Shown here: in pieces, positions 1 through 48,241 of the stretch
How the letters are laid out: each line of letters starts with the position of its first letter
Numbering within the stretch: position 1 is the first letter of the stretch
Origin: Bryobacteraceae bacterium
GTDB taxonomy: Bacteria > Acidobacteriota > Terriglobia > Bryobacterales > Bryobacteraceae
Assembly: GCA_025980435.1 (NCBI GenBank)
Contig: JAICXK010000006.1
Span: 1 to 48,241 of the forward strand
Reading direction: 5' to 3'
Length of the DNA stretch: 48,241 nt
Notes under the pieces: model-generated
The model's database searches: none
Seen by the model: only the letters and a program-made list of their open reading frames with translations
Told to the model about the DNA's origin: nothing
Program-made: the position numbers and the translations under genes

Positions 1-450
1 GCCGCGGGCATAGAGCCGGAGAGTCGGTTCCTTCACGCCGCGATGCGTTCGAAACCAACTGCAGAACGCGGTCACGATGCCTGGATTGGGAGTGGGATTC
101 TGAACTGGTTCGCCCAAACAAATCCCGCGTGCAAGCAAGTGCTGATGGAAAAGCTTCGCTCCGAAGTGCTGATGGTAACTTATCTTGCCGCGCTTGAAAT
201 GAGGGCAGCGGCAACGGCGAAGATGGCGACTGAAGGATTCAAGCATGTTGAGATTGATGTCCTTCAGATCACCGCCTTTCCGTTGAACGAAGCAGCCGAG
301 ATGGGCGGCCGCTCGAACGTATCGAACGGCGCTGGGCAGCGCGTATCCGTCGCGTTCGAGGTCATTTGCAAACGCATCGACGTGTGGTCCACTGATTCCC
401 GCGCGCAAGTGCCGCAGCGTTTTGGGCGCGGAGAAGTACTTTTCGAGCAT
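1..450 (-). CDS. Tyrosine recombinase (site-specific integrase), N-terminal part, cut by window edge
   Basis: An open frame of 150 codons starts at the ATG at 450 and runs without a stop off the left edge. A good ribosome site (AAGGAG) lies 6-7 bases before the ATG. The protein begins MLEKYFSAPKTLRHLRAG and contains the helical core-binding pattern of tyrosine recombinases (around residues 35-55, reading SAVRYVRAAAHLGCFVQRKG), followed by a region that ends in the SWFRTHRGV stretch seen just before the catalytic domain of about 400-residue integrases. The catalytic R-H-R-Y domain would lie outside the window. Such proteins occur alone or in groups of two or three in integrase-type transposable elements. 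It lies downstream of, and on the same strand as, the broken IS91-type transposase, and its element appears to have landed in that gene. Family assignment comes from pattern recognition only. Confidence 0.7.
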   Translation of the reverse strand, partial: MLEKYFSAPKTLRHLRAGISGPHVDAFANDLERDGYALPSAVRYVRAAAHLGCFVQRKGGDLKDINLNMLESFSRHLRRCRCPHFKRGKISYHQHFGAKLFHQHLLARGICLGEPVQNPTPNPGIVTAFCSWFRTHRGVKEPTLRLYARG

Positions 451-510
451 GGGCTCTCCTTGTTGAACATTGGCCAATTACGGCCGCATCAACATAGCAG
501 AGGCCCGGAG

Positions 511-607
511 CTTATGGGGAGTCACATGCCGCCAATTCCTGTTCGAAAGGCCCCTCGTGCGCCTATTCTGCCGTCCCCGGTCCCCATTAGGAAAGACTCT
601 CCATAAG
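511..607. repeat. Imperfect inverted repeat at an element terminus
   Basis: The arms are 511-523 (CTTATGGGGAGTC) and 595-607 (GACTCTCCATAAG), with one mismatch in 13 positions and a 71-base spacer. The outer arm ends at the point where the IS91-like reading frame is broken. Terminal plus subterminal repeats of this sort are typical recombinase binding sites at element ends; that role is inferred. Confidence 0.5.
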
Positions 608-805
608 GCAGGAGTTATAAGAGATGGCCTGATGCCCGCACCGAACGCATTGATCGCGGTGCCCACCAAGGGCGGCTGTGCGGCAGCGCTCGATAGCCCG
701 GAGGATTTTGAGTTGCGCCCAGGTCAGTGAATCGCGATAGCGTTCAATGAATTTGTCTCCGGCCCTGCGGATGATATCGGCCACCTCAAAGGGTGGCTTT
801 GTCAC
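608..805 (-). pseudogene. IS91-family transposase, N-terminal fragment
   Basis: The frame starts at an ATG at 805, overlapping the stop of the upstream integrase gene by 4 bases (ATGA type coupling). The first 66 residues match the start of IS91-type Y2 transposases: FEVADIIRRAGDKFIERYR, then the first cysteines of the zinc-binding motif, with CVRCGH and YNSC visible. In intact members the YNSC is followed by RNRHCPKC; here the frame leaves the family after YNSC and stops at 587. The rest of the roughly 350-400-residue protein, including the catalytic tyrosines, is absent. The loss coincides with the element end at 607, so insertion or recombination is the likely cause. The gene cannot encode an active transposase. 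Confidence 0.8.
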
Positions 806-1698
806 GCCTGATGGTTGTCCGGCCGCTTCCGCGAAAAAGTCGTGCCATTCACCGTAATCTGATCGAGCGGGTTTGATGCGGCATGCAGATGACGCTGCGA
901 CAGATGGAGATATCGAGTCGTTTGTTCCAGGTGCACATGGCCCATCAAGAGCTGAATCGTTCGCAGGTCAGTTCCGGATTCCATCAAGGTTGTCGCGAAG
1001 CTGTGCCGGAGTGTGTGCGCGCCAATTCTCTTTTTGATTCCAGCGCGTTTTGCGGCTTCGCTGCAGATGTACCAGATAGTGTGATCCGAAAGCGGCTGCT
1101 CTACCCCGCGATGTCCTGCAGTGCTGGGAAACAAGTAAACCTTCGGCCGCTTCCAGCGCCAGTACTCGCGTAAAACCTCGAGCAGCTTCACTGGCATTGG
1201 CACATCCCGATCGCGAGAACCTTTGCCTTGACGGACATGAATCACCATACGTTCGCTATCCACGTCGGCGACCTGGAGGAGCGATGCCTCAGTTCGGCGT
1301 ATGCCGGTAGCATAGAGGACCATCAGGATCGTGCGATGCATCAGATTCGGCGCAGCCTCGATCATGCGCGTGACTTCTTCGGGACTGAGCACAACGGGCA
1401 ACTTCCGCGGCGTTTTGGGGAAGATCAGGTCATCGCAAGCGATGTCCCGCCGTTTGAGTGTCTTCTTGTAAAGAAAATGCAACGCCGACATGCGCCCCTC
1501 GACCGTGGTGGGTGCAAGCTTTTTATCCCGCAACAGGTATGTCTCAAACTCGCGGATCTCGTCGCCGCCTAATAACTCAGGCGATTTGCCAAAATAATCG
1601 GCCAACTGCTTGATCGCAAGGATGTAGCCGCGCGTTGTCGCGTTCGAATAGTTACGGCGCTGGAGTTCGTCCAGCACACGTTGACGAAGTGAGGTCAC
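802..1698 (-). CDS. Tyrosine recombinase / phage-type integrase (XerC/D-like)
   Basis: A complete 298-residue recombinase. The N-terminal SAM-like core-binding domain covers about residues 5-85 and the catalytic domain about 100-270. The catalytic residues are all visible: Arg134 in TGIRRTE, Lys159, His228 and Arg231 in AHTLRHSFA, His254 in LMGH and Tyr263 in TTRYLHLS. A ribosome site (AAGGAGA) sits about 6 bases before the ATG. The stop overlaps the start of the truncated IS91-type transposase, an arrangement known from IS91-like elements that carry an upstream integrase gene. Its normal job would be resolving or assisting element movement; with the transposase broken it may now act only in trans. 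XerC/XerD itself is less likely given this partner. Confidence 0.9.
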   Translation of the reverse strand: MTSLRQRVLDELQRRNYSNATTRGYILAIKQLADYFGKSPELLGGDEIREFETYLLRDKKLAPTTVEGRMSALHFLYKKTLKRRDIACDDLIFPKTPRKLPVVLSPEEVTRMIEAAPNLMHRTILMVLYATGIRRTEASLLQVADVDSERMVIHVRQGKGSRDRDVPMPVKLLEVLREYWRWKRPKVYLFPSTAGHRGVEQPLSDHTIWYICSEAAKRAGIKKRIGAHTLRHSFATTLMESGTDLRTIQLLMGHVHLEQTTRYLHLSQRHLHAASNPLDQITVNGTTFSRKRPDNHQA

Positions 1699-2049
1699 AG
1701 AAATCTCCTTTCTGTGACCGACACTATCGCTGTTTCATGTCTCGCAACCAACCGCAATGCTGCGTCCGCCGCGCTAGCGGCTTAGTTCAAACGCGCATGC
1801 CGCCGACGTGGGTGGGTGGGTGGGTGCGCACCATTCAGTCAACGCAAAGCCGACTATTCGGCCATGTGATGATGCTTGCCTCCTTGATACCCGCTCATTC
1901 GTTTATCCACTCGAAGGCTGGCCCGCCAGCCCTTCTCAGCGTGTTTTCGGAGGGCCGTCGACGAGTCTAAACTGGTGAAGGTGAAGCGGCGGTTTGGATA
2001 AACACCTGAGCGGAAGGACACGGCCGAAGCACACTTGTCTGGTCGGGCA
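1699..2049. other. Intergenic region upstream of integrase and LolA-like gene
   Basis: A 351-base stretch between two divergent genes. It contains the G-quadruplex motif and a short palindrome around CGCTAGCG near 1770. It should hold the right end of the IS91-like element and the promoters of both genes, but I see no clear terminal repeat or promoter consensus. Confidence 0.4.
1810..1824 (+). repeat. Perfect G-quadruplex-type repeat, (GGGT)3GGG
   Basis: Four runs of three G separated by single T residues, inside a longer GTGG repeat at 1808-1826. This is the canonical pattern of a very stable parallel quadruplex on the plus strand. It lies 112 bases upstream of the integrase start, in the template strand of that gene. 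It may mark the end of the IS91-like element or affect integrase expression; both ideas are inference. Confidence 0.6.
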
Positions 2050-2772
2050 ATGCAACAAATCAGGTTGATAGTTCTGATATTGGTAGTGACGATCGGACCA
2101 TTCTCACAGCCCCTGGCACTTCCAGCGGAGGCTAACCTTAAATCTCCTGATCTGAACTTGATTCTGCAAACTTTGGAAAGCGTTGAGCAGCAGAACCCGG
2201 CTCGCTCTCGCCCCTACGAATTGACGCGAGAATATAAGGCGTTCCGAGCCGATGATAAAAAACCGGCCGCTGAGATCACAGCTCAGATCAACTTCACTCC
2301 TCCCAATAGAAAGACATTCAAGATCCTCCAAACCAGCGGGAACACAAGGGGAGAAAAGATCGTGCGCGATCTTTTAAAGCAGGAAACCGAGCCTGTGAGG
2401 GAAGGTCACGATAGAGACATCAACCGAACGAATTACGATTTTGTCTTTCTCAGGCAGGAGGACTTCGGCGTTATTCCTGAGTATGTATTGCGCATCGTCC
2501 CTAAGCGCAAGGAAAGAGGCCTGATACTTGGGCAGATCTGGGTAGATGCAAAGACCTTCCGGATCCGAAGAATTGAAGGAGTGCCCGCTAAGAGCCCTTC
2601 GATATGGATCAAGGACAGTTACATCACGCTGCAATTCGCGGAGGTGAACGGAATGTGGATAACCGTTTCTCTGGACGCTATTGCGACAGTACGTCTCTTG
2701 GGGCGCTACACGCTTACGAGCCTCTATGTCGGACGCGAAGCGCCGTCTCCACCACAACAGAAGACGCCTTAA
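2050..2772 (+). CDS. Exported outer-membrane lipoprotein-sorting-like protein (LolA/LolB fold)
   Basis: About 240 residues, starting at the ATG at 2050; a TTG 15 bases upstream is an alternative. The N-terminus is a signal peptide: IRLIVLILVVTIGPF followed by a likely cleavage near LALPAEA. The mature part carries the pattern of acidobacterial 'outer membrane lipoprotein-sorting protein' homologues: LTREYKAF, a segment on paired strands (FKILQTSGNTRGEKIVRDLL), and the C-terminal GQIWVDAKTFRIRRIEG motif. In LolA-fold proteins this forms a half beta-barrel that holds a lipid or acyl chain in the periplasm. No sorting partner (LolCDE) is nearby, so the ligand is unknown. It is not in an operon with its neighbours. 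Fold assignment is moderately sure, function is not. Confidence 0.6.
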   Translation: MQQIRLIVLILVVTIGPFSQPLALPAEANLKSPDLNLILQTLESVEQQNPARSRPYELTREYKAFRADDKKPAAEITAQINFTPPNRKTFKILQTSGNTRGEKIVRDLLKQETEPVREGHDRDINRTNYDFVFLRQEDFGVIPEYVLRIVPKRKERGLILGQIWVDAKTFRIRRIEGVPAKSPSIWIKDSYITLQFAEVNGMWITVSLDAIATVRLLGRYTLTSLYVGREAPSPPQQKTP

Positions 2773-2894
2773 AACAAGAGCCGTAAAAAACTTCGCTTCA
2801 TTCACAACTCACCGGCGCACCTCCCTTTGTGGATTGGGAGGCACTGATTTGAAGTACCTATAATGGGACCTGGACGAGAAAGGCGGGTCGAGCG

Positions 2895-3197
2895 ATGCGG
2901 CTTTCTGACGAAAATCTTCGAGGGCGAACTGTAATTGCAGCAGATGGGCAGGCGATTGGCGAGATCGCCGCTGTATTCCTTGACAGCGACGCATGGCGGG
3001 TCGAGTCGCTGCAGATCAAACTGCGCAACGAAGTCGCTGACCAACTCGGTGCGCCGCGCGGTATGTTTCACGCTGGGATACTTGAGATGCCAACCCGCCT
3101 GGTTCAGTCGGTCGGGGACGCCGTCGTTCTCTCCGTGGCTGCACATGAGCTGCAACAGGTTCTGCCGCGTGGAGGCGATGCTTCGGCGTCACATTAG
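2895..3197 (+). CDS. PRC-barrel domain protein
   Basis: A 100-residue protein made almost wholly of one PRC-barrel: residues 1-75 contain the signature order LRGRTVIAADGQAIGEIAAV, then FLDSDAWRVESLQIKL and the hydrophobic end DAVVLSVAAHEL. PRC barrels are small beta-barrels found in RimM and in the photosynthetic reaction centre H subunit; the many free-standing forms are of unknown function and may bind RNA or proteins. There is no signal peptide, so it should be cytoplasmic. It stands alone between the LolA-like gene and a broken reductase gene. Start at ATG 2895; the upstream GGGTCGAG is a weak ribosome site. Confidence 0.7.
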   Translation: MRLSDENLRGRTVIAADGQAIGEIAAVFLDSDAWRVESLQIKLRNEVADQLGAPRGMFHAGILEMPTRLVQSVGDAVVLSVAAHELQQVLPRGGDASASH

Positions 3198-3471
3198 CGG
3201 CGGCTACCGTAGGATTGCATCTTGGCGCTCACCACAGAGACGCCGTGATGAAACCCGCGCTCGCGTGAAAAGCGGTCGCCTAGCATGAGGCAACGGCCCA
3301 TTCGGGCGATTCCCATCTAACTTGGAGCCATGAGCGCCCACAAGGACGTATAACGCGCGCCGCGTCATTTTGATTCCATCGGGAAGTCTAGGCGACAAAC
3401 CGTCAAGGTGGAGGGTTGCGACCGTCCTATGTGTCGCCCGGTCCAGGTGGATGTGAGAACATGCAGTTCTT

Positions 3472-4072
3472 ATGGCAACAATTGGTCTCATCGGTGCTGG
3501 GCATATCGGAAGCCAAATAGCAAGGCTTGCCGTCGCAAACGGCTACAATGTCGTGATCAGTAATTCTCGCGGGCCGGAGACTCTCTCGGGACTGGTCGCG
3601 GAGCTCGGGTCCAGTGCGCACGCGGCAACCGTGGTCGAAGCGGCAAAATCCGGAGACATCGTCGTGGTCACGATCCCGTTAAAGGACTACCGCACGGTGC
3701 CCGTTGAGCCGCTTGCGGGCAAGATCGTGATTGACACGAACAACTACTACCCTGAACGCCGAGCTCCTCCAGAAACACCTGTCTACCTCGCAGGTTGTGA
3801 AGGCCTTCAACCACATCTACGCCGCCGAACTCACCACCCAGGGACAACCGGCGGGGACGAAGAATCGTCGCGCGTTGGCGATTGTTGGTAATGACAAGGG
3901 TGCGAAGACTACCGTTACCAATCTGCTCGATCAATTCGGCTTCGACATCGTGGACGCAGGCCCTCTTGAAGAAGGGTGGCGCATCCAGCGCGACACGCCC
4001 GGGTACGGTCCGCGCCGCACAGCTGAGGAGTTGCGGCGAGACCTCGCGGCGGCCAAGCGATACGCGGATTAA
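3472..4072 (+). pseudogene. NADPH-dependent F420 reductase-like oxidoreductase, deleted and frameshifted
   Basis: The N-terminal half (3472 to about 3760) encodes a Rossmann domain with the glycine motif IGLIGAGHIGSQIARLA and the segment KIVIDTNNYYPER, typical of F420:NADP oxidoreductase-like proteins (family NADP_oxidoreductase_F420). The C-terminal half (about 3761-4072) is in another frame and continues the same family: ELLQKHLSTSQVVKAFNHIYA, then VDAGPLEEGWRIQRDTPGYG and a normal C-terminus. At the junction near 3760 the roughly 15-20 residues that relatives have between NYYPER and ELLQ are missing, and the frame changes. So this is a deletion whose length is not a multiple of three, not a mere base-call slip. 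The product would be a truncated N-terminal domain; the gene is probably dead. Confidence 0.75.
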
Positions 4073-4087
4073 TAAGGAACGGCATGC

Positions 4088-4489
4088 TCAACGGTGCTTG
4101 GCTCCGTTTGAGCGGCGAGGCGGCACGTATTCATCCGCATTTTGGCGAGATGCCGACTTTCCGTCAAAGTAAATTGCCAAATGCTGCGCCGCCAGGGTAG
4201 ATCGTGTCGAACGTGATCCATCGCCCAACTCGAGAACGCTGTGTACGATGTGCGCAGTCGCCGGGCGGACCGACTCGGCCCATTGAAAATGCGAGCGTGC
4301 GGACACTCTGAGGTGGCAGCTGGCCGTCAATTCCTTAAGCCAGCCAATAAAAAGGCGTGAAAATAAACTTAGTAATAGGGCCAATGCGAAAGGGGATAAG
4401 AATTCCCAATCTAAATATAGTGCCGCCATCGCGACTACGGTCGCGATCGGCGGCACGCGCTTCATAGATCGGAAATGCGTTTGGGACAC
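4088..4489 (-). pseudogene. Possible N-terminal relic of an AI-2E family transporter
   Basis: A 133-codon frame. Its residues 14-50 (ATVVAMAALYLDWEFLSPFA, then LALLLSLFSRLFIGWL) resemble the first membrane segments of AI-2E family transporters, which usually read as a hydrophobic helix, then VLIPLALALLLSFLLAPLV. After that the resemblance ends and the remaining 80 residues look like random translation rich in Ser, Arg and His. AI-2E proteins are about 350 residues with eight membrane segments, so even if the match is right only a stub remains. It could also be a chance open frame; I treat it as a relic with low confidence. Confidence 0.35.
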
Positions 4490-4562
4490 GTCACGGAAAT
4501 GGGTTTATAAGTTGTTCAATATTCAACCTAAGGCAGCGAGAATGACGCAGAATCTGTCCACA

Positions 4563-4829
4563 TCAACTAACAGCGGTATGGCGCCGCCGAAAAATCGCAT
4601 GGTAGACGACTAGTACGACTATTGCGCCTACAACAGCGACAAGGAGGCTGTATAAATTTAGGCCGGTTACACCGGATGCTCCGAAAGCACTGAACAAATA
4701 ACCGCCTACCACCGCACCGACAATACCAAGCACGATGTCGAGGATCAGCCCGTCACCGTGTTTGTTCACTATCTTGCTGCCTATAAAGCCAGCAATCAAA
4801 CCAAGAATAATCCATGCAAGAAAAGACAT
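4563..4829 (-). CDS. GlsB/YeaQ/YmgE family stress-response membrane protein
   Basis: An 88-residue integral membrane protein with three hydrophobic segments (about residues 2-20, 28-50 and 58-80) and the family pattern IILGLIAGFIGSKIV, then DIVLGIVGAVVGGYLF. This is the 'transglycosylase-associated protein' family, often induced by envelope or osmotic stress; the molecular role is unknown. It is the third gene of a tight minus-strand set after the BON protein and the YflT-like protein, with only 12 bases from the previous stop. An AGAGGA ribosome site sits about 7 bases before the ATG. Length is normal for the family. Confidence 0.88.
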   Translation of the reverse strand: MSFLAWIILGLIAGFIGSKIVNKHGDGLILDIVLGIVGAVVGGYLFSAFGASGVTGLNLYSLLVAVVGAIVVLVVYHAIFRRRHTAVS

Positions 4830-4841
4830 GATAGGTCCTCT

Positions 4842-5429
4842 TCAGAGCCTACTGCTGCCCACAGGTACGCGAGCATTGTCAACTTTGTCCGTAACGCCGT
4901 GCGTGCTGACAGACTTTTCTCCAGCCGACGATATATCCTCAGCGCCGGACGCCTTCAAGACTTCCTTTGCCGAATCGATTTCGGTAGATGTGTCGCAATG
5001 CACCGAAAGCAGAACACCGCCATTCTTGATCCGGCCTTCATAACGCTTCGCCTCATACTCTGGGATACCCATCCCAACGAGTGCCCCAACCAGGCCGCCC
5101 ACCGCTCCGCCCACTCCTAAGCCTGCGAGTGCACCCATGATTGGGCCGGCTGCGATGAATGGACCGACTCCGGGAATTGCCAAAGCGCCGATGCCGGCGA
5201 GTAACCCGAGCGTTCCTCCCACAACTCCTCCGGCTGTGACACCGGTAGTTGCGCCCTCTGGAGCTTTCGTGTTCTTCTCGTGTGCGAATTCCTTTGAACT
5301 CTGATTATCCGGGAGCAAAACGGATATGTCCCGATGAGCGAATCCAGCCGCAGTCAAGCGGTCCACCGCTTGCTCCGCCTGAGTGCTCGTGGGGTAGATC
5401 CCGAAAACCGCTGTATTTTTTTCTGCCAT
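4842..5429 (-). CDS. General stress protein (YflT/17M-like) with glycine-rich membrane-like core
   Basis: 195 residues. Residues 5-45 (AVFGIYPTSTQAEQAVDRL, then GFAHRDISVLLPD) match the domain of Bacillus general stress protein YflT/17M. The middle, about residues 60-115, is a long glycine/alanine-rich run (GGVVGGTLGLLAGIG, GLGVGGAVGGLVGALVGMG) resembling glycine-zipper membrane segments. The end (residues 120-160) contains GGVLLSVHCDTSTEIDSAKE, the second half of the alpha-beta fold. Such proteins are induced by general or cold stress in various bacteria and probably associate with the envelope; the biochemical role is unknown. The gene follows the BON gene by 24 bases and precedes the GlsB gene by 12, with a strong AAAGGAAA ribosome site, so the three are very likely one operon. 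Confidence 0.8.
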   Translation of the reverse strand: MAEKNTAVFGIYPTSTQAEQAVDRLTAAGFAHRDISVLLPDNQSSKEFAHEKNTKAPEGATTGVTAGGVVGGTLGLLAGIGALAIPGVGPFIAAGPIMGALAGLGVGGAVGGLVGALVGMGIPEYEAKRYEGRIKNGGVLLSVHCDTSTEIDSAKEVLKASGAEDISSAGEKSVSTHGVTDKVDNARVPVGSSRL

Positions 5430-5453
5430 AGTATTTTCCTTTACTTACTTCAA

Positions 5454-5855
5454 TTACTTCTGTTCACCCTTGACGGTCAGTTCGTCTATGACATTGCCGT
5501 CTCCGGCGACCCTGCGAGCATACTGTTCAACAGTGTTTTTCTCATCGTCGGAGTGGACCGGGCCTTTCAGTGTGACTTTTCCATGTTCCGAGATGATTTT
5601 GACATTGTGAGCGTACGTGGAAAGCGACTTGTCTTTGACCACCTCGCGCCTAATCCGCCGCATTACCTCGCGGTCGGACAAATTATTCTTTCCCTGGTCC
5701 GCAGTTGGCTCGGTACTCTTGCGGTCTCGTTGATTTACCTTTGTGTTGTCCGGAGCAGGCTGTTGCGTGTCTTGCCGCGCTAGGGCATTCCCGGCTATCA
5801 GAAATGCGCTGGTGAATGCTACCCCGCACACGAGTGACTTGAAACTTCGATCCAT
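5454..5855 (-). CDS. Exported BON-domain protein
   Basis: 133 residues from the ATG at 5855, chosen because a signal peptide (SLVCGVAFTSAFLIAGNALA) and an AGAGGA ribosome site directly follow and precede it; an upstream GTG frame extends to 5948 but adds an unlikely leader. After a low-complexity linker rich in Gln, Asp and Lys, residues about 63-130 form one BON domain: DREVMRRIRREVVKDKSLS, VKIISEHGKVTLKGPVHSD and a closing VIDELTV. BON domains bind phospholipid in periplasmic proteins such as OsmY. It is the first gene of the stress operon and probably protects the envelope, which is inference from OsmY-like relatives. Confidence 0.85.
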   Translation of the reverse strand: MDRSFKSLVCGVAFTSAFLIAGNALARQDTQQPAPDNTKVNQRDRKSTEPTADQGKNNLSDREVMRRIRREVVKDKSLSTYAHNVKIISEHGKVTLKGPVHSDDEKNTVEQYARRVAGDGNVIDELTVKGEQK

Positions 5856-5920
5856 TAATCCTCTTTCCCGGTGAGGTAGAGCACGTCTGTGGCCTTCTGA
5901 ACGGTCAGGAATGTTGTTCG

Positions 5921-5937
5921 ATTGCCCGTAGGGCAAT
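5921..5937. promoter_or_regulatory. Perfect 7-base inverted repeat upstream of the stress operon
   Basis: ATTGCCC, three-base loop, GGGCAAT. It lies 66 bases before the BON-gene start, where an operator or an early hairpin in the leader could act. No sigma-factor consensus is obvious next to it. Role is inferred from position only. Confidence 0.35.
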
Positions 5938-6537
5938 TCCACGCGCAAGCAAACTGCTTGCCGCAGATCCGAGTAGCCTGGCTCTGCCGATCACGACTGA
6001 ACATAACGCTGCAACAGTCCGCGCATTCGTTAAGATCAGCCGCGCATCGGTAAGCCTTCCCACTCTGGCGAGTAATTAGTACGTATCAGAGGGGAATGGT
6101 CCAAGAGGAGAGCCGAAAAGTGGTGATGGCCGACATCCGGATAAGTACGCAGGTAGATTTCGGCGGGGTAGAGCTGTGTGAGATAGCGTTACTGCACTTC
6201 CGCCGAGCGGTTTGCGGCTTTCAGAATCGCCTGAGCGTCAAAGATTAACTTTGCACGATTTTCGCGCAATTCTCTGCCGGACACAATGCTGGCGGTATTT
6301 CGGGTCCCGCCTCGTGCGCACGAGAGGAAAGTGGAAGGGCTTCTCAAAAGTGCTGAAAGTACGAGCGTGCAAATTGGTTGAGCGCTATCGGCAGGCCGGA
6401 AGGACATTCGATTCACGCGGCCCTCGTGAACGGAGGATTCAGTGCCTTTCGCGTTCGTGCGTTTAGGCAATTCTTGAACAGGTCCGATGATCGGGCTACA
6501 TGCCCGGTATCAACGGCAGTCATCGCCAGTAAGTTGC
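5938..6537. other. Gene-poor stretch of about 600 bases
   Basis: Open frames here (for example on the minus strand at 6189-6470) have no convincing family pattern and overlap one another on both strands. The last 30 codons of the 6189-6470 frame read GRELRENRAKLIFDAQAIL, reminiscent of the start of some phage capsid proteins, but too short to support. The region presumably holds the stress-operon promoter at its left end. Otherwise I see nothing reliable. Confidence 0.4.
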
Positions 6538-6754
6538 TTATGCTCGGCGGCTGGACACAAGTAAAACAATCCCACCGATGATAATCACTCCGCCAATGAT
6601 GGGCGCATAGGGCACGTGATGGGTAGTGTCTTTGGAGGCATGGAGCGGCCCTACGTCGGACAACTGTTTTGCGAGTCTTAAATCCGAATGATCCCCAAAT
6701 CAAAACAATGAGACCTATCACGATGAGAATCCAGCCGCTTGCTGTCTTGTTCAC
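6538..6754 (-). pseudogene. Small two-helix membrane protein, frameshifted
   Basis: From the GTG at 6754 the frame encodes a first membrane segment (SGWILIVIGLIVLIWGSFGF) followed by KTR. From about 6678 onwards the sensible continuation is in another frame: a soluble stretch LHASKDTTHHVPYAP and then a second membrane helix IIGGVIIIGGIVLLVSSRRA ending at TAA 6538-6540. Joined, the two give a normal 72-residue protein with two membrane helices, of a type common near stress genes, but one indel separates them. It could be a real inactivation or a sequence error. No specific function is known for this type. Confidence 0.55.
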
Positions 6755-6804
6755 GGACTATTGGTCCTCCTCTCCCATTGTCATCGACCCACGTCTGGGC
6801 CTCT

Positions 6805-9800
6805 TTACCCAGGAATCGTAAAGCGAAGCGTGGATCCCCGCCCATACTCGGACTCCGCCCAAATCCTGCCCCCCTTACGCTCCACGATTCTTTGGCAAAT
6901 CGCCAGTCCAATGCCGCTGCCAGGGTGCTCCGATCCGTGGAGACGTTTGAAGGGTGTAAAGATAGTCTCTAAGAAGGCCGCTTCAATGCCAAGGCCATTG
7001 TCGGCCACGGAAAAAGTCCATACGTTGCCGCTCGGCTGCGCCGAGACATGTACCCGCGGCGGCTCGCCCGGCCGGTGATACTTCAGCGCGTTGCCAATCA
7101 GATTTTGGAAAAGCAGCACCAGAGGAACTTCTTCCGCCATAAGCGTGGGCAAAGGATCGTGCGTAACAACTCCAGCGCTGTCCTGGATTGCGACGACAAG
7201 AACGTCGAGCGCCTTCGCCAGAACGCCATTACAGTCAGTAGGAATAGGCTGTTGCCGCTCTTGTTCGCTAACCGACCAATATTCACGCAGGCTGCTCAGC
7301 ATCGCTTCCATCCGCTGAACGCCTTGAACCGCGTACTCGATAAACTGATCTGCTTGCTGGTCGAGCTTGCCCTTGTATTTCCTCGCAAGCAGCTGCGTGT
7401 AGTTCGCCACCATGCGCAGCGGTGCCTGCAGATCGTGGGATGCTGCGTAGGAGAAGTGCTTCAGATCCGAGTTGAGGCTCTCCAGTTCCTTCTTACTCTG
7501 TCGAAGCGCCTCTTCCAAAAGCTTCTGCTCCGAGATGTCGCGGACAATCTTCGAAGCGCCGATGATTCTGCCGGAGCTATCCAGGATGGGAGAGACCGTC
7601 AGCGATACCGTAATCGTCCGCCCCTCTTTTGTGAGCCGCCTGGTCTCATGCTGGTCAATGCGCTCACCGCGGGAAATGCGCTCCAGGATGCTAGGCATCT
7701 CGTCGAGGCGCTCGGGTGGGGCGAGAATCGAAACGTTTTTCCCAATAATCTCCTCTGCCGAATAGCCGAATATCCGTTCCGCTCCACGGTTCCAGGTCCG
7801 AATGATCCCGTTGAGGTCCTTGCTGATAATGCCATCGTCTGTCGATGTAACGATGGCGGCGAGCCTACCCTTGAGTTCCTCCACGCGTTTGCGCTCGGTG
7901 ATGTCTTTGAAGATAACCGCGACGCGACGGCCCGTTTCGTCTTCGACCCGAAAGGCGTAGAGTTCCAACACGCGCCCATGCGTGGCAAGATCGCGTTCAA
8001 ACCGGAGTGGTACGCCGGTTTTGACAATGGCGTCATATGTTTCAAACCATTCCTCAGGTTCGCCCGGAAATGCCTGCCGGATGGTTTTCCCGACCACGCC
8101 ACCCACGCCGGTTTGCATCTCGAACGCCGGGTTAGCCACGATGTAGCGAAAATCCAGCGGCCCGTCCGTTCCGGCCCCAACCTTCTCGATGATGCAGAAG
8201 CCTTCGTCAATGCTCTCGAACAGCGTGCGGTATCTTCCCTCGGAAGCGCGCAAGGCATCTTCGCTCTGCTTGCGCTCGGTAATGTCCTCGATCGCCAAAA
8301 GGATCAGCGGCCCCCCGCTATTTTGCCGCTCCATGATGCGGCCGTTTAGCAGCATCGTTCTCCGTCCGATCTCTTTAAAATCGTGTTCGACCTGAAAGTC
8401 GTCGAGAATTCCTTTTTGTGGGAGCAGTTCAGTCAATACGCGCCGCAGCTCCCCGATGTCCCACTGCGCATTGCCGAGCTCGTACAGAACTTTGCCCTCG
8501 GTTTCATCCGCCGTAACCCGAAACTCCTCGTAGAACGACCTGTTGGCGGACTGCACGCGCAAATCGGTGTCCAGCACCAGGAGCGGTTCTCGCACGGTCT
8601 GGACAATATTCTCCGCGTAAACCTTCGCATCCACGGCGCGCCGCTCGGCCTCTTTAAGCTCGGTCACATCGGTGAAAGTGATGACCACGCCATCGATCAC
8701 GTTATGCACGGTGCGGTAAGGCAGGATGCGCATCTGATAATGCAGCCCACCTTCTCCGGCTAGCTGCCGCTCGCGCGTGGAGAGCGATTTGAGCACATCC
8801 CTGATGTCCTGCGCGAGGTCGGCGTCATGGAACCGTGCCGCCAGATTTGTAATGGGCCGCCCAACATCGCCCGCAATCAGTCGAAACATGCCGACTGCGG
8901 CGGGCGTAAAGCTCTTGATGCGAAGCTCACCATCCAAAAAGATAGTGGCGATCTGCGTACTCTCGAGCAGATTCTGCAAATCGCTATTGGCTTTATCCAG
9001 TTCGGCAACTTTGCGGTTGAGCTCGGTGTTGACGGTTTCGAGTTCCTCGTTGAAGGACTGGAGTTCCTCCTTGGAGGTCTCCAACTCTTCGTTCGTCGAT
9101 TGATACTCTTCGTTTGTGGATTTTAGCTCCTCATTCGAAGTTTCCAGCTCTTCAAATGCCGCTTGCGCGTGCTCCTGGGCAGCCCTGAGCTCACTTTCGA
9201 GGTGCTGGATTATTTCCTCAGAACTGGCATCCGGTGCCGGCGTCTCGCCGTGTTGCGGGGTGCGGCCAGAAAGCGCATCCTCGAACACGATCATGTAGAG
9301 GTTCGCCGGCTGGAATTCGGTGAGCGGTTCCACGGTGATGTCAACAGAACTCACTCCGCCGTTCGTTTGAACGGAAACGTCCTTCTGAACAACGCGCTCA
9401 TGAGTGGTCGCCGCATGATGCAGGGCCGTGCGCAAAGGAATCCGCAAGCCTTCCTTCGCCATATTGATCACGTTGCTCTCCGGGCTTCCTGTCGGCTGTT
9501 CCAGGTAGCGGCTCGTGCGGCCGAAAAAATAAACGGCGTCTCCGTTCCCCTGAACCGTGATGCACGCTGGCCGGTATCGCCGCAAAATGATGCGTTCTAA
9601 CTGTTTGGGGAGTTCTCGCTCTTCCGCTTCGAACTGCGTCTCCTCCGGCTGCTTTGCGCGGCTGCTGTCCGCTAGCGGAAAACGAACCGCCGGGCGAGGC
9701 AGACTTCCCTTCTTCTGGAAAATCCTGTGCTTCTTGTCCAACACCCGGAACAGCCCGAGCTGCGCTGCGGCACTCTCCGACGGGCCCAGAAACAGATACC

Positions 9801-11217
9801 CGCCGGAACGTAACGCGTAATGGAAGAGCGGGATGATCTTCCGCTGCAGTTCCGGCCCCAGATAGATCATCACGTTGCGGCAGGAGATCAGATCCAGACG
9901 TGAAAACGGAGGGTCCTTGATGAAACTGTGGGTGGAGAAGATACAGCTCTCACGAATGTCCCGTTTCACCTGGTACGCGTGATCCTGCTTGATGAAGAAG
10001 CGCTCCAGACGTTCGTGGTTCACGTGCTCCGCGATGCCCTCCGGATAGCGCCCTTTGCGCGCCATCTCCAGCCCTCGTTCGTCGATATCGGTGGCGAATA
10101 TCTTTATCCGGGGCGGATTGTCCAGCGGCGACGCATGCTCACATAGCAGAATGGCGATCGAGTAGGCTTCTTCTCCGGATGCGCATCCCACCACACAGGC
10201 GCGGATCTCGTCGCCTGAGCCTTTGCCCTCAAACAGCTTGGGAATCACCTCGCGTCCAAGCGCCTCGAATGCCTCGGGGTCGCGAAAGAACTGGGTCACT
10301 CCGATCAGCAGATCCTTGAAGAGCCGGTCCACCTCTTCTGGTTGGCGCTCCAACGTCCGGACATACTGCTCGACGCTATCAATCTGTAACGCTTTCATGC
10401 GGCGGTCCAGCCGCCGTACGATGGTGCTCTCTTTGTACTGGCTGAAATCGTGACCGGCTTTTCGCCGCAGCAAGCCGTGGATCTTGCCAATATGCGCGCC
10501 TATCTGCTCGCGGATACTGCCCGGCTTACCGTCGAATGAATGCAGGTGAGCGCCATACTCCAGGAGCTTTGCCGGCATCTCTTCCACCGGCAGCACATGA
10601 TCCACCAGACCTGTTGCGATGGCGCTCCGAAGGATCGCGTCGTATTTGGCGGAGTCAAGGGTCTGTGCCATGGCCATACCGCCGCGTTCTTTGATCTCCC
10701 GCAGGCCGAGCGTGCCGTCCGTGCCAGTGCCCGACAGCATGATGCACACGGCGTTTTCGCCGCGATCTTCCGCCAGGGAACGGAAGAGGCTATCGATCGG
10801 CGTGCGGTGGCCGCGAGGCTCAACTGGCGCCTCCACTCCTAACCTGCCGTTTTTAATAGTCAGTGTGGCGCCCGGCGGAATGATGTAGACGCGGTCGGGT
10901 GCGACCTCAAGGTCATCGCGGGCCTGCTCGACAGTCATATCCGTGCATCTCGCCAACAGCTCCGGCAGGGCGCTTGTACGATCGGGGGCAAGGTGCTGGA
11001 CGATGATAAACCCAATACCGGAATCGGCCGGCATGTGTTTGAAGAATTTTTCGAGGGCCTCCAGGCCGCCTGCGGAAGCGCCCAACGCCGCGATCAGGAG
11101 CTGCTTCGAGTTCGCTTTGTCCTTGCGCATTTGCCTGCTCCCCCAGGCAGGGCTCTCCATCGGAGATAGCGCAGCCCGTTCTTGTTCGGTGGCCGGTAGT
11201 GCTTTTTTCTTCGCCAT
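6805..11217 (-). CDS. CheB-CheR-PAS hybrid sensor histidine kinase
   Basis: A 1,470-residue multi-domain protein. Residues about 40-225 form a CheB methylesterase domain with the triad Ser48 (GASAGG), His75 (VQHLAPD) and Asp167 (SGTGTDG). CheR N-terminal and SAM-binding methyltransferase domains follow at about 240-500, with VVGCASGEE near 345 and SCRNVMIYL further on. A long Glu/Leu/Asn coiled coil (about 668-746, repeated EELETSNEELKSTNEE units) leads into three or more PAS domains (to about 1225). The C-terminus is a histidine kinase: phospho-acceptor His near 1259 (YAASHDLQAPLR) and ATPase motifs DNGLGIE and GSGIGLAI. There is no receiver domain and no CheA/CheW nearby. Such soluble fusions likely link methylation-type adaptation to a two-component output; the signal and partner are unknown. 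All key residues are present, so it should be active. Confidence 0.93.
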   Translation of the reverse strand: MAKKKALPATEQERAALSPMESPAWGSRQMRKDKANSKQLLIAALGASAGGLEALEKFFKHMPADSGIGFIIVQHLAPDRTSALPELLARCTDMTVEQARDDLEVAPDRVYIIPPGATLTIKNGRLGVEAPVEPRGHRTPIDSLFRSLAEDRGENAVCIMLSGTGTDGTLGLREIKERGGMAMAQTLDSAKYDAILRSAIATGLVDHVLPVEEMPAKLLEYGAHLHSFDGKPGSIREQIGAHIGKIHGLLRRKAGHDFSQYKESTIVRRLDRRMKALQIDSVEQYVRTLERQPEEVDRLFKDLLIGVTQFFRDPEAFEALGREVIPKLFEGKGSGDEIRACVVGCASGEEAYSIAILLCEHASPLDNPPRIKIFATDIDERGLEMARKGRYPEGIAEHVNHERLERFFIKQDHAYQVKRDIRESCIFSTHSFIKDPPFSRLDLISCRNVMIYLGPELQRKIIPLFHYALRSGGYLFLGPSESAAAQLGLFRVLDKKHRIFQKKGSLPRPAVRFPLADSSRAKQPEETQFEAEERELPKQLERIILRRYRPACITVQGNGDAVYFFGRTSRYLEQPTGSPESNVINMAKEGLRIPLRTALHHAATTHERVVQKDVSVQTNGGVSSVDITVEPLTEFQPANLYMIVFEDALSGRTPQHGETPAPDASSEEIIQHLESELRAAQEHAQAAFEELETSNEELKSTNEEYQSTNEELETSKEELQSFNEELETVNTELNRKVAELDKANSDLQNLLESTQIATIFLDGELRIKSFTPAAVGMFRLIAGDVGRPITNLAARFHDADLAQDIRDVLKSLSTRERQLAGEGGLHYQMRILPYRTVHNVIDGVVITFTDVTELKEAERRAVDAKVYAENIVQTVREPLLVLDTDLRVQSANRSFYEEFRVTADETEGKVLYELGNAQWDIGELRRVLTELLPQKGILDDFQVEHDFKEIGRRTMLLNGRIMERQNSGGPLILLAIEDITERKQSEDALRASEGRYRTLFESIDEGFCIIEKVGAGTDGPLDFRYIVANPAFEMQTGVGGVVGKTIRQAFPGEPEEWFETYDAIVKTGVPLRFERDLATHGRVLELYAFRVEDETGRRVAVIFKDITERKRVEELKGRLAAIVTSTDDGIISKDLNGIIRTWNRGAERIFGYSAEEIIGKNVSILAPPERLDEMPSILERISRGERIDQHETRRLTKEGRTITVSLTVSPILDSSGRIIGASKIVRDISEQKLLEEALRQSKKELESLNSDLKHFSYAASHDLQAPLRMVANYTQLLARKYKGKLDQQADQFIEYAVQGVQRMEAMLSSLREYWSVSEQERQQPIPTDCNGVLAKALDVLVVAIQDSAGVVTHDPLPTLMAEEVPLVLLFQNLIGNALKYHRPGEPPRVHVSAQPSGNVWTFSVADNGLGIEAAFLETIFTPFKRLHGSEHPGSGIGLAICQRIVERKGGRIWAESEYGRGSTLRFTIPG

Positions 11218-11550
11218 GGCTTGTGCTTCAGCCTTGTGCCCAGGCTACAAGAATAGCGTCTGCTGCCTAACAAGAAGTACCACGGGTAACGCCTAAGGAG
11301 GGTTTGCTTTCTTGAATTGACATTGTTTTAATTCATGGATCAGAAAGTTACCCGCCCTGTGGTCGCGCAGCGTTTAGTGATTCTGGAATCACACGGCTGC
11401 CACGTTTCGGGAAACGGGCTCTTGACCAAGGAGAGCGCCATCAGTGTCCGGAAACTCGTATGCACTTCCAGGCCTACCGCGTCTTGTTCTCCTGACGGCA
11501 CAATGTGGGCTGCGACGAAAACATCCAGGCTGGAAGCTATCTTGTTCAAT
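11218..11550. other. Divergent intergenic region between the CheB/CheR kinase and corA
   Basis: 333 bases. An in-frame extension of corA opens from 11335, but its translation lacks similarity to CorA and is rich in Cys, Ser and Arg, so I treat it as leader. A GAATTGACATTGTTTTAATTC stretch near 11313 is AT-rich and contains TTGACA, a candidate -35 box for corA; no well-spaced -10 box is evident. Confidence 0.35.
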
Positions 11551-12420
11551 ATGCATTGGTACAAGATCCTAGATCCGGCCGGTCCTGAACTGGACGGATT
11601 GGCAGAACGATACAACCTTCATCCATTGCATGTTGAGGACTGCCGGCATGGGGGCCAGCGCGCGAAGATCGAGGAAGGACAAGCCTATCTTTTTACGGTC
11701 CTGAAACCGGTTCGGGTCGATGAAGAAGGACATTTCACCGCCGTGGACCTGGACATCTTCCTGGGAAACGACTTCTTGATCACCGTTGTTGAAACCGACT
11801 GCCCGGAGCTGCGCGACCTGATCGATCATGTCCAAAAGACCTTCGGTGAAGAGACCAGGCTCGATCGACTTTACTACAGGATCCTGGACGGAGTTGTGGA
11901 TTCATACCTTCCGATCCTCGACCGGCTCAGCGAAACCATCGACGAGCTCGAAGACCAAGCCCTGGAGTCTCCCACGCCTCAAGTGTTAGCAACCCTCTTC
12001 GCGACTAAGCGGACGCTCGTCTTTCTTCGGGGGATTCTGGCCAATTCCCGAGATCTTGCAGCCAAACTGCAACGGGTTGAATTGCCGTGCATCGGCCGCG
12101 ACCTCGAGCCTTTCCTCAGAGATGTTTATGATCACGTCGCCCGTAACCTGGACAGTGTCGAAATAATGCGCGACCTCCTCACAGGAACTCTCGACGTTTA
12201 CCTGTCGAGCGTCGCGAACCGAACCAACCAAGTAATGAAAGTACTTACCGTGCTGAGCACCGTGGCGCTCCCTGCCCTGGTCATATCCGGCTTTTATGGA
12301 ATGAACGTGAAAGGCCTGCCGGGAGCCGACTCTCCCTACGGGGTGGGGATAAGCCTGGCCGTCATGGCCGTGATCACCATCTTGTTGCTATGGGCCTTAA
12401 AGCATTTCCGGTGGCTCTGA
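11551..12420 (+). CDS. corA: CorA-family divalent cation transporter
   Basis: 289 residues from ATG 11551; the frame stays open to an ATG at 11335, but similarity starts at MHWYKILDP, as in many acidobacterial homologues. The cytoplasmic funnel domain holds LHPLHVEDCRHGGQRAKIEE and the long helices around DRLYYRILDGVVDSYLPIL. Two membrane helices are at the C-terminus: VLTVLSTVALPALVISGF and a second one after PYGVGI. They flank the selectivity motif GMN in YGMNVKG. CorA forms pentameric inner-membrane channels for Mg2+ (and Co2+/Ni2+); some relatives (ZntB) export Zn2+, but the GMN and the overall order favour Mg2+ transport. The gene is alone in its orientation. Confidence 0.88.
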   Translation: MHWYKILDPAGPELDGLAERYNLHPLHVEDCRHGGQRAKIEEGQAYLFTVLKPVRVDEEGHFTAVDLDIFLGNDFLITVVETDCPELRDLIDHVQKTFGEETRLDRLYYRILDGVVDSYLPILDRLSETIDELEDQALESPTPQVLATLFATKRTLVFLRGILANSRDLAAKLQRVELPCIGRDLEPFLRDVYDHVARNLDSVEIMRDLLTGTLDVYLSSVANRTNQVMKVLTVLSTVALPALVISGFYGMNVKGLPGADSPYGVGISLAVMAVITILLLWALKHFRWL

Positions 12421-12841
12421 GTCTTGCCTGACGTGAAGCCGCTTTATTGGCGGGCCGAGCTTCATGTGCGTCCCGAAACGACTTGGGGCTTTGCACCTGG
12501 AAGCCTCGCGGCTATTATCGATACCTTGCGGTAATTGTGCTTCCGAAGGCGAGCCGTGGTGCCTCCGGTTCATTTCCCAGCGCACATCCCGACTACGATG
12601 CAAGCCGACTTGGACGAAGCCGCTGGCGCTGCGGACGGCCTCCGGCCGTGCGCCCACATGAGATACGATTCATCTCGACGCCGTTTGGGTTCGCCGTTGA
12701 GTCTCTAGAGCAGTGCGAAAGTACCAAAACAGCCAACTAGCTCCGTAGCTGGACGGTGGGCCTCGCCACCCCGTTCCTCCAAAATGTCGTGACCATCGGC
12801 GTGACAGGTTGGCTTGGCTGTTCGGCACCGCGGCTCGCACG
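12421..12841. other. Intergenic region between convergent corA and cax genes
   Basis: 421 bases between two convergent stops. Open frames on both strands are short and look random. A weak stem around AGCTCCGTAGCT (12740s) could help termination, but no U-rich tail follows. No gene found. Confidence 0.45.
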
Positions 12842-13957
12842 TCAACTTGGTATGAGGAAGAACATGGCAGCCAACATTAAGTAAACAGCCAGGAGTTGCA
12901 CTCCCTCGAACCAATTAGAATCTCCGTCCCCGGCAATTTGCCCTGTTATCGCCATTGCCAGTACCAGAGCGGTGATCTCGATCGGGCTAAACAGCAGGTT
13001 CATAGGTGCGTGCCCGGTCAAGCGGCTCATCAGAACCAGTGCCGGAGCGGCAAAGAGGGCAATTTGTGTACTGCTTCCCAGGGTTATCCCGACGCTCAGG
13101 TCCATGCGTCCCGCCAGAGCGCTGCGAACTGCGGACAAGGCCTCCGCTGCGTTCCCGGCGATCGCAACAACTATGACGCCGACAAACAGATCGCTCAACC
13201 CGAGTTGCTTCGCCGCAGCTTCAACAGAGCCCGCCAGGATTTCACTCATCCACCCGATGAATGCCGAGCTGAGCAGCAAACCTGTGACGGCACTTCTTTT
13301 CGTCCAGACGGCATGTCCATCGCCGGTCTCCCGTCCCGGCGACAGCAACTGAGTATGCGTTCGCAGCGTGAATAGCAGGCCTAGCCCATAAGTGATCAGA
13401 AGAATTATCGAGAATTCCATGCTCAAATCCGCTTCCTGACCCGCCGTCCGTGACGTCACGGCATAGTGATACGCAGCAGGCAGAATCAACGAAAGTCCAG
13501 CGAGTGCTAACATCGTTGCTCGCGTTCGGGCCGCCAGGGCATTAAATTTGAGTGTTTTCTTCTTGACGCCCGCAGCGATGATCGATACACCTAACGCGAG
13601 TAGGAGGTTTCCCAGGATCGAGCCAGTAATAGAGGCTTTCACAACTCCATCCAGCCCTTGGCGCAGAGCGAAATAGCCGATCAGGAGTTCGCCTGCATTC
13701 CCGAAAGTGACGTTCAGTAGGCCGCCAACTGTCGGACCCGTGTGTACGGCGAGATGCTCTGTCGATTCGCTTAGGAAGTATGCCAACGGAATCATCGTCG
13801 ATGCAGACAGAAAGAAGATAACGGTCCGATGCTGGGCGAAAAAGAACTCGGCGACGATCGTCAAGGGCACGAGCAACAGCAGGATCGAGACTTTGCTGTG
13901 GAGTACTTCGTGCAATGCCGATGATGTAGTACTCAGCTTGTTAGTAATTTGCATCAA
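12842..13957 (-). CDS. cax: Ca2+/H+ antiporter, CaCA superfamily (Cax type)
   Basis: 371 residues with about eleven hydrophobic segments. The two family repeats are clear: LNVTFGNAGELLIGYFALRQ in the first half and AIAGNAAEALSAVRSALAGR followed by GITLGSSTQIALFAAP in the second. The acidic residues in GNAGE and GNAAE are the exchange-site residues. The first 40 residues include a hydrophobic helix (VSILLLLVPLTIVAEFFF) as in Cax proteins. These inner-membrane antiporters extrude or sequester Ca2+ using the proton gradient. The neighbours (corA, convergent) also move divalent cations, but the genes are not co-transcribed. The length is normal and there is no sign of damage. Confidence 0.9.
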   Translation of the reverse strand: MMQITNKLSTTSSALHEVLHSKVSILLLLVPLTIVAEFFFAQHRTVIFFLSASTMIPLAYFLSESTEHLAVHTGPTVGGLLNVTFGNAGELLIGYFALRQGLDGVVKASITGSILGNLLLALGVSIIAAGVKKKTLKFNALAARTRATMLALAGLSLILPAAYHYAVTSRTAGQEADLSMEFSIILLITYGLGLLFTLRTHTQLLSPGRETGDGHAVWTKRSAVTGLLLSSAFIGWMSEILAGSVEAAAKQLGLSDLFVGVIVVAIAGNAAEALSAVRSALAGRMDLSVGITLGSSTQIALFAAPALVLMSRLTGHAPMNLLFSPIEITALVLAMAITGQIAGDGDSNWFEGVQLLAVYLMLAAMFFLIPS

Positions 13958-14249
13958 GAGTTTCTCATCCTAGAACAGAGCCAGCCGCAAACGTTTCGCT
14001 TGGGTTCGATGACGGCAGGACTGCGATGTCGACTGGATTTCATCAATTCGGCGGGCAATCATGCTGGATTGCTGCCGAGATCAGAACTCTGGCGCTCTCA
14101 AAGCGACGAACGGCCACTTGCCGTCTAAGTGGATTTTCTTTTGCTCTACCCTTGGCCGTTTATCAGGACCTATTTGTTTTGAGGCATGCAGGTCATGTGC
14201 ATATTCGGCTTTGGCGTGGCGCCTTGGGCAAGTAGGGGACAAGCTCCGG

Positions 14250-15437
14250 CTATGCTGCCGCCTTGCGTGCCGACATCCGGTCATACAACTCGGCGGCAAT
14301 CCGGACTGCCGCTTCAGCCTCCTCCCGGTCCGGATTCTCGTTCGCGTCATTGTAGCCATCCGCTTCGTTCAGCGCGTGAGCCTGTACCACGATCCCATCC
14401 CGCCGTCCGAGGATCACGAGATCTTTATAGATCACGCCGTAATTCACCTCGGGCTGTGGAATCAGCCAGGCGATTTGGCCGCGGACGGGAATGATGGATT
14501 CATCGTTCCAGAGCGCTCGCGCTCCATAGCCGGTTGCATTGATCGCTATATTCTGCGGCAGCTGGGCTAATTCCGAGGGGGAGTGAAACTCTCTCTGCTC
14601 AATCCTCCCACCCTCGATTAAGAAATCGGTGACGAGTTGCTTTGAATAAGCCGCTATATTGAACGTCAGGTCTGAAGTCCTACGCGCGAAACGAGTCGGG
14701 AACGGATGGGCGCCGGGAGCCAATTCCTGCAACTGCGGAATCACATCCGCGATGCGGCTGCCGTAGTGAGCGAAGTCCAGGCTGCCAGGGCCTTCGTGTG
14801 CCCCGCCCGCTTCTGCCGGCGCGTCGGAAAGCATATAGAAATCCTTCCACTCGATAGGATCGCCAGCCACGCCCAAATAGCTTGCATACATCTGCAGTGA
14901 TTTTCGGGCCATTTTCTCCCAGAGAGCAGGAAAGCCCGGCGACACGGAGCTGGACAAGGCTACTCGCGAATCCGGCGTAAACGCTCCCGTTGCACGCGAG
15001 GATCGCACATCCGGCGGACGTTCCTTCGCGTAGATTGTTACCTTTGCACCGGCGCGCTGAAGCAGGGTCGCCGAGGTAAGCCCCAGTGCTCCGCAGCCGA
15101 TCACGGCGATTTCGTGCTCTCCCGTCGACAGCGCCTTCTCCGTGGCAATGCTGCTCGACCCCCACGACAGCGACCATCCGCTTCCACCATGACCGTAATT
15201 GTGAATGATCGTCTTGTCACCCACCCGTTCGACATCCAGACGAGGACCGGCCGCGCGAAACGGCCGTAAGCACACAGTTGTTCGAAAGATCCTATCTATA
15301 TCCGCGCGAATGGGCGCTACTTGTAATGCGGGACTCGGCCGCGGAGCAGGCGCAACAACGCTAGCGGTTCGCCTCGGCGCACAACCTGCAAGAGTAAGTG
15401 CACCAAGACTGCCGAGAAAATTGCGTCTGTTCAACAA
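14250..15437 (-). CDS. Exported FAD oxidoreductase of the D-amino-acid oxidase family, apparently circularly permuted
   Basis: 395 residues. The start MLNRRNFLGSLGALTLAGC combines a twin-arginine motif with a lipobox, so it should be a Tat-exported lipoprotein anchored at Cys19. Residues 54-92 read TVCLRPFRAAGPRL and IIHNYGHGGSGWSLSWG, which are the substrate-arginine and flavin-binding motifs that close the C-terminus of D-amino-acid/D-aspartate oxidases. The Rossmann FAD motif, VIGCGALGLTSATLLQRAG, comes only afterwards at 112-130. The C-terminal end (VILGRRDGIVVQA, then NPDREEAEAAVRIAAELYDR) corresponds to the part normally preceding LRPxR. The order is thus rotated. All expected pieces are present once, so an active oxidase producing H2O2 in the periplasm is plausible, with the substrate unknown. 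It stands alone, before the penicillin-binding protein gene on the same strand. Confidence 0.85.
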   Translation of the reverse strand: MLNRRNFLGSLGALTLAGCAPRRTASVVAPAPRPSPALQVAPIRADIDRIFRTTVCLRPFRAAGPRLDVERVGDKTIIHNYGHGGSGWSLSWGSSSIATEKALSTGEHEIAVIGCGALGLTSATLLQRAGAKVTIYAKERPPDVRSSRATGAFTPDSRVALSSSVSPGFPALWEKMARKSLQMYASYLGVAGDPIEWKDFYMLSDAPAEAGGAHEGPGSLDFAHYGSRIADVIPQLQELAPGAHPFPTRFARRTSDLTFNIAAYSKQLVTDFLIEGGRIEQREFHSPSELAQLPQNIAINATGYGARALWNDESIIPVRGQIAWLIPQPEVNYGVIYKDLVILGRRDGIVVQAHALNEADGYNDANENPDREEAEAAVRIAAELYDRMSARKAAA

Positions 15438-15586
15438 GATTTCGAAGTATAACGCACCGGCAAGCGAATATCAAAACTAACTGCTATTAGATAGGGAACG
15501 GGAAGTCCGCTTCCCATCGGCCAATTTCCGAATCGCCCGCTATACAGGAGCCCCGGATTCCTTTTGAGATCGCAGATCGTGTGTGC

Positions 15587-18217
15587 TCAATGCGGCTCAG
15601 TCAAAGTTGTATCGGTGGACGTGGCGGTGTCGTTTTTCTTGCCGCCGCCGAAGAGCCGGTGCCAGAAGCCGCGTTTCTTCTTTGGTTGGGGTGGTGGCGC
15701 GGGCAGTTGGGTGGGCAAGGTATCGGGCGAGGCAGGGACCGCGGCGGGAGAGGGCGGCGCCGGTTCGGTGATGGGCGGTAGAACCGTTTGCGGATGTTTG
15801 CCGATGCCGAACATTTTGTCGAAGAAAGAGCGTTTCGGGCCTTCAGGATGGCTGCAGGTGGCAGCGGGCACGGTGCCGTCGACGAAGTAGGCCTGGTAAT
15901 CGTCGGGGCAGGAGTCATCGGCGGGCAGATTGGAGGCTTTGTCCAGCTTCACCGCGAGGACGCCGGAGGGCGGTGTGAAGGGCTGCATGTCATGGTAGTG
16001 AGCGAGTTTCTGAGCGCGCACCATGAAGTTGGTCCAGATGGGAGCGGCAGCTTTGGCACCCTCGATGTTGATGTTGGAATAATCGTCGTTGCCGACCCAG
16101 ACGATGCAGAGAAGATTCGATGTGTATCCGGCGAACCAGGCGTCGTGAGAGGTTCCTGTTTTGCCCGCCGCCGGAGCTGCAAAGCGGGCACGTACCGAGC
16201 TTGCGGTACCGCCGTTCAAGACGGCTTCGAGCATATCGGTGAGGACATAGGCGACGCGAGGGTCGAGAACCGTCTTTTTCGCACCCGCTTTTTCCTCAAC
16301 GCCGGAACTATCTTCTTCGCCGGTCTTGTTTCGGATGGAACGGATGAAGGTGGTGGGTAGACGTACACCGCCGTTTGCGAAGACCGTGTAGGCGCTGACC
16401 ATGTCGAGCGGCTTGGCGCTATAGGTGCCGATGGCGACCGATGGTGTGGGCTTCGCGTCGGTGATGCCGGCCGCTCTCGCGAGATCGACAACTTTGTCTA
16501 GGCCGACCATGAGCGCGAGGCGCACCGTGGCGGTGTTGATGGAGTGTTGCAGGGCGGCGCGCGCGGTGACTTCACCGGTGCTTTCGGTGGGATCGAAGTT
16601 GCGCGGCGACCAGGGGCGGCCGTTGTCGTCGAAGGTGCCGAGACTGGCGTCCAGCATGGTTGTCTGGGTGATGGCTTTGGCTGGATCTCCCGCAAGGCCG
16701 GTGTTGATGGCGGCGGCGTAGACGAAAGGCTTGAAGATAGAACCGGTGGGCCGCTTCGCGAGCGCGTGGTCCAGTTGGCTCGAGGAATAGTCGCGGCCAC
16801 CGACAAGCGCCAGGACCTCGCCGGTATGGGGATCGATGGCGATCAGGGCGACTTGGGGCATCGGTCCGGAGGCCACCTGGGTGGTGACGACCGCGTTCTT
16901 ACCTTTGCCCTGGCGGATGCGACGGGTGCGTTGTTTGATAATCGCTGCATCGACCTGCTTGATGCCTTCTTGTACAGCTTCAGTCGCGGCCTGCTGCAGT
17001 TGAAGATCGAGCGAGGTGTAGACGCGCAGAGCGCCGTTGTCGAGTTCGGACTCGTCGTACTGCGTGAGCAAACGGTCGCGAACAAGATCGACGTAATAAG
17101 GCGCATCTTCGGCCTGCCGGTTCATAGGCGCGAGCTTAAGCGGCGTGGCTTCAGCCGTCTCCATGGTGGCGTGGTCGATGGCGTGGTTCTCATACATGGA
17201 GAGGAGGACCACGTTGCGCCGCTTCCGCGCACGCTCGGGATGGCGATCGGGAGAGAAGTAGCTGGGCCCATTGACCATGCCGGCGAGCAGCGCCGCTTCC
17301 GGGAGCGTGAGACTCATGATGTCCTTGCCGAAATAGACGACTGCGCCTTCTCCGAAGCCCCGGATGTCGAAGGAGCCGCGTTGACCGAGATCGACCTGAT
17401 TGACGTAGATCTCGAGGATCTGCTCTTTGGTGAAGCGATGCTCGAGGATGGTGGCGATCACCATCTCGGCGAGTTTGCGTCGCGCGCTGCGTTTGTTTGA
17501 AAGAAAGAAGGAACGCGCCATCTGCATGGTGAGGGTGGAGCCACCCTGGATGCGGCGATGGCGAGAGATGGGTGTGAGCAGACCTTCGATGAGACGCGCG
17601 TAGTTGATGCCGTTGTGCTCGAAGAAGCGCCGGTCTTCGATCGAAACGATGGCATTGCGCACGACGGGAGGAATTTCGTTGTAGGTCAGCAGCCGGCGAA
17701 TGGACCGGTTCTTTGCGTCGAACAGGCCGGTGACAAGCTGCGGCTCAAGGTCGTATGACGAAAGCGACTTGCCGTCGCTGCCTACAATGGAAGCGATTTC
17801 ACCGTTTTTGATTTGGACGGTCGCCTGCTGCCCCGGGTGATAGCTCTCCGGGCCGGGTTGGATGAGAAGCTTCGACCCGCGTTGCGAGTAGGAACCGACG
17901 TCGGATTTGCCGGTTTCCGAGCTGGACAAGTAGCCAGCGCGACGGAGCTCGGCCGCGATGGTTTGCATTGTGCGCTCGTCGCCCGTGGTGATGCGGTCGG
18001 CAGCAGCAAAGATTTGCGCAGACTCGTTGAAGATGGGCCGGCTGATGCGATCGTCGACGATCCGTTCATATCTCGAGTAGAAATGGGCAAAGATGGCGAA
18101 GGCGACGATCGAGACAACAATGAGAACGCCGAGTGCGATCCGAACCCAGAGCCGACCCCACACAGAAAAGAGAAACAGCTGCCAGGACGGGCGGGCTGGG
18201 GGACTTTGGACTTCCAT
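15587..18217 (-). CDS. Class A penicillin-binding protein (PBP1-type glycosyltransferase/transpeptidase)
   Basis: 876 residues. A membrane anchor (IALGVLIVVSIVAFAIFAHF, about 26-45) follows a short cytoplasmic tail. A PBP1b-like UB2 region comes next (about 55-150). The GT51 domain has the catalytic Glu in SIEDRRFFEHNG (near 192) and GGSTLTMQMARSFFLSNKR. The transpeptidase domain has SIFK (near 494), the SIN motif in LQHSINTATVRLA and KTGT near 686 (GKTGTSHDAWFAGY). The last 70 residues are Pro/Thr-rich with basic PKKKRGFWHRLFGGGKK, a probable disordered tail. It polymerises and cross-links peptidoglycan at the inner membrane. No mreB or fts genes are nearby. All catalytic residues are present. 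Between PBP1a and PBP1b the UB2-like region favours the latter. Confidence 0.93.
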   Translation of the reverse strand: MEVQSPPARPSWQLFLFSVWGRLWVRIALGVLIVVSIVAFAIFAHFYSRYERIVDDRISRPIFNESAQIFAAADRITTGDERTMQTIAAELRRAGYLSSSETGKSDVGSYSQRGSKLLIQPGPESYHPGQQATVQIKNGEIASIVGSDGKSLSSYDLEPQLVTGLFDAKNRSIRRLLTYNEIPPVVRNAIVSIEDRRFFEHNGINYARLIEGLLTPISRHRRIQGGSTLTMQMARSFFLSNKRSARRKLAEMVIATILEHRFTKEQILEIYVNQVDLGQRGSFDIRGFGEGAVVYFGKDIMSLTLPEAALLAGMVNGPSYFSPDRHPERARKRRNVVLLSMYENHAIDHATMETAEATPLKLAPMNRQAEDAPYYVDLVRDRLLTQYDESELDNGALRVYTSLDLQLQQAATEAVQEGIKQVDAAIIKQRTRRIRQGKGKNAVVTTQVASGPMPQVALIAIDPHTGEVLALVGGRDYSSSQLDHALAKRPTGSIFKPFVYAAAINTGLAGDPAKAITQTTMLDASLGTFDDNGRPWSPRNFDPTESTGEVTARAALQHSINTATVRLALMVGLDKVVDLARAAGITDAKPTPSVAIGTYSAKPLDMVSAYTVFANGGVRLPTTFIRSIRNKTGEEDSSGVEEKAGAKKTVLDPRVAYVLTDMLEAVLNGGTASSVRARFAAPAAGKTGTSHDAWFAGYTSNLLCIVWVGNDDYSNINIEGAKAAAPIWTNFMVRAQKLAHYHDMQPFTPPSGVLAVKLDKASNLPADDSCPDDYQAYFVDGTVPAATCSHPEGPKRSFFDKMFGIGKHPQTVLPPITEPAPPSPAAVPASPDTLPTQLPAPPPQPKKKRGFWHRLFGGGKKNDTATSTDTTLTEPH

Positions 18218-18383
18218 GCAGGTTCGGGGTTCGCGGAGAACTACCCGTAGGATACCGGGCCGGGAGGTCTCGGTTACTAAATGTTCGCCGGGGGACGGGC
18301 GAGGGATGCTAACTTAGCTCATCAACAGTACAGAGATCAGTGGACCCGTACTACGGTACCTTTTCACATCCAGGGGGACTCAT

Positions 18384-19343
18384 ATGAGGCGTAGAGACTT
18401 TTTGAAAGCGACCGCGTCATTCAGCGGTGCAATGCTCTTAGCCGCGGGCGGACGTACGTTCGGGCAAACACCCAGGACGACTCGAATTGGTTTGCAGCTT
18501 TATTCTGTGCGGAACTCGCTGGCTAAAGATCCTTGGGGGACGCTAAAGGAAGTCGCTCGCGCTGGCTACCATTATGTCGAAGGCGCGAACCATCAAGCGC
18601 GGACTGACCCAGGGGTTGGCTTCGGAGTGAAAGCTCCGGAACTCAAAGAACGGTTAAGCGGCTTAGGACTCTCGATCGTTGGATGTCACATCAATCCACT
18701 CGATATCGCCATCATCCCGCGTGCTCTCGACTATCAAATGGCACTTGGGAACCAGCAGATTGGAAATGACATCGAGTTTTATCCATATGGGGACAGGGAT
18801 TACGTCCAGCAGAGATGCGAGCTGTTCAATAAGATTGGCGACCTGGCAAAACAGCGTGGCATGCGGTTCTACTATCACAACCACTTTCAAGAGTTCCAAA
18901 AGTTCGGCGACAAATTCGTATACGAAATCATTGCCGAGAAGACAGATCCATCACTGGTCTTCTTTGAGATGGACACGTATTGGATGTATCGGGGAGGGCA
19001 GAATCCACTGGATTGGATGAAACGGTTCAAAGAAAGAGTTCTGCTGTTGCACCAAAAGGATTTTCCCGCGACGTGCCCTCAACCGATGAATCTCTATGAA
19101 GGGGTCATCGACAGAAACAAGAATATCGACCTTAATCTTTTCATGAAAAACAAGCACCCGCTTTGCTTCACGGAGATTGGAACGGGAATTCTGCCAATTC
19201 AGTCCATCATCGATGCCGCAAACAAGCTCCCTCGCTTTGAATACATGTTGCTAGAACAAGATCTGACGCAGATGAGTGAGCTGGATTCTATTCGGACCAG
19301 CAAAAAAGCGTTCACTTCCAAATTCTCTAACGTCAGCTTCTAA
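18384..19343 (+). CDS. Tat-exported sugar phosphate isomerase/epimerase-like TIM-barrel protein
   Basis: 319 residues. The start MRRRDFLKATASFSGAMLLAA is a classical twin-arginine signal. The mature part is an AP endonuclease 2-like (xylose isomerase-like) TIM barrel: IGLQLYSVRNSLAKDPWGTL at the start, HYVEGANHQ, LSIVGCHINPLD, MRFYYHNHFQEFQKFG and FFEMDTYWMYRGGQNP, then LLLHQKDFPAT and CFTEIGTGILP. The acidic and His residues in EMDTYW, LLHQKD and FTEIG are the metal-ligand positions of the family. Exported members are abundant in Acidobacteriota and Planctomycetota, probably acting on sugars outside the cytoplasm, but substrates are mostly unknown. A purine-rich GGGGGAC precedes the ATG. The gene is monocistronic. 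Confidence 0.88.
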   Translation: MRRRDFLKATASFSGAMLLAAGGRTFGQTPRTTRIGLQLYSVRNSLAKDPWGTLKEVARAGYHYVEGANHQARTDPGVGFGVKAPELKERLSGLGLSIVGCHINPLDIAIIPRALDYQMALGNQQIGNDIEFYPYGDRDYVQQRCELFNKIGDLAKQRGMRFYYHNHFQEFQKFGDKFVYEIIAEKTDPSLVFFEMDTYWMYRGGQNPLDWMKRFKERVLLLHQKDFPATCPQPMNLYEGVIDRNKNIDLNLFMKNKHPLCFTEIGTGILPIQSIIDAANKLPRFEYMLLEQDLTQMSELDSIRTSKKAFTSKFSNVSF

Positions 19344-19650
19344 GCCGGCTGCTTACGGGGTGGTGCATTTGCTACCTCGCCATCATGCCCATTGGTGCAG
19401 GGTATCCACAATGGGCTCAAGATTCCATCTCTATTCATGCAGAGTGGATATCGCGGGAGAAAACCGTCATTAGTCCTGATAAGTCGCGAAGTGTAGAGCA
19501 ATCCGGAGGGCAGCTGGTAGAAACGGACTGACAATAGATAAAAGCATTTTCTGCATCCGCCGCCGAGGTGCTCTTTTTCGTTCCGGCCCAGTGCTCGCCG
19601 TAAAGTAAAGACCGGGCAGCGATCATGGAAATCGCTGCCCGGCCAATCAG
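19344..19650. other. Convergent intergenic region
   Basis: 307 bases between the TIM-barrel gene and ssb. The only structure I can support is the perfect hairpin at 19612-19642. No gene-like frame. Confidence 0.5.
19612..19642 (-). terminator. Rho-independent terminator of ssb
   Basis: A perfect 12-base stem (CCGGGCAGCGAT / ATCGCTGCCCGG) with a seven-base loop. On the minus strand it begins 8 bases after the ssb stop and is followed by GGTCTTTACTTTA, a moderately T-rich tail. The plus-strand side lacks a T run. Confidence 0.75.
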
Positions 19651-20040
19651 TCAGTCGATGGGTTCGTCGGCCGGCTCTGATTCAGGAGTGGAAACGGGCT
19701 GCCTGTCCGAGCGGTCCAGCGCCAAGATCGAGGTGGCATGGACTTCAGCCACGCGAACGCTGCGATCCGAATCCGTCGGCGTGTACTCGCGATAGCGCAG
19801 TTCCCCTTCGACTTCGATATACGCACCTTTCTGCAATGTGCCGGCCCATTCCGCTAGCTTGTTCCAGCTGATGATGCGGTGCCATTCGGTGCGAGTCTTG
19901 TACTCGTTGCTGCCTTTCTCTTTCCAGCTCACGCTGGTGGCGAGCGATAAGCGGGTGTAGGTGGTGCCGTTCGGAGTCGAGCGGCTTTCGGCATCCTGGC
20001 CGAGAAAACCAATGAGAGTGATGCGATTTTTGCAAAGCAT
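19651..20040 (-). CDS. ssb: Single-stranded DNA-binding protein
   Basis: 129 residues from the ATG at 20040. A longer frame reaches 20304, but the OB-fold starts here (MLCKNRITLIGFLGQDAESR) and an AAAGGAAG ribosome site lies 8 bases upstream. The fold continues with TYTRLSLATSVSWKEKG, TEWHRIISWNKLAEWAG and KGAYIEVEGELRYREY, the expected order of OB-fold strands with aromatic DNA contacts. The C-terminus is short and acidic (PESEPADEPID), without the canonical DDIPF tip that recruits partners such as PriA or RecQ. SSB proteins with such tails are often accessory copies; the main one may lie elsewhere. The hairpin right after the stop acts as its terminator. Confidence 0.88.
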   Translation of the reverse strand: MLCKNRITLIGFLGQDAESRSTPNGTTYTRLSLATSVSWKEKGSNEYKTRTEWHRIISWNKLAEWAGTLQKGAYIEVEGELRYREYTPTDSDRSVRVAEVHATSILALDRSDRQPVSTPESEPADEPID

Positions 20041-20759
20041 GTTTTTGTCTTCCTTTCGTGCCCCGATCGGTTGGGGCGACCTGGAGCGAAGGGGGCCGCT
20101 CTCCAGGCCAGCGAGGCTGTTTTTTGGAGGGTCAGGAGCGGATTGTTTGTGCTCTGCAAAAGGCGAAGCCGGCAATCCGGGAGGGAAACCAAAACCCGTT
20201 AGGGTTGGAACTGCTGAGCGTCGCCGCCGAGCGCGGGAATTACGCTGAGCCAAGCGCAACCGAGACAGGCTGAAAGGCAGACGAACTTGCAAACAACGCC
20301 GCACTCTCCGGTTCTTTCGATGTGACGCTTACGCCGCTCTCTTCCGTAGGCAGGTCTCTCCCGCATCGCCGCAAGTCAGACCAACTGCAAACGGAACGAC
20401 CGGCAACGTGTTCGCGCACGCAGGGGATTCGCAAAACGTCGTGACAATCGGATTGCGCGCCGGGTCGGAACGGGATGTGGTTTATTCAGGTTTACAGTTT
20501 GCGGGCTGCGTCCAGTGGAAGTCGCCGTATTTATTAGCTCAGTGTGCGTGAGCAGTGATGATGGTGTTCCGAGAGAGTGGCGCGGAACCTCCGGCCAGGT
20601 TTTGACATGCAAGATGCTGTCAGAATGCCAGCGTAGGGGGAGAGGCATTCCGTAACGAAGCCGCGGCCAGTCAATAGGTTAGGTTCAACCCGAGAATACG
20701 ATTACTGCGTTAGGGCGACAGTGACTATGGGCGAAATGCTGCCAAGCTATTGAAATGGT
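20041..20759. other. Long non-coding or unrecognised stretch before ssb
   Basis: 719 bases upstream of ssb up to tRNA-Gly. The ssb promoter must be here. A plus-strand frame without an early stop ends at about 20556 and its last 50 codons (QNVVTIGLRAGSERDVVYSG and onward) look protein-like, but I recognise no family and cannot fix a start. Otherwise nothing. Confidence 0.35.
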
Positions 20760-20833
20760 TGGAGCGGGAGAGGGGAGTCGAACCCCCGTATCAAGCTTGG
20801 GAAGCTGGCATTCTACCGCTGAATTACTCCCGC
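20760..20833 (-). tRNA. tRNA-Gly (anticodon CCC)
   Basis: 74 bases including an encoded CCA. The acceptor arm GCGGGAG/CTCCCGC pairs fully. The D arm has ATTC/GAAT. The anticodon arm has loop TTCCCAA, giving CCC (reads GGG codons), with one C-U mismatch in the stem (CCAGC against GCTTG). The T arm GGGGG-TTCGACT-CCCCT has a G-U first pair. Confidence 0.93.
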
Positions 20834-21092
20834 TTGCGTTGATTTTCTTCTACTTAACTGTTTTAAGAACTACCTTCTTAGTGTCTTGCCTATACTGTTC
20901 ATCCGGTCCGCGCCAAACCATGCCTTCTGATCGAAACTGGACAGTAAACTGCCCGTTGATGACGAGGTTGCAACCCACAATCGAGATCGTCGACAGCCCG
21001 CTTCACGACAAGCTCAAGATATCACAGCGGCGGCAACGTGAGCTGTCGGCAGGCGTGCGTAGAACAGTCAGAAGTACAGAGATAGCGACACT

Positions 21093-21431
21093 CTAGCGGG
21101 CGGCGGCCTTCCTGCGTTCGTCAGCAGGTTTGACCCGGATAAAAAGCACGTCCCATCGAATGTGCTGACCTCGGGATGTGGGACGTCCACCGGGGAAGGT
21201 CCCGTCCAGCCATGTCAAGTCAGAGATTTCATCCGTTTTCATCAGCAGCCAGTTGGGGATGGGGCGACTGCTGGAGCCGGCGGTCTGATACCCGAGTAAT
21301 TGGACAGAGCCGTTGAGGATGCCGTGATCGTGCGGCTCAAGAATGCGCTCTTTATCGTGATAGATCAGGCGAATCACACGTGTTTGTTCGATCGCGTTTA
21401 CAATTTGGGGAACAGGTTGGAGCAGCCGCAC
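21093..21431 (-). CDS. Small WYL-like hypothetical protein
   Basis: 112 residues from a GTG start at 21431. Its core, NAIEQTRVIRLIYHDKERIL followed by EPHDHGILNGSVQLLGYQTAG, has the shape of the first strands of WYL-type ligand-binding domains, where a basic residue, the Y-H-D/K-E and a GxxxLxGY motif line up. The second half (PNWLLMKTDEISDLTWLDG, TFPGGRP) is conserved in a set of acidobacterial hypotheticals that I recall without a known function. There is no DNA-binding domain, unlike most WYL regulators. It is alone, between tRNA-Gly and a recombinase fragment. Assignment to WYL is tentative. Confidence 0.6.
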   Translation of the reverse strand: MRLLQPVPQIVNAIEQTRVIRLIYHDKERILEPHDHGILNGSVQLLGYQTAGSSSRPIPNWLLMKTDEISDLTWLDGTFPGGRPTSRGQHIRWDVLFIRVKPADERRKAAAR

Positions 21432-21485
21432 TCATAACCATTTTCTGCCAGTTCAGATCAGTGTTCAGGCGCATCGTTGTTCGGC

Positions 21486-21716
21486 TTACCGCCCCGCAAC
21501 GAGTGTCATCATTTTCTGCGGGACAGGCTGGCTCAGAATGCGGCGCACCGAAGTCCGCCCGATACGGAGTCTGCGTGCTATTTCCGCCTTGGCTACGCCG
21601 GTGCAGTAGAGGCAGTATAGAGTGCGGATCTCAGTGGCCTGACGCCCCGCAGTCATGGGTCGACCTGGCCGCTTCCCGTTCTGACGGGCCGCGCCAATCC
21701 AGCACGCGCAACTCAA
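21486..21716 (-). pseudogene. C-terminal fragment of a serine recombinase (resolvase/invertase)
   Basis: The frame encodes the last part of a Tn3-resolvase/DNA-invertase-type protein: GKRPGRPMTAGRQATEIRTL, a helix-turn-helix with GVAKAEIARRLRIGRTSVRR, and a short end. The family usually reads LYAAGVSKAEIARRL; here the extra LYCLYC hints at a small duplication. The roughly 140-residue catalytic domain with the serine nucleophile is missing: upstream DNA belongs to a pirin fragment in the opposite direction, so the gene has been cut near 21700-21720. It can bind DNA at best. Confidence 0.75.
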
Positions 21717-21736
21717 ATGTTTCGGGAAGCGATGAC

Positions 21737-22243
21737 TTCCGCAATGATGTTCCGAAGATTACCTGGCGGGCTTTCCATGGCACCCCCACCGAGGAATCGA
21801 GACTATTACTTATGTCCTCGCCGGAACGGTTGAGCACGGCGACAGCATGGGAGACCATGGCGCGATCGCTGCCGGCGATATACAGTGGATGACCGCAGGA
21901 AGCGGCATTATCCATCAGGAGATGCCGAAGGGGAATTAAGACGGTAGGATGCATGGTTTTCAGCTTTGGGCGAACCTTCCGTCGTCGCTAAAGATGACAG
22001 CACCGCGATATCAGGAGGTGAAGTCGCCCGACATTCCTCTGATCAAAAGTGACGATGGGACTGGAGTGCGCATCGTTTGCGGAACTTTCTGGGGCAAAAG
22101 GGACCAGTAGACGGGATCGCCGCGGACTCGATCTATCTCGATGTATCAGTGCCACCGGGTGTGGAAGGAAAACTTTGCCAGTCGAAACCACGCGCCACGC
22201 GTTTGCCTACTTCTTCGCGAGGAGTGGAAACTGGATCGGGGGA
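21737..22243 (+). pseudogene. Pirin-family protein, truncated and multiply frameshifted
   Basis: The conserved pirin core can be read through changing frames: DDFRND (from 21737), then after a one-base shift near 21757 [20 protein letters not shown] and [36 protein letters not shown]. An in-frame TAA follows at about 21937, after which the same frame continues GRMHGFQLWANLPSSLKMTA and onward to VRIVCGTFWGKR. Two more shifts give GPVDGIAADSIYLDVSVPPG and ETTRHAFAYFFARSGNW. The metal-binding His residues of the cupin (HPHRG, H of VEH) are still there. The N-terminal 50 residues and the C-terminal domain are missing. At least three frameshifts plus a stop mean a dead gene. Pirins are Fe-binding cupins, some with quercetinase activity. 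Confidence 0.85.
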
Positions 22244-22275
22244 CATCTCTCAAGCAGAACGCTGCGAGCTAGCCG

Positions 22276-22533
22276 TCAATATCCGACTGTGAAGCGCTGC
22301 CGAATGTCGGGATGTTCAAGTTCATCGATCATGGCGACCGCATAATCCTGGACCGAAATCCGTCTCTGACCGTTTGCATCGACCAAGAGCTGGCCTTTTC
22401 CCACACGGAATTTCCCGGTCCGCGTGTCCTGCTGGAGTTGTGCCGAAGGTGCCAGAAAGGACCAATCGAGCTCGGGTTCTTTCGCAGTCGTTGCAGAGCA
22501 TCTATGGTGGCCAGAGATCCCGGCCGCACCCAA
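22276..22533 (-). pseudogene. NAD(P)H-binding oxidoreductase, C-terminal fragment
   Basis: Contains the end of a YwnB-type NAD(P)H-binding protein: KEPELDWSFLAPSAQL, RTGKFRVGKGQLLVDANGQ, RISVQDYAVAMIDELEHP and RQRFTVGY at the natural stop. The preceding family segment DALQRLRK is still readable in a second frame at about 22500-22470, one base out, so a single-base loss lies in the AAG/GAA junction. The Rossmann part (about 130 residues) is absent and replaced by a fragment of another gene. The gene is dead. Intact relatives reduce quinones or act as sugar epimerase-like proteins. Confidence 0.75.
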
Positions 22534-22630
22534 TCTGGGAGAGCCCCCATCCTTCGGTGTAGCGATTGTTCAGCACGGCATTCATCGGCTTGCCGTGTCC
22601 GAAAAAAATCGCGGGCAACATTTCAGGCAT
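22502..22630 (-). pseudogene. LigB-type (DOPA 4,5-dioxygenase-like) N-terminal fragment
   Basis: A 42-codon frame from ATG 22630 begins MPEMLPAIFFGHGKPMNAVL, then NNRYTEGW. This is the start of class III extradiol ring-cleavage dioxygenases of the DODA/YgiD type, including the first metal-ligand His in FGHG. After TEGWGL the similarity ends and the frame runs into the NAD(P)H-binding fragment. About 220 residues are missing. It documents a deletion that fused the starts and ends of two neighbouring genes. Confidence 0.65.
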
Positions 22631-22738
22631 TTTCCGCGCCCACGTGACCAGGGTCGATTTTAAGTCCGACGATATCACAGGATCAGGTTACATCTCACCG
22701 TGACTAACGAACGAAGGCGCGCCCAAAACGTGCGTGGA

Positions 22739-23374
22739 CTATTCCGGCGGCCGCGCGATCGGAAGCTGCCAGCCGCGCCGCATTGCCATAAATCGCAGTC
22801 CAAAGCAGAGAAGTGCGCCGGCAATAGCCGCAACTGAAGACGGGATATCCAGCATCCTTCCAATTACCACCACGGCCGCGCCGATCAGCGCCGCGACTGC
22901 GTAAAGCTCGGTGCGCAACACGGAGGGGATTTCTCTAACTAGCACATCGCGCACCATGCCGCCGCCGATTCCTGTCAGCATGCCGAGCAGCGTCGCCGCA
23001 ACCGGACCGGCATGAAAGGCCAGGGCCTTCCCCGCGCCCGCGACGGCAAAGAGCGCCAACCCGGCGGCGTCGAACACCAGCACGGGGCTGCTCAGCCGGT
23101 TGATGGTTCTATACCAATAAAACGTAATCAGCCCGGCAAGGATTGATACAGCGACATATCGCCAGTCGCTGATGGCCGCTGGAGGAACCGCTCCGATCAT
23201 CACATCGCGGGTGATCCCACCCGAGTTTCCCGCCGCGAAGGAGAGAACCAGAACCCCGAAGAGATCGAGCCTGTGCTTAACCCCAGCCGTCGCACCGCTG
23301 ATTGCAAATACGAATGTGCCGCCAAGATCGAAAGCAACCAGCAGCGCGTTTATGAGGTGCCCGTTGACGACCAT
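22739..23374 (-). CDS. TRIC-type cation channel family protein (UPF0126)
   Basis: 211 residues from ATG 23374; a frame extension to 23410 is ignored because AAGGG lies 5 bases before this ATG, directly after the upstream stop. Seven membrane helices form two homologous halves plus one: FVFAISGATAGVKHRLDLFG with GNSGGITRDVMIG, and LFAVAGAGKALAFHAGP with GIGGGMVRDVLVREIP. The GGxxRDV motif in both repeats is the hallmark. Bacterial and archaeal TRIC homologues are trimeric K+-permeable channels; the earlier idea of an amino-acid transporter (YadS/YicG) also exists. It follows the M20 peptidase gene by 7 bases and is surely co-transcribed and probably translationally coupled with it. Confidence 0.88.
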   Translation of the reverse strand: MVVNGHLINALLVAFDLGGTFVFAISGATAGVKHRLDLFGVLVLSFAAGNSGGITRDVMIGAVPPAAISDWRYVAVSILAGLITFYWYRTINRLSSPVLVFDAAGLALFAVAGAGKALAFHAGPVAATLLGMLTGIGGGMVRDVLVREIPSVLRTELYAVAALIGAAVVVIGRMLDIPSSVAAIAGALLCFGLRFMAMRRGWQLPIARPPE

Positions 23375-23381
23375 CTGGCCC

Positions 23382-24650
23382 TTATGCTGATAGCCACGCT
23401 TGGGAGCCAACCACGAGCGCCTCCACCCCTGTCTCCAGAGTTGGATGAATCACCGGTGCGAAGCGCGGGTTGTGATTGGTCGGGATCTCGCCCATCCGGC
23501 CGTCCTTCTTAGCTTTCGCGTACATGTCGGGATCGATGCCGCCAACGAACCAGAACACGGATGGAGCACCCCATTCGGATCCGAACGATCCGAAGTCCTC
23601 GCTCGCCGTCGTCGGCTTGGTTTCCTGCACACGGTCAGCAGGAAAGTGCTGACGAAACGCCTCGCCCACTCGCTTGGTCGCCTCCGGATTATTCGTGACA
23701 AGAGAATAACGGTCCAGAGTCGTGATCTCCGGTTTCCTCGGGGCGCCTGAAGCGGCGGCTTCGGCATTAACGATGCGTTCGATCGCCGCGAGCATGCGTT
23801 TGCGGACGCCTTCGTCAAAAGTGCGCACGTTCAACTTGATGATCGCTTCATCAGGTATTACGTTTTCCTTCGTACCTGCCTGCAGCACGCCGATGGTGAG
23901 AACAGCTGCTTCATTCGCCGCCACTTCTCTGGAAACGATGGTCTGTAGCCGCATCACCGTTGCCGCGGCCATCACCACCGGATCGATACTGGCCTCCGGC
24001 ATGGACCCGTGCGCGCCGCGTCCGAACAATCGAATCTGCAGACTGTCAGCGGCGGATGTTGTCGCTCCGGCACGGCCGGCGATAATACCGGCAGGCAAGC
24101 TCATCACATGCTGTCCGAGCACCACGTCGGGCTTGGGGAAGCGTTGAAAAAGTCCGTCATCGATCATTGCCTGTGCGCCCGCCGCGGTTTCTTCTGCTGG
24201 TTGAAAGACGGGCATCAGCGTCCCCTTCCACGCATCACGAGCCTTCGCTAACACCGTGGCCGCGCCTATCAGCCACGTCACATGCATGTCGTGGCCGCAA
24301 GCATGCATTACTGGAACAGCCTTCCCGGTGCTGTCAGTGGTCGTGACCTTGCTGGCATAGGGCAGACCCGTGGCTTCCTGCACCGGAAGCGCGTCCATAT
24401 CGGCGCGCAGCATGACTTCCGGTCCCTTGCCGTTGCGCAGCAGACCGACCACACCAGTCTTTCCGACCCCTGTGGTCACTTCGTAGCCGGCGGCACGAAG
24501 ACGGTCCGCCGCGATGCCGGCCGTCCGTGTTTCCTGCATCGAGAGTTCGGGATGGGCATGGATATCTTTGTAGACCGATTCCAAATCGGGAAGCAAATCG
24601 CCGAGATTTGCGAGTACTATGCCGGAACTTTTCGCTGTTGTGGAGTCCAT
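23382..24650 (-). CDS. M20-family amidohydrolase (IAA-amino acid hydrolase/hippuricase-like)
   Basis: 422 residues with the two-domain M20D layout. Zn ligands are seen in MHACGHDMHVTW, the catalytic Glu pair in FQPAEETAAGAQAM and the last ligand in TTASEDFGSF. The start has a short non-signal stretch, then LPDLESVYKDIHAHPELSMQ, the usual opening. The dimerisation domain sits about residues 205-315, with RGAHGSMPEASIDPVV. Members remove acyl groups from amino acids (hippurate, IAA conjugates, N-acetyl-diaminopimelate). There is no signal peptide, so it is cytosolic. An AGGATGATT stretch about 7 bases before the ATG acts as ribosome site. The downstream TRIC gene lies 7 bases away. Substrate cannot be told from sequence. 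Confidence 0.9.
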   Translation of the reverse strand: MDSTTAKSSGIVLANLGDLLPDLESVYKDIHAHPELSMQETRTAGIAADRLRAAGYEVTTGVGKTGVVGLLRNGKGPEVMLRADMDALPVQEATGLPYASKVTTTDSTGKAVPVMHACGHDMHVTWLIGAATVLAKARDAWKGTLMPVFQPAEETAAGAQAMIDDGLFQRFPKPDVVLGQHVMSLPAGIIAGRAGATTSAADSLQIRLFGRGAHGSMPEASIDPVVMAAATVMRLQTIVSREVAANEAAVLTIGVLQAGTKENVIPDEAIIKLNVRTFDEGVRKRMLAAIERIVNAEAAASGAPRKPEITTLDRYSLVTNNPEATKRVGEAFRQHFPADRVQETKPTTASEDFGSFGSEWGAPSVFWFVGGIDPDMYAKAKKDGRMGEIPTNHNPRFAPVIHPTLETGVEALVVGSQAWLSA

Positions 24651-24759
24651 GTGTCCGAATCATCCTTTCGTGTGGTGGATTTTACAACGGGTCAATAGTC
24701 AGTGTCGCTAACGTTCCTTTGGGTTTCCGAAGCAACGAATGAGCTTGTACTCCTATCTC

Positions 24760-26364
24760 TCAGAATCCGTGATATCGGACATCTAACAGGTCGAGTTCCA
24801 GTTCCAATTTGCGCAGAACCGCATCGTTGATTACGTTCTCATTGCGGAGCTTCACTGCTGTCGAGCGTTCCACCTGTCGGAGTTTCTGAGTCACGCGGCG
24901 ATAAAGTTCGTAGGCCTCGGGTTTTACATTCGTCTCGGAATCTCCATCACCGGCGGCCGCGAGACGGAGCCGGTAAAGCTCCGCAACATCTTCGTACACC
25001 GAACTGAATTCGGGTTTAGCATGGGCTCGCATACCATCGAGCTCTTTCAAAGCGCTCCGAATTATCGTTTGCCTTGCTTCTTGCTCCTCAAGGTTCTTTT
25101 CGAGTTTTCCGCTCAGGCCCAGATGCCGGATGAGACCCGGAAGAGTGAGCCCCTGTAACACCAGCGTGACGAAGATAACGCAAAACGTGAGGAAGATAAT
25201 CATACTCCGCGCGGAGAAGGGCAGGCCGCTCTCCAATGTGCCCGGCAGCGAAATGGCCGCCGCCAATGACACCACACCACGCATGCCGGTCCAACCCACA
25301 ACAAAAATACGGCGACGTGACGGCCGCGGCGTCGTTTGCTTCAGGAGTCTTCGCGCGAATACTGACAAGATGTATGCTTCGAGATAGACCCAGACCATTC
25401 GCAACGCGATCACAAAGAAAACGACAATAGCCGCGCTAAGCACGAGCATTGACACAGGGACGTGCTGGATTCCCGCCATCACAAAGCGCAATTGCAAACC
25501 GATCAGAAGAAACGCGAGCCCGTTCAGCATGAAGGTCAACGTGTTCCAGGTTGCCCCCGATTGAAGGCGGGTTCTGGACGAGAAGTAGATTGAGCTGCTC
25601 CACCCGAGATAAAGCCCGCAAGCAACCGCTGCTAATATGCCCGAGGCGTGAATCCTCTCACCACCCAGGTAAGCGAGGTAGGGAGCAATGATACTGCCGG
25701 TGATCTCAATGGCAGGATTGTCTACCGACCTTTCGAAGAGATACACAAGCTTTCCTAGTGCGAGCCCGACGGCAATTCCCCCAATCACCAGATAAGTTAG
25801 TTGCCCGAGTGCCTTGACAGCTGAAGGAGTGTGGCCGCTCACAACTATGCCGACCGCGAACTCCAGAGCCAGGAGGCCGCTGGCATCATTGACGAGACTT
25901 TCCCCTTCGAGGATGTCCGTGATGCGTTTGGGTAGGCCCAGGCGCTTCGCGATAGAGGTGGCGGCAAGCGCGTCAGTTGGCGAGATGACCGCCCCCAGCA
26001 CAAGGCCGAGCCGCCAATCGAAACCGGGAAGGAACCACTCCGCCATGATCCCCACTCCAAGAGTTGTAAAGGCCACCAGGCCGAATGCGAGCGGGAGAAT
26101 GCTTGACAGATTATGCCGCAAGTCTCGCCAGGACGTGTTGAAAGCCGCGGAGAACAGCAGCGGGGGCAACATCACCACCAGAATCAGCTCCGGATCCAGG
26201 GAGACGCGAGGCAATCCTGGAATCAGGCTGAGCAGTAGGCCGCCGATAACCAGCACAATAGGATAGGGCGTCTTTAACCTCTGCGCCAGCGTTCCAAGTC
26301 CAACTACAAACAGTAGGAGGAGGAGGACGACCAACTCGAATTGCTGCATCTCGTTCGCCTGCAT
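24760..26364 (-). CDS. CPA1-family Na+/H+ antiporter
   Basis: 534 residues. About twelve membrane helices span residues 8-420, followed by a charged cytosolic tail with coiled-coil character (EKNLEEQEARQTIIRSALKE onward). The core CPA1 motif is present: VISPTDALAATSIAKRLGLP and GESLVNDASGLLALEFAVGI, including the ND pair of electroneutral exchangers. GMRGVVSLAAAISLP matches the conserved helix-11 motif. The protein exchanges Na+ (or K+) for H+ at the inner membrane. It does not share an operon with the M20/TRIC pair (109-base gap, but same strand, so read-through is possible). Annotated relatives are called NhaP or YjcE type. Confidence 0.92.
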   Translation of the reverse strand: MQANEMQQFELVVLLLLLFVVGLGTLAQRLKTPYPIVLVIGGLLLSLIPGLPRVSLDPELILVVMLPPLLFSAAFNTSWRDLRHNLSSILPLAFGLVAFTTLGVGIMAEWFLPGFDWRLGLVLGAVISPTDALAATSIAKRLGLPKRITDILEGESLVNDASGLLALEFAVGIVVSGHTPSAVKALGQLTYLVIGGIAVGLALGKLVYLFERSVDNPAIEITGSIIAPYLAYLGGERIHASGILAAVACGLYLGWSSSIYFSSRTRLQSGATWNTLTFMLNGLAFLLIGLQLRFVMAGIQHVPVSMLVLSAAIVVFFVIALRMVWVYLEAYILSVFARRLLKQTTPRPSRRRIFVVGWTGMRGVVSLAAAISLPGTLESGLPFSARSMIIFLTFCVIFVTLVLQGLTLPGLIRHLGLSGKLEKNLEEQEARQTIIRSALKELDGMRAHAKPEFSSVYEDVAELYRLRLAAAGDGDSETNVKPEAYELYRRVTQKLRQVERSTAVKLRNENVINDAVLRKLELELDLLDVRYHGF

Positions 26365-26497
26365 CGGGGATCTTCTCTTGTGATGCTTAGCCGGTCCCGC
26401 TCATCTATCTGCTGAAATATTCGATCGCGGTGACGCTTGCATTGCTCGGAGTATAATTTCTGGGCGGCAAAACAGACCTGCTAGAGAGAGGTGCGGA

Positions 26498-28111
26498 ATG
26501 AGCAAAACCGGATACGTCAGACTTAGTGTAAGCGCAGCCCTAATGATACTCGGAGGAATGGCCTGTTCAAAAGCGCCCCGTACCTCATCGGCGGGCGCCA
26601 TCGCGCCGGAACATATGCCGCGCATCGGCACAGTAGATGACCGCTTTCAGTCATACAACATCGAAATGGTGGAAGTCACCGGCGGCAGATTTTGGAAGCC
26701 ATATAAGGACGTAGACGCTCTTCTGAAGGCGCAGGCATCCGCTAAAGCATCCGGTTCGAATCAGCCCGCCGGCATGAGTCCGGATCTGTATCAATATCGG
26801 CCGCCTATTGATCTGAGCAAAGAACGTTTGCGTAAGCTGGCAGCGGCACTGGGTCCCGCTTATGTGCGTGTCAGCGGGACCTGGGCAAACACGACTTATT
26901 TTCAGAATTCCGATAAGCCCGCCCCGAAGAGCCCCCCCAAAGGTTTTAATGGCGTACTGACCCGCCAGCAATGGAAAGGCGTGGTCGATTTCGCTCACGC
27001 GGTGGATGCGAAGATCGTCACATCCTTCGCCACGAGTCCGGGAACTCGCAATGCGGCGGGCGTCTGGACCCCGGATCAAGCGCGCCAGTTTCTTTCGTAT
27101 ACCAAATCGATCGGCGGAAGCATCGCTGCAGCCGAGTTCATGAACGAACCAAACTTTGCGGCGATGGGCGGCGCCCCGAAGGGGTACAACGCAGCAGACT
27201 ATGGACGTGATACCGCCGTCTTCCGTCGTTTCATCAAGGAAACTGCCCCTGAAGTCGTGTTTCTCGGCCCCGGTTCGGTCGGCGAGGGGATATCTTTGGC
27301 GCCTCCATCAATGAACGAACTGAAGACAGAAGATCTGCTGAAGGCCACTGGACCCGTGTTCGATGCTTTCTCATACCATTCCTACGGAGCGGTTTCGAAA
27401 CGGTGCGCGGCAATGGGGGCTTCGGCGATAACCACGCCCGGTGCGGCGCTTTCCGAAGAGTGGCTCTCCCGAGTGGATCGTATCGAGGCATTTTATGCGG
27501 GTCTTCGCGATCAATTCGATCCCGGCAAACCGCTGTGGATCACCGAAACAGCCCAGGCAGCCTGCGGCGGCGATTCCTGGGCCTCCACGTTCCTGGACAG
27601 TTTCCGCTATCTCGATCAACTCGGGAGTATGTCCAAACGGGGCGTCCAGGTCAACATGCATAATACGCTCGCGTCAAGCGATTATGGCTTGCTGGACGAG
27701 AATACGTTTGCGCCGCGGCCCAATTACTGGGCGGCTCTGCTATGGCGGAAGCTCATGGGAACGACGGTGCTCGATCCTGGCGCTTCGCCCGCGCCGAGCT
27801 TGCGTCTCTACGCCCACTGCCTTCGCGGGCAGCCCGGCGGCGTAGTGCTCCTCGCGATCAATACAGACCGGTCTGCAACGCGCTCGCTGGAACTCGCGAC
27901 GGCGGCAGACCGCTACACGTTGTCCGCGCCGTCGGCGCAGAACCTGGAGGACACTCACGTCCAACTGAACGGGACCGAATTGAAGTTGGGCGCCGGCGAT
28001 GCCGTGCCGCAGTTGGCGGGCGCACCAACACAATCCGGAGAAATTACGTTTGCGCCGGCAACGATTTCATTCCTGGCAATTCCAACGGCAAACAACGCGA
28101 GTTGCCGCTAG
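26498..28111 (+). CDS. Exported GH79-like glycoside hydrolase (heparanase/beta-glucuronidase type)
   Basis: 537 residues. The leader VSAALMILGGMAC ends in a lipobox with Cys23, so the enzyme is probably a lipoprotein. A GAGAGG ribosome site is 6 bases before the ATG. The TIM barrel has LGPAYVRVSGTWANTTYF, the acid/base Glu217 in AAEFMNEPNF and the nucleophile Glu350 in KPLWITETAQAACGG. The C-terminal part from about 455 forms the beta-sandwich found after the barrel in clan GH-A. The VRVSGTWAN opening and NEP/TETA spacing are as in heparanase-type proteins, which cleave beta-glucuronides. The substrate in soil bacteria may be plant or microbial glucuronic-acid polymers (inference). It is a single gene, divergent from the antiporter. 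Confidence 0.8.
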   Translation: MSKTGYVRLSVSAALMILGGMACSKAPRTSSAGAIAPEHMPRIGTVDDRFQSYNIEMVEVTGGRFWKPYKDVDALLKAQASAKASGSNQPAGMSPDLYQYRPPIDLSKERLRKLAAALGPAYVRVSGTWANTTYFQNSDKPAPKSPPKGFNGVLTRQQWKGVVDFAHAVDAKIVTSFATSPGTRNAAGVWTPDQARQFLSYTKSIGGSIAAAEFMNEPNFAAMGGAPKGYNAADYGRDTAVFRRFIKETAPEVVFLGPGSVGEGISLAPPSMNELKTEDLLKATGPVFDAFSYHSYGAVSKRCAAMGASAITTPGAALSEEWLSRVDRIEAFYAGLRDQFDPGKPLWITETAQAACGGDSWASTFLDSFRYLDQLGSMSKRGVQVNMHNTLASSDYGLLDENTFAPRPNYWAALLWRKLMGTTVLDPGASPAPSLRLYAHCLRGQPGGVVLLAINTDRSATRSLELATAADRYTLSAPSAQNLEDTHVQLNGTELKLGAGDAVPQLAGAPTQSGEITFAPATISFLAIPTANNASCR

Positions 28112-28306
28112 CATCCCTTGGCAGGAGTCCTGACAGGCTTGGTGTGCAAGCTGTTGATACCGTGTGGTGGGAGGCGCGCTTCCGCCTATCTTTGCTTGCT
28201 TGAGACACTTCTGCCAAGGGCTGCTAGCGCAACGTTTCGGTGGCATCGCTCTATAGGCGTTTCTAACTCAAGAGAACTGTTTGCTGCTCTGATCGCGATT
28301 TGCTCC

Positions 28307-28580
28307 TCAGTCCGGCTTGTCCTGTCCTGAACGGTATTGCTCGTCAGTGACATGCTCCATCCAGTCAACCACTTTCCCATTGAGTTTCTCCTGGATAGCG
28401 ATGTGCGGAGTGCCCGTACTCAACGTCGCTCCGTGCCAGTGCTTTTCACCAGGAGCAAACCAGACCACATCGCCTGGACAGATCTCCTCGACCAGGCCGC
28501 CCTCGCGCTGCGCCCACCCACAGCCGGCCATTACCATGAGCGTTTGACCGATCGGGTGCGTATGCCAGGCGGTGCGCGCA
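28307..28580 (-). pseudogene. Cupin-domain protein, N-terminally degraded
   Basis: The C-terminal 85 or so residues of a mandelonitrile-lyase-like small cupin are intact: [20 protein letters not shown], then [39 protein letters not shown] and DEQY. The metal-binding His residues of both cupin motifs (HTH and HWHG) are present. In-frame upstream of GARTAW there is a TGA at about 28593, and the expected 40-50 N-terminal residues (with the first strands) are not recognisable, so only a truncated protein could be made, from an internal ATG at 28537. The C-terminus ends normally. The gene sits downstream of the CBS gene in the same direction and may once have ended that operon. Confidence 0.65.
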
Positions 28581-28683
28581 CCCGATCGGCCTTCTCATGG
28601 ACTTTTCGCCGGCGCACACGCCGCCTGAGCAGGTAAAGATTGAAACCCTGAACGAGAACCGGGACTGGGCCTCCTCTATCGGG

Positions 28684-29103
28684 CTATACGTTCGCCGCCG
28701 CAGCGCTGATCTTCCCGAGAGCGGACCTGGGGTCCTTTTCAATCGCCAGATCGCCCAGGGAGACGATCCCGACCACTTTCCCATTCTCAACGACGGGAAG
28801 CCTTCGAATGCTCTTGTCTTTCATGAGCTGCACAGCCTCCGTATCGGGCCGATCGGGTGCAATCGAGCTTACTTCCTGGCTGCAGATGGCATCCAGACTC
28901 GTAGTTTCCACATTCTTGCTCTCCGCCACGGCGCGAACGACAATATCCCGATCGGTAACGATGCCGCAGAGTTTGCCTCCTTTTTCAACCACCACATCGC
29001 CGATGTCGTTCTCACGCATTACGCGGGCAGCTTCACGGATCGGCGTGCTCGCCGGCAGGCAAACTGGATTGGACGTCATCACGTCTCGAACGGATTTGGG
29101 CAT
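28684..29103 (-). CDS. Tandem CBS-domain protein
   Basis: 139 residues holding exactly two CBS motifs: VRDVMTSNPVCLPASTPIRE with GDVVVEKGGKLCGIVTDRD, and CSQEVSSIAPDRPDTEAVQL with IRRLPVVENGKVVGIVSLGD. The GIVTDRDI and GIVSLGDL ends are typical adenosine-nucleotide-binding strands. An AGGAGG-like ribosome site (AGGAGGTTTACA) precedes the ATG. Free-standing pairs of CBS domains usually form dimers that sense AMP/ATP or SAM and regulate a partner. It follows ackA by 79 bases on the same strand, so an energy-sensing role near acetate kinase is plausible but inferred. Confidence 0.88.
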   Translation of the reverse strand: MPKSVRDVMTSNPVCLPASTPIREAARVMRENDIGDVVVEKGGKLCGIVTDRDIVVRAVAESKNVETTSLDAICSQEVSSIAPDRPDTEAVQLMKDKSIRRLPVVENGKVVGIVSLGDLAIEKDPRSALGKISAAAANV

Positions 29104-29182
29104 TGTAAACCTCCTAATGCTGTCTCAGTTAGACTCCCGGTTGATGGTAAGCATTTCGGCGGACCTGCCACCCGTCGCATGG

Positions 29183-30391
29183 CTATTCCCAATTTGCTAC
29201 TTCCCTGGCGAGCATGAGGCCTTCCTGCGTCGGTATAACCCAGACCTGAACCCGAGATTCCAGCGTTGTGATGGGACCTTCGCAATCAATCGTTTCGTTG
29301 TTGCGCGGCCTGTCCAGAACCGCGCCGCACCAAGCCAGGCTTTCGCAGATTCGTTCGCGGACCGGAGGCGTGTTCTCTCCGATGCCGCCGCCAAACACAA
29401 TGGCTTCCGCTCCCCCCAAAGCCGCGAGATACGCGCCGATATATTTGCGAACGCGATAGCAGAACATGTTCAATGCAAGATCGACCGATTGATTCGAAAG
29501 GCGCTTGACCAGCTCTCGCGTGTCTGCCGAAACTCCTGAAACGCCCAGGAGTCCACTGTTCTTGTTAAGAAGATTCTCAACGCGATCGCTGTCCAGATTT
29601 TCTTTGCGCATCAAGTACGTCACGATAGCCGGATCGATATCTCCCGAACGCGTGCCCATCATAAGCCCTTCGAGCGGCGTGAAACCCATTGAGGTATCGA
29701 TGGATTTTCCGCGCTGGATCGCCGCCGCTGAAGAGCCGCCCTCCAGGTGGAGCGTGATCAGATTGAATTCAGTCAGGGGGCGTTTGGCAATCTGCGCATA
29801 CCGCAGCATCATGTAGCGATGCGACAGGCCATGAAATCCGTAGCGCCGGATCCTGTGCCGCCGCGCGAGATCAAGGGGCAGAGGATATAGTGCCGCCTCA
29901 TCCGGAATAGTTTGGTGGAACACCGTGTCGAACACGGCGACCATGGGCAGTCGGGAACCTGCTCTCGCCCGGGCGGCGCGAATTACCTGCAGCGCGGACG
30001 CGTTATGCAGCGGAGCAAGGTCCTGCAATTCCGCAAGCTGATCCAGCACCTGGACCGTAATGCGCGCGGGTCCGCTAAAACGGTCCGCGCCGTGCACGAC
30101 CCGGTGGCCAATTCTCTTAATACTGGCCATGCCGCCGATGCCATGATCTCTTGCGCCACCCCGCTCGATCCAATCGAAGAGCAACTCCGTAGCGTGCCCG
30201 TGATCCCGGATCTCAATCGGTTCCTTATGACGGATTTGCTTGCCTTCCCAAAGAGAAAAGGCGGAACCGGGCTTGCCAATATCGTCGTATGCGCCGGCCA
30301 GGAGGCTCTGGCCAAAGTCGCCGTCCGGCTCTGCCGCCACGATCTCAAATTTGAGCGAGTTGCTTCCCGCATTCAGGCTGAGAATGTTCAT
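29183..30391 (-). CDS. ackA: Acetate kinase
   Basis: 402 residues, the typical length. The ASKHA fold motifs are in order: ILSLNAGSNSLKFEIV at the start (phosphate 1), IGHRVVHGADRF, VAVFDTVFHQTIPDEAALYP, RRYGFHGLSHRYM, LITLHLEGGSSAAAI (phosphate 2, usually HLGNGAS), DTSMGFTPLEGLMMGTRSGD and IVFGGGIGENTPPVRE (adenosine). The HLEGGSS in place of HLGNGAS is a variant seen in the acetate/propionate kinase group. The enzyme interconverts acetate + ATP and acetyl phosphate + ADP in the cytosol. No pta or phosphoketolase is next to it. It follows the alpha/beta hydrolase gene by 15 bases, forming an operon. Confidence 0.9.
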   Translation of the reverse strand: MNILSLNAGSNSLKFEIVAAEPDGDFGQSLLAGAYDDIGKPGSAFSLWEGKQIRHKEPIEIRDHGHATELLFDWIERGGARDHGIGGMASIKRIGHRVVHGADRFSGPARITVQVLDQLAELQDLAPLHNASALQVIRAARARAGSRLPMVAVFDTVFHQTIPDEAALYPLPLDLARRHRIRRYGFHGLSHRYMMLRYAQIAKRPLTEFNLITLHLEGGSSAAAIQRGKSIDTSMGFTPLEGLMMGTRSGDIDPAIVTYLMRKENLDSDRVENLLNKNSGLLGVSGVSADTRELVKRLSNQSVDLALNMFCYRVRKYIGAYLAALGGAEAIVFGGGIGENTPPVRERICESLAWCGAVLDRPRNNETIDCEGPITTLESRVQVWVIPTQEGLMLAREVANWE

Positions 30392-30406
30392 CGGGGCAGG
30401 GAAGGC

Positions 30407-31090
30407 TCATCCAACGGCGGTTGCATGAGATTTGTTTGGGAGATGATATTGGAGCCAATCTGCGGCCAGGCGGGCAACCTGCTCCAGCGTGCCAGGCTCC
30501 TCGAATAGATGAGTGGCTCCGGGTATGATTTCCAGTTTCTTCTCGCATTGGAGCTCGTTCAGGGCCTTCTCGTTAAGCTCAATAACAGCATCGTCATCGC
30601 CTCCGACCAGGAGTAGCGTGGGCGCTTTTACCTTCAGCAGAGCTGTTCCGGCCAAATCGGGGCGGCCTCCGCGAGAGACAACTCCGTGGATGGTTTGAGG
30701 AAGCCGGGCGGCTGCAATGAGCGCCGTCGCAGCGCCTGTGCTCGCGCCAAAGTAGCCCACCGGAAGCGTGCCCGTCTCGGAATAGGCAGTTAACCATGCC
30801 GTCGCCTGGACCAGGCGTTCAGCCAGCAGATTTATATCGAATCGTAAGTGTCTGGTTCGAAGATCGATCTGCTCCTCTTCCACGGTGAGCAGATCAAGCA
30901 GCAGAGTCGCCAGCTTAGCTTGCTGCAGAACCCCGGCGACAAACCGGTTGCGCGAGCTCAGGCGGCTGCTTCCGCTTCCATGAGCAAAAATAACAGCGCC
31001 GCGAGCATGAATCGGTACGACCAGATCGCCAACGACTCCGGACGGTTCGATCTGAACAGACCGTCTTGAAAGCTGGGCCTTGCCTGGCAT
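30407..31090 (-). CDS. Dienelactone hydrolase-family alpha/beta hydrolase
   Basis: 227 residues of alpha/beta hydrolase fold. It shows the opening GDLVVPIHARGAVIFAHGSG followed by SRLSSRNRFVAGVLQQAKLA, the nucleophile Ser in VGYFGASTGAATALIAAARL, the acid in TLLLVGGDDDAVIELN and His in EIIPGATHLFEEPGTLE. This subfamily (annotated dienelactone hydrolase) frequently occurs beside or fused to phosphoribosyltransferase domains and next to ackA/CBS stress genes; the true substrate is unknown. It is first in the operon with ackA (15-base gap). No signal peptide, so cytosolic. Confidence 0.85.
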   Translation of the reverse strand: MPGKAQLSRRSVQIEPSGVVGDLVVPIHARGAVIFAHGSGSSRLSSRNRFVAGVLQQAKLATLLLDLLTVEEEQIDLRTRHLRFDINLLAERLVQATAWLTAYSETGTLPVGYFGASTGAATALIAAARLPQTIHGVVSRGGRPDLAGTALLKVKAPTLLLVGGDDDAVIELNEKALNELQCEKKLEIIPGATHLFEEPGTLEQVARLAADWLQYHLPNKSHATAVG

Positions 31091-31286
31091 GAGTGCTCTT
31101 CGCGTGCGCCGTGCGGGCGAATTGCGCCGCTTCTACTGGGACGCTCGCAACAAGCGCTTGTGTTTCAGAATGAACTGCCGCTGGCTTTCGCAAGATTACT
31201 CTGATGTTTCAATGCCGGTGGAGAGCCGATAAACTGAGACATACAATCTCTAAACTGCGCCTAATTGGAAGGAAGCGGGTACACGC

Positions 31287-31739
31287 TTGTCCATTCGCCG
31301 CGAAATACTGATCGTTGAAGACAACCCGGGCGATGTTCGCCTCATGAAAGAGGCGCTTAGGATGCTGGATCGACCCGTCAATGTACATGTGACGAATGAC
31401 GGCGATCAGGCGATCCAGTTCTTGCGCCGCGAGGGCGAGTACATCGCCGTGCCTAAGCCCAATCTCATTTTCCTCGATTTCAACCTGCCCAGATCGGGTT
31501 CCTGCGATCTGCTTCAGCAGATCAAGCGGGATGAATCGCTAACGTGCATTCCCGTTGCTGTTCTGACCACTTCTGATGTCGACCGCGACATTCGCCTGGC
31601 ATATGACCTGCATGCGAATTGCTACGTTCGGAAACCCGCTGATCTGGACGGGTTCTTCACCACAATTTGCGCCGTCGCCCATTTTTGGCTGGATGTTGCG
31701 CTGTGCGCCGGTGATTTCGGGACGAGCGGTCCCAAGTAG
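31287..31739 (+). CDS. Rcp1-like single-domain response regulator
   Basis: 150 residues; the frame opens at TTG 31287 after GGAAGGAAG. A receiver domain fills the whole protein: acidic pair ILIVEDNPGD (11-12), phospho-acceptor Asp64 in LIFLDFNLP, Thr/Ser in VAVLTTSD and Lys116 in CYVRKPADLDGF. The closing FFTTICAVAHFWLDVAL matches the Rcp1 class that pairs with bacteriophytochrome-type kinases. There is no output domain, so it likely passes phosphate or acts by protein binding. The histidine kinase end of the 6.8-11.2 kb CheB/CheR fusion is of the class that uses such regulators, but it is 20 kb away, so pairing is speculative. The last 15 residues diverge from the family. Confidence 0.85.
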   Translation: MSIRREILIVEDNPGDVRLMKEALRMLDRPVNVHVTNDGDQAIQFLRREGEYIAVPKPNLIFLDFNLPRSGSCDLLQQIKRDESLTCIPVAVLTTSDVDRDIRLAYDLHANCYVRKPADLDGFFTTICAVAHFWLDVALCAGDFGTSGPK

Positions 31740-31763
31740 GCGGCATTTGTTATCATTCGGCGC

Positions 31764-32732
31764 ATGAATGCCTACTCGATTGGAGTAGACTTGGGCGGGA
31801 CAAATCTTCGCGTCGCGGCGATCGGCGCGGAAGGCCAAATCCTGGATAAGGTGTCCGAACAAGCTGTCTTCGACGCTGGCCCGCGGCAGGTTGTAAATGA
31901 AATTGTTGGTGTCATCCAGGCGGTCCGGGCGCGCATTGGCGCCGACGGCTTGCGCGGGGTCGGAATCGGCGTGCCGGGCTACATCGATATGGACGCGGGC
32001 ATAGTGATCGGATCGGCAAACCTACCCGGATTTGAAGGTTTCCCGGTACGCGACGAGGTCCAGGAGCGGTTAGGAACGACCATCATCCTGGAGAACGATG
32101 CCAACGCCGCGGCATTGGGTGAAATGTGGCTAGGCGCGGGAAGAGGCGTGAAGGATCTCATTTTACTGACGCTCGGTACCGGCATTGGGGGCGGGATTGT
32201 CATCAATGGGAAAGTGCTGCACGGATTTTTGGGAATGGCGGGCGAGTTCGGGCATATGACCGTTTTTCCCGACGGCAATCCTTGCGGGTGCGGGAATTGC
32301 GGATGCCTGGAAAAACATGCCTCGGCAACCGCCATTGCGGCGATGGGACGCATGATGCACTTTGGCCGAGACACCACTTCCGCAAAGGTATATGAGCTGG
32401 CGCTCCAGGGAAACGAGCGAGCCAAACGAGTCTTTGAGTCCGCAGGCCGTGCGCTGGGCGTTGCAATCGCCAGCCTGATCAACATTTTCAATTTCCCGCT
32501 CTACCTTTTGAGCGGGGGGCCGTTGCCTGCGTGGGATTTTTTCGCACCCTCCATGTTTGCCGAGGTCAACAAACGCTCCTTCACATTTGCTCGCACGGGT
32601 ACGCGAATTGAGAAGGGGCTGTTGGGGGCTGATGCCGGCCTGTTCGGCGCGGCATACCTTCCGTTTGAATGTGGAAAAGCGATCGGCAATCAGCCTTCAG
32701 TCATCAGTCATCGATCACCAGCCCTTAGCTGA
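31764..32732 (+). CDS. ROK-family sugar kinase (glucokinase type)
   Basis: 322 residues. Phosphate-1 motif is YSIGVDLGGTNLRVAAIG, the catalytic Asp is in ILENDANAAALGE, and phosphate-2 is LILLTLGTGIGGGIVINGKV. The ROK signature with Zn ligands follows: GMAGEFGHMTVFPDGNPCGC and NCGCLEKHASATAI (His plus CxCGxxGCxE). The adenosine motif LLSGGPLPAWDFF is close to the end. The protein phosphorylates a hexose such as glucose, or N-acetylglucosamine; the exact sugar is unclear. The last 20 residues (GNQPSVISHRSPALS) come from short direct repeats in the DNA and look like a drifted tail. No helix-turn-helix, so an enzyme, not a repressor. Confidence 0.88.
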   Translation: MNAYSIGVDLGGTNLRVAAIGAEGQILDKVSEQAVFDAGPRQVVNEIVGVIQAVRARIGADGLRGVGIGVPGYIDMDAGIVIGSANLPGFEGFPVRDEVQERLGTTIILENDANAAALGEMWLGAGRGVKDLILLTLGTGIGGGIVINGKVLHGFLGMAGEFGHMTVFPDGNPCGCGNCGCLEKHASATAIAAMGRMMHFGRDTTSAKVYELALQGNERAKRVFESAGRALGVAIASLINIFNFPLYLLSGGPLPAWDFFAPSMFAEVNKRSFTFARTGTRIEKGLLGADAGLFGAAYLPFECGKAIGNQPSVISHRSPALS

Positions 32733-32750
32733 AAGCCGGCGGCTGAGGGC
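32721..32750 (+). other. Hairpin spanning the ROK-kinase stop codon
   Basis: A nine-pair stem GCCCTTAGC / GCTGAGGGC (one G-U) with a 12-base loop, 20 bases before the xylulokinase start. No T run follows, so it is not a classic terminator; it may affect coupling between the two genes. Function inferred from position only. Confidence 0.3.
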
Positions 32751-32769
32751 TCATCGCTACCCTGAAGAA

Positions 32770-34269
32770 ATGTATTGGCTTGGACTCGATGTCGGCACGG
32801 GGGGATCTCGCGCCATCCTTGTAGATGCAGGCGGGCGTTGCCGTTATTCCTTCATCGCGGCTCATCGCGATATGCAGATGCTGCGGCCGCTGTGGGCTGA
32901 GCAGAGCCCGGATGACTGGTGGAATGCCTCCCAGACTGCAATTCAGGGCGTTCTGAAGGAGGCCGGGATCGATCCCGGCACAATTCGAGGTATCGGACTT
33001 TCCGGCCAGATGCACGGGCTCGTCATGCTCGATGCGAATAAGGAAGTCATTCGACCCGCCTTGATCTGGTGCGATCAGCGGAGCCAGCGCCAGGTTGATT
33101 TCATCAACTCCACTCTTGGGGCAAGCCGCGTTGTGGGCTACATTGCCAATCCCGTTCTGACGGGCTTTACGCTTCCCAAGCTTCTTTGGGTGCGCGAAAA
33201 CGAACCGGATCGCTTCGCGGCCATCCGCTACATTCTGCTCCCCAAAGATTACGTGCGTTTCAAGCTGACCGGCGAGTTTGCGACCGATGTATCCGACGCG
33301 AGCGGCACAGCGTTGTTCGACGTCGTCAACCGGCGCTGGTCGCGTGAGATGGTCGACGGCCTGGGTCTGGATCGAAGCACTCTTCCGAGGGCGTATGAAT
33401 CGAGTGAAGTGAGCGGCAGGATCTCGGTGGCTGCGGCGAACGCGACTGGATTGTCGCCTGGCACAACCGTTGTTGCCGGGGCAGGGGACCAGGCCGCCAG
33501 CGCGATCGGCAACGGGATTGTGGAAGCGGGCGAGATGTCATGTACACTCGGCACCTCGGGCGTCGTGTTCGCGTATCTTGCGAAGCCGGCGTATGACCCG
33601 GCGGGACGTGTCCATACGTTTTGCCACGCGATTCCGAACGCCTGGCACGTTATGGGTGTGACCCAAGGTGCCGGCCTCAGTCTGCAATGGTTCCGCAACA
33701 CGTTCACGCCGGATGCCGAATATGACGAGCTCACTGCGGAAGCCACGCTTTCACCTCCGGGCGCGCACGGTCTTTTCTGGCTGCCCTATTTGATGGGAGA
33801 GCGGACGCCGCACTTGGATGCAAATGCGCGGGCCGGGTGGATCGGGCTGACGGCCAGGCATCAACGAGCCGATCTGGTCCGTTCCATTCTGGAGGGCGTT
33901 TGTTACAGCCTGAAGGACGGCCTGGAGATCATCGCCGCGCTGGGCGCTCGCCCTTCCCTGGTGAAGCTCTCCGGGGGTGGCGCAAGAAGCCCGCTTTGGC
34001 ATCAGCTCTTCGCAACTATTTTTGGTGAGCGTGTGGCAACGCTGGAAACGCAGGAAGGCTCCGCCTACGGCGCGGCGCTTCTGGCCATGGTGGGCACTAG
34101 GGAGTACTCCAGCGCGGTCGAACTTTGCCGGGCAGCGATAAAAGAAGTCGCTGTGAACGATCCGGAACCGCCGGAGGTGGAGTTCTATCGGAAGCGTTAT
34201 CAGATCTTCCGCTCGCTCTATCCCGCACTCAAGCCCGCATTCCAGGCCATCGGCGAGTTGGATGCCTGA
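32770..34269 (+). CDS. xylB: Xylulokinase (FGGY family)
   Basis: 499 residues from ATG 32770, where the FGGY fold begins (MYWLGLDVGTGGSRAILVDA); the frame is open further upstream but overlaps the ROK gene. GLSGQMHGLVMLDANKEV carries the Gln-Met-His that binds xylulose in XylB. DVSDASGTALFDV contains the catalytic Asp and GAGDQAASAIGNGIVEAGE is the second FGGY signature. The C-terminal half has LVKLSGGGARSPLWHQLF, the adenosine motif. It phosphorylates D-xylulose in the pentose pathway; the closely placed ROK kinase would feed hexoses. Its stop overlaps priA by 8 bases. All key residues are present. Confidence 0.9.
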   Translation: MYWLGLDVGTGGSRAILVDAGGRCRYSFIAAHRDMQMLRPLWAEQSPDDWWNASQTAIQGVLKEAGIDPGTIRGIGLSGQMHGLVMLDANKEVIRPALIWCDQRSQRQVDFINSTLGASRVVGYIANPVLTGFTLPKLLWVRENEPDRFAAIRYILLPKDYVRFKLTGEFATDVSDASGTALFDVVNRRWSREMVDGLGLDRSTLPRAYESSEVSGRISVAAANATGLSPGTTVVAGAGDQAASAIGNGIVEAGEMSCTLGTSGVVFAYLAKPAYDPAGRVHTFCHAIPNAWHVMGVTQGAGLSLQWFRNTFTPDAEYDELTAEATLSPPGAHGLFWLPYLMGERTPHLDANARAGWIGLTARHQRADLVRSILEGVCYSLKDGLEIIAALGARPSLVKLSGGGARSPLWHQLFATIFGERVATLETQEGSAYGAALLAMVGTREYSSAVELCRAAIKEVAVNDPEPPEVEFYRKRYQIFRSLYPALKPAFQAIGELDA

Positions 34270-36685
34270 AACGGAGGCTCTGTATTGCGATGTTGCGCTT
34301 CCGGTTCCGATCGATCGCCTGTTCACGTACGAGCTTCCGCTGGCGCTTCGCCGCCGGACTGGGGTCGGCTGCCGTGTTATGGCGCCATTCGGTTCGCGAA
34401 AACTGAGCGGCTTAGTTCTGCGAACCCATAGCGACGAGCCTGACTGCGAACTCCGGGAGGTGTTGAGCCTGCGGGACGAAGAGCCCGTTCTCGACGCGGA
34501 ATTGATCGCGCTGGCGCGCTGGATTGCCGAATACTACTGTGCGCCCATTGGTGAGGTTGTCAGAGGGATGCTGCCCTTAACGGGCGAAAGTCGGCGAAGC
34601 GTACGTTACTCTCTAACCGGTCCGGGGCGCGACATTGCCCGTCAACTGGTTGTTACAGGCGGCAGCGATTCAGCGACCAAACTCCTGTCCGCGCTCGATG
34701 AACGTTCACGCTCGGCGGATTTTCTGGCCGCCAGGATTGAGAACGCCCGATCCGTTCTGCGCACCTTGGTCAAGCGCGGTTGGGTTGCCGCCGAAGAGAG
34801 TCAGGAGGATCGGGATCCATTTCGCGCGCCTGCAGAAAAGCTCAAGGCCGAATTTATCGAGAGGCCTGCACCCGCCGTCAAGCTGAAGAAGAATGAGCGG
34901 GAACTGCTCGCGTTCCTCGAGTTGCACCCGGGATCTCATAATCTGGCTGGACTCGGCGAAAAAGTGAAGAATGCCAGTGAAGCGGCGCGTTCCCTGGCTC
35001 GGCGGGCGTTAATCAAGTTGGAAGCGGAAGGATTGAAGGCCCCCAGCGGATTTGAGCGGCCCGTGCCGGTGCTGAATGAGCGCCAGGATCAGGCGTTTCA
35101 GGTAATCCGAAGCGCGCTTCAGGCCAACACGTTCAAACCCTTCCTGCTGCAGGGAGTAACGGGATCTGGAAAAACCGAAGTCTATCTGCGGAGCATCGAA
35201 GCGGCTCTCGGGCTGGGAAAAAATGCGCTGCTTCTCGTGCCTGAGATCGCTCTGACGCCTGCGGTGGCCGGGCAGTTCTTTCACCGTTTCGGCAAGCAGG
35301 TGGCGATTCTGCATTCGGCATTTGGAGATGCCGAGCGTGCGGAGCAATGGCGCAGAATTCGCAACGGGCAGGCTCGCGTGGTGGTGGGGACACGCTCGGG
35401 AGTTTTCGCGCCCGTGCAGAACCTGGGCCTTGTCATTGTTGACGAGGAGCACGACGGCAGCTATAAACAGCAGGAGACGCCGCGCTATCACGGCCGCGAT
35501 GTAGCGTTGATGCGCGCCAGGAATTCCGGTGCCGTGGCCGTCCTGGGATCGGCGACGCCGAGCCTGGAAACGCGCTATAACGCGGAGCAGGGCAAGTACA
35601 ACATTCTGCTGCTGCCTGAACGTATCGCCCGGCGTCCGCTGCCCGCGGTCGAGATTGTGGACATGCGGCTGGAGTTTTTAGAGACGAAGCGACAGGCGAC
35701 GTTTTCACGAAAGTTGCTCAGCCAGATGGAGCAGCGGCTGGCCCAGCGCGAACAGACCATGCTGCTGCTGAACCGCCGCGGATTCTCCAGCTTCATGGTT
35801 TGCCGTGCCTGCGGCGAACGGATGGCCTGCACGAATTGCTCAGTCGCCCTGACCCACCATCGGCGCGATCGCCGCATGCTTTGCCATTACTGTGGTTACG
35901 CCGAGAAGATTCCATCGGAGTGTCCGAAATGCGGCAGCGATTATATTCAGTTTCTGGGGACCGGTTCGGAACGCGTAGAAGACGAGCTGCATCAGCACCT
36001 GCCTGCGGCTCGGATTGCGCGGCTCGACCGCGATAGCGCCAGCGGCAAAGGCGCTTTCGAACAGATTCTTCAAGCCTTCCGGGAGGGCGAAATAGACATC
36101 CTGGTTGGTACGCAGATGATCGCCAAAGGGCATGACATTCCGAATGTGACGCTTGTGGGAGTTGTGCTCGCTGATATTGGCCTCAGCATGCCCGATTTTC
36201 GGGCTGCCGAGCGAAATTTCCAATTGCTCACCCAGGCGGCTGGACGAGCGGGACGGGGCGCTGCGCCGGGACGCGTCGTTGTCCAGACGTTGAATCCCGA
36301 TCACTACGCGATTCGGTTTGCCGCCGAGCAGGATTACGAAGGCTTTTACAAGAAGGAGTTGGAGTTCCGTAAGTGGCTGCGCTATCCTCCGTTCGCCGCG
36401 TTGGCCAACGTGCTGGTGCGAGCGGAAAAGCAGGAAGAGGCATTACGCATGGGCGCGCAGCTTGGGTTGATGCTGAACCCACCGCCGTCCGGGATACGCG
36501 TGATGGGACCCGCCGAGGCGCCCACTCTGCGCTTGAAGAATGAATTTCGCTATCAAATCCTGCTGAAGGCCGCTAAGCGCTCAATGCTCCGCGAACTGTT
36601 GCGCGAACTGCGGAGATTCGCGGAGAAGGAAAAGTGGAAAGCGACCGCGCTGGTGATCGATGTGGACCCGATCAGCCTGATGTGA
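34262..36685 (+). CDS. priA: Primosomal protein N' (replication restart helicase PriA)
   Basis: 807 residues. The 3'-DNA-binding domain opens with CDVALPVPIDRLFTYELPLA. Helicase motif I is GVTGSGKTEVYLR (near 295-308), motif II is VDEEHDGSYKQQ (near 393), and motif III is VLGSATPSLETRY. The zinc module lies between them and motif V at about 515-560: CRACGERMACTNC, then CHYCGY and CPKCGSD, with the eight cysteines in four pairs. GTQMIAKGHDIPNVTLVGVV and AAGRAGRG are the C-terminal helicase motifs. PriA restarts stalled forks by loading DnaB; it is cytosolic. The start overlaps the xylB stop by 8 bases. No damage seen. Confidence 0.95.
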   Translation: MPETEALYCDVALPVPIDRLFTYELPLALRRRTGVGCRVMAPFGSRKLSGLVLRTHSDEPDCELREVLSLRDEEPVLDAELIALARWIAEYYCAPIGEVVRGMLPLTGESRRSVRYSLTGPGRDIARQLVVTGGSDSATKLLSALDERSRSADFLAARIENARSVLRTLVKRGWVAAEESQEDRDPFRAPAEKLKAEFIERPAPAVKLKKNERELLAFLELHPGSHNLAGLGEKVKNASEAARSLARRALIKLEAEGLKAPSGFERPVPVLNERQDQAFQVIRSALQANTFKPFLLQGVTGSGKTEVYLRSIEAALGLGKNALLLVPEIALTPAVAGQFFHRFGKQVAILHSAFGDAERAEQWRRIRNGQARVVVGTRSGVFAPVQNLGLVIVDEEHDGSYKQQETPRYHGRDVALMRARNSGAVAVLGSATPSLETRYNAEQGKYNILLLPERIARRPLPAVEIVDMRLEFLETKRQATFSRKLLSQMEQRLAQREQTMLLLNRRGFSSFMVCRACGERMACTNCSVALTHHRRDRRMLCHYCGYAEKIPSECPKCGSDYIQFLGTGSERVEDELHQHLPAARIARLDRDSASGKGAFEQILQAFREGEIDILVGTQMIAKGHDIPNVTLVGVVLADIGLSMPDFRAAERNFQLLTQAAGRAGRGAAPGRVVVQTLNPDHYAIRFAAEQDYEGFYKKELEFRKWLRYPPFAALANVLVRAEKQEEALRMGAQLGLMLNPPPSGIRVMGPAEAPTLRLKNEFRYQILLKAAKRSMLRELLRELRRFAEKEKWKATALVIDVDPISLM

Positions 36686-36714
36686 AACGGATGTTAAAGT
36701 GGTCGTTATACGAT

Positions 36715-36792
36715 GGCGGCTGTAGCTCAGTTGGTAGTAGCGCCAGATTGTGGTTCTGGATGTCGAGGGTTCGAATCCCTCCAGCCGCCCCA
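36715..36792 (+). tRNA. tRNA-His (anticodon GTG)
   Basis: 78 bases including the extra G at -1, discriminator C and an encoded CCA, as in tRNA-His. The anticodon arm is CCAGA-TTGTGGT-TCTGG and the T arm is GAGGG-TTCGAAT-CCCTC, both perfect. The D arm reads GCTC-AGTTGGTAGTAGC: relative to the usual GGTAGAGC there is one extra T (between G22 and A23), which bulges the D stem. Either a real variant or a one-base error. Confidence 0.93.
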
Positions 36793-36845
36793 GTAGCACT
36801 GGTAACTAATTGCCGGCGTGGCTACGCTCCATAAACCCCGAGTCA

Positions 36846-39800
36846 TCAAAAACTGATTCGTCCGCTGATCTGAAGCTCACGGCCGGTGCCCTCCGCCATT
36901 GTGATGGAACCAAACTGGGGAGTATTGACGAAGTTGTTCGGATACCCCCAGTTGCTGTGATTCAACGCATTGAATGCATCCACCCGAAGCGTGAAGCTGT
37001 AGCGCTCGGTAATCATGAACCGCCGCTGCACCGATTGGTCGAGATTCACAAATTTGGGCCCGAAAAGCGTGTTGACGCCGGAATTGCCGAAGGTGTACGG
37101 AGCGGGAGCGGCGAAGGCCGCGGGATTGAACCATTGCGCAGTGGTACGAGTGCCCGCCGGATATAAGGGTTGGCCCGTGACATTGGCGCGAATCGGATTC
37201 TGCCCCAGCAGTGTGCCTGCATTCGCCGTGTCTCCAAAAACCTGGATGGTAAACGGCATGCCGCTTTGCGCTGTAAGAATAGTTCCCATGCTCCAACCCG
37301 ACGTCAATCGGTTCAGCAAACCACGTCCCCCGCGCCCGGGTATGTTGTAGACCACACTGGCCACGAACCGGTGCGGAACATCCATTCCGTTGAGTCCCTT
37401 CTCCGCAGCGAGATCCGAGTTGTCCTGCGGAATTGCCGCTTGCATCATGGCCGAGCGAAAATCGGCCGCATCTGTGAGGCTTTTCGACCACGTATAGTTC
37501 GCGAGGAATGTCAGGCCGCCACGGAACTCCCTTCGCACATCGACCCAACCTGCGTCATACCAACTATGGGCGGTGTTCTCGAGATAGTTAATAGCCGATA
37601 CCGGAGTGGTGTAGCTCTTAATTGCGAAGTTTTCGGGATTGTCGCCGTCAAAAGATGTCCCGGGAAGGAATGTAACGGTCTTGTAGGGACGCCGTGCCTG
37701 GACCGGCCCCGGTCCGGGCGGGGCATTATTGATGAGATGGGAACGCTGCAGGTGATAGCCTCGTGCGCCTTGGTAGCCCGCCTCCACCACGATATGGCCG
37801 GGCAGCGCTTTCTCTACGGTAAAGCTCCACTGATTGATATATTGCGCGGGAGAATGCGGATCGAGCGAAGTGAAGGAGACGACGGTCTGACCCAATACCG
37901 GCGGAGCGAAGTTGAATCCGGAAAGGCTCGGAGTGTAATTGTCGCTCTGCAGGGTTTCCGCAAAGACATAAGGCGGATTGTGGCGCTGGTTGCACCATGT
38001 GTTCATGTCAACGGGCGTATAGAATCTGCCAAATCCGGCGCGCAGCACGATGCCGAGGCTGCGAATCTGTTGGGCAATGCCGATACGTGGGGCGAAGTTC
38101 GTGTGGTTCGGATACCAGAGGCCTCTCGGTGTTCCGGACTGCCCTCCGACGAAGGCATGGAGTTGACCATCCTGAAACATCAGGTTCGCCCCCGGCTCGT
38201 CCAGATCCGATAGTGCGCTCATGTATTCGTAGCGCAGCCCCAGGTTGAGCGTGGTCGTATTCGTGACTTGCCATGTGTCCTGAATAAATGCATTTCCGTA
38301 CCATTGCCTGAGATTCATGGAGGGAACGCCCGCCTGGCGCTGCTTCACCACAGGGTCGCCCAGAAGAAAGCTGGCCAGGCCCGAGCCCGTTCCATCATTG
38401 CTCGCCGTCTCGGTTGTAAAGCCATTGGTGAACTGATAATAGCCGCGTGTCTCAAAAAAACCCCACATCGGCCAGAATAGGGGAAGATAGCCGCCGCCCA
38501 CCTTCAACGAATGCCGCCCCGCCTGCCGGTTCCACGTATCTTCGAGTTGGAGGAAGGTATCCCAGTCCTTCACAGGCGTCGCGCTGAACGAATCGCCGAT
38601 CGGCGTGTAACCCTGCACGTTGAAGTACGGCATCCCCCATGAGCCCTTACCGCCCCATGACACGCCTTGAATTCCAAGTTCAGAAACATAGTCATGGGTA
38701 TTGTTGTTCTCCGAATACTCATGCATAGAGAGCCGTGACATGCCGAAAGAAATGTTGTTGACCGTAGCCGGCGAGAATATGTGCGTGTAGGAAATGGTCA
38801 GGTTTTGGGCCATGTTGTCGTCATATAAGCCAAAACCGGGCAAGTTGACTGGCGTGAATCCGCTCTCGTGCTCGCCCGTATAGCGGGCAAAGAAAGCATC
38901 TCCATTCGAGAAATTGCGATCCACACGAAGCGTCCCCTGGTCCCAAGGTTGTGTGGCCGTGCGCACATCGCTGTAATTGTTCGAATCCGCCGCGCCGCTC
39001 GTCATGGCTCCCATGCTCATTCCCATTCCCATACCCGCGCCGGACATTCCAAGATTCGGCAAGGGGACTACACTGAGCGCCTTGCTCGCAACCGGGCTGA
39101 TCATCGAGGACGGAATCATGTTATCCGGAAAAGGGTTTCGAATGATTCGGGGGTTCGTTGCACTTACGGGCAACGCCGGGTCAAAGTTTGGGTTGGACGA
39201 TGAGCTAAGAGGGTTATAGATCATTTTCCCGCTCTGGCTGAAGTCCCCGGTACGCTCCGCCGCGGTAGGCACGGTTTCTACCTGATAGATCTGGTTGGCG
39301 AATCGGAACCCTTCATAGTTCGCGAAGAAGAAAGTTTTATCTTTTTGGATCGGGCCGCCGAGAGAGGCGCCGAACTGATTTTGCACCAGATGCGGAACAT
39401 TGCTCGCGTTCCAGACTCGGGCATCGAGAGCAGTATTTCGCAAATATTCGTAGAGCGTGCCGTGCAGCGTGTCGGTGCCCGACCGGGTAATCATGTTGAC
39501 CTGCGCCCCACCGGCGCCGCCAAACTCGGCCGAATAGCTGCCCGTCTGGACTTTGAATTCTTGAATGGCGTCTGGAGAAGGGCTCAACGACAGCGTCCAG
39601 AAGGTTGGATCGGAATCCGTAGTGCCGTCCAGCAGATAATAGTTCGCATTTGCGCGGTTTCCCGCCGCACTGAATGCGGTCCCCTGGCCGGGACGCCAAT
39701 AGAGCTGGTTCTGATTCCCGTCCTGGACGCCCATGTTCATGTTCGAAGTGGTACCGGGAGCGAGCACCGCCAAATCCAGGACATGCCGGCCATCCAGCGG

Positions 39801-40277
39801 AAGTTGCGTTGTCAACGTGGGGTCGATGAGTTCGCCCAGCGTGGCGTCGGTCGTCCGCAGAGGCGGTGGAGTTGCGTTGACATTAACAACCTGTGTACTG
39901 GTTCCTATTTGCAGAGTCACGTCCACGCGCAGATCCTGGTTGACTGTCAATACCAGGTTGCGTACGTGCTTAGCGAATCCTGGCCGTTCCGCTTGCAACT
40001 GGTAATTGCCAGGCTTTACAGCCGTAAATTGATAGAATCCCTGAGCGTCGGAAAACGTCCGGCGGACGAGGCCGGTGTCCGCCGATTTCAGCGCCATCGC
40101 GACCCCTGACATCGCTGCCTGCTTTGCGTCGACCACCTGACCGGTCAGCGACGCAACATTCGTCTGACCACGGGCGTTCGTCACGAACGCAAAGACAAGG
40201 ACGGCGCTCCAGCACAAAGGGCCGAGACAACGGATTGTAAAGAATTCTGGTGTGAGTGCAGTTCGAATGCTGTGCAT
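36846..40277 (-). CDS. TonB-dependent receptor with carboxypeptidase-regulatory N-terminal domain (Oar-like)
   Basis: 1,143 residues from ATG 40277, chosen because the signal peptide (FFTIRCLGPLCWSAVLVFAF) follows closely. After the signal, about residues 38-120 hold the regulatory beta-sandwich (VASLTGQVVDAKQAAMSGVA, then KPGNYQLQAERPGF). The plug domain follows with LPLDGRHVLDLAVLAPGTTS and GSYSAEFGGAGGAQVNMITR. The rest is a large barrel ending in SFTLRVDAFNALNHSNWGYP and a final aromatic-type strand (LQISGRISF). It sits in the outer membrane and imports or surface-displays large substrates. An unusual Met/Gly-rich patch occurs near residues 409-426. No SusD is beside it. It follows a glycosidase gene on the same strand by about 200 bases. 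Confidence 0.92.
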   Translation of the reverse strand: MHSIRTALTPEFFTIRCLGPLCWSAVLVFAFVTNARGQTNVASLTGQVVDAKQAAMSGVAMALKSADTGLVRRTFSDAQGFYQFTAVKPGNYQLQAERPGFAKHVRNLVLTVNQDLRVDVTLQIGTSTQVVNVNATPPPLRTTDATLGELIDPTLTTQLPLDGRHVLDLAVLAPGTTSNMNMGVQDGNQNQLYWRPGQGTAFSAAGNRANANYYLLDGTTDSDPTFWTLSLSPSPDAIQEFKVQTGSYSAEFGGAGGAQVNMITRSGTDTLHGTLYEYLRNTALDARVWNASNVPHLVQNQFGASLGGPIQKDKTFFFANYEGFRFANQIYQVETVPTAAERTGDFSQSGKMIYNPLSSSSNPNFDPALPVSATNPRIIRNPFPDNMIPSSMISPVASKALSVVPLPNLGMSGAGMGMGMSMGAMTSGAADSNNYSDVRTATQPWDQGTLRVDRNFSNGDAFFARYTGEHESGFTPVNLPGFGLYDDNMAQNLTISYTHIFSPATVNNISFGMSRLSMHEYSENNNTHDYVSELGIQGVSWGGKGSWGMPYFNVQGYTPIGDSFSATPVKDWDTFLQLEDTWNRQAGRHSLKVGGGYLPLFWPMWGFFETRGYYQFTNGFTTETASNDGTGSGLASFLLGDPVVKQRQAGVPSMNLRQWYGNAFIQDTWQVTNTTTLNLGLRYEYMSALSDLDEPGANLMFQDGQLHAFVGGQSGTPRGLWYPNHTNFAPRIGIAQQIRSLGIVLRAGFGRFYTPVDMNTWCNQRHNPPYVFAETLQSDNYTPSLSGFNFAPPVLGQTVVSFTSLDPHSPAQYINQWSFTVEKALPGHIVVEAGYQGARGYHLQRSHLINNAPPGPGPVQARRPYKTVTFLPGTSFDGDNPENFAIKSYTTPVSAINYLENTAHSWYDAGWVDVRREFRGGLTFLANYTWSKSLTDAADFRSAMMQAAIPQDNSDLAAEKGLNGMDVPHRFVASVVYNIPGRGGRGLLNRLTSGWSMGTILTAQSGMPFTIQVFGDTANAGTLLGQNPIRANVTGQPLYPAGTRTTAQWFNPAAFAAPAPYTFGNSGVNTLFGPKFVNLDQSVQRRFMITERYSFTLRVDAFNALNHSNWGYPNNFVNTPQFGSITMAEGTGRELQISGRISF

Positions 40278-40478
40278 GGAATGGAGTGCCGATTGAGTCC
40301 GGATGTTACAGGTTTCAAAGGGAGTAAGGGAGATGTTAGCGCCAGCAATCCCGGATTGCATCATCCCATCGATTGAAATTGCTCTCAGCCCCTCGATTGA
40401 GCCTGCGGCCGCCGTTTATTTTTCAGGATGTGACTCAAGCAGAATTTACCAGTGTGAAGGCGCAGTGCCCTTGCCTAT

Positions 40479-42617
40479 CTACTCGACGTGTCCTCGTAGT
40501 ACCGTAATCGAGGATTTCGGCAGCATGTAGGTAGATTGAGGCCCGCCCGGCAGCGCCCGGCCGATGGGTGGACTATCCGGATCCGCGTAACTATCGGAAC
40601 CCTTATCGTTCCAGACGTACTGCTCGGAGCCAAAAGTCACGAAACGAACCGGCCCGATAAACGATCCGGTATGCCCTGAACTCTCGAACGCAACTCGTAC
40701 CGGATGTGCATGCGAGGGATCCCTATTGACCAGCATGAGCGACCAGTTTCCGTCCGGCCGATGTACTGCATATGTGGTGACGAATGCGTTTCCTTCGGCA
40801 TCTCGAATGGCCACCGAGGAGGGAAACATCTCGTGCACGCCCGAGCGATGACTGATCCACTCCAGGTTGATCATGTGGGCAGCCCAGTAAAACGCGGTGT
40901 AACCGGTAATGTTGTAATCGCTATCAGCCTCGAAGTTCGACCACGAAGCCCCGCCTTGGCAGGTGTCCTGCGTTGTCTGCGGTTGGATAGGGGAATGATA
41001 ATACGCCGCGCCTCCACCCTCAAAGAAGGAGCCGACGCTATCCGCCAGCCAGAGACCTCCGAATATCTGGCTCATCGGCCCGGTGAGTCCGGCGGCAACT
41101 GAGCTTTCTGTCACCATTAACGGGATGTCCTTGGGTACGCCGTCGCCTCGCCACACGTCAAGGATGTGCTTCATGATCCTCGGCTCTCGATATAGATCGG
41201 TCCAGCCTACATGGCACCGGTCGAATGGGTAATGCTCGAACGACACAAACGCCAGGTCGGAGAGGCGGCCGTGTGATTTCAGATAGGCGACGAAACGCCC
41301 CATCCACGACGTCCGCCTTTGCGCATCGGGCCAGACGTGAATATCTTCGTTCACGCCTTCAAAGATGGGACCGCCCAACCTAAGCTTTGGATCCACTTTG
41401 TGGATTGCAGTGGCCCACTGAAGGTACAACGCTCCGTAGTCTTCAGGAAGCGCATGCTTTCCATCCGGTTCTTCTCCGATCTCGATGTATGCGATGGGAT
41501 AACCTCGCTTTTCAAGGTACGTTACCTGGGCGGCGGCATCGTCCGGCGTTCCGTAAAGCAAGGTCACTGGGATCATGGCCGGCAGATTGTTGGTGAGACC
41601 GCTGCTAAAGAAGAGATCGAAACCCGTGTGTTGCCCGCCGCCCGTGTTGTTTACATCGGCGGCTGAGTGCCACGGGTCGATCGAAGAACTGCACCAGGTA
41701 GGCGCGTTCCGCTCGGTTGCGCCCTCTGTGGCGTCGAGGAAGTTGCCGCTTGTATTTATGCTGCCGGCTTTGAATTCTTCGATCGCATATCCCACGCAAT
41801 TACGAATGTCGTCTGATCCGTGTTCATCGCAGGTGTTAGACGACTCTGTCATCCAGACCCGAAGAAACTGCGTCGATACGGGAGCGTCTGTGAGCTTCAG
41901 GACGACGGTCCCGCCACGCGCGTTCGCCACTCGGCCCTTGGAGAATGTCTTCCACTCTCCGCTTGGACCATCGTCGAAGTCGAGCGCGTCCTTACCCACC
42001 CAGTACTCCACGCGGTATGTTCTTGCGTACGGACTCTTCCACGCGATCCGGACCGCGCTCACCGGTTTTTCCGACTTCATGTCCAGCACAACCCATTGCG
42101 GATGTAGCGAATCGCTCTCGCCCGTGAACTTGCTGGTGAGGTACGGATTACTTTTCCAATAGCTTAAGTTGGGACCTTTGACCGGGCGGTCACCGCTGGT
42201 GGAAAACCCTCGATGTGGTAGCGCGTATTCCAGAATGTATCGAATGGGTTCCTTGAGATCGGTGCTGCCCGTAAAGTATCCGGCCTTGTGTGATGGGTCG
42301 CTCCAAGTCCCGTTCTCCGTCCAGTGCCAGGCTGCCATCCGCAGCTCGCTGTTGTTCCGATACGTGATCGGTCCCCAGCCGGCCGACAACGATTCTTCGA
42401 TGATATGCGGAGTATAAACTTTGTCAATACCGGTGCGCGAGAGCACATCAATCGAACTCCCCAAAGCCTTGTCCGGATCGAATGAGTTAATCGCGTGCCC
42501 AGGCGTAGCATCCACATGCACTACCGCCGGATTCTCCTGCGATTGGGCCAGACCCGCTGCCCCCAGATATAGAAAGAAAACCGGAAATCCGAACGTCAGA
42601 ATCGAAATACGTTTCAT
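40479..42617 (-). CDS. Exported large glycoside hydrolase-like protein (clan A type, unclassified)
   Basis: 712 residues from ATG 42617, where a signal peptide begins (ISILTFGFPVFFLYLGAAGL). The first part has NSFDPDKALGSSIDVLSR. Residues 160-280 resemble a discoidin-type carbohydrate-binding fold (VVLDMKSEKPVSAVRIAWKS, RTYRVEYWVG). The catalytic barrel follows with PIAYIEIGEEPDG containing Glu383, and PLMVTESSVAAGLT with Glu504, in the positions of acid/base and nucleophile of GH39/GH79-like enzymes. FVSFEHYPFDRCHVG is the matching strand between them. The C-terminus is a beta-domain with NWSLMLVNRDPSHAHPVRVA. The substrate is unknown. It is divergent from the DUF2264 gene, sharing 131 bases of upstream DNA, and precedes the TonB receptor. 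Confidence 0.7.
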   Translation of the reverse strand: MKRISILTFGFPVFFLYLGAAGLAQSQENPAVVHVDATPGHAINSFDPDKALGSSIDVLSRTGIDKVYTPHIIEESLSAGWGPITYRNNSELRMAAWHWTENGTWSDPSHKAGYFTGSTDLKEPIRYILEYALPHRGFSTSGDRPVKGPNLSYWKSNPYLTSKFTGESDSLHPQWVVLDMKSEKPVSAVRIAWKSPYARTYRVEYWVGKDALDFDDGPSGEWKTFSKGRVANARGGTVVLKLTDAPVSTQFLRVWMTESSNTCDEHGSDDIRNCVGYAIEEFKAGSINTSGNFLDATEGATERNAPTWCSSSIDPWHSAADVNNTGGGQHTGFDLFFSSGLTNNLPAMIPVTLLYGTPDDAAAQVTYLEKRGYPIAYIEIGEEPDGKHALPEDYGALYLQWATAIHKVDPKLRLGGPIFEGVNEDIHVWPDAQRRTSWMGRFVAYLKSHGRLSDLAFVSFEHYPFDRCHVGWTDLYREPRIMKHILDVWRGDGVPKDIPLMVTESSVAAGLTGPMSQIFGGLWLADSVGSFFEGGGAAYYHSPIQPQTTQDTCQGGASWSNFEADSDYNITGYTAFYWAAHMINLEWISHRSGVHEMFPSSVAIRDAEGNAFVTTYAVHRPDGNWSLMLVNRDPSHAHPVRVAFESSGHTGSFIGPVRFVTFGSEQYVWNDKGSDSYADPDSPPIGRALPGGPQSTYMLPKSSITVLRGHVE

Positions 42618-42748
42618 AGTTGAAGAAAGCGAGTCGTCCTTGCGCCGGTCCCAGTATAGGATTGCGGACCGAGCTCCCGTTTTTACCATCGCGTACAGGC
42701 CGGCCGATCGTGCAAGGCAGGTAGGTTAACCTGACTTTTCGAGATACT

Positions 42749-43990
42749 ATGCCAGATCTATCTCGCCGAAATTTTATCGAGACATGCGCGTGGGTCCCCG
42801 GCATTACAGTTGCAAGCACCGGGCGAGCACGGCCTAACGTTAGTTCAGAACAAACAGACCGCGATTACTGGGTCTCGGTACTCAATCGCTTGGCGCATCC
42901 CGTTCTCTCCGCGCTGAGCGAAGGGAAGCTAAGGCTCAATATGCCGGTCGAAGCGCCTCACAACAACGCTGCCGACAGAAAGCAGTATACGCACTTGGAG
43001 GCGTTTGGGCGTTTGTTGGCGGGAATCGCTCCGTGGCTCGAATCTTCTGACGTTAACGAACCAGAGGCAGGCCTTCGGGAACAGTATCGCGATTTGGCGC
43101 GCCGATCACTGTCATCTGCCGTCAATCCCTCATCACCCGATTTCATGAACTTCAATAGGGGCCAACAACCCGTAGTCGATGCGGCCTTTCTGGCGCTCTC
43201 TGTTTTACGCGCGCCGGCAGAGCTTTGGGACAAGCTGGACAGCGGTACCAAAAAAAACTTGATCAAAGCGCTGTTATCCAGCAGAGTGATTCAACCCGCC
43301 TACAACAACTGGCTGCTTTTCAGCGCCACGATTGAAGCATTTTTCTGTGCTGTGGGCGAGCCATGGGACCGTATGCGTGTCGACTATGCGATTCGGAAGC
43401 ATGAAGAGTGGTACAAAGGCGATGGCATTTACGGAGATGGGCCGCAACTTCATTGCGACTACTACAACAGTTTCGTGATTCATCCGATGTTGCTGGAGCT
43501 GATGAAAATCGTCTCTGGGCAATCAAGGGAATGGGCGTCCTTCGAACCGGCTATTGTTGCTCGTGCCCAGCGCTACGCCGCAATACAGGAACGGTTGATT
43601 GGTCCCGACGGAAGTTATCCAGCCATCGGTCGATCAATCACGTACCGCTTTGGCGCTTTTCATTTGCTGGCAACGATGGCGCTCCGCAAGCAACTGCCTG
43701 CCGAAGTGAAACCAGAACAGGTGCGCGCCGCAATGACCGCTGTTATCCGTCGGATGATCGAGGCGCCCGGCACATTCGATAAGCAGGGCTGGTTAACCGT
43801 TGGTTTTTGTGGTCACCAGCCCTCGATGGGAGAAAGCTACATCTCCACCGGCAGCCTGTATCTTTGTTCTGTGGGATTACTCCCGCTCGGTCTGCCCGGC
43901 AAAGATCCTTTCTGGAGCGCACCACCACAGCCCTGGACTTCCCAAAAGATCTGGAACGGCGAAGACACTCCAGCGGATCATGCGATTTGA
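42749..43990 (+). CDS. Exported DUF2264 protein (probable glucuronidase-type glycosidase)
   Basis: 413 residues. The start PDLSRRNFIETCAWVPGITV is a weak twin-arginine leader, so export is likely. The body has the DUF2264 order: HLEAFGRLLAGIAPWLES, NFNRGQQPVVDAAFLALSVL, NNWLLFSATIEAFFCAVGE, YKGDGIYGDGPQLHCDYYNS, SYPAIGRSITYRFGAFHLLA and QPSMGESYISTGSLYLC. These are hallmarks of an alpha/alpha-barrel fold. As far as I recall, some DUF2264 proteins are placed in CAZy GH154 with beta-glucuronidase activity; this needs checking. The aldo/keto reductase gene starts 43 bases downstream on the same strand, implying one operon. Length and motifs are intact. Confidence 0.78.
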   Translation: MPDLSRRNFIETCAWVPGITVASTGRARPNVSSEQTDRDYWVSVLNRLAHPVLSALSEGKLRLNMPVEAPHNNAADRKQYTHLEAFGRLLAGIAPWLESSDVNEPEAGLREQYRDLARRSLSSAVNPSSPDFMNFNRGQQPVVDAAFLALSVLRAPAELWDKLDSGTKKNLIKALLSSRVIQPAYNNWLLFSATIEAFFCAVGEPWDRMRVDYAIRKHEEWYKGDGIYGDGPQLHCDYYNSFVIHPMLLELMKIVSGQSREWASFEPAIVARAQRYAAIQERLIGPDGSYPAIGRSITYRFGAFHLLATMALRKQLPAEVKPEQVRAAMTAVIRRMIEAPGTFDKQGWLTVGFCGHQPSMGESYISTGSLYLCSVGLLPLGLPGKDPFWSAPPQPWTSQKIWNGEDTPADHAI

Positions 43991-44033
43991 ACGTTGTCTG
44001 CAACAAGATGCTTGTATTTTCATCTACTCAAGC

Positions 44034-45059
44034 ATGGAATTCAGGCAACTCGGCAGGTCTGGACTGCGTGTCCCTGTTCTGTCGTTCGGTACCGCGACCT
44101 TCGGCGGCCGCGGCGAATTTTTTAAGGCCTGGGGCTCAACCGAGGTTGACGAAGCGCGTCATCTCATCGACCTCTGTCTTGAAGCGGGCGCCAATCTATT
44201 CGATACTGCCGATGGATACTCCGCAGGGCGGTCTGAAGAAGTGCTTGGCGAAGCCATCAAGGGCCGTCGCCGTGACGTCCTGGTCGCGACTAAGGGGTTC
44301 TTTCCAATGGGGCCCGGACCAAACCAGGCCGGCAGCTCGCGCCATCACCTGATCGAAGCGTGCGACGCGAGCCTGCGCAGGCTAGGCACCGACTACATCG
44401 ATCTGTATCAGATTCATGCGTTCGATGCGTTCACACCAATTGAAGAGACGCTGCGCGCGCTTGACGACTTAGTAACCAGCGGCAAAATTCGCTACATAGG
44501 GTGCTCCAACTTCTCCGGTTGGCATCTCATGAAATCGTTGTCGATCTCCGAGCGCTATGGCTGGAGCCGGTATGTTGCGCATCAGGTGTATTACTCGTTG
44601 GTCGGTCGCGATTATGAATGGGAATTGATGCCGTTGGGCGCCGCGGAGGGCGTAAGCGCCCTGATTTGGAGCCCGCTCGGATGGGGCCGTTTGACAGGGA
44701 AGATTCGTCGTGGACAGCCCCGTCCTGAGCAGAGCCGGTTGCACGCCACTGCTGAAAGCGGACCGCCCGTTCCTGATGAACTGCTCTATGCAGTTGTGGA
44801 TGCCATTGACTCCATCGCAAAGGAAACAGGCAAAACCGTGCCTCAAATCGCCTTGAACTGGCTACTCCAACGTCCAACGGTTGCATCGGTCATTATCGGC
44901 GCGCGGAATGAACAACAGCTTCGCGATAATCTCGGCTCGGTAGGTTGGAATCTTACGGCCGAGCAAGTGGCGAAACTCGATGCCGCGAGCGCAACCATAT
45001 TGGCGTATCCCTACTGGCACCAACGCATCACCGCATTTCGGAATCCGCCGCTTGTGTGA
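44034..45059 (+). CDS. Aldo/keto reductase
   Basis: 341 residues from ATG 44034 (the open frame extends into the preceding gene, but the fold starts MEFRQLGRSGLRVPVLSFG). It has the family signatures: NLFDTADGYSAGRSEEVLGE with the catalytic Asp and Tyr, LVATKGFF with Lys, and HHLIEACDASLRRLGTDYID, then YQIHAFDAF containing the His. GKIRYIGCSNFSGW is the second signature. The end IIGARNEQQLRDNLGSVGW is the NADPH 2'-phosphate site. It reduces sugar or aldehyde carbonyls using NADPH in the cytosol. It follows the DUF2264 gene, so it may reduce the uronic acid released there (inference). Confidence 0.88.
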   Translation: MEFRQLGRSGLRVPVLSFGTATFGGRGEFFKAWGSTEVDEARHLIDLCLEAGANLFDTADGYSAGRSEEVLGEAIKGRRRDVLVATKGFFPMGPGPNQAGSSRHHLIEACDASLRRLGTDYIDLYQIHAFDAFTPIEETLRALDDLVTSGKIRYIGCSNFSGWHLMKSLSISERYGWSRYVAHQVYYSLVGRDYEWELMPLGAAEGVSALIWSPLGWGRLTGKIRRGQPRPEQSRLHATAESGPPVPDELLYAVVDAIDSIAKETGKTVPQIALNWLLQRPTVASVIIGARNEQQLRDNLGSVGWNLTAEQVAKLDAASATILAYPYWHQRITAFRNPPLV

Positions 45060-45135
45060 GGCCCGAGCGCCTGAACGAAGCTAGTTGGCGCTTCGCATCC
45101 TATCAGTTCTATCCGTCTGAGTAGAATCGAGAGCA

Positions 45136-45900
45136 GTGCTGAGAACCGTGCGCGTCACCAGATATGTCACTCCGCTTCGGGAGGGTGGTTCGCTGCCGGC
45201 CATCGTGGAAGCTGAGGACGATGGTCTTTACGTTTTGAAGTTTCGGGGCGCTGGACAGGGCCCGCTGGCGCTTGTGGCAGAGTTGATTTCCGGTGAAATT
45301 GGACGCTTGCTCGGCCTTTGCGTTCCGGAGCTGGTTCTTATGGAGCTGGAAGAGTGCATAGGAAGGAATGAACCTGATCCCGAGATTCAAGACTTGTTGC
45401 TCGCGAGCGTAGGACTGAATCTTGGCTTGGATTATCTTCCCGGCGCGACTATGTTCGACGCAGCAGCCAGGGATGTAGTGGACGCAACCACCGCTTCTAA
45501 AACTGTTTGGTTCGATGCATTCGTTACAAATATCGATCGCACCGCGAAGAATACGAATCTACTTTGGTGGCACAGACAACTTTATTTGATCGACCACGGC
45601 GCAAGTCTTTACTTCCACTACAATTGCCGGGATATCGGTGTAGCCGCCGTGAAGCCTTTTCCTGCAATTAAAGACCATGTTCTGTTGCCGTGGGCAAGCC
45701 AAATTGCGGAAGTAGACGGAGAGCTTCGCGCCAAGCTGGATGAGTCGACGGTGTGGCACATCACTTCGACGGTCCCGCGAGAGTGGCTCCAGGAAAGCGA
45801 TGGTCCGACGGCCGAAGGATATACAGAATATCTAACGACGCGTCTCAGGAGTTCCGGTTTTGTCGATGACGCCCTACGCGCCTATGCCCAGCTCGTTTGA
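45136..45900 (+). CDS. HipA_2-type kinase-like protein
   Basis: 254 residues from a GTG start (45136); ribosome site weak. The fold is a reduced HipA kinase: ATP-binding Lys35 in YVLKFRGAGQG, SGEIGRLLGLCVPELVLMEL, the catalytic segment VTNIDRTAKNTNLLWWHRQL (Asp134, Asn141) and the metal-binding Asp153 in LYLIDHGASLYFHY. It lacks the N-terminal HipA domain and the HipB partner that makes classical toxin-antitoxin pairs. Instead it overlaps the DUF3037 gene. Kinase residues are intact, so an active Ser/Thr kinase is likely. Classical HipA phosphorylates glutamyl-tRNA synthetase; the target here is not known. Confidence 0.8.
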   Translation: MLRTVRVTRYVTPLREGGSLPAIVEAEDDGLYVLKFRGAGQGPLALVAELISGEIGRLLGLCVPELVLMELEECIGRNEPDPEIQDLLLASVGLNLGLDYLPGATMFDAAARDVVDATTASKTVWFDAFVTNIDRTAKNTNLLWWHRQLYLIDHGASLYFHYNCRDIGVAAVKPFPAIKDHVLLPWASQIAEVDGELRAKLDESTVWHITSTVPREWLQESDGPTAEGYTEYLTTRLRSSGFVDDALRAYAQLV

Positions 45901-46285
45901 TTACGCAGTGGTTCGAATCGTCCCGGCAGTAGAACGCGAGGAGTTCTTCAACGCCGGAGTGATTTTGTTTTGTCCTGAGCAGCGATTTTTGCGTGCAAGG
46001 GTCTATTTAGACCGGCAGAAACTGAAGGTGTTTGCGCCAGATCTGGACCCGGAAGAAATAGAGCGACGGCTCAAGGCAATAGAGAAGATCTGCGAGGGTG
46101 ATCCAAGCGCCGGCAGCATTGCGCAGTTGGCGCAGCGTGCGCGTTTTCATTGGCTGATCGCGCCCAGGAGCACGCTCGTGCAGGTTTCTCCGGCGCACTC
46201 TGGAATCTGCGAAGACGCGCAATCGACGCTCGACCGGCTGTTCGAGGAGCAAGTCTCGTCTCGAAGCAAGCTACAAGGCTGCTGA
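45866..46285 (+). CDS. DUF3037 protein, partner of the HipA_2 kinase
   Basis: 139 residues from ATG 45866; ATG 45884 (MPSSFDYAVVRIV) is an alternative. The start lies inside the kinase gene, so the genes overlap by 35 (or 17) bases in different frames. The core YAVVRIVPAVEREEFFNAGV followed by ILFCPEQRFLRARVYLD is the signature of DUF3037; SIAQLAQRARFHWLIAPRST with LVQVSPAHSG completes it. DUF3037 and HipA_2 genes are neighbours in many genomes as I recall, suggesting a functional pair. The protein has no DNA-binding helix-turn-helix. It may bind or regulate the kinase. Function unknown. Confidence 0.8.
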   Translation: MTPYAPMPSSFDYAVVRIVPAVEREEFFNAGVILFCPEQRFLRARVYLDRQKLKVFAPDLDPEEIERRLKAIEKICEGDPSAGSIAQLAQRARFHWLIAPRSTLVQVSPAHSGICEDAQSTLDRLFEEQVSSRSKLQGC

Positions 46286-46318
46286 CAAAGCATTGATATC
46301 AGGAGATCGCTTTGTTTG

Positions 46319-47296
46319 TCATTTGTTAGCTCGCACTTTCGGAAATGCCGCGCCAACCGCGTTGCGAGCCGGTTTCCCATCGAGTACGCGACTGACGTCA
46401 TCGCAGATTGCCCTCGTCACGCGTTCTTGCGCCTCCACCGTCAACGCTGCAACATGGGGCGTCAGAATTACGTTTGGCAACGACTCCAATTCGCTTCGCT
46501 CCGGCGGCTCCGTCTCTCGCACGTCGAGCGCAGCCCCCGCCAGCTGTTTCGCTTTCAATGCTGCGGTCAAATCCGCCTCGCGCACCACGCTACCCCGTGA
46601 TGTATTAATGAAAAATGCCGTCGGCTTCATCCGGCTGAAGCGCGCGCTATCAAAAATGCCGGTTGTTTCCGGAGTTGCCGGAAGATGGCAGGAGACTACA
46701 TCGGCGCGCTTCAAGAGTTCGTCCAATTCCAGCAGCTCGGCCTGCAACTCCCCGAGCAAAACATTATCGGGACTTAGATAGGGGTCGTAAGCCAGCACCT
46801 TCATCCCGAAAGCCTGCGCGCGCCTGCCGGTGAGATATCCGATTCTTCCGGCGCCTACGATTCCAAGAGTCTTGCCGTAGAGCTCAGTTCCTACATACTG
46901 GTGACGCGCCCAGTTGCCGCTTCGGGTATCCTGATCGGCGGCTGGAATCGACCGCGCCAGCGAGAGCATCAGGCCTATCGCCAGCTCAGCCACGCTGATC
47001 GCATTCTGATCGGGCGTCGAGCTGACGACGATGTCGGCGGCCTTCGCAGCTTGTAAGTCGATATTGTCCAAGCCGACGCCTGCGCGGCCGACAATCAACA
47101 GCTTCGGCGCCGCGGCTAACAGTTCCGCCGTCACGGAAGTCTGATTCCGCACGATGAGCGCGCGAAAATCCCCAACCTGCGCCCGCAAGGCTGCTTGATC
47201 TTTCCATAGCTCAGGCAGACTCACAACATCGAAGCGCTGCATCAGCGCATTAATGGTTGCCCCGGAGATATGCTCCGAAATTAAAATGTCGCGCAT
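46319..47296 (-). CDS. D-2-hydroxyacid dehydrogenase (phosphoglycerate dehydrogenase-like)
   Basis: 325 residues with the two-lobe fold. The NAD motif is LGIVGAGRIGYLTGRRAQAF; the catalytic Arg is near VGRAGVGLDNID and INTSRGSVV holds the cofactor loop. Glu is in LDVRETEPPERSEL and the His is in VILTPHVAALTVEA. The C-terminus ends shortly after the catalytic domain, so the ACT/regulatory domains of SerA are absent; it could therefore act on 3-phosphoglycerate or on other 2-hydroxyacids. It starts 24 bases after the stop of the aldehyde dehydrogenase gene on the same strand, so it is the second gene of an operon. All three catalytic residues are present. Confidence 0.9.
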   Translation of the reverse strand: MRDILISEHISGATINALMQRFDVVSLPELWKDQAALRAQVGDFRALIVRNQTSVTAELLAAAPKLLIVGRAGVGLDNIDLQAAKAADIVVSSTPDQNAISVAELAIGLMLSLARSIPAADQDTRSGNWARHQYVGTELYGKTLGIVGAGRIGYLTGRRAQAFGMKVLAYDPYLSPDNVLLGELQAELLELDELLKRADVVSCHLPATPETTGIFDSARFSRMKPTAFFINTSRGSVVREADLTAALKAKQLAGAALDVRETEPPERSELESLPNVILTPHVAALTVEAQERVTRAICDDVSRVLDGKPARNAVGAAFPKVRANK

Positions 47297-47320
47297 GGGA
47301 ATGAAACTGTCTTTGCCCGA

Positions 47321-48241
47321 TTAATTTCGCTCTTCGATCCCGCCGACCGATACATGCTTTGTCTCAAGAAATGCATCCAGGCCTTCCGTGCCGAGCTCGC
47401 GTCCCCAGCCGCTCTGCTTCATGCCGCCAAACGGGCTTGTGCTCGTTGATGGCGCTCCGTCGTTGATGCCCAGCGTGCCGGCCTCGATACGCTCGCTGAG
47501 CCGGAACATGCAGCCGATATCGCGAGTCATGGCATACGCGCTGAGGCCAAACGGCAAACGGTTCGCATACGTAATCGCCTCTTCCTCGGTCTCGAATGTC
47601 GCTACTGGTGCGATCGGTGCAAAGGTCTCCTCCTGCATACAAAGCATGGGCTCCGCCGCGCCGTCAATTACGGTGGGTTCCAGGAAATACCCCGGCATAT
47701 CGGCGCGCTTGCCGCCGCAGAGAATCTTTCCGCCATGCCGGACAGCATCTTCAATTTGTGCCAGAGCGCTTTCCAGCCCCTTGCGGTTTATCAGCGGGCC
47801 GATATCGGCTCCAGGCTCCAGTCCTGGACTCACCTTCAGCTTCTTCACGCCAGCGACGAATCGTTCCAGAAATTTGTCGCGAATTGTGCGCTGCACGTAG
47901 ATACGATTTGCAGCAATGCAGGACTGCCCCGTGTTGCGGAATTTCGCGATCAACGTTTGCTGTACCGCCTGGTCCAGATCGCAATCGTCAAAAACCAGCA
48001 AGGGAGCGACTCCGCCGAGTTCCAGCGACAACGGCTTGACCGACTCGGCTGCTCCGCGAATCAGCTCCTGACCGACGGCCGTGGATCCCGTAAAACTGAT
48101 TTTGCGGCAGATCGGATTCTGCAGAAACTCGCGCGCAATCATCCGCGCATCGCCCACTACTAGCTGGAACACACCCGCCGGTATGCCCGCCGCCTCCACA
48201 CATTGAGCAAACAGAATCGACGACAAGGGCGTCTGCGAAGC
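47321..48241 (-). CDS. NAD(P)-dependent aldehyde dehydrogenase (succinate-semialdehyde type), C-terminal part, cut by window edge
   Basis: The frame is open to the right edge, so the visible 306 codons are the C-terminal two thirds. The first codons (ASQTPLSSILFAQCVEAAGI) fit the conserved NAD-binding region of the family (usually KPSEQTPLSA). The catalytic Glu is in LSLELGGVAPLLVFDDCDLD and the Cys in FRNTGQSCIAANRIYVQ. PTVIDGAAEPMLCMQEETFA and GLSAYAMTRDIGCMFRLSE follow, then PFGGMKQSGWGRELGTEGLD near the end. The pattern resembles GabD/succinate-semialdehyde dehydrogenases. It heads an operon with the hydroxyacid dehydrogenase. Cofactor specificity cannot be judged. Confidence 0.9.
   Translation of the reverse strand, partial: ASQTPLSSILFAQCVEAAGIPAGVFQLVVGDARMIAREFLQNPICRKISFTGSTAVGQELIRGAAESVKPLSLELGGVAPLLVFDDCDLDQAVQQTLIAKFRNTGQSCIAANRIYVQRTIRDKFLERFVAGVKKLKVSPGLEPGADIGPLINRKGLESALAQIEDAVRHGGKILCGGKRADMPGYFLEPTVIDGAAEPMLCMQEETFAPIAPVATFETEEEAITYANRLPFGLSAYAMTRDIGCMFRLSERIEAGTLGINDGAPSTSTSPFGGMKQSGWGRELGTEGLDAFLETKHVSVGGIEERN

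Follow-up and report, generated by a model that had tools for sequence, protein, structure and literature searches.

A probable circular permutant of the D-amino-acid oxidase fold with a Tat-type leader in a Bryobacteraceae bacterium, and the permuted family to which it belongs

The 48,241 nt stretch of DNA that was analysed here, referred to as the window (contig JAICXK010000006.1 of Bryobacteraceae bacterium, assembly GCA_025980435.1), contains a gene whose product carries the motifs of D-amino-acid oxidases (DAAO) in a rotated order, and raises the question whether this protein is a genuine circular permutant or has acquired its unusual order in another way. The gene (14250..15437, on the minus strand, like all its parts given below) was delimited by its open reading frame, a Pfam DAO match and a structural model, and comprises 395 codons and a stop codon, with a TTG start. 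Because the N-termini of close relatives of the protein read MNRR or MKRR, translation more probably begins at the second TTG (15434, 394 aa). The earlier note on this DNA had claimed that the LRPFR motif and the flavin loop precede the FAD motif, and this order is indeed seen: LRPFR occupies residues 57-61 (15255..15269), the HNYGHGG flavin loop occupies residues 79-85 (15183..15203), and the Rossmann GxGxxG motif, here GCGALG, is located at residues 114-119 (15081..15098).

The interpretation of this order as a circular permutation, proposed in the same note, gains support at the sequence level from swapped matches to proteins of solved structure, a rotation test, and the existence of a permuted family. 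In a phmmer search of PDB sequences, residues 50-101 aligned with residues 320-371 of D-amino-acid oxidase 7ct4 (i-E 3e-7), while residues 107-326 aligned with residues 23-243 of the same chain (i-E 5e-4); consecutive pieces of the query match the tail and then the head of 7ct4, and therefore their order is swapped. Residues 39-97 matched residues 301-356 of 9vpf (i-E 1.2e-6), and the same swapped order was found, more weakly, with 6rkf (i-E of the front piece 0.014). The rotation test employed a profile of 12 ordinary-order bacterial homologues and 75 rotation points in 5-residue steps. In the native protein, profile positions 2-194 fell on residues 109-327, and positions 255-304 on residues 39-96. 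Rotation at residue 105 increased the score of the best single domain from 80.9 to 126.2 bits, and rotations near the junction (residues 90-120) produced a single collinear domain, whereas the summed whole-sequence score remained nearly constant (132.4 native vs. 133.0 rotated), which is what a pure rearrangement should give. The top score reported for 20 shuffled sequences was -0.3, which, together with the swapped PDB matches, argues that the order is not a product of chance.

The translocated C-terminal module, with the substrate-Arg strand, the flavin loop and the closing helix, could be assigned to residues 46-104 (15126..15302) based on PDB matches, rotation and the model. It is followed by the junction of the old C-terminus with the old N-terminus at residues 104-108 (15114..15128), as indicated by the rotation optimum at 105, the end of a modelled helix at 103 and the start of a strand at 109. 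The remaining part of the protein is the oxidase body (residues 109-395, 14253..15113; Pfam, model and rotation), which starts at the old N-terminus and runs as far as the helix ordinarily preceding LRPxR, so that the chain ends before the usual LRPxR position, as had been claimed. The Pfam DAO profile matches residues 110-386 (E 1.8e-21) only up to its position 298 of 353, which fits a chain in which the last part of the domain lies elsewhere.

In the AlphaFold model, built with a 46-sequence alignment (mean pLDDT 91.5, pTM 0.86), residues 50-103 are predicted to form three strands and a helix (block pLDDT 95-99), with the closing helix of the module at residues 91-103, while residues 1-30 are modelled with low confidence (block pLDDT 51-55). 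The top match among solved structures in a Foldseek search was human D-aspartate oxidase (DASPO) 6rkf (E 1.7e-12, TM 0.55/0.64), followed by D-amino-acid oxidases, and by glycine oxidases and others with E-values of 3e-7 or weaker. The moderate TM values are expected, since a sequential aligner presumably follows only part of a permuted chain. That the window protein keeps the D-aspartate/D-amino-acid oxidase fold is thus indirectly supported by the predicted structure. With the DAAO/DASPO family (PF01266 DAO; 7ct4, 6rkf, 1an9), the protein shares the fold, GxGxxG, the substrate Arg of RPxR and HNYGHGG, but differs from it in the rotated module order, the Tat lipoprotein leader, Cys56 in place of Gly, and V341 in place of Tyr. 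Sarcosine and glycine oxidases (1el5, 1ryi) have a related fold, and sarcosine oxidase has a Cys in the Cys56 column, but these enzymes are not permuted, and glycine oxidase 4ysh is a more distant match (E 4e-7) than DASPO.

The closest non-permuted sequences that we found are ordinary-order bacterial homologues from Acidobacteriota (L107-L110, L116, L117, L129), Actinomycetota (L137-L141) and Vibrio (L142). They share an LRPxR-type motif and HNYGHGG with the window protein, with one HCYGHGG and one LRAFR variant among them, but their GxGxxG lies near the N-terminus, their module is C-terminal, and no leader was noticed in them by eye.

A search for homologues with the same rotated order revealed a large family. 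Among 100 genomes near that of the window, its own included, ten encode relatives at E <= 1e-10, and a scan of 84,980 species genomes confirmed at least 571 relatives. The best 80 of these at least 571 come mostly from Acidobacteriota and from Alpha- and Gammaproteobacteria, with one from Opitutaceae; each has a single HNYGH(G/S)G, and all 80 are permuted and devoid of a second copy. A strict order pattern is passed by 68 of the 80, the other 12 failing through variant or extra GxGxxG matches. Profile typing of 119 proteins (the 80 and others; the window protein is counted twice, also as L118, as is one relative, L006 = L023) assigned 112 as permuted, 105 by set thresholds and seven from printed coordinates, and seven as ordinary. 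None of the 119 contained two C-terminal modules, in agreement with the claimed lack of duplicated pieces, and a duplication with an intact C-terminal copy is thereby ruled out. In Acidobacteriota, an HNYGHGG DNA pattern was matched in 35 of 396 sampled genomes; 30 of the 38 matches were examined as loci, of which 22 are permuted (window included), seven are ordinary, and one (L128) is unreadable. Acidobacteriota thus contain both forms. Among 17 genomes with permuted genes, one, that of Caulobacter D5, also encodes a full-length ordinary-order relative. One permuted relative, with a gene 51% identical to that of the window, lies in a contig whose title assigns it to a Klebsiella pneumoniae MAG (L096), a label that looks doubtful for this family.

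The breadth of this family bears on the explanation that an ordinary gene has been duplicated or frame-shifted here, or that the assembly is at fault. The window gives no support to it, and what speaks for it is limited to a permuted gene split between two frames in Mesorhizobium and a partial extra copy in another genome. Against it stands the permuted order in 80/80 of the best relatives, which come from many assemblies, named isolates included, as well as in the 15 loci L153-L167, for which 299 Pseudomonadota genomes were searched separately. With the order permuted family-wide, an assembly artefact is excluded, and we regard the probability of this explanation as a whole as negligible. In Mesorhizobium onobrychidis (L106), the split gene consists of two overlapping frames (4735-5022 and 5019-5798, plus strand) and is broken at the Rossmann motif. 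The partial second copy (G017:C62:15502-15780, L009/L013) repeats the permuted gene in its 3' part and follows the full copy at a distance of ~1 kb on the downstream side.

Phylogenetic analysis placed the ordinary and permuted sequences on opposite sides of one branch, with support of 100/100 in a tree of 59 rows and 100/99 under a mixture model in a tree of 57 rows. The rows were chosen from a larger set, clade B (the subclade of the window) was thinned for the 57-row tree, the split Mesorhizobium gene was left out, and the root was assumed; both trees contain one long ordinary row (L129) and four ordinary rows of odd letter make-up. The trees need only one change of order and are consistent with a single permutation behind the family. 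A different origin, in which domain shuffling brought in the front module from another oxidase and the old tail disappeared, would predict a conflict between the parts of the protein. The shortness of the module (45 columns) leaves room for this scenario, as the tree of the module is weakly supported (75-82). However, the module-only and body-only trees separate the same three groups of sequences, ordinary, sister-subfamily and exported, and the module and the body match one ordinary-order profile with complementary coverage (positions 255-304 and 2-194, respectively). As no member of the typed set carries two modules either, we consider domain shuffling very improbable.

The earlier note had described a Tat leader with a lipobox, and its elements are present in the window protein: RRNFL at residues 4-8, a hydrophobic stretch, and LAGC with Cys19. 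This Tat-type leader comprises residues 1-19 (RRNFLGSLGALTLAGC; 15381..15437) and was assigned from the sequence and from the conservation of R4, R5 and C19, which are invariant in 10/10 sequences. The match of the window protein to Pfam TAT_signal lies below the cut-off (15.2 vs. 22.7 bits). By pattern, the twin Arg is present in 74 of the 80 loci, and in 40 of the 80 it is accompanied by a lipobox.

The sister subfamily (Rhizobium ruizarguesonis WSH67949.1, Nonomuraea, L153, L154 and L181) is permuted like the window protein and forms a sister branch in the trees, but it is mostly leaderless: the proteins of Rhizobium, Nonomuraea, L154 and a viral contig have no leader, and that of L153 has one. 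It differs from the window protein also in the Gly that precedes L/V-R-P in the two rows counted. A query from this subfamily matched 15 of the 299 Pseudomonadota genomes, and all 15 loci (L153-L167) are permuted. As the permuted sister subfamily is mostly leaderless, the rearrangement is separable from export.

While the module order unites the family, the active site divides it. In the 7ct4 enzyme (ReDAAO), substrate-binding residues include, according to extracts of PMC6697736, Arg308, Gly335 and Tyr244. Assuming a chain offset of 20, the Arg and Gly would correspond to R58 and G85 of the window protein, and both are kept in 59/59 rows; R58-P59 is, by alignment, the putative Arg-Pro pair for the substrate carboxylate. 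The Tyr column, located via Y228 of pig DAAO through L116, is occupied in the window protein by V341 (14415..14417). Tyr is found there in nine of the 12 ordinary rows, in ten of the 18 clade A rows (with His in the other eight), and in three of the 27 clade B rows, 12 of which have Ser. Strict conservation of the substrate Tyr is denied in the available part of PMC9844085, where GxRPxR and YGHGGxG are given as bacterial DAAO signatures. The second of these is present in the window protein (YGHGGSG, residues 81-87), whereas the first is broken and reads C56-L-R-P-F-R. Cys takes the place of the first Gly of GxRPxR in 80/80 clade B loci, while this Gly is found in 12/12 ordinary rows, and also in clade A (in this tally, 2/45 counts are slips of the pattern). 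These differences would mean that the substrate pocket in the subclade of the window has been reshaped. Because of the departures in module order, GxRPxR and the Tyr column, we label the protein a permuted DAAO-fold flavoenzyme and not a D-amino-acid oxidase.

Cys56 (15270..15272), which is invariant in the subclade of the window, falls by alignment in the column of sarcosine oxidase Cys315. When the ordinary-order alignment was compared by hhalign with a pair of sarcosine-oxidase-like proteins (probability 95.6, E 1.3e-8), the printed columns placed the Gly of GxRPxR opposite Cys311 of one of them, which in turn aligns with Cys315 of 1el5. We take this Cys315 to carry an 8alpha-S-cysteinyl FAD; our literature search returned nothing on sarcosine oxidase Cys315. 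Reference titles of PMC12052999 mention a covalently bound flavin in monomeric sarcosine oxidase. Covalent attachment is linked to redox potential in the portions of PMC12052999 and PMC4148704 at hand, and according to the latter, it is unpredictable from fold or sequence. The invariant Cys56 in the Cys315 column and the mostly lost Tyr of this subclade are new here, as is a gene of a secreted cytochrome c directly downstream in one group of relatives.

These features may suggest that clade B proteins, while having the same permuted fold, are not D-amino-acid oxidases but periplasmic dehydrogenases that hold FAD covalently on Cys56, act on another amine or acid, and pass electrons to a cytochrome c. 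Besides the Cys56 and Tyr columns, the gene neighbourhood speaks for this alternative. Of 82 loci examined, 80 had enough downstream sequence; in ten of these 80, a CxxCH protein whose N-terminus resembles a signal sequence is encoded directly downstream on the same strand, its gene starting at -29 to +14 nt from the gene end, and Pfam recognised cytochrome c in 4/4 of these neighbours that were checked. However, the five of these ten loci that are present in the 59-row tree form one branch (100/99), and the cytochrome neighbour is limited to this one group of relatives and is absent beside the window gene. Moreover, the flavin-carrying role of Cys315 is taken as background, the sarcosine oxidase profile consists of two sequences, and the unpredictability of the covalent link applies here as well. 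We therefore regard this alternative as possible but doubtful. The Cys56, the mostly lost Tyr and the cytochrome c downstream in one group nevertheless leave the D-amino-acid oxidase activity of the window protein putative.

The reading that we prefer, and which we consider probable, is that the product of the window gene is a true circular permutant with the D-amino-acid/D-aspartate oxidase fold, which is exported and acts on a substrate resembling an amino or imino acid. In this protein, the ~55 residues with which the ordinary enzyme closes stand at the start of the chain, and about five residues join them to the old N-terminal Rossmann strand. The protein would fold and take up FAD in the cytoplasm, be exported in the folded state by the Tat system, as its motifs suggest, and become lipid-anchored on Cys19. 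There, during oxidation of the substrate, R58 would hold its carboxylate while the flavin takes up the hydride; O2 would serve as the electron acceptor, or a dedicated cytochrome c in some relatives. For the subclade of the window, a covalent bond between FAD and Cys56 is a candidate addition to this scheme. All these steps would take place outside the cytoplasm. A bolder scenario, in which a single ancient permutation founded an exported flavoenzyme family and the subclade of the window went on to become a Cys56-tethered, cytochrome-c-linked periplasmic dehydrogenase, is put forward tentatively, as it is rather unlikely to hold in full.

The rotated family offers a natural experiment in the rewiring of a reference flavoenzyme, D-amino-acid oxidase. 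The presence of ordinary and permuted forms in one phylum provides natural pairs in which the effect of chain order on folding, FAD uptake and Tat export could be compared. Should Cys56 hold the flavin and cytochrome c serve as the acceptor, the family would be a clean case of the conversion of an oxidase fold into an extracytoplasmic dehydrogenase. In a published approach to DAAO searches, as given in the accessible text of PMC9844085, the GxGxxG fingerprint must be N-terminal. In the window protein, this motif follows the C-terminal module, at residues 114-119, and searches that use such a rule would pass over the permuted family. No word containing "permut" occurs in PMC9844085, as far as its text was available, and no description of a permuted D-amino-acid oxidase family was found among the matches listed in a search of open-licence PMC articles by titles and abstract openings. 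A "D-amino acid oxidase" is named among proteins found with Asaia in the excerpted part of PMC12502724.

The wider neighbourhood of the permuted genes is varied, and no majority neighbour emerged among the 80 loci. The largest clusters are those of TonB receptors, c-type cytochromes and PF00144 serine hydrolases (seven each; Pfam was run on examples of the TonB cluster and on one member of the PF00144 cluster), followed by sensor kinases and response regulators (six each) and two more clusters of five. The PF00144 family includes D-aminopeptidases. The surroundings of the permuted gene in Kozakia comprise serine hydrolases, those of PF00144 among them, an S9 peptidase, another DAO protein, a cytochrome c and a TonB receptor, and a large protein encoded nearby in the L153 genome weakly matches M23 peptidases. 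Genes of this kind suggest that peptides or amides are taken up and degraded outside the cytoplasm. The window gene itself is flanked, according to Pfam, by genes of a penicillin-binding protein upstream and a Na/Ca exchanger downstream. The flanking genes were not found at the loci of 14 relatives (L017 and L023 represent one locus, and part of the flanks were short), the sole match being a kinase gene (26%, L024); since the flanks are not common to relatives, an operon or a link to peptidoglycan at the window was rejected. Elsewhere in the window, positions 6805-11217 (minus strand) encode a CheB-CheR-PAS-histidine kinase fusion of 1470 aa.

In Rhizobium, Mesorhizobium and Nonomuraea, the permuted gene is adjoined by a gene of a TPP-dependent enzyme, for which decarboxylation of a 2-oxo acid product would be a possible role; no such gene was present among the L153 and L154 neighbours examined. 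On a Rhizobium plasmid (L104, 3473-7699, plus strand), genes of a berberine-type FAD oxidase, the permuted oxidase and the TPP-dependent enzyme follow in succession, and perhaps constitute a small pathway. No permuted gene was found in an annotated phage collection, and four permuted-gene loci lie in viral contigs. In two of these (L181, 126-1415, and L180, 1926-3014, both plus strand), a leaderless permuted gene is located directly after a gene of the terminase large subunit (PHROG E 1.9e-93), and is possibly carried by a phage or prophage. A BFVD fold search returned a phage FAD oxidoreductase (E 5e-8).
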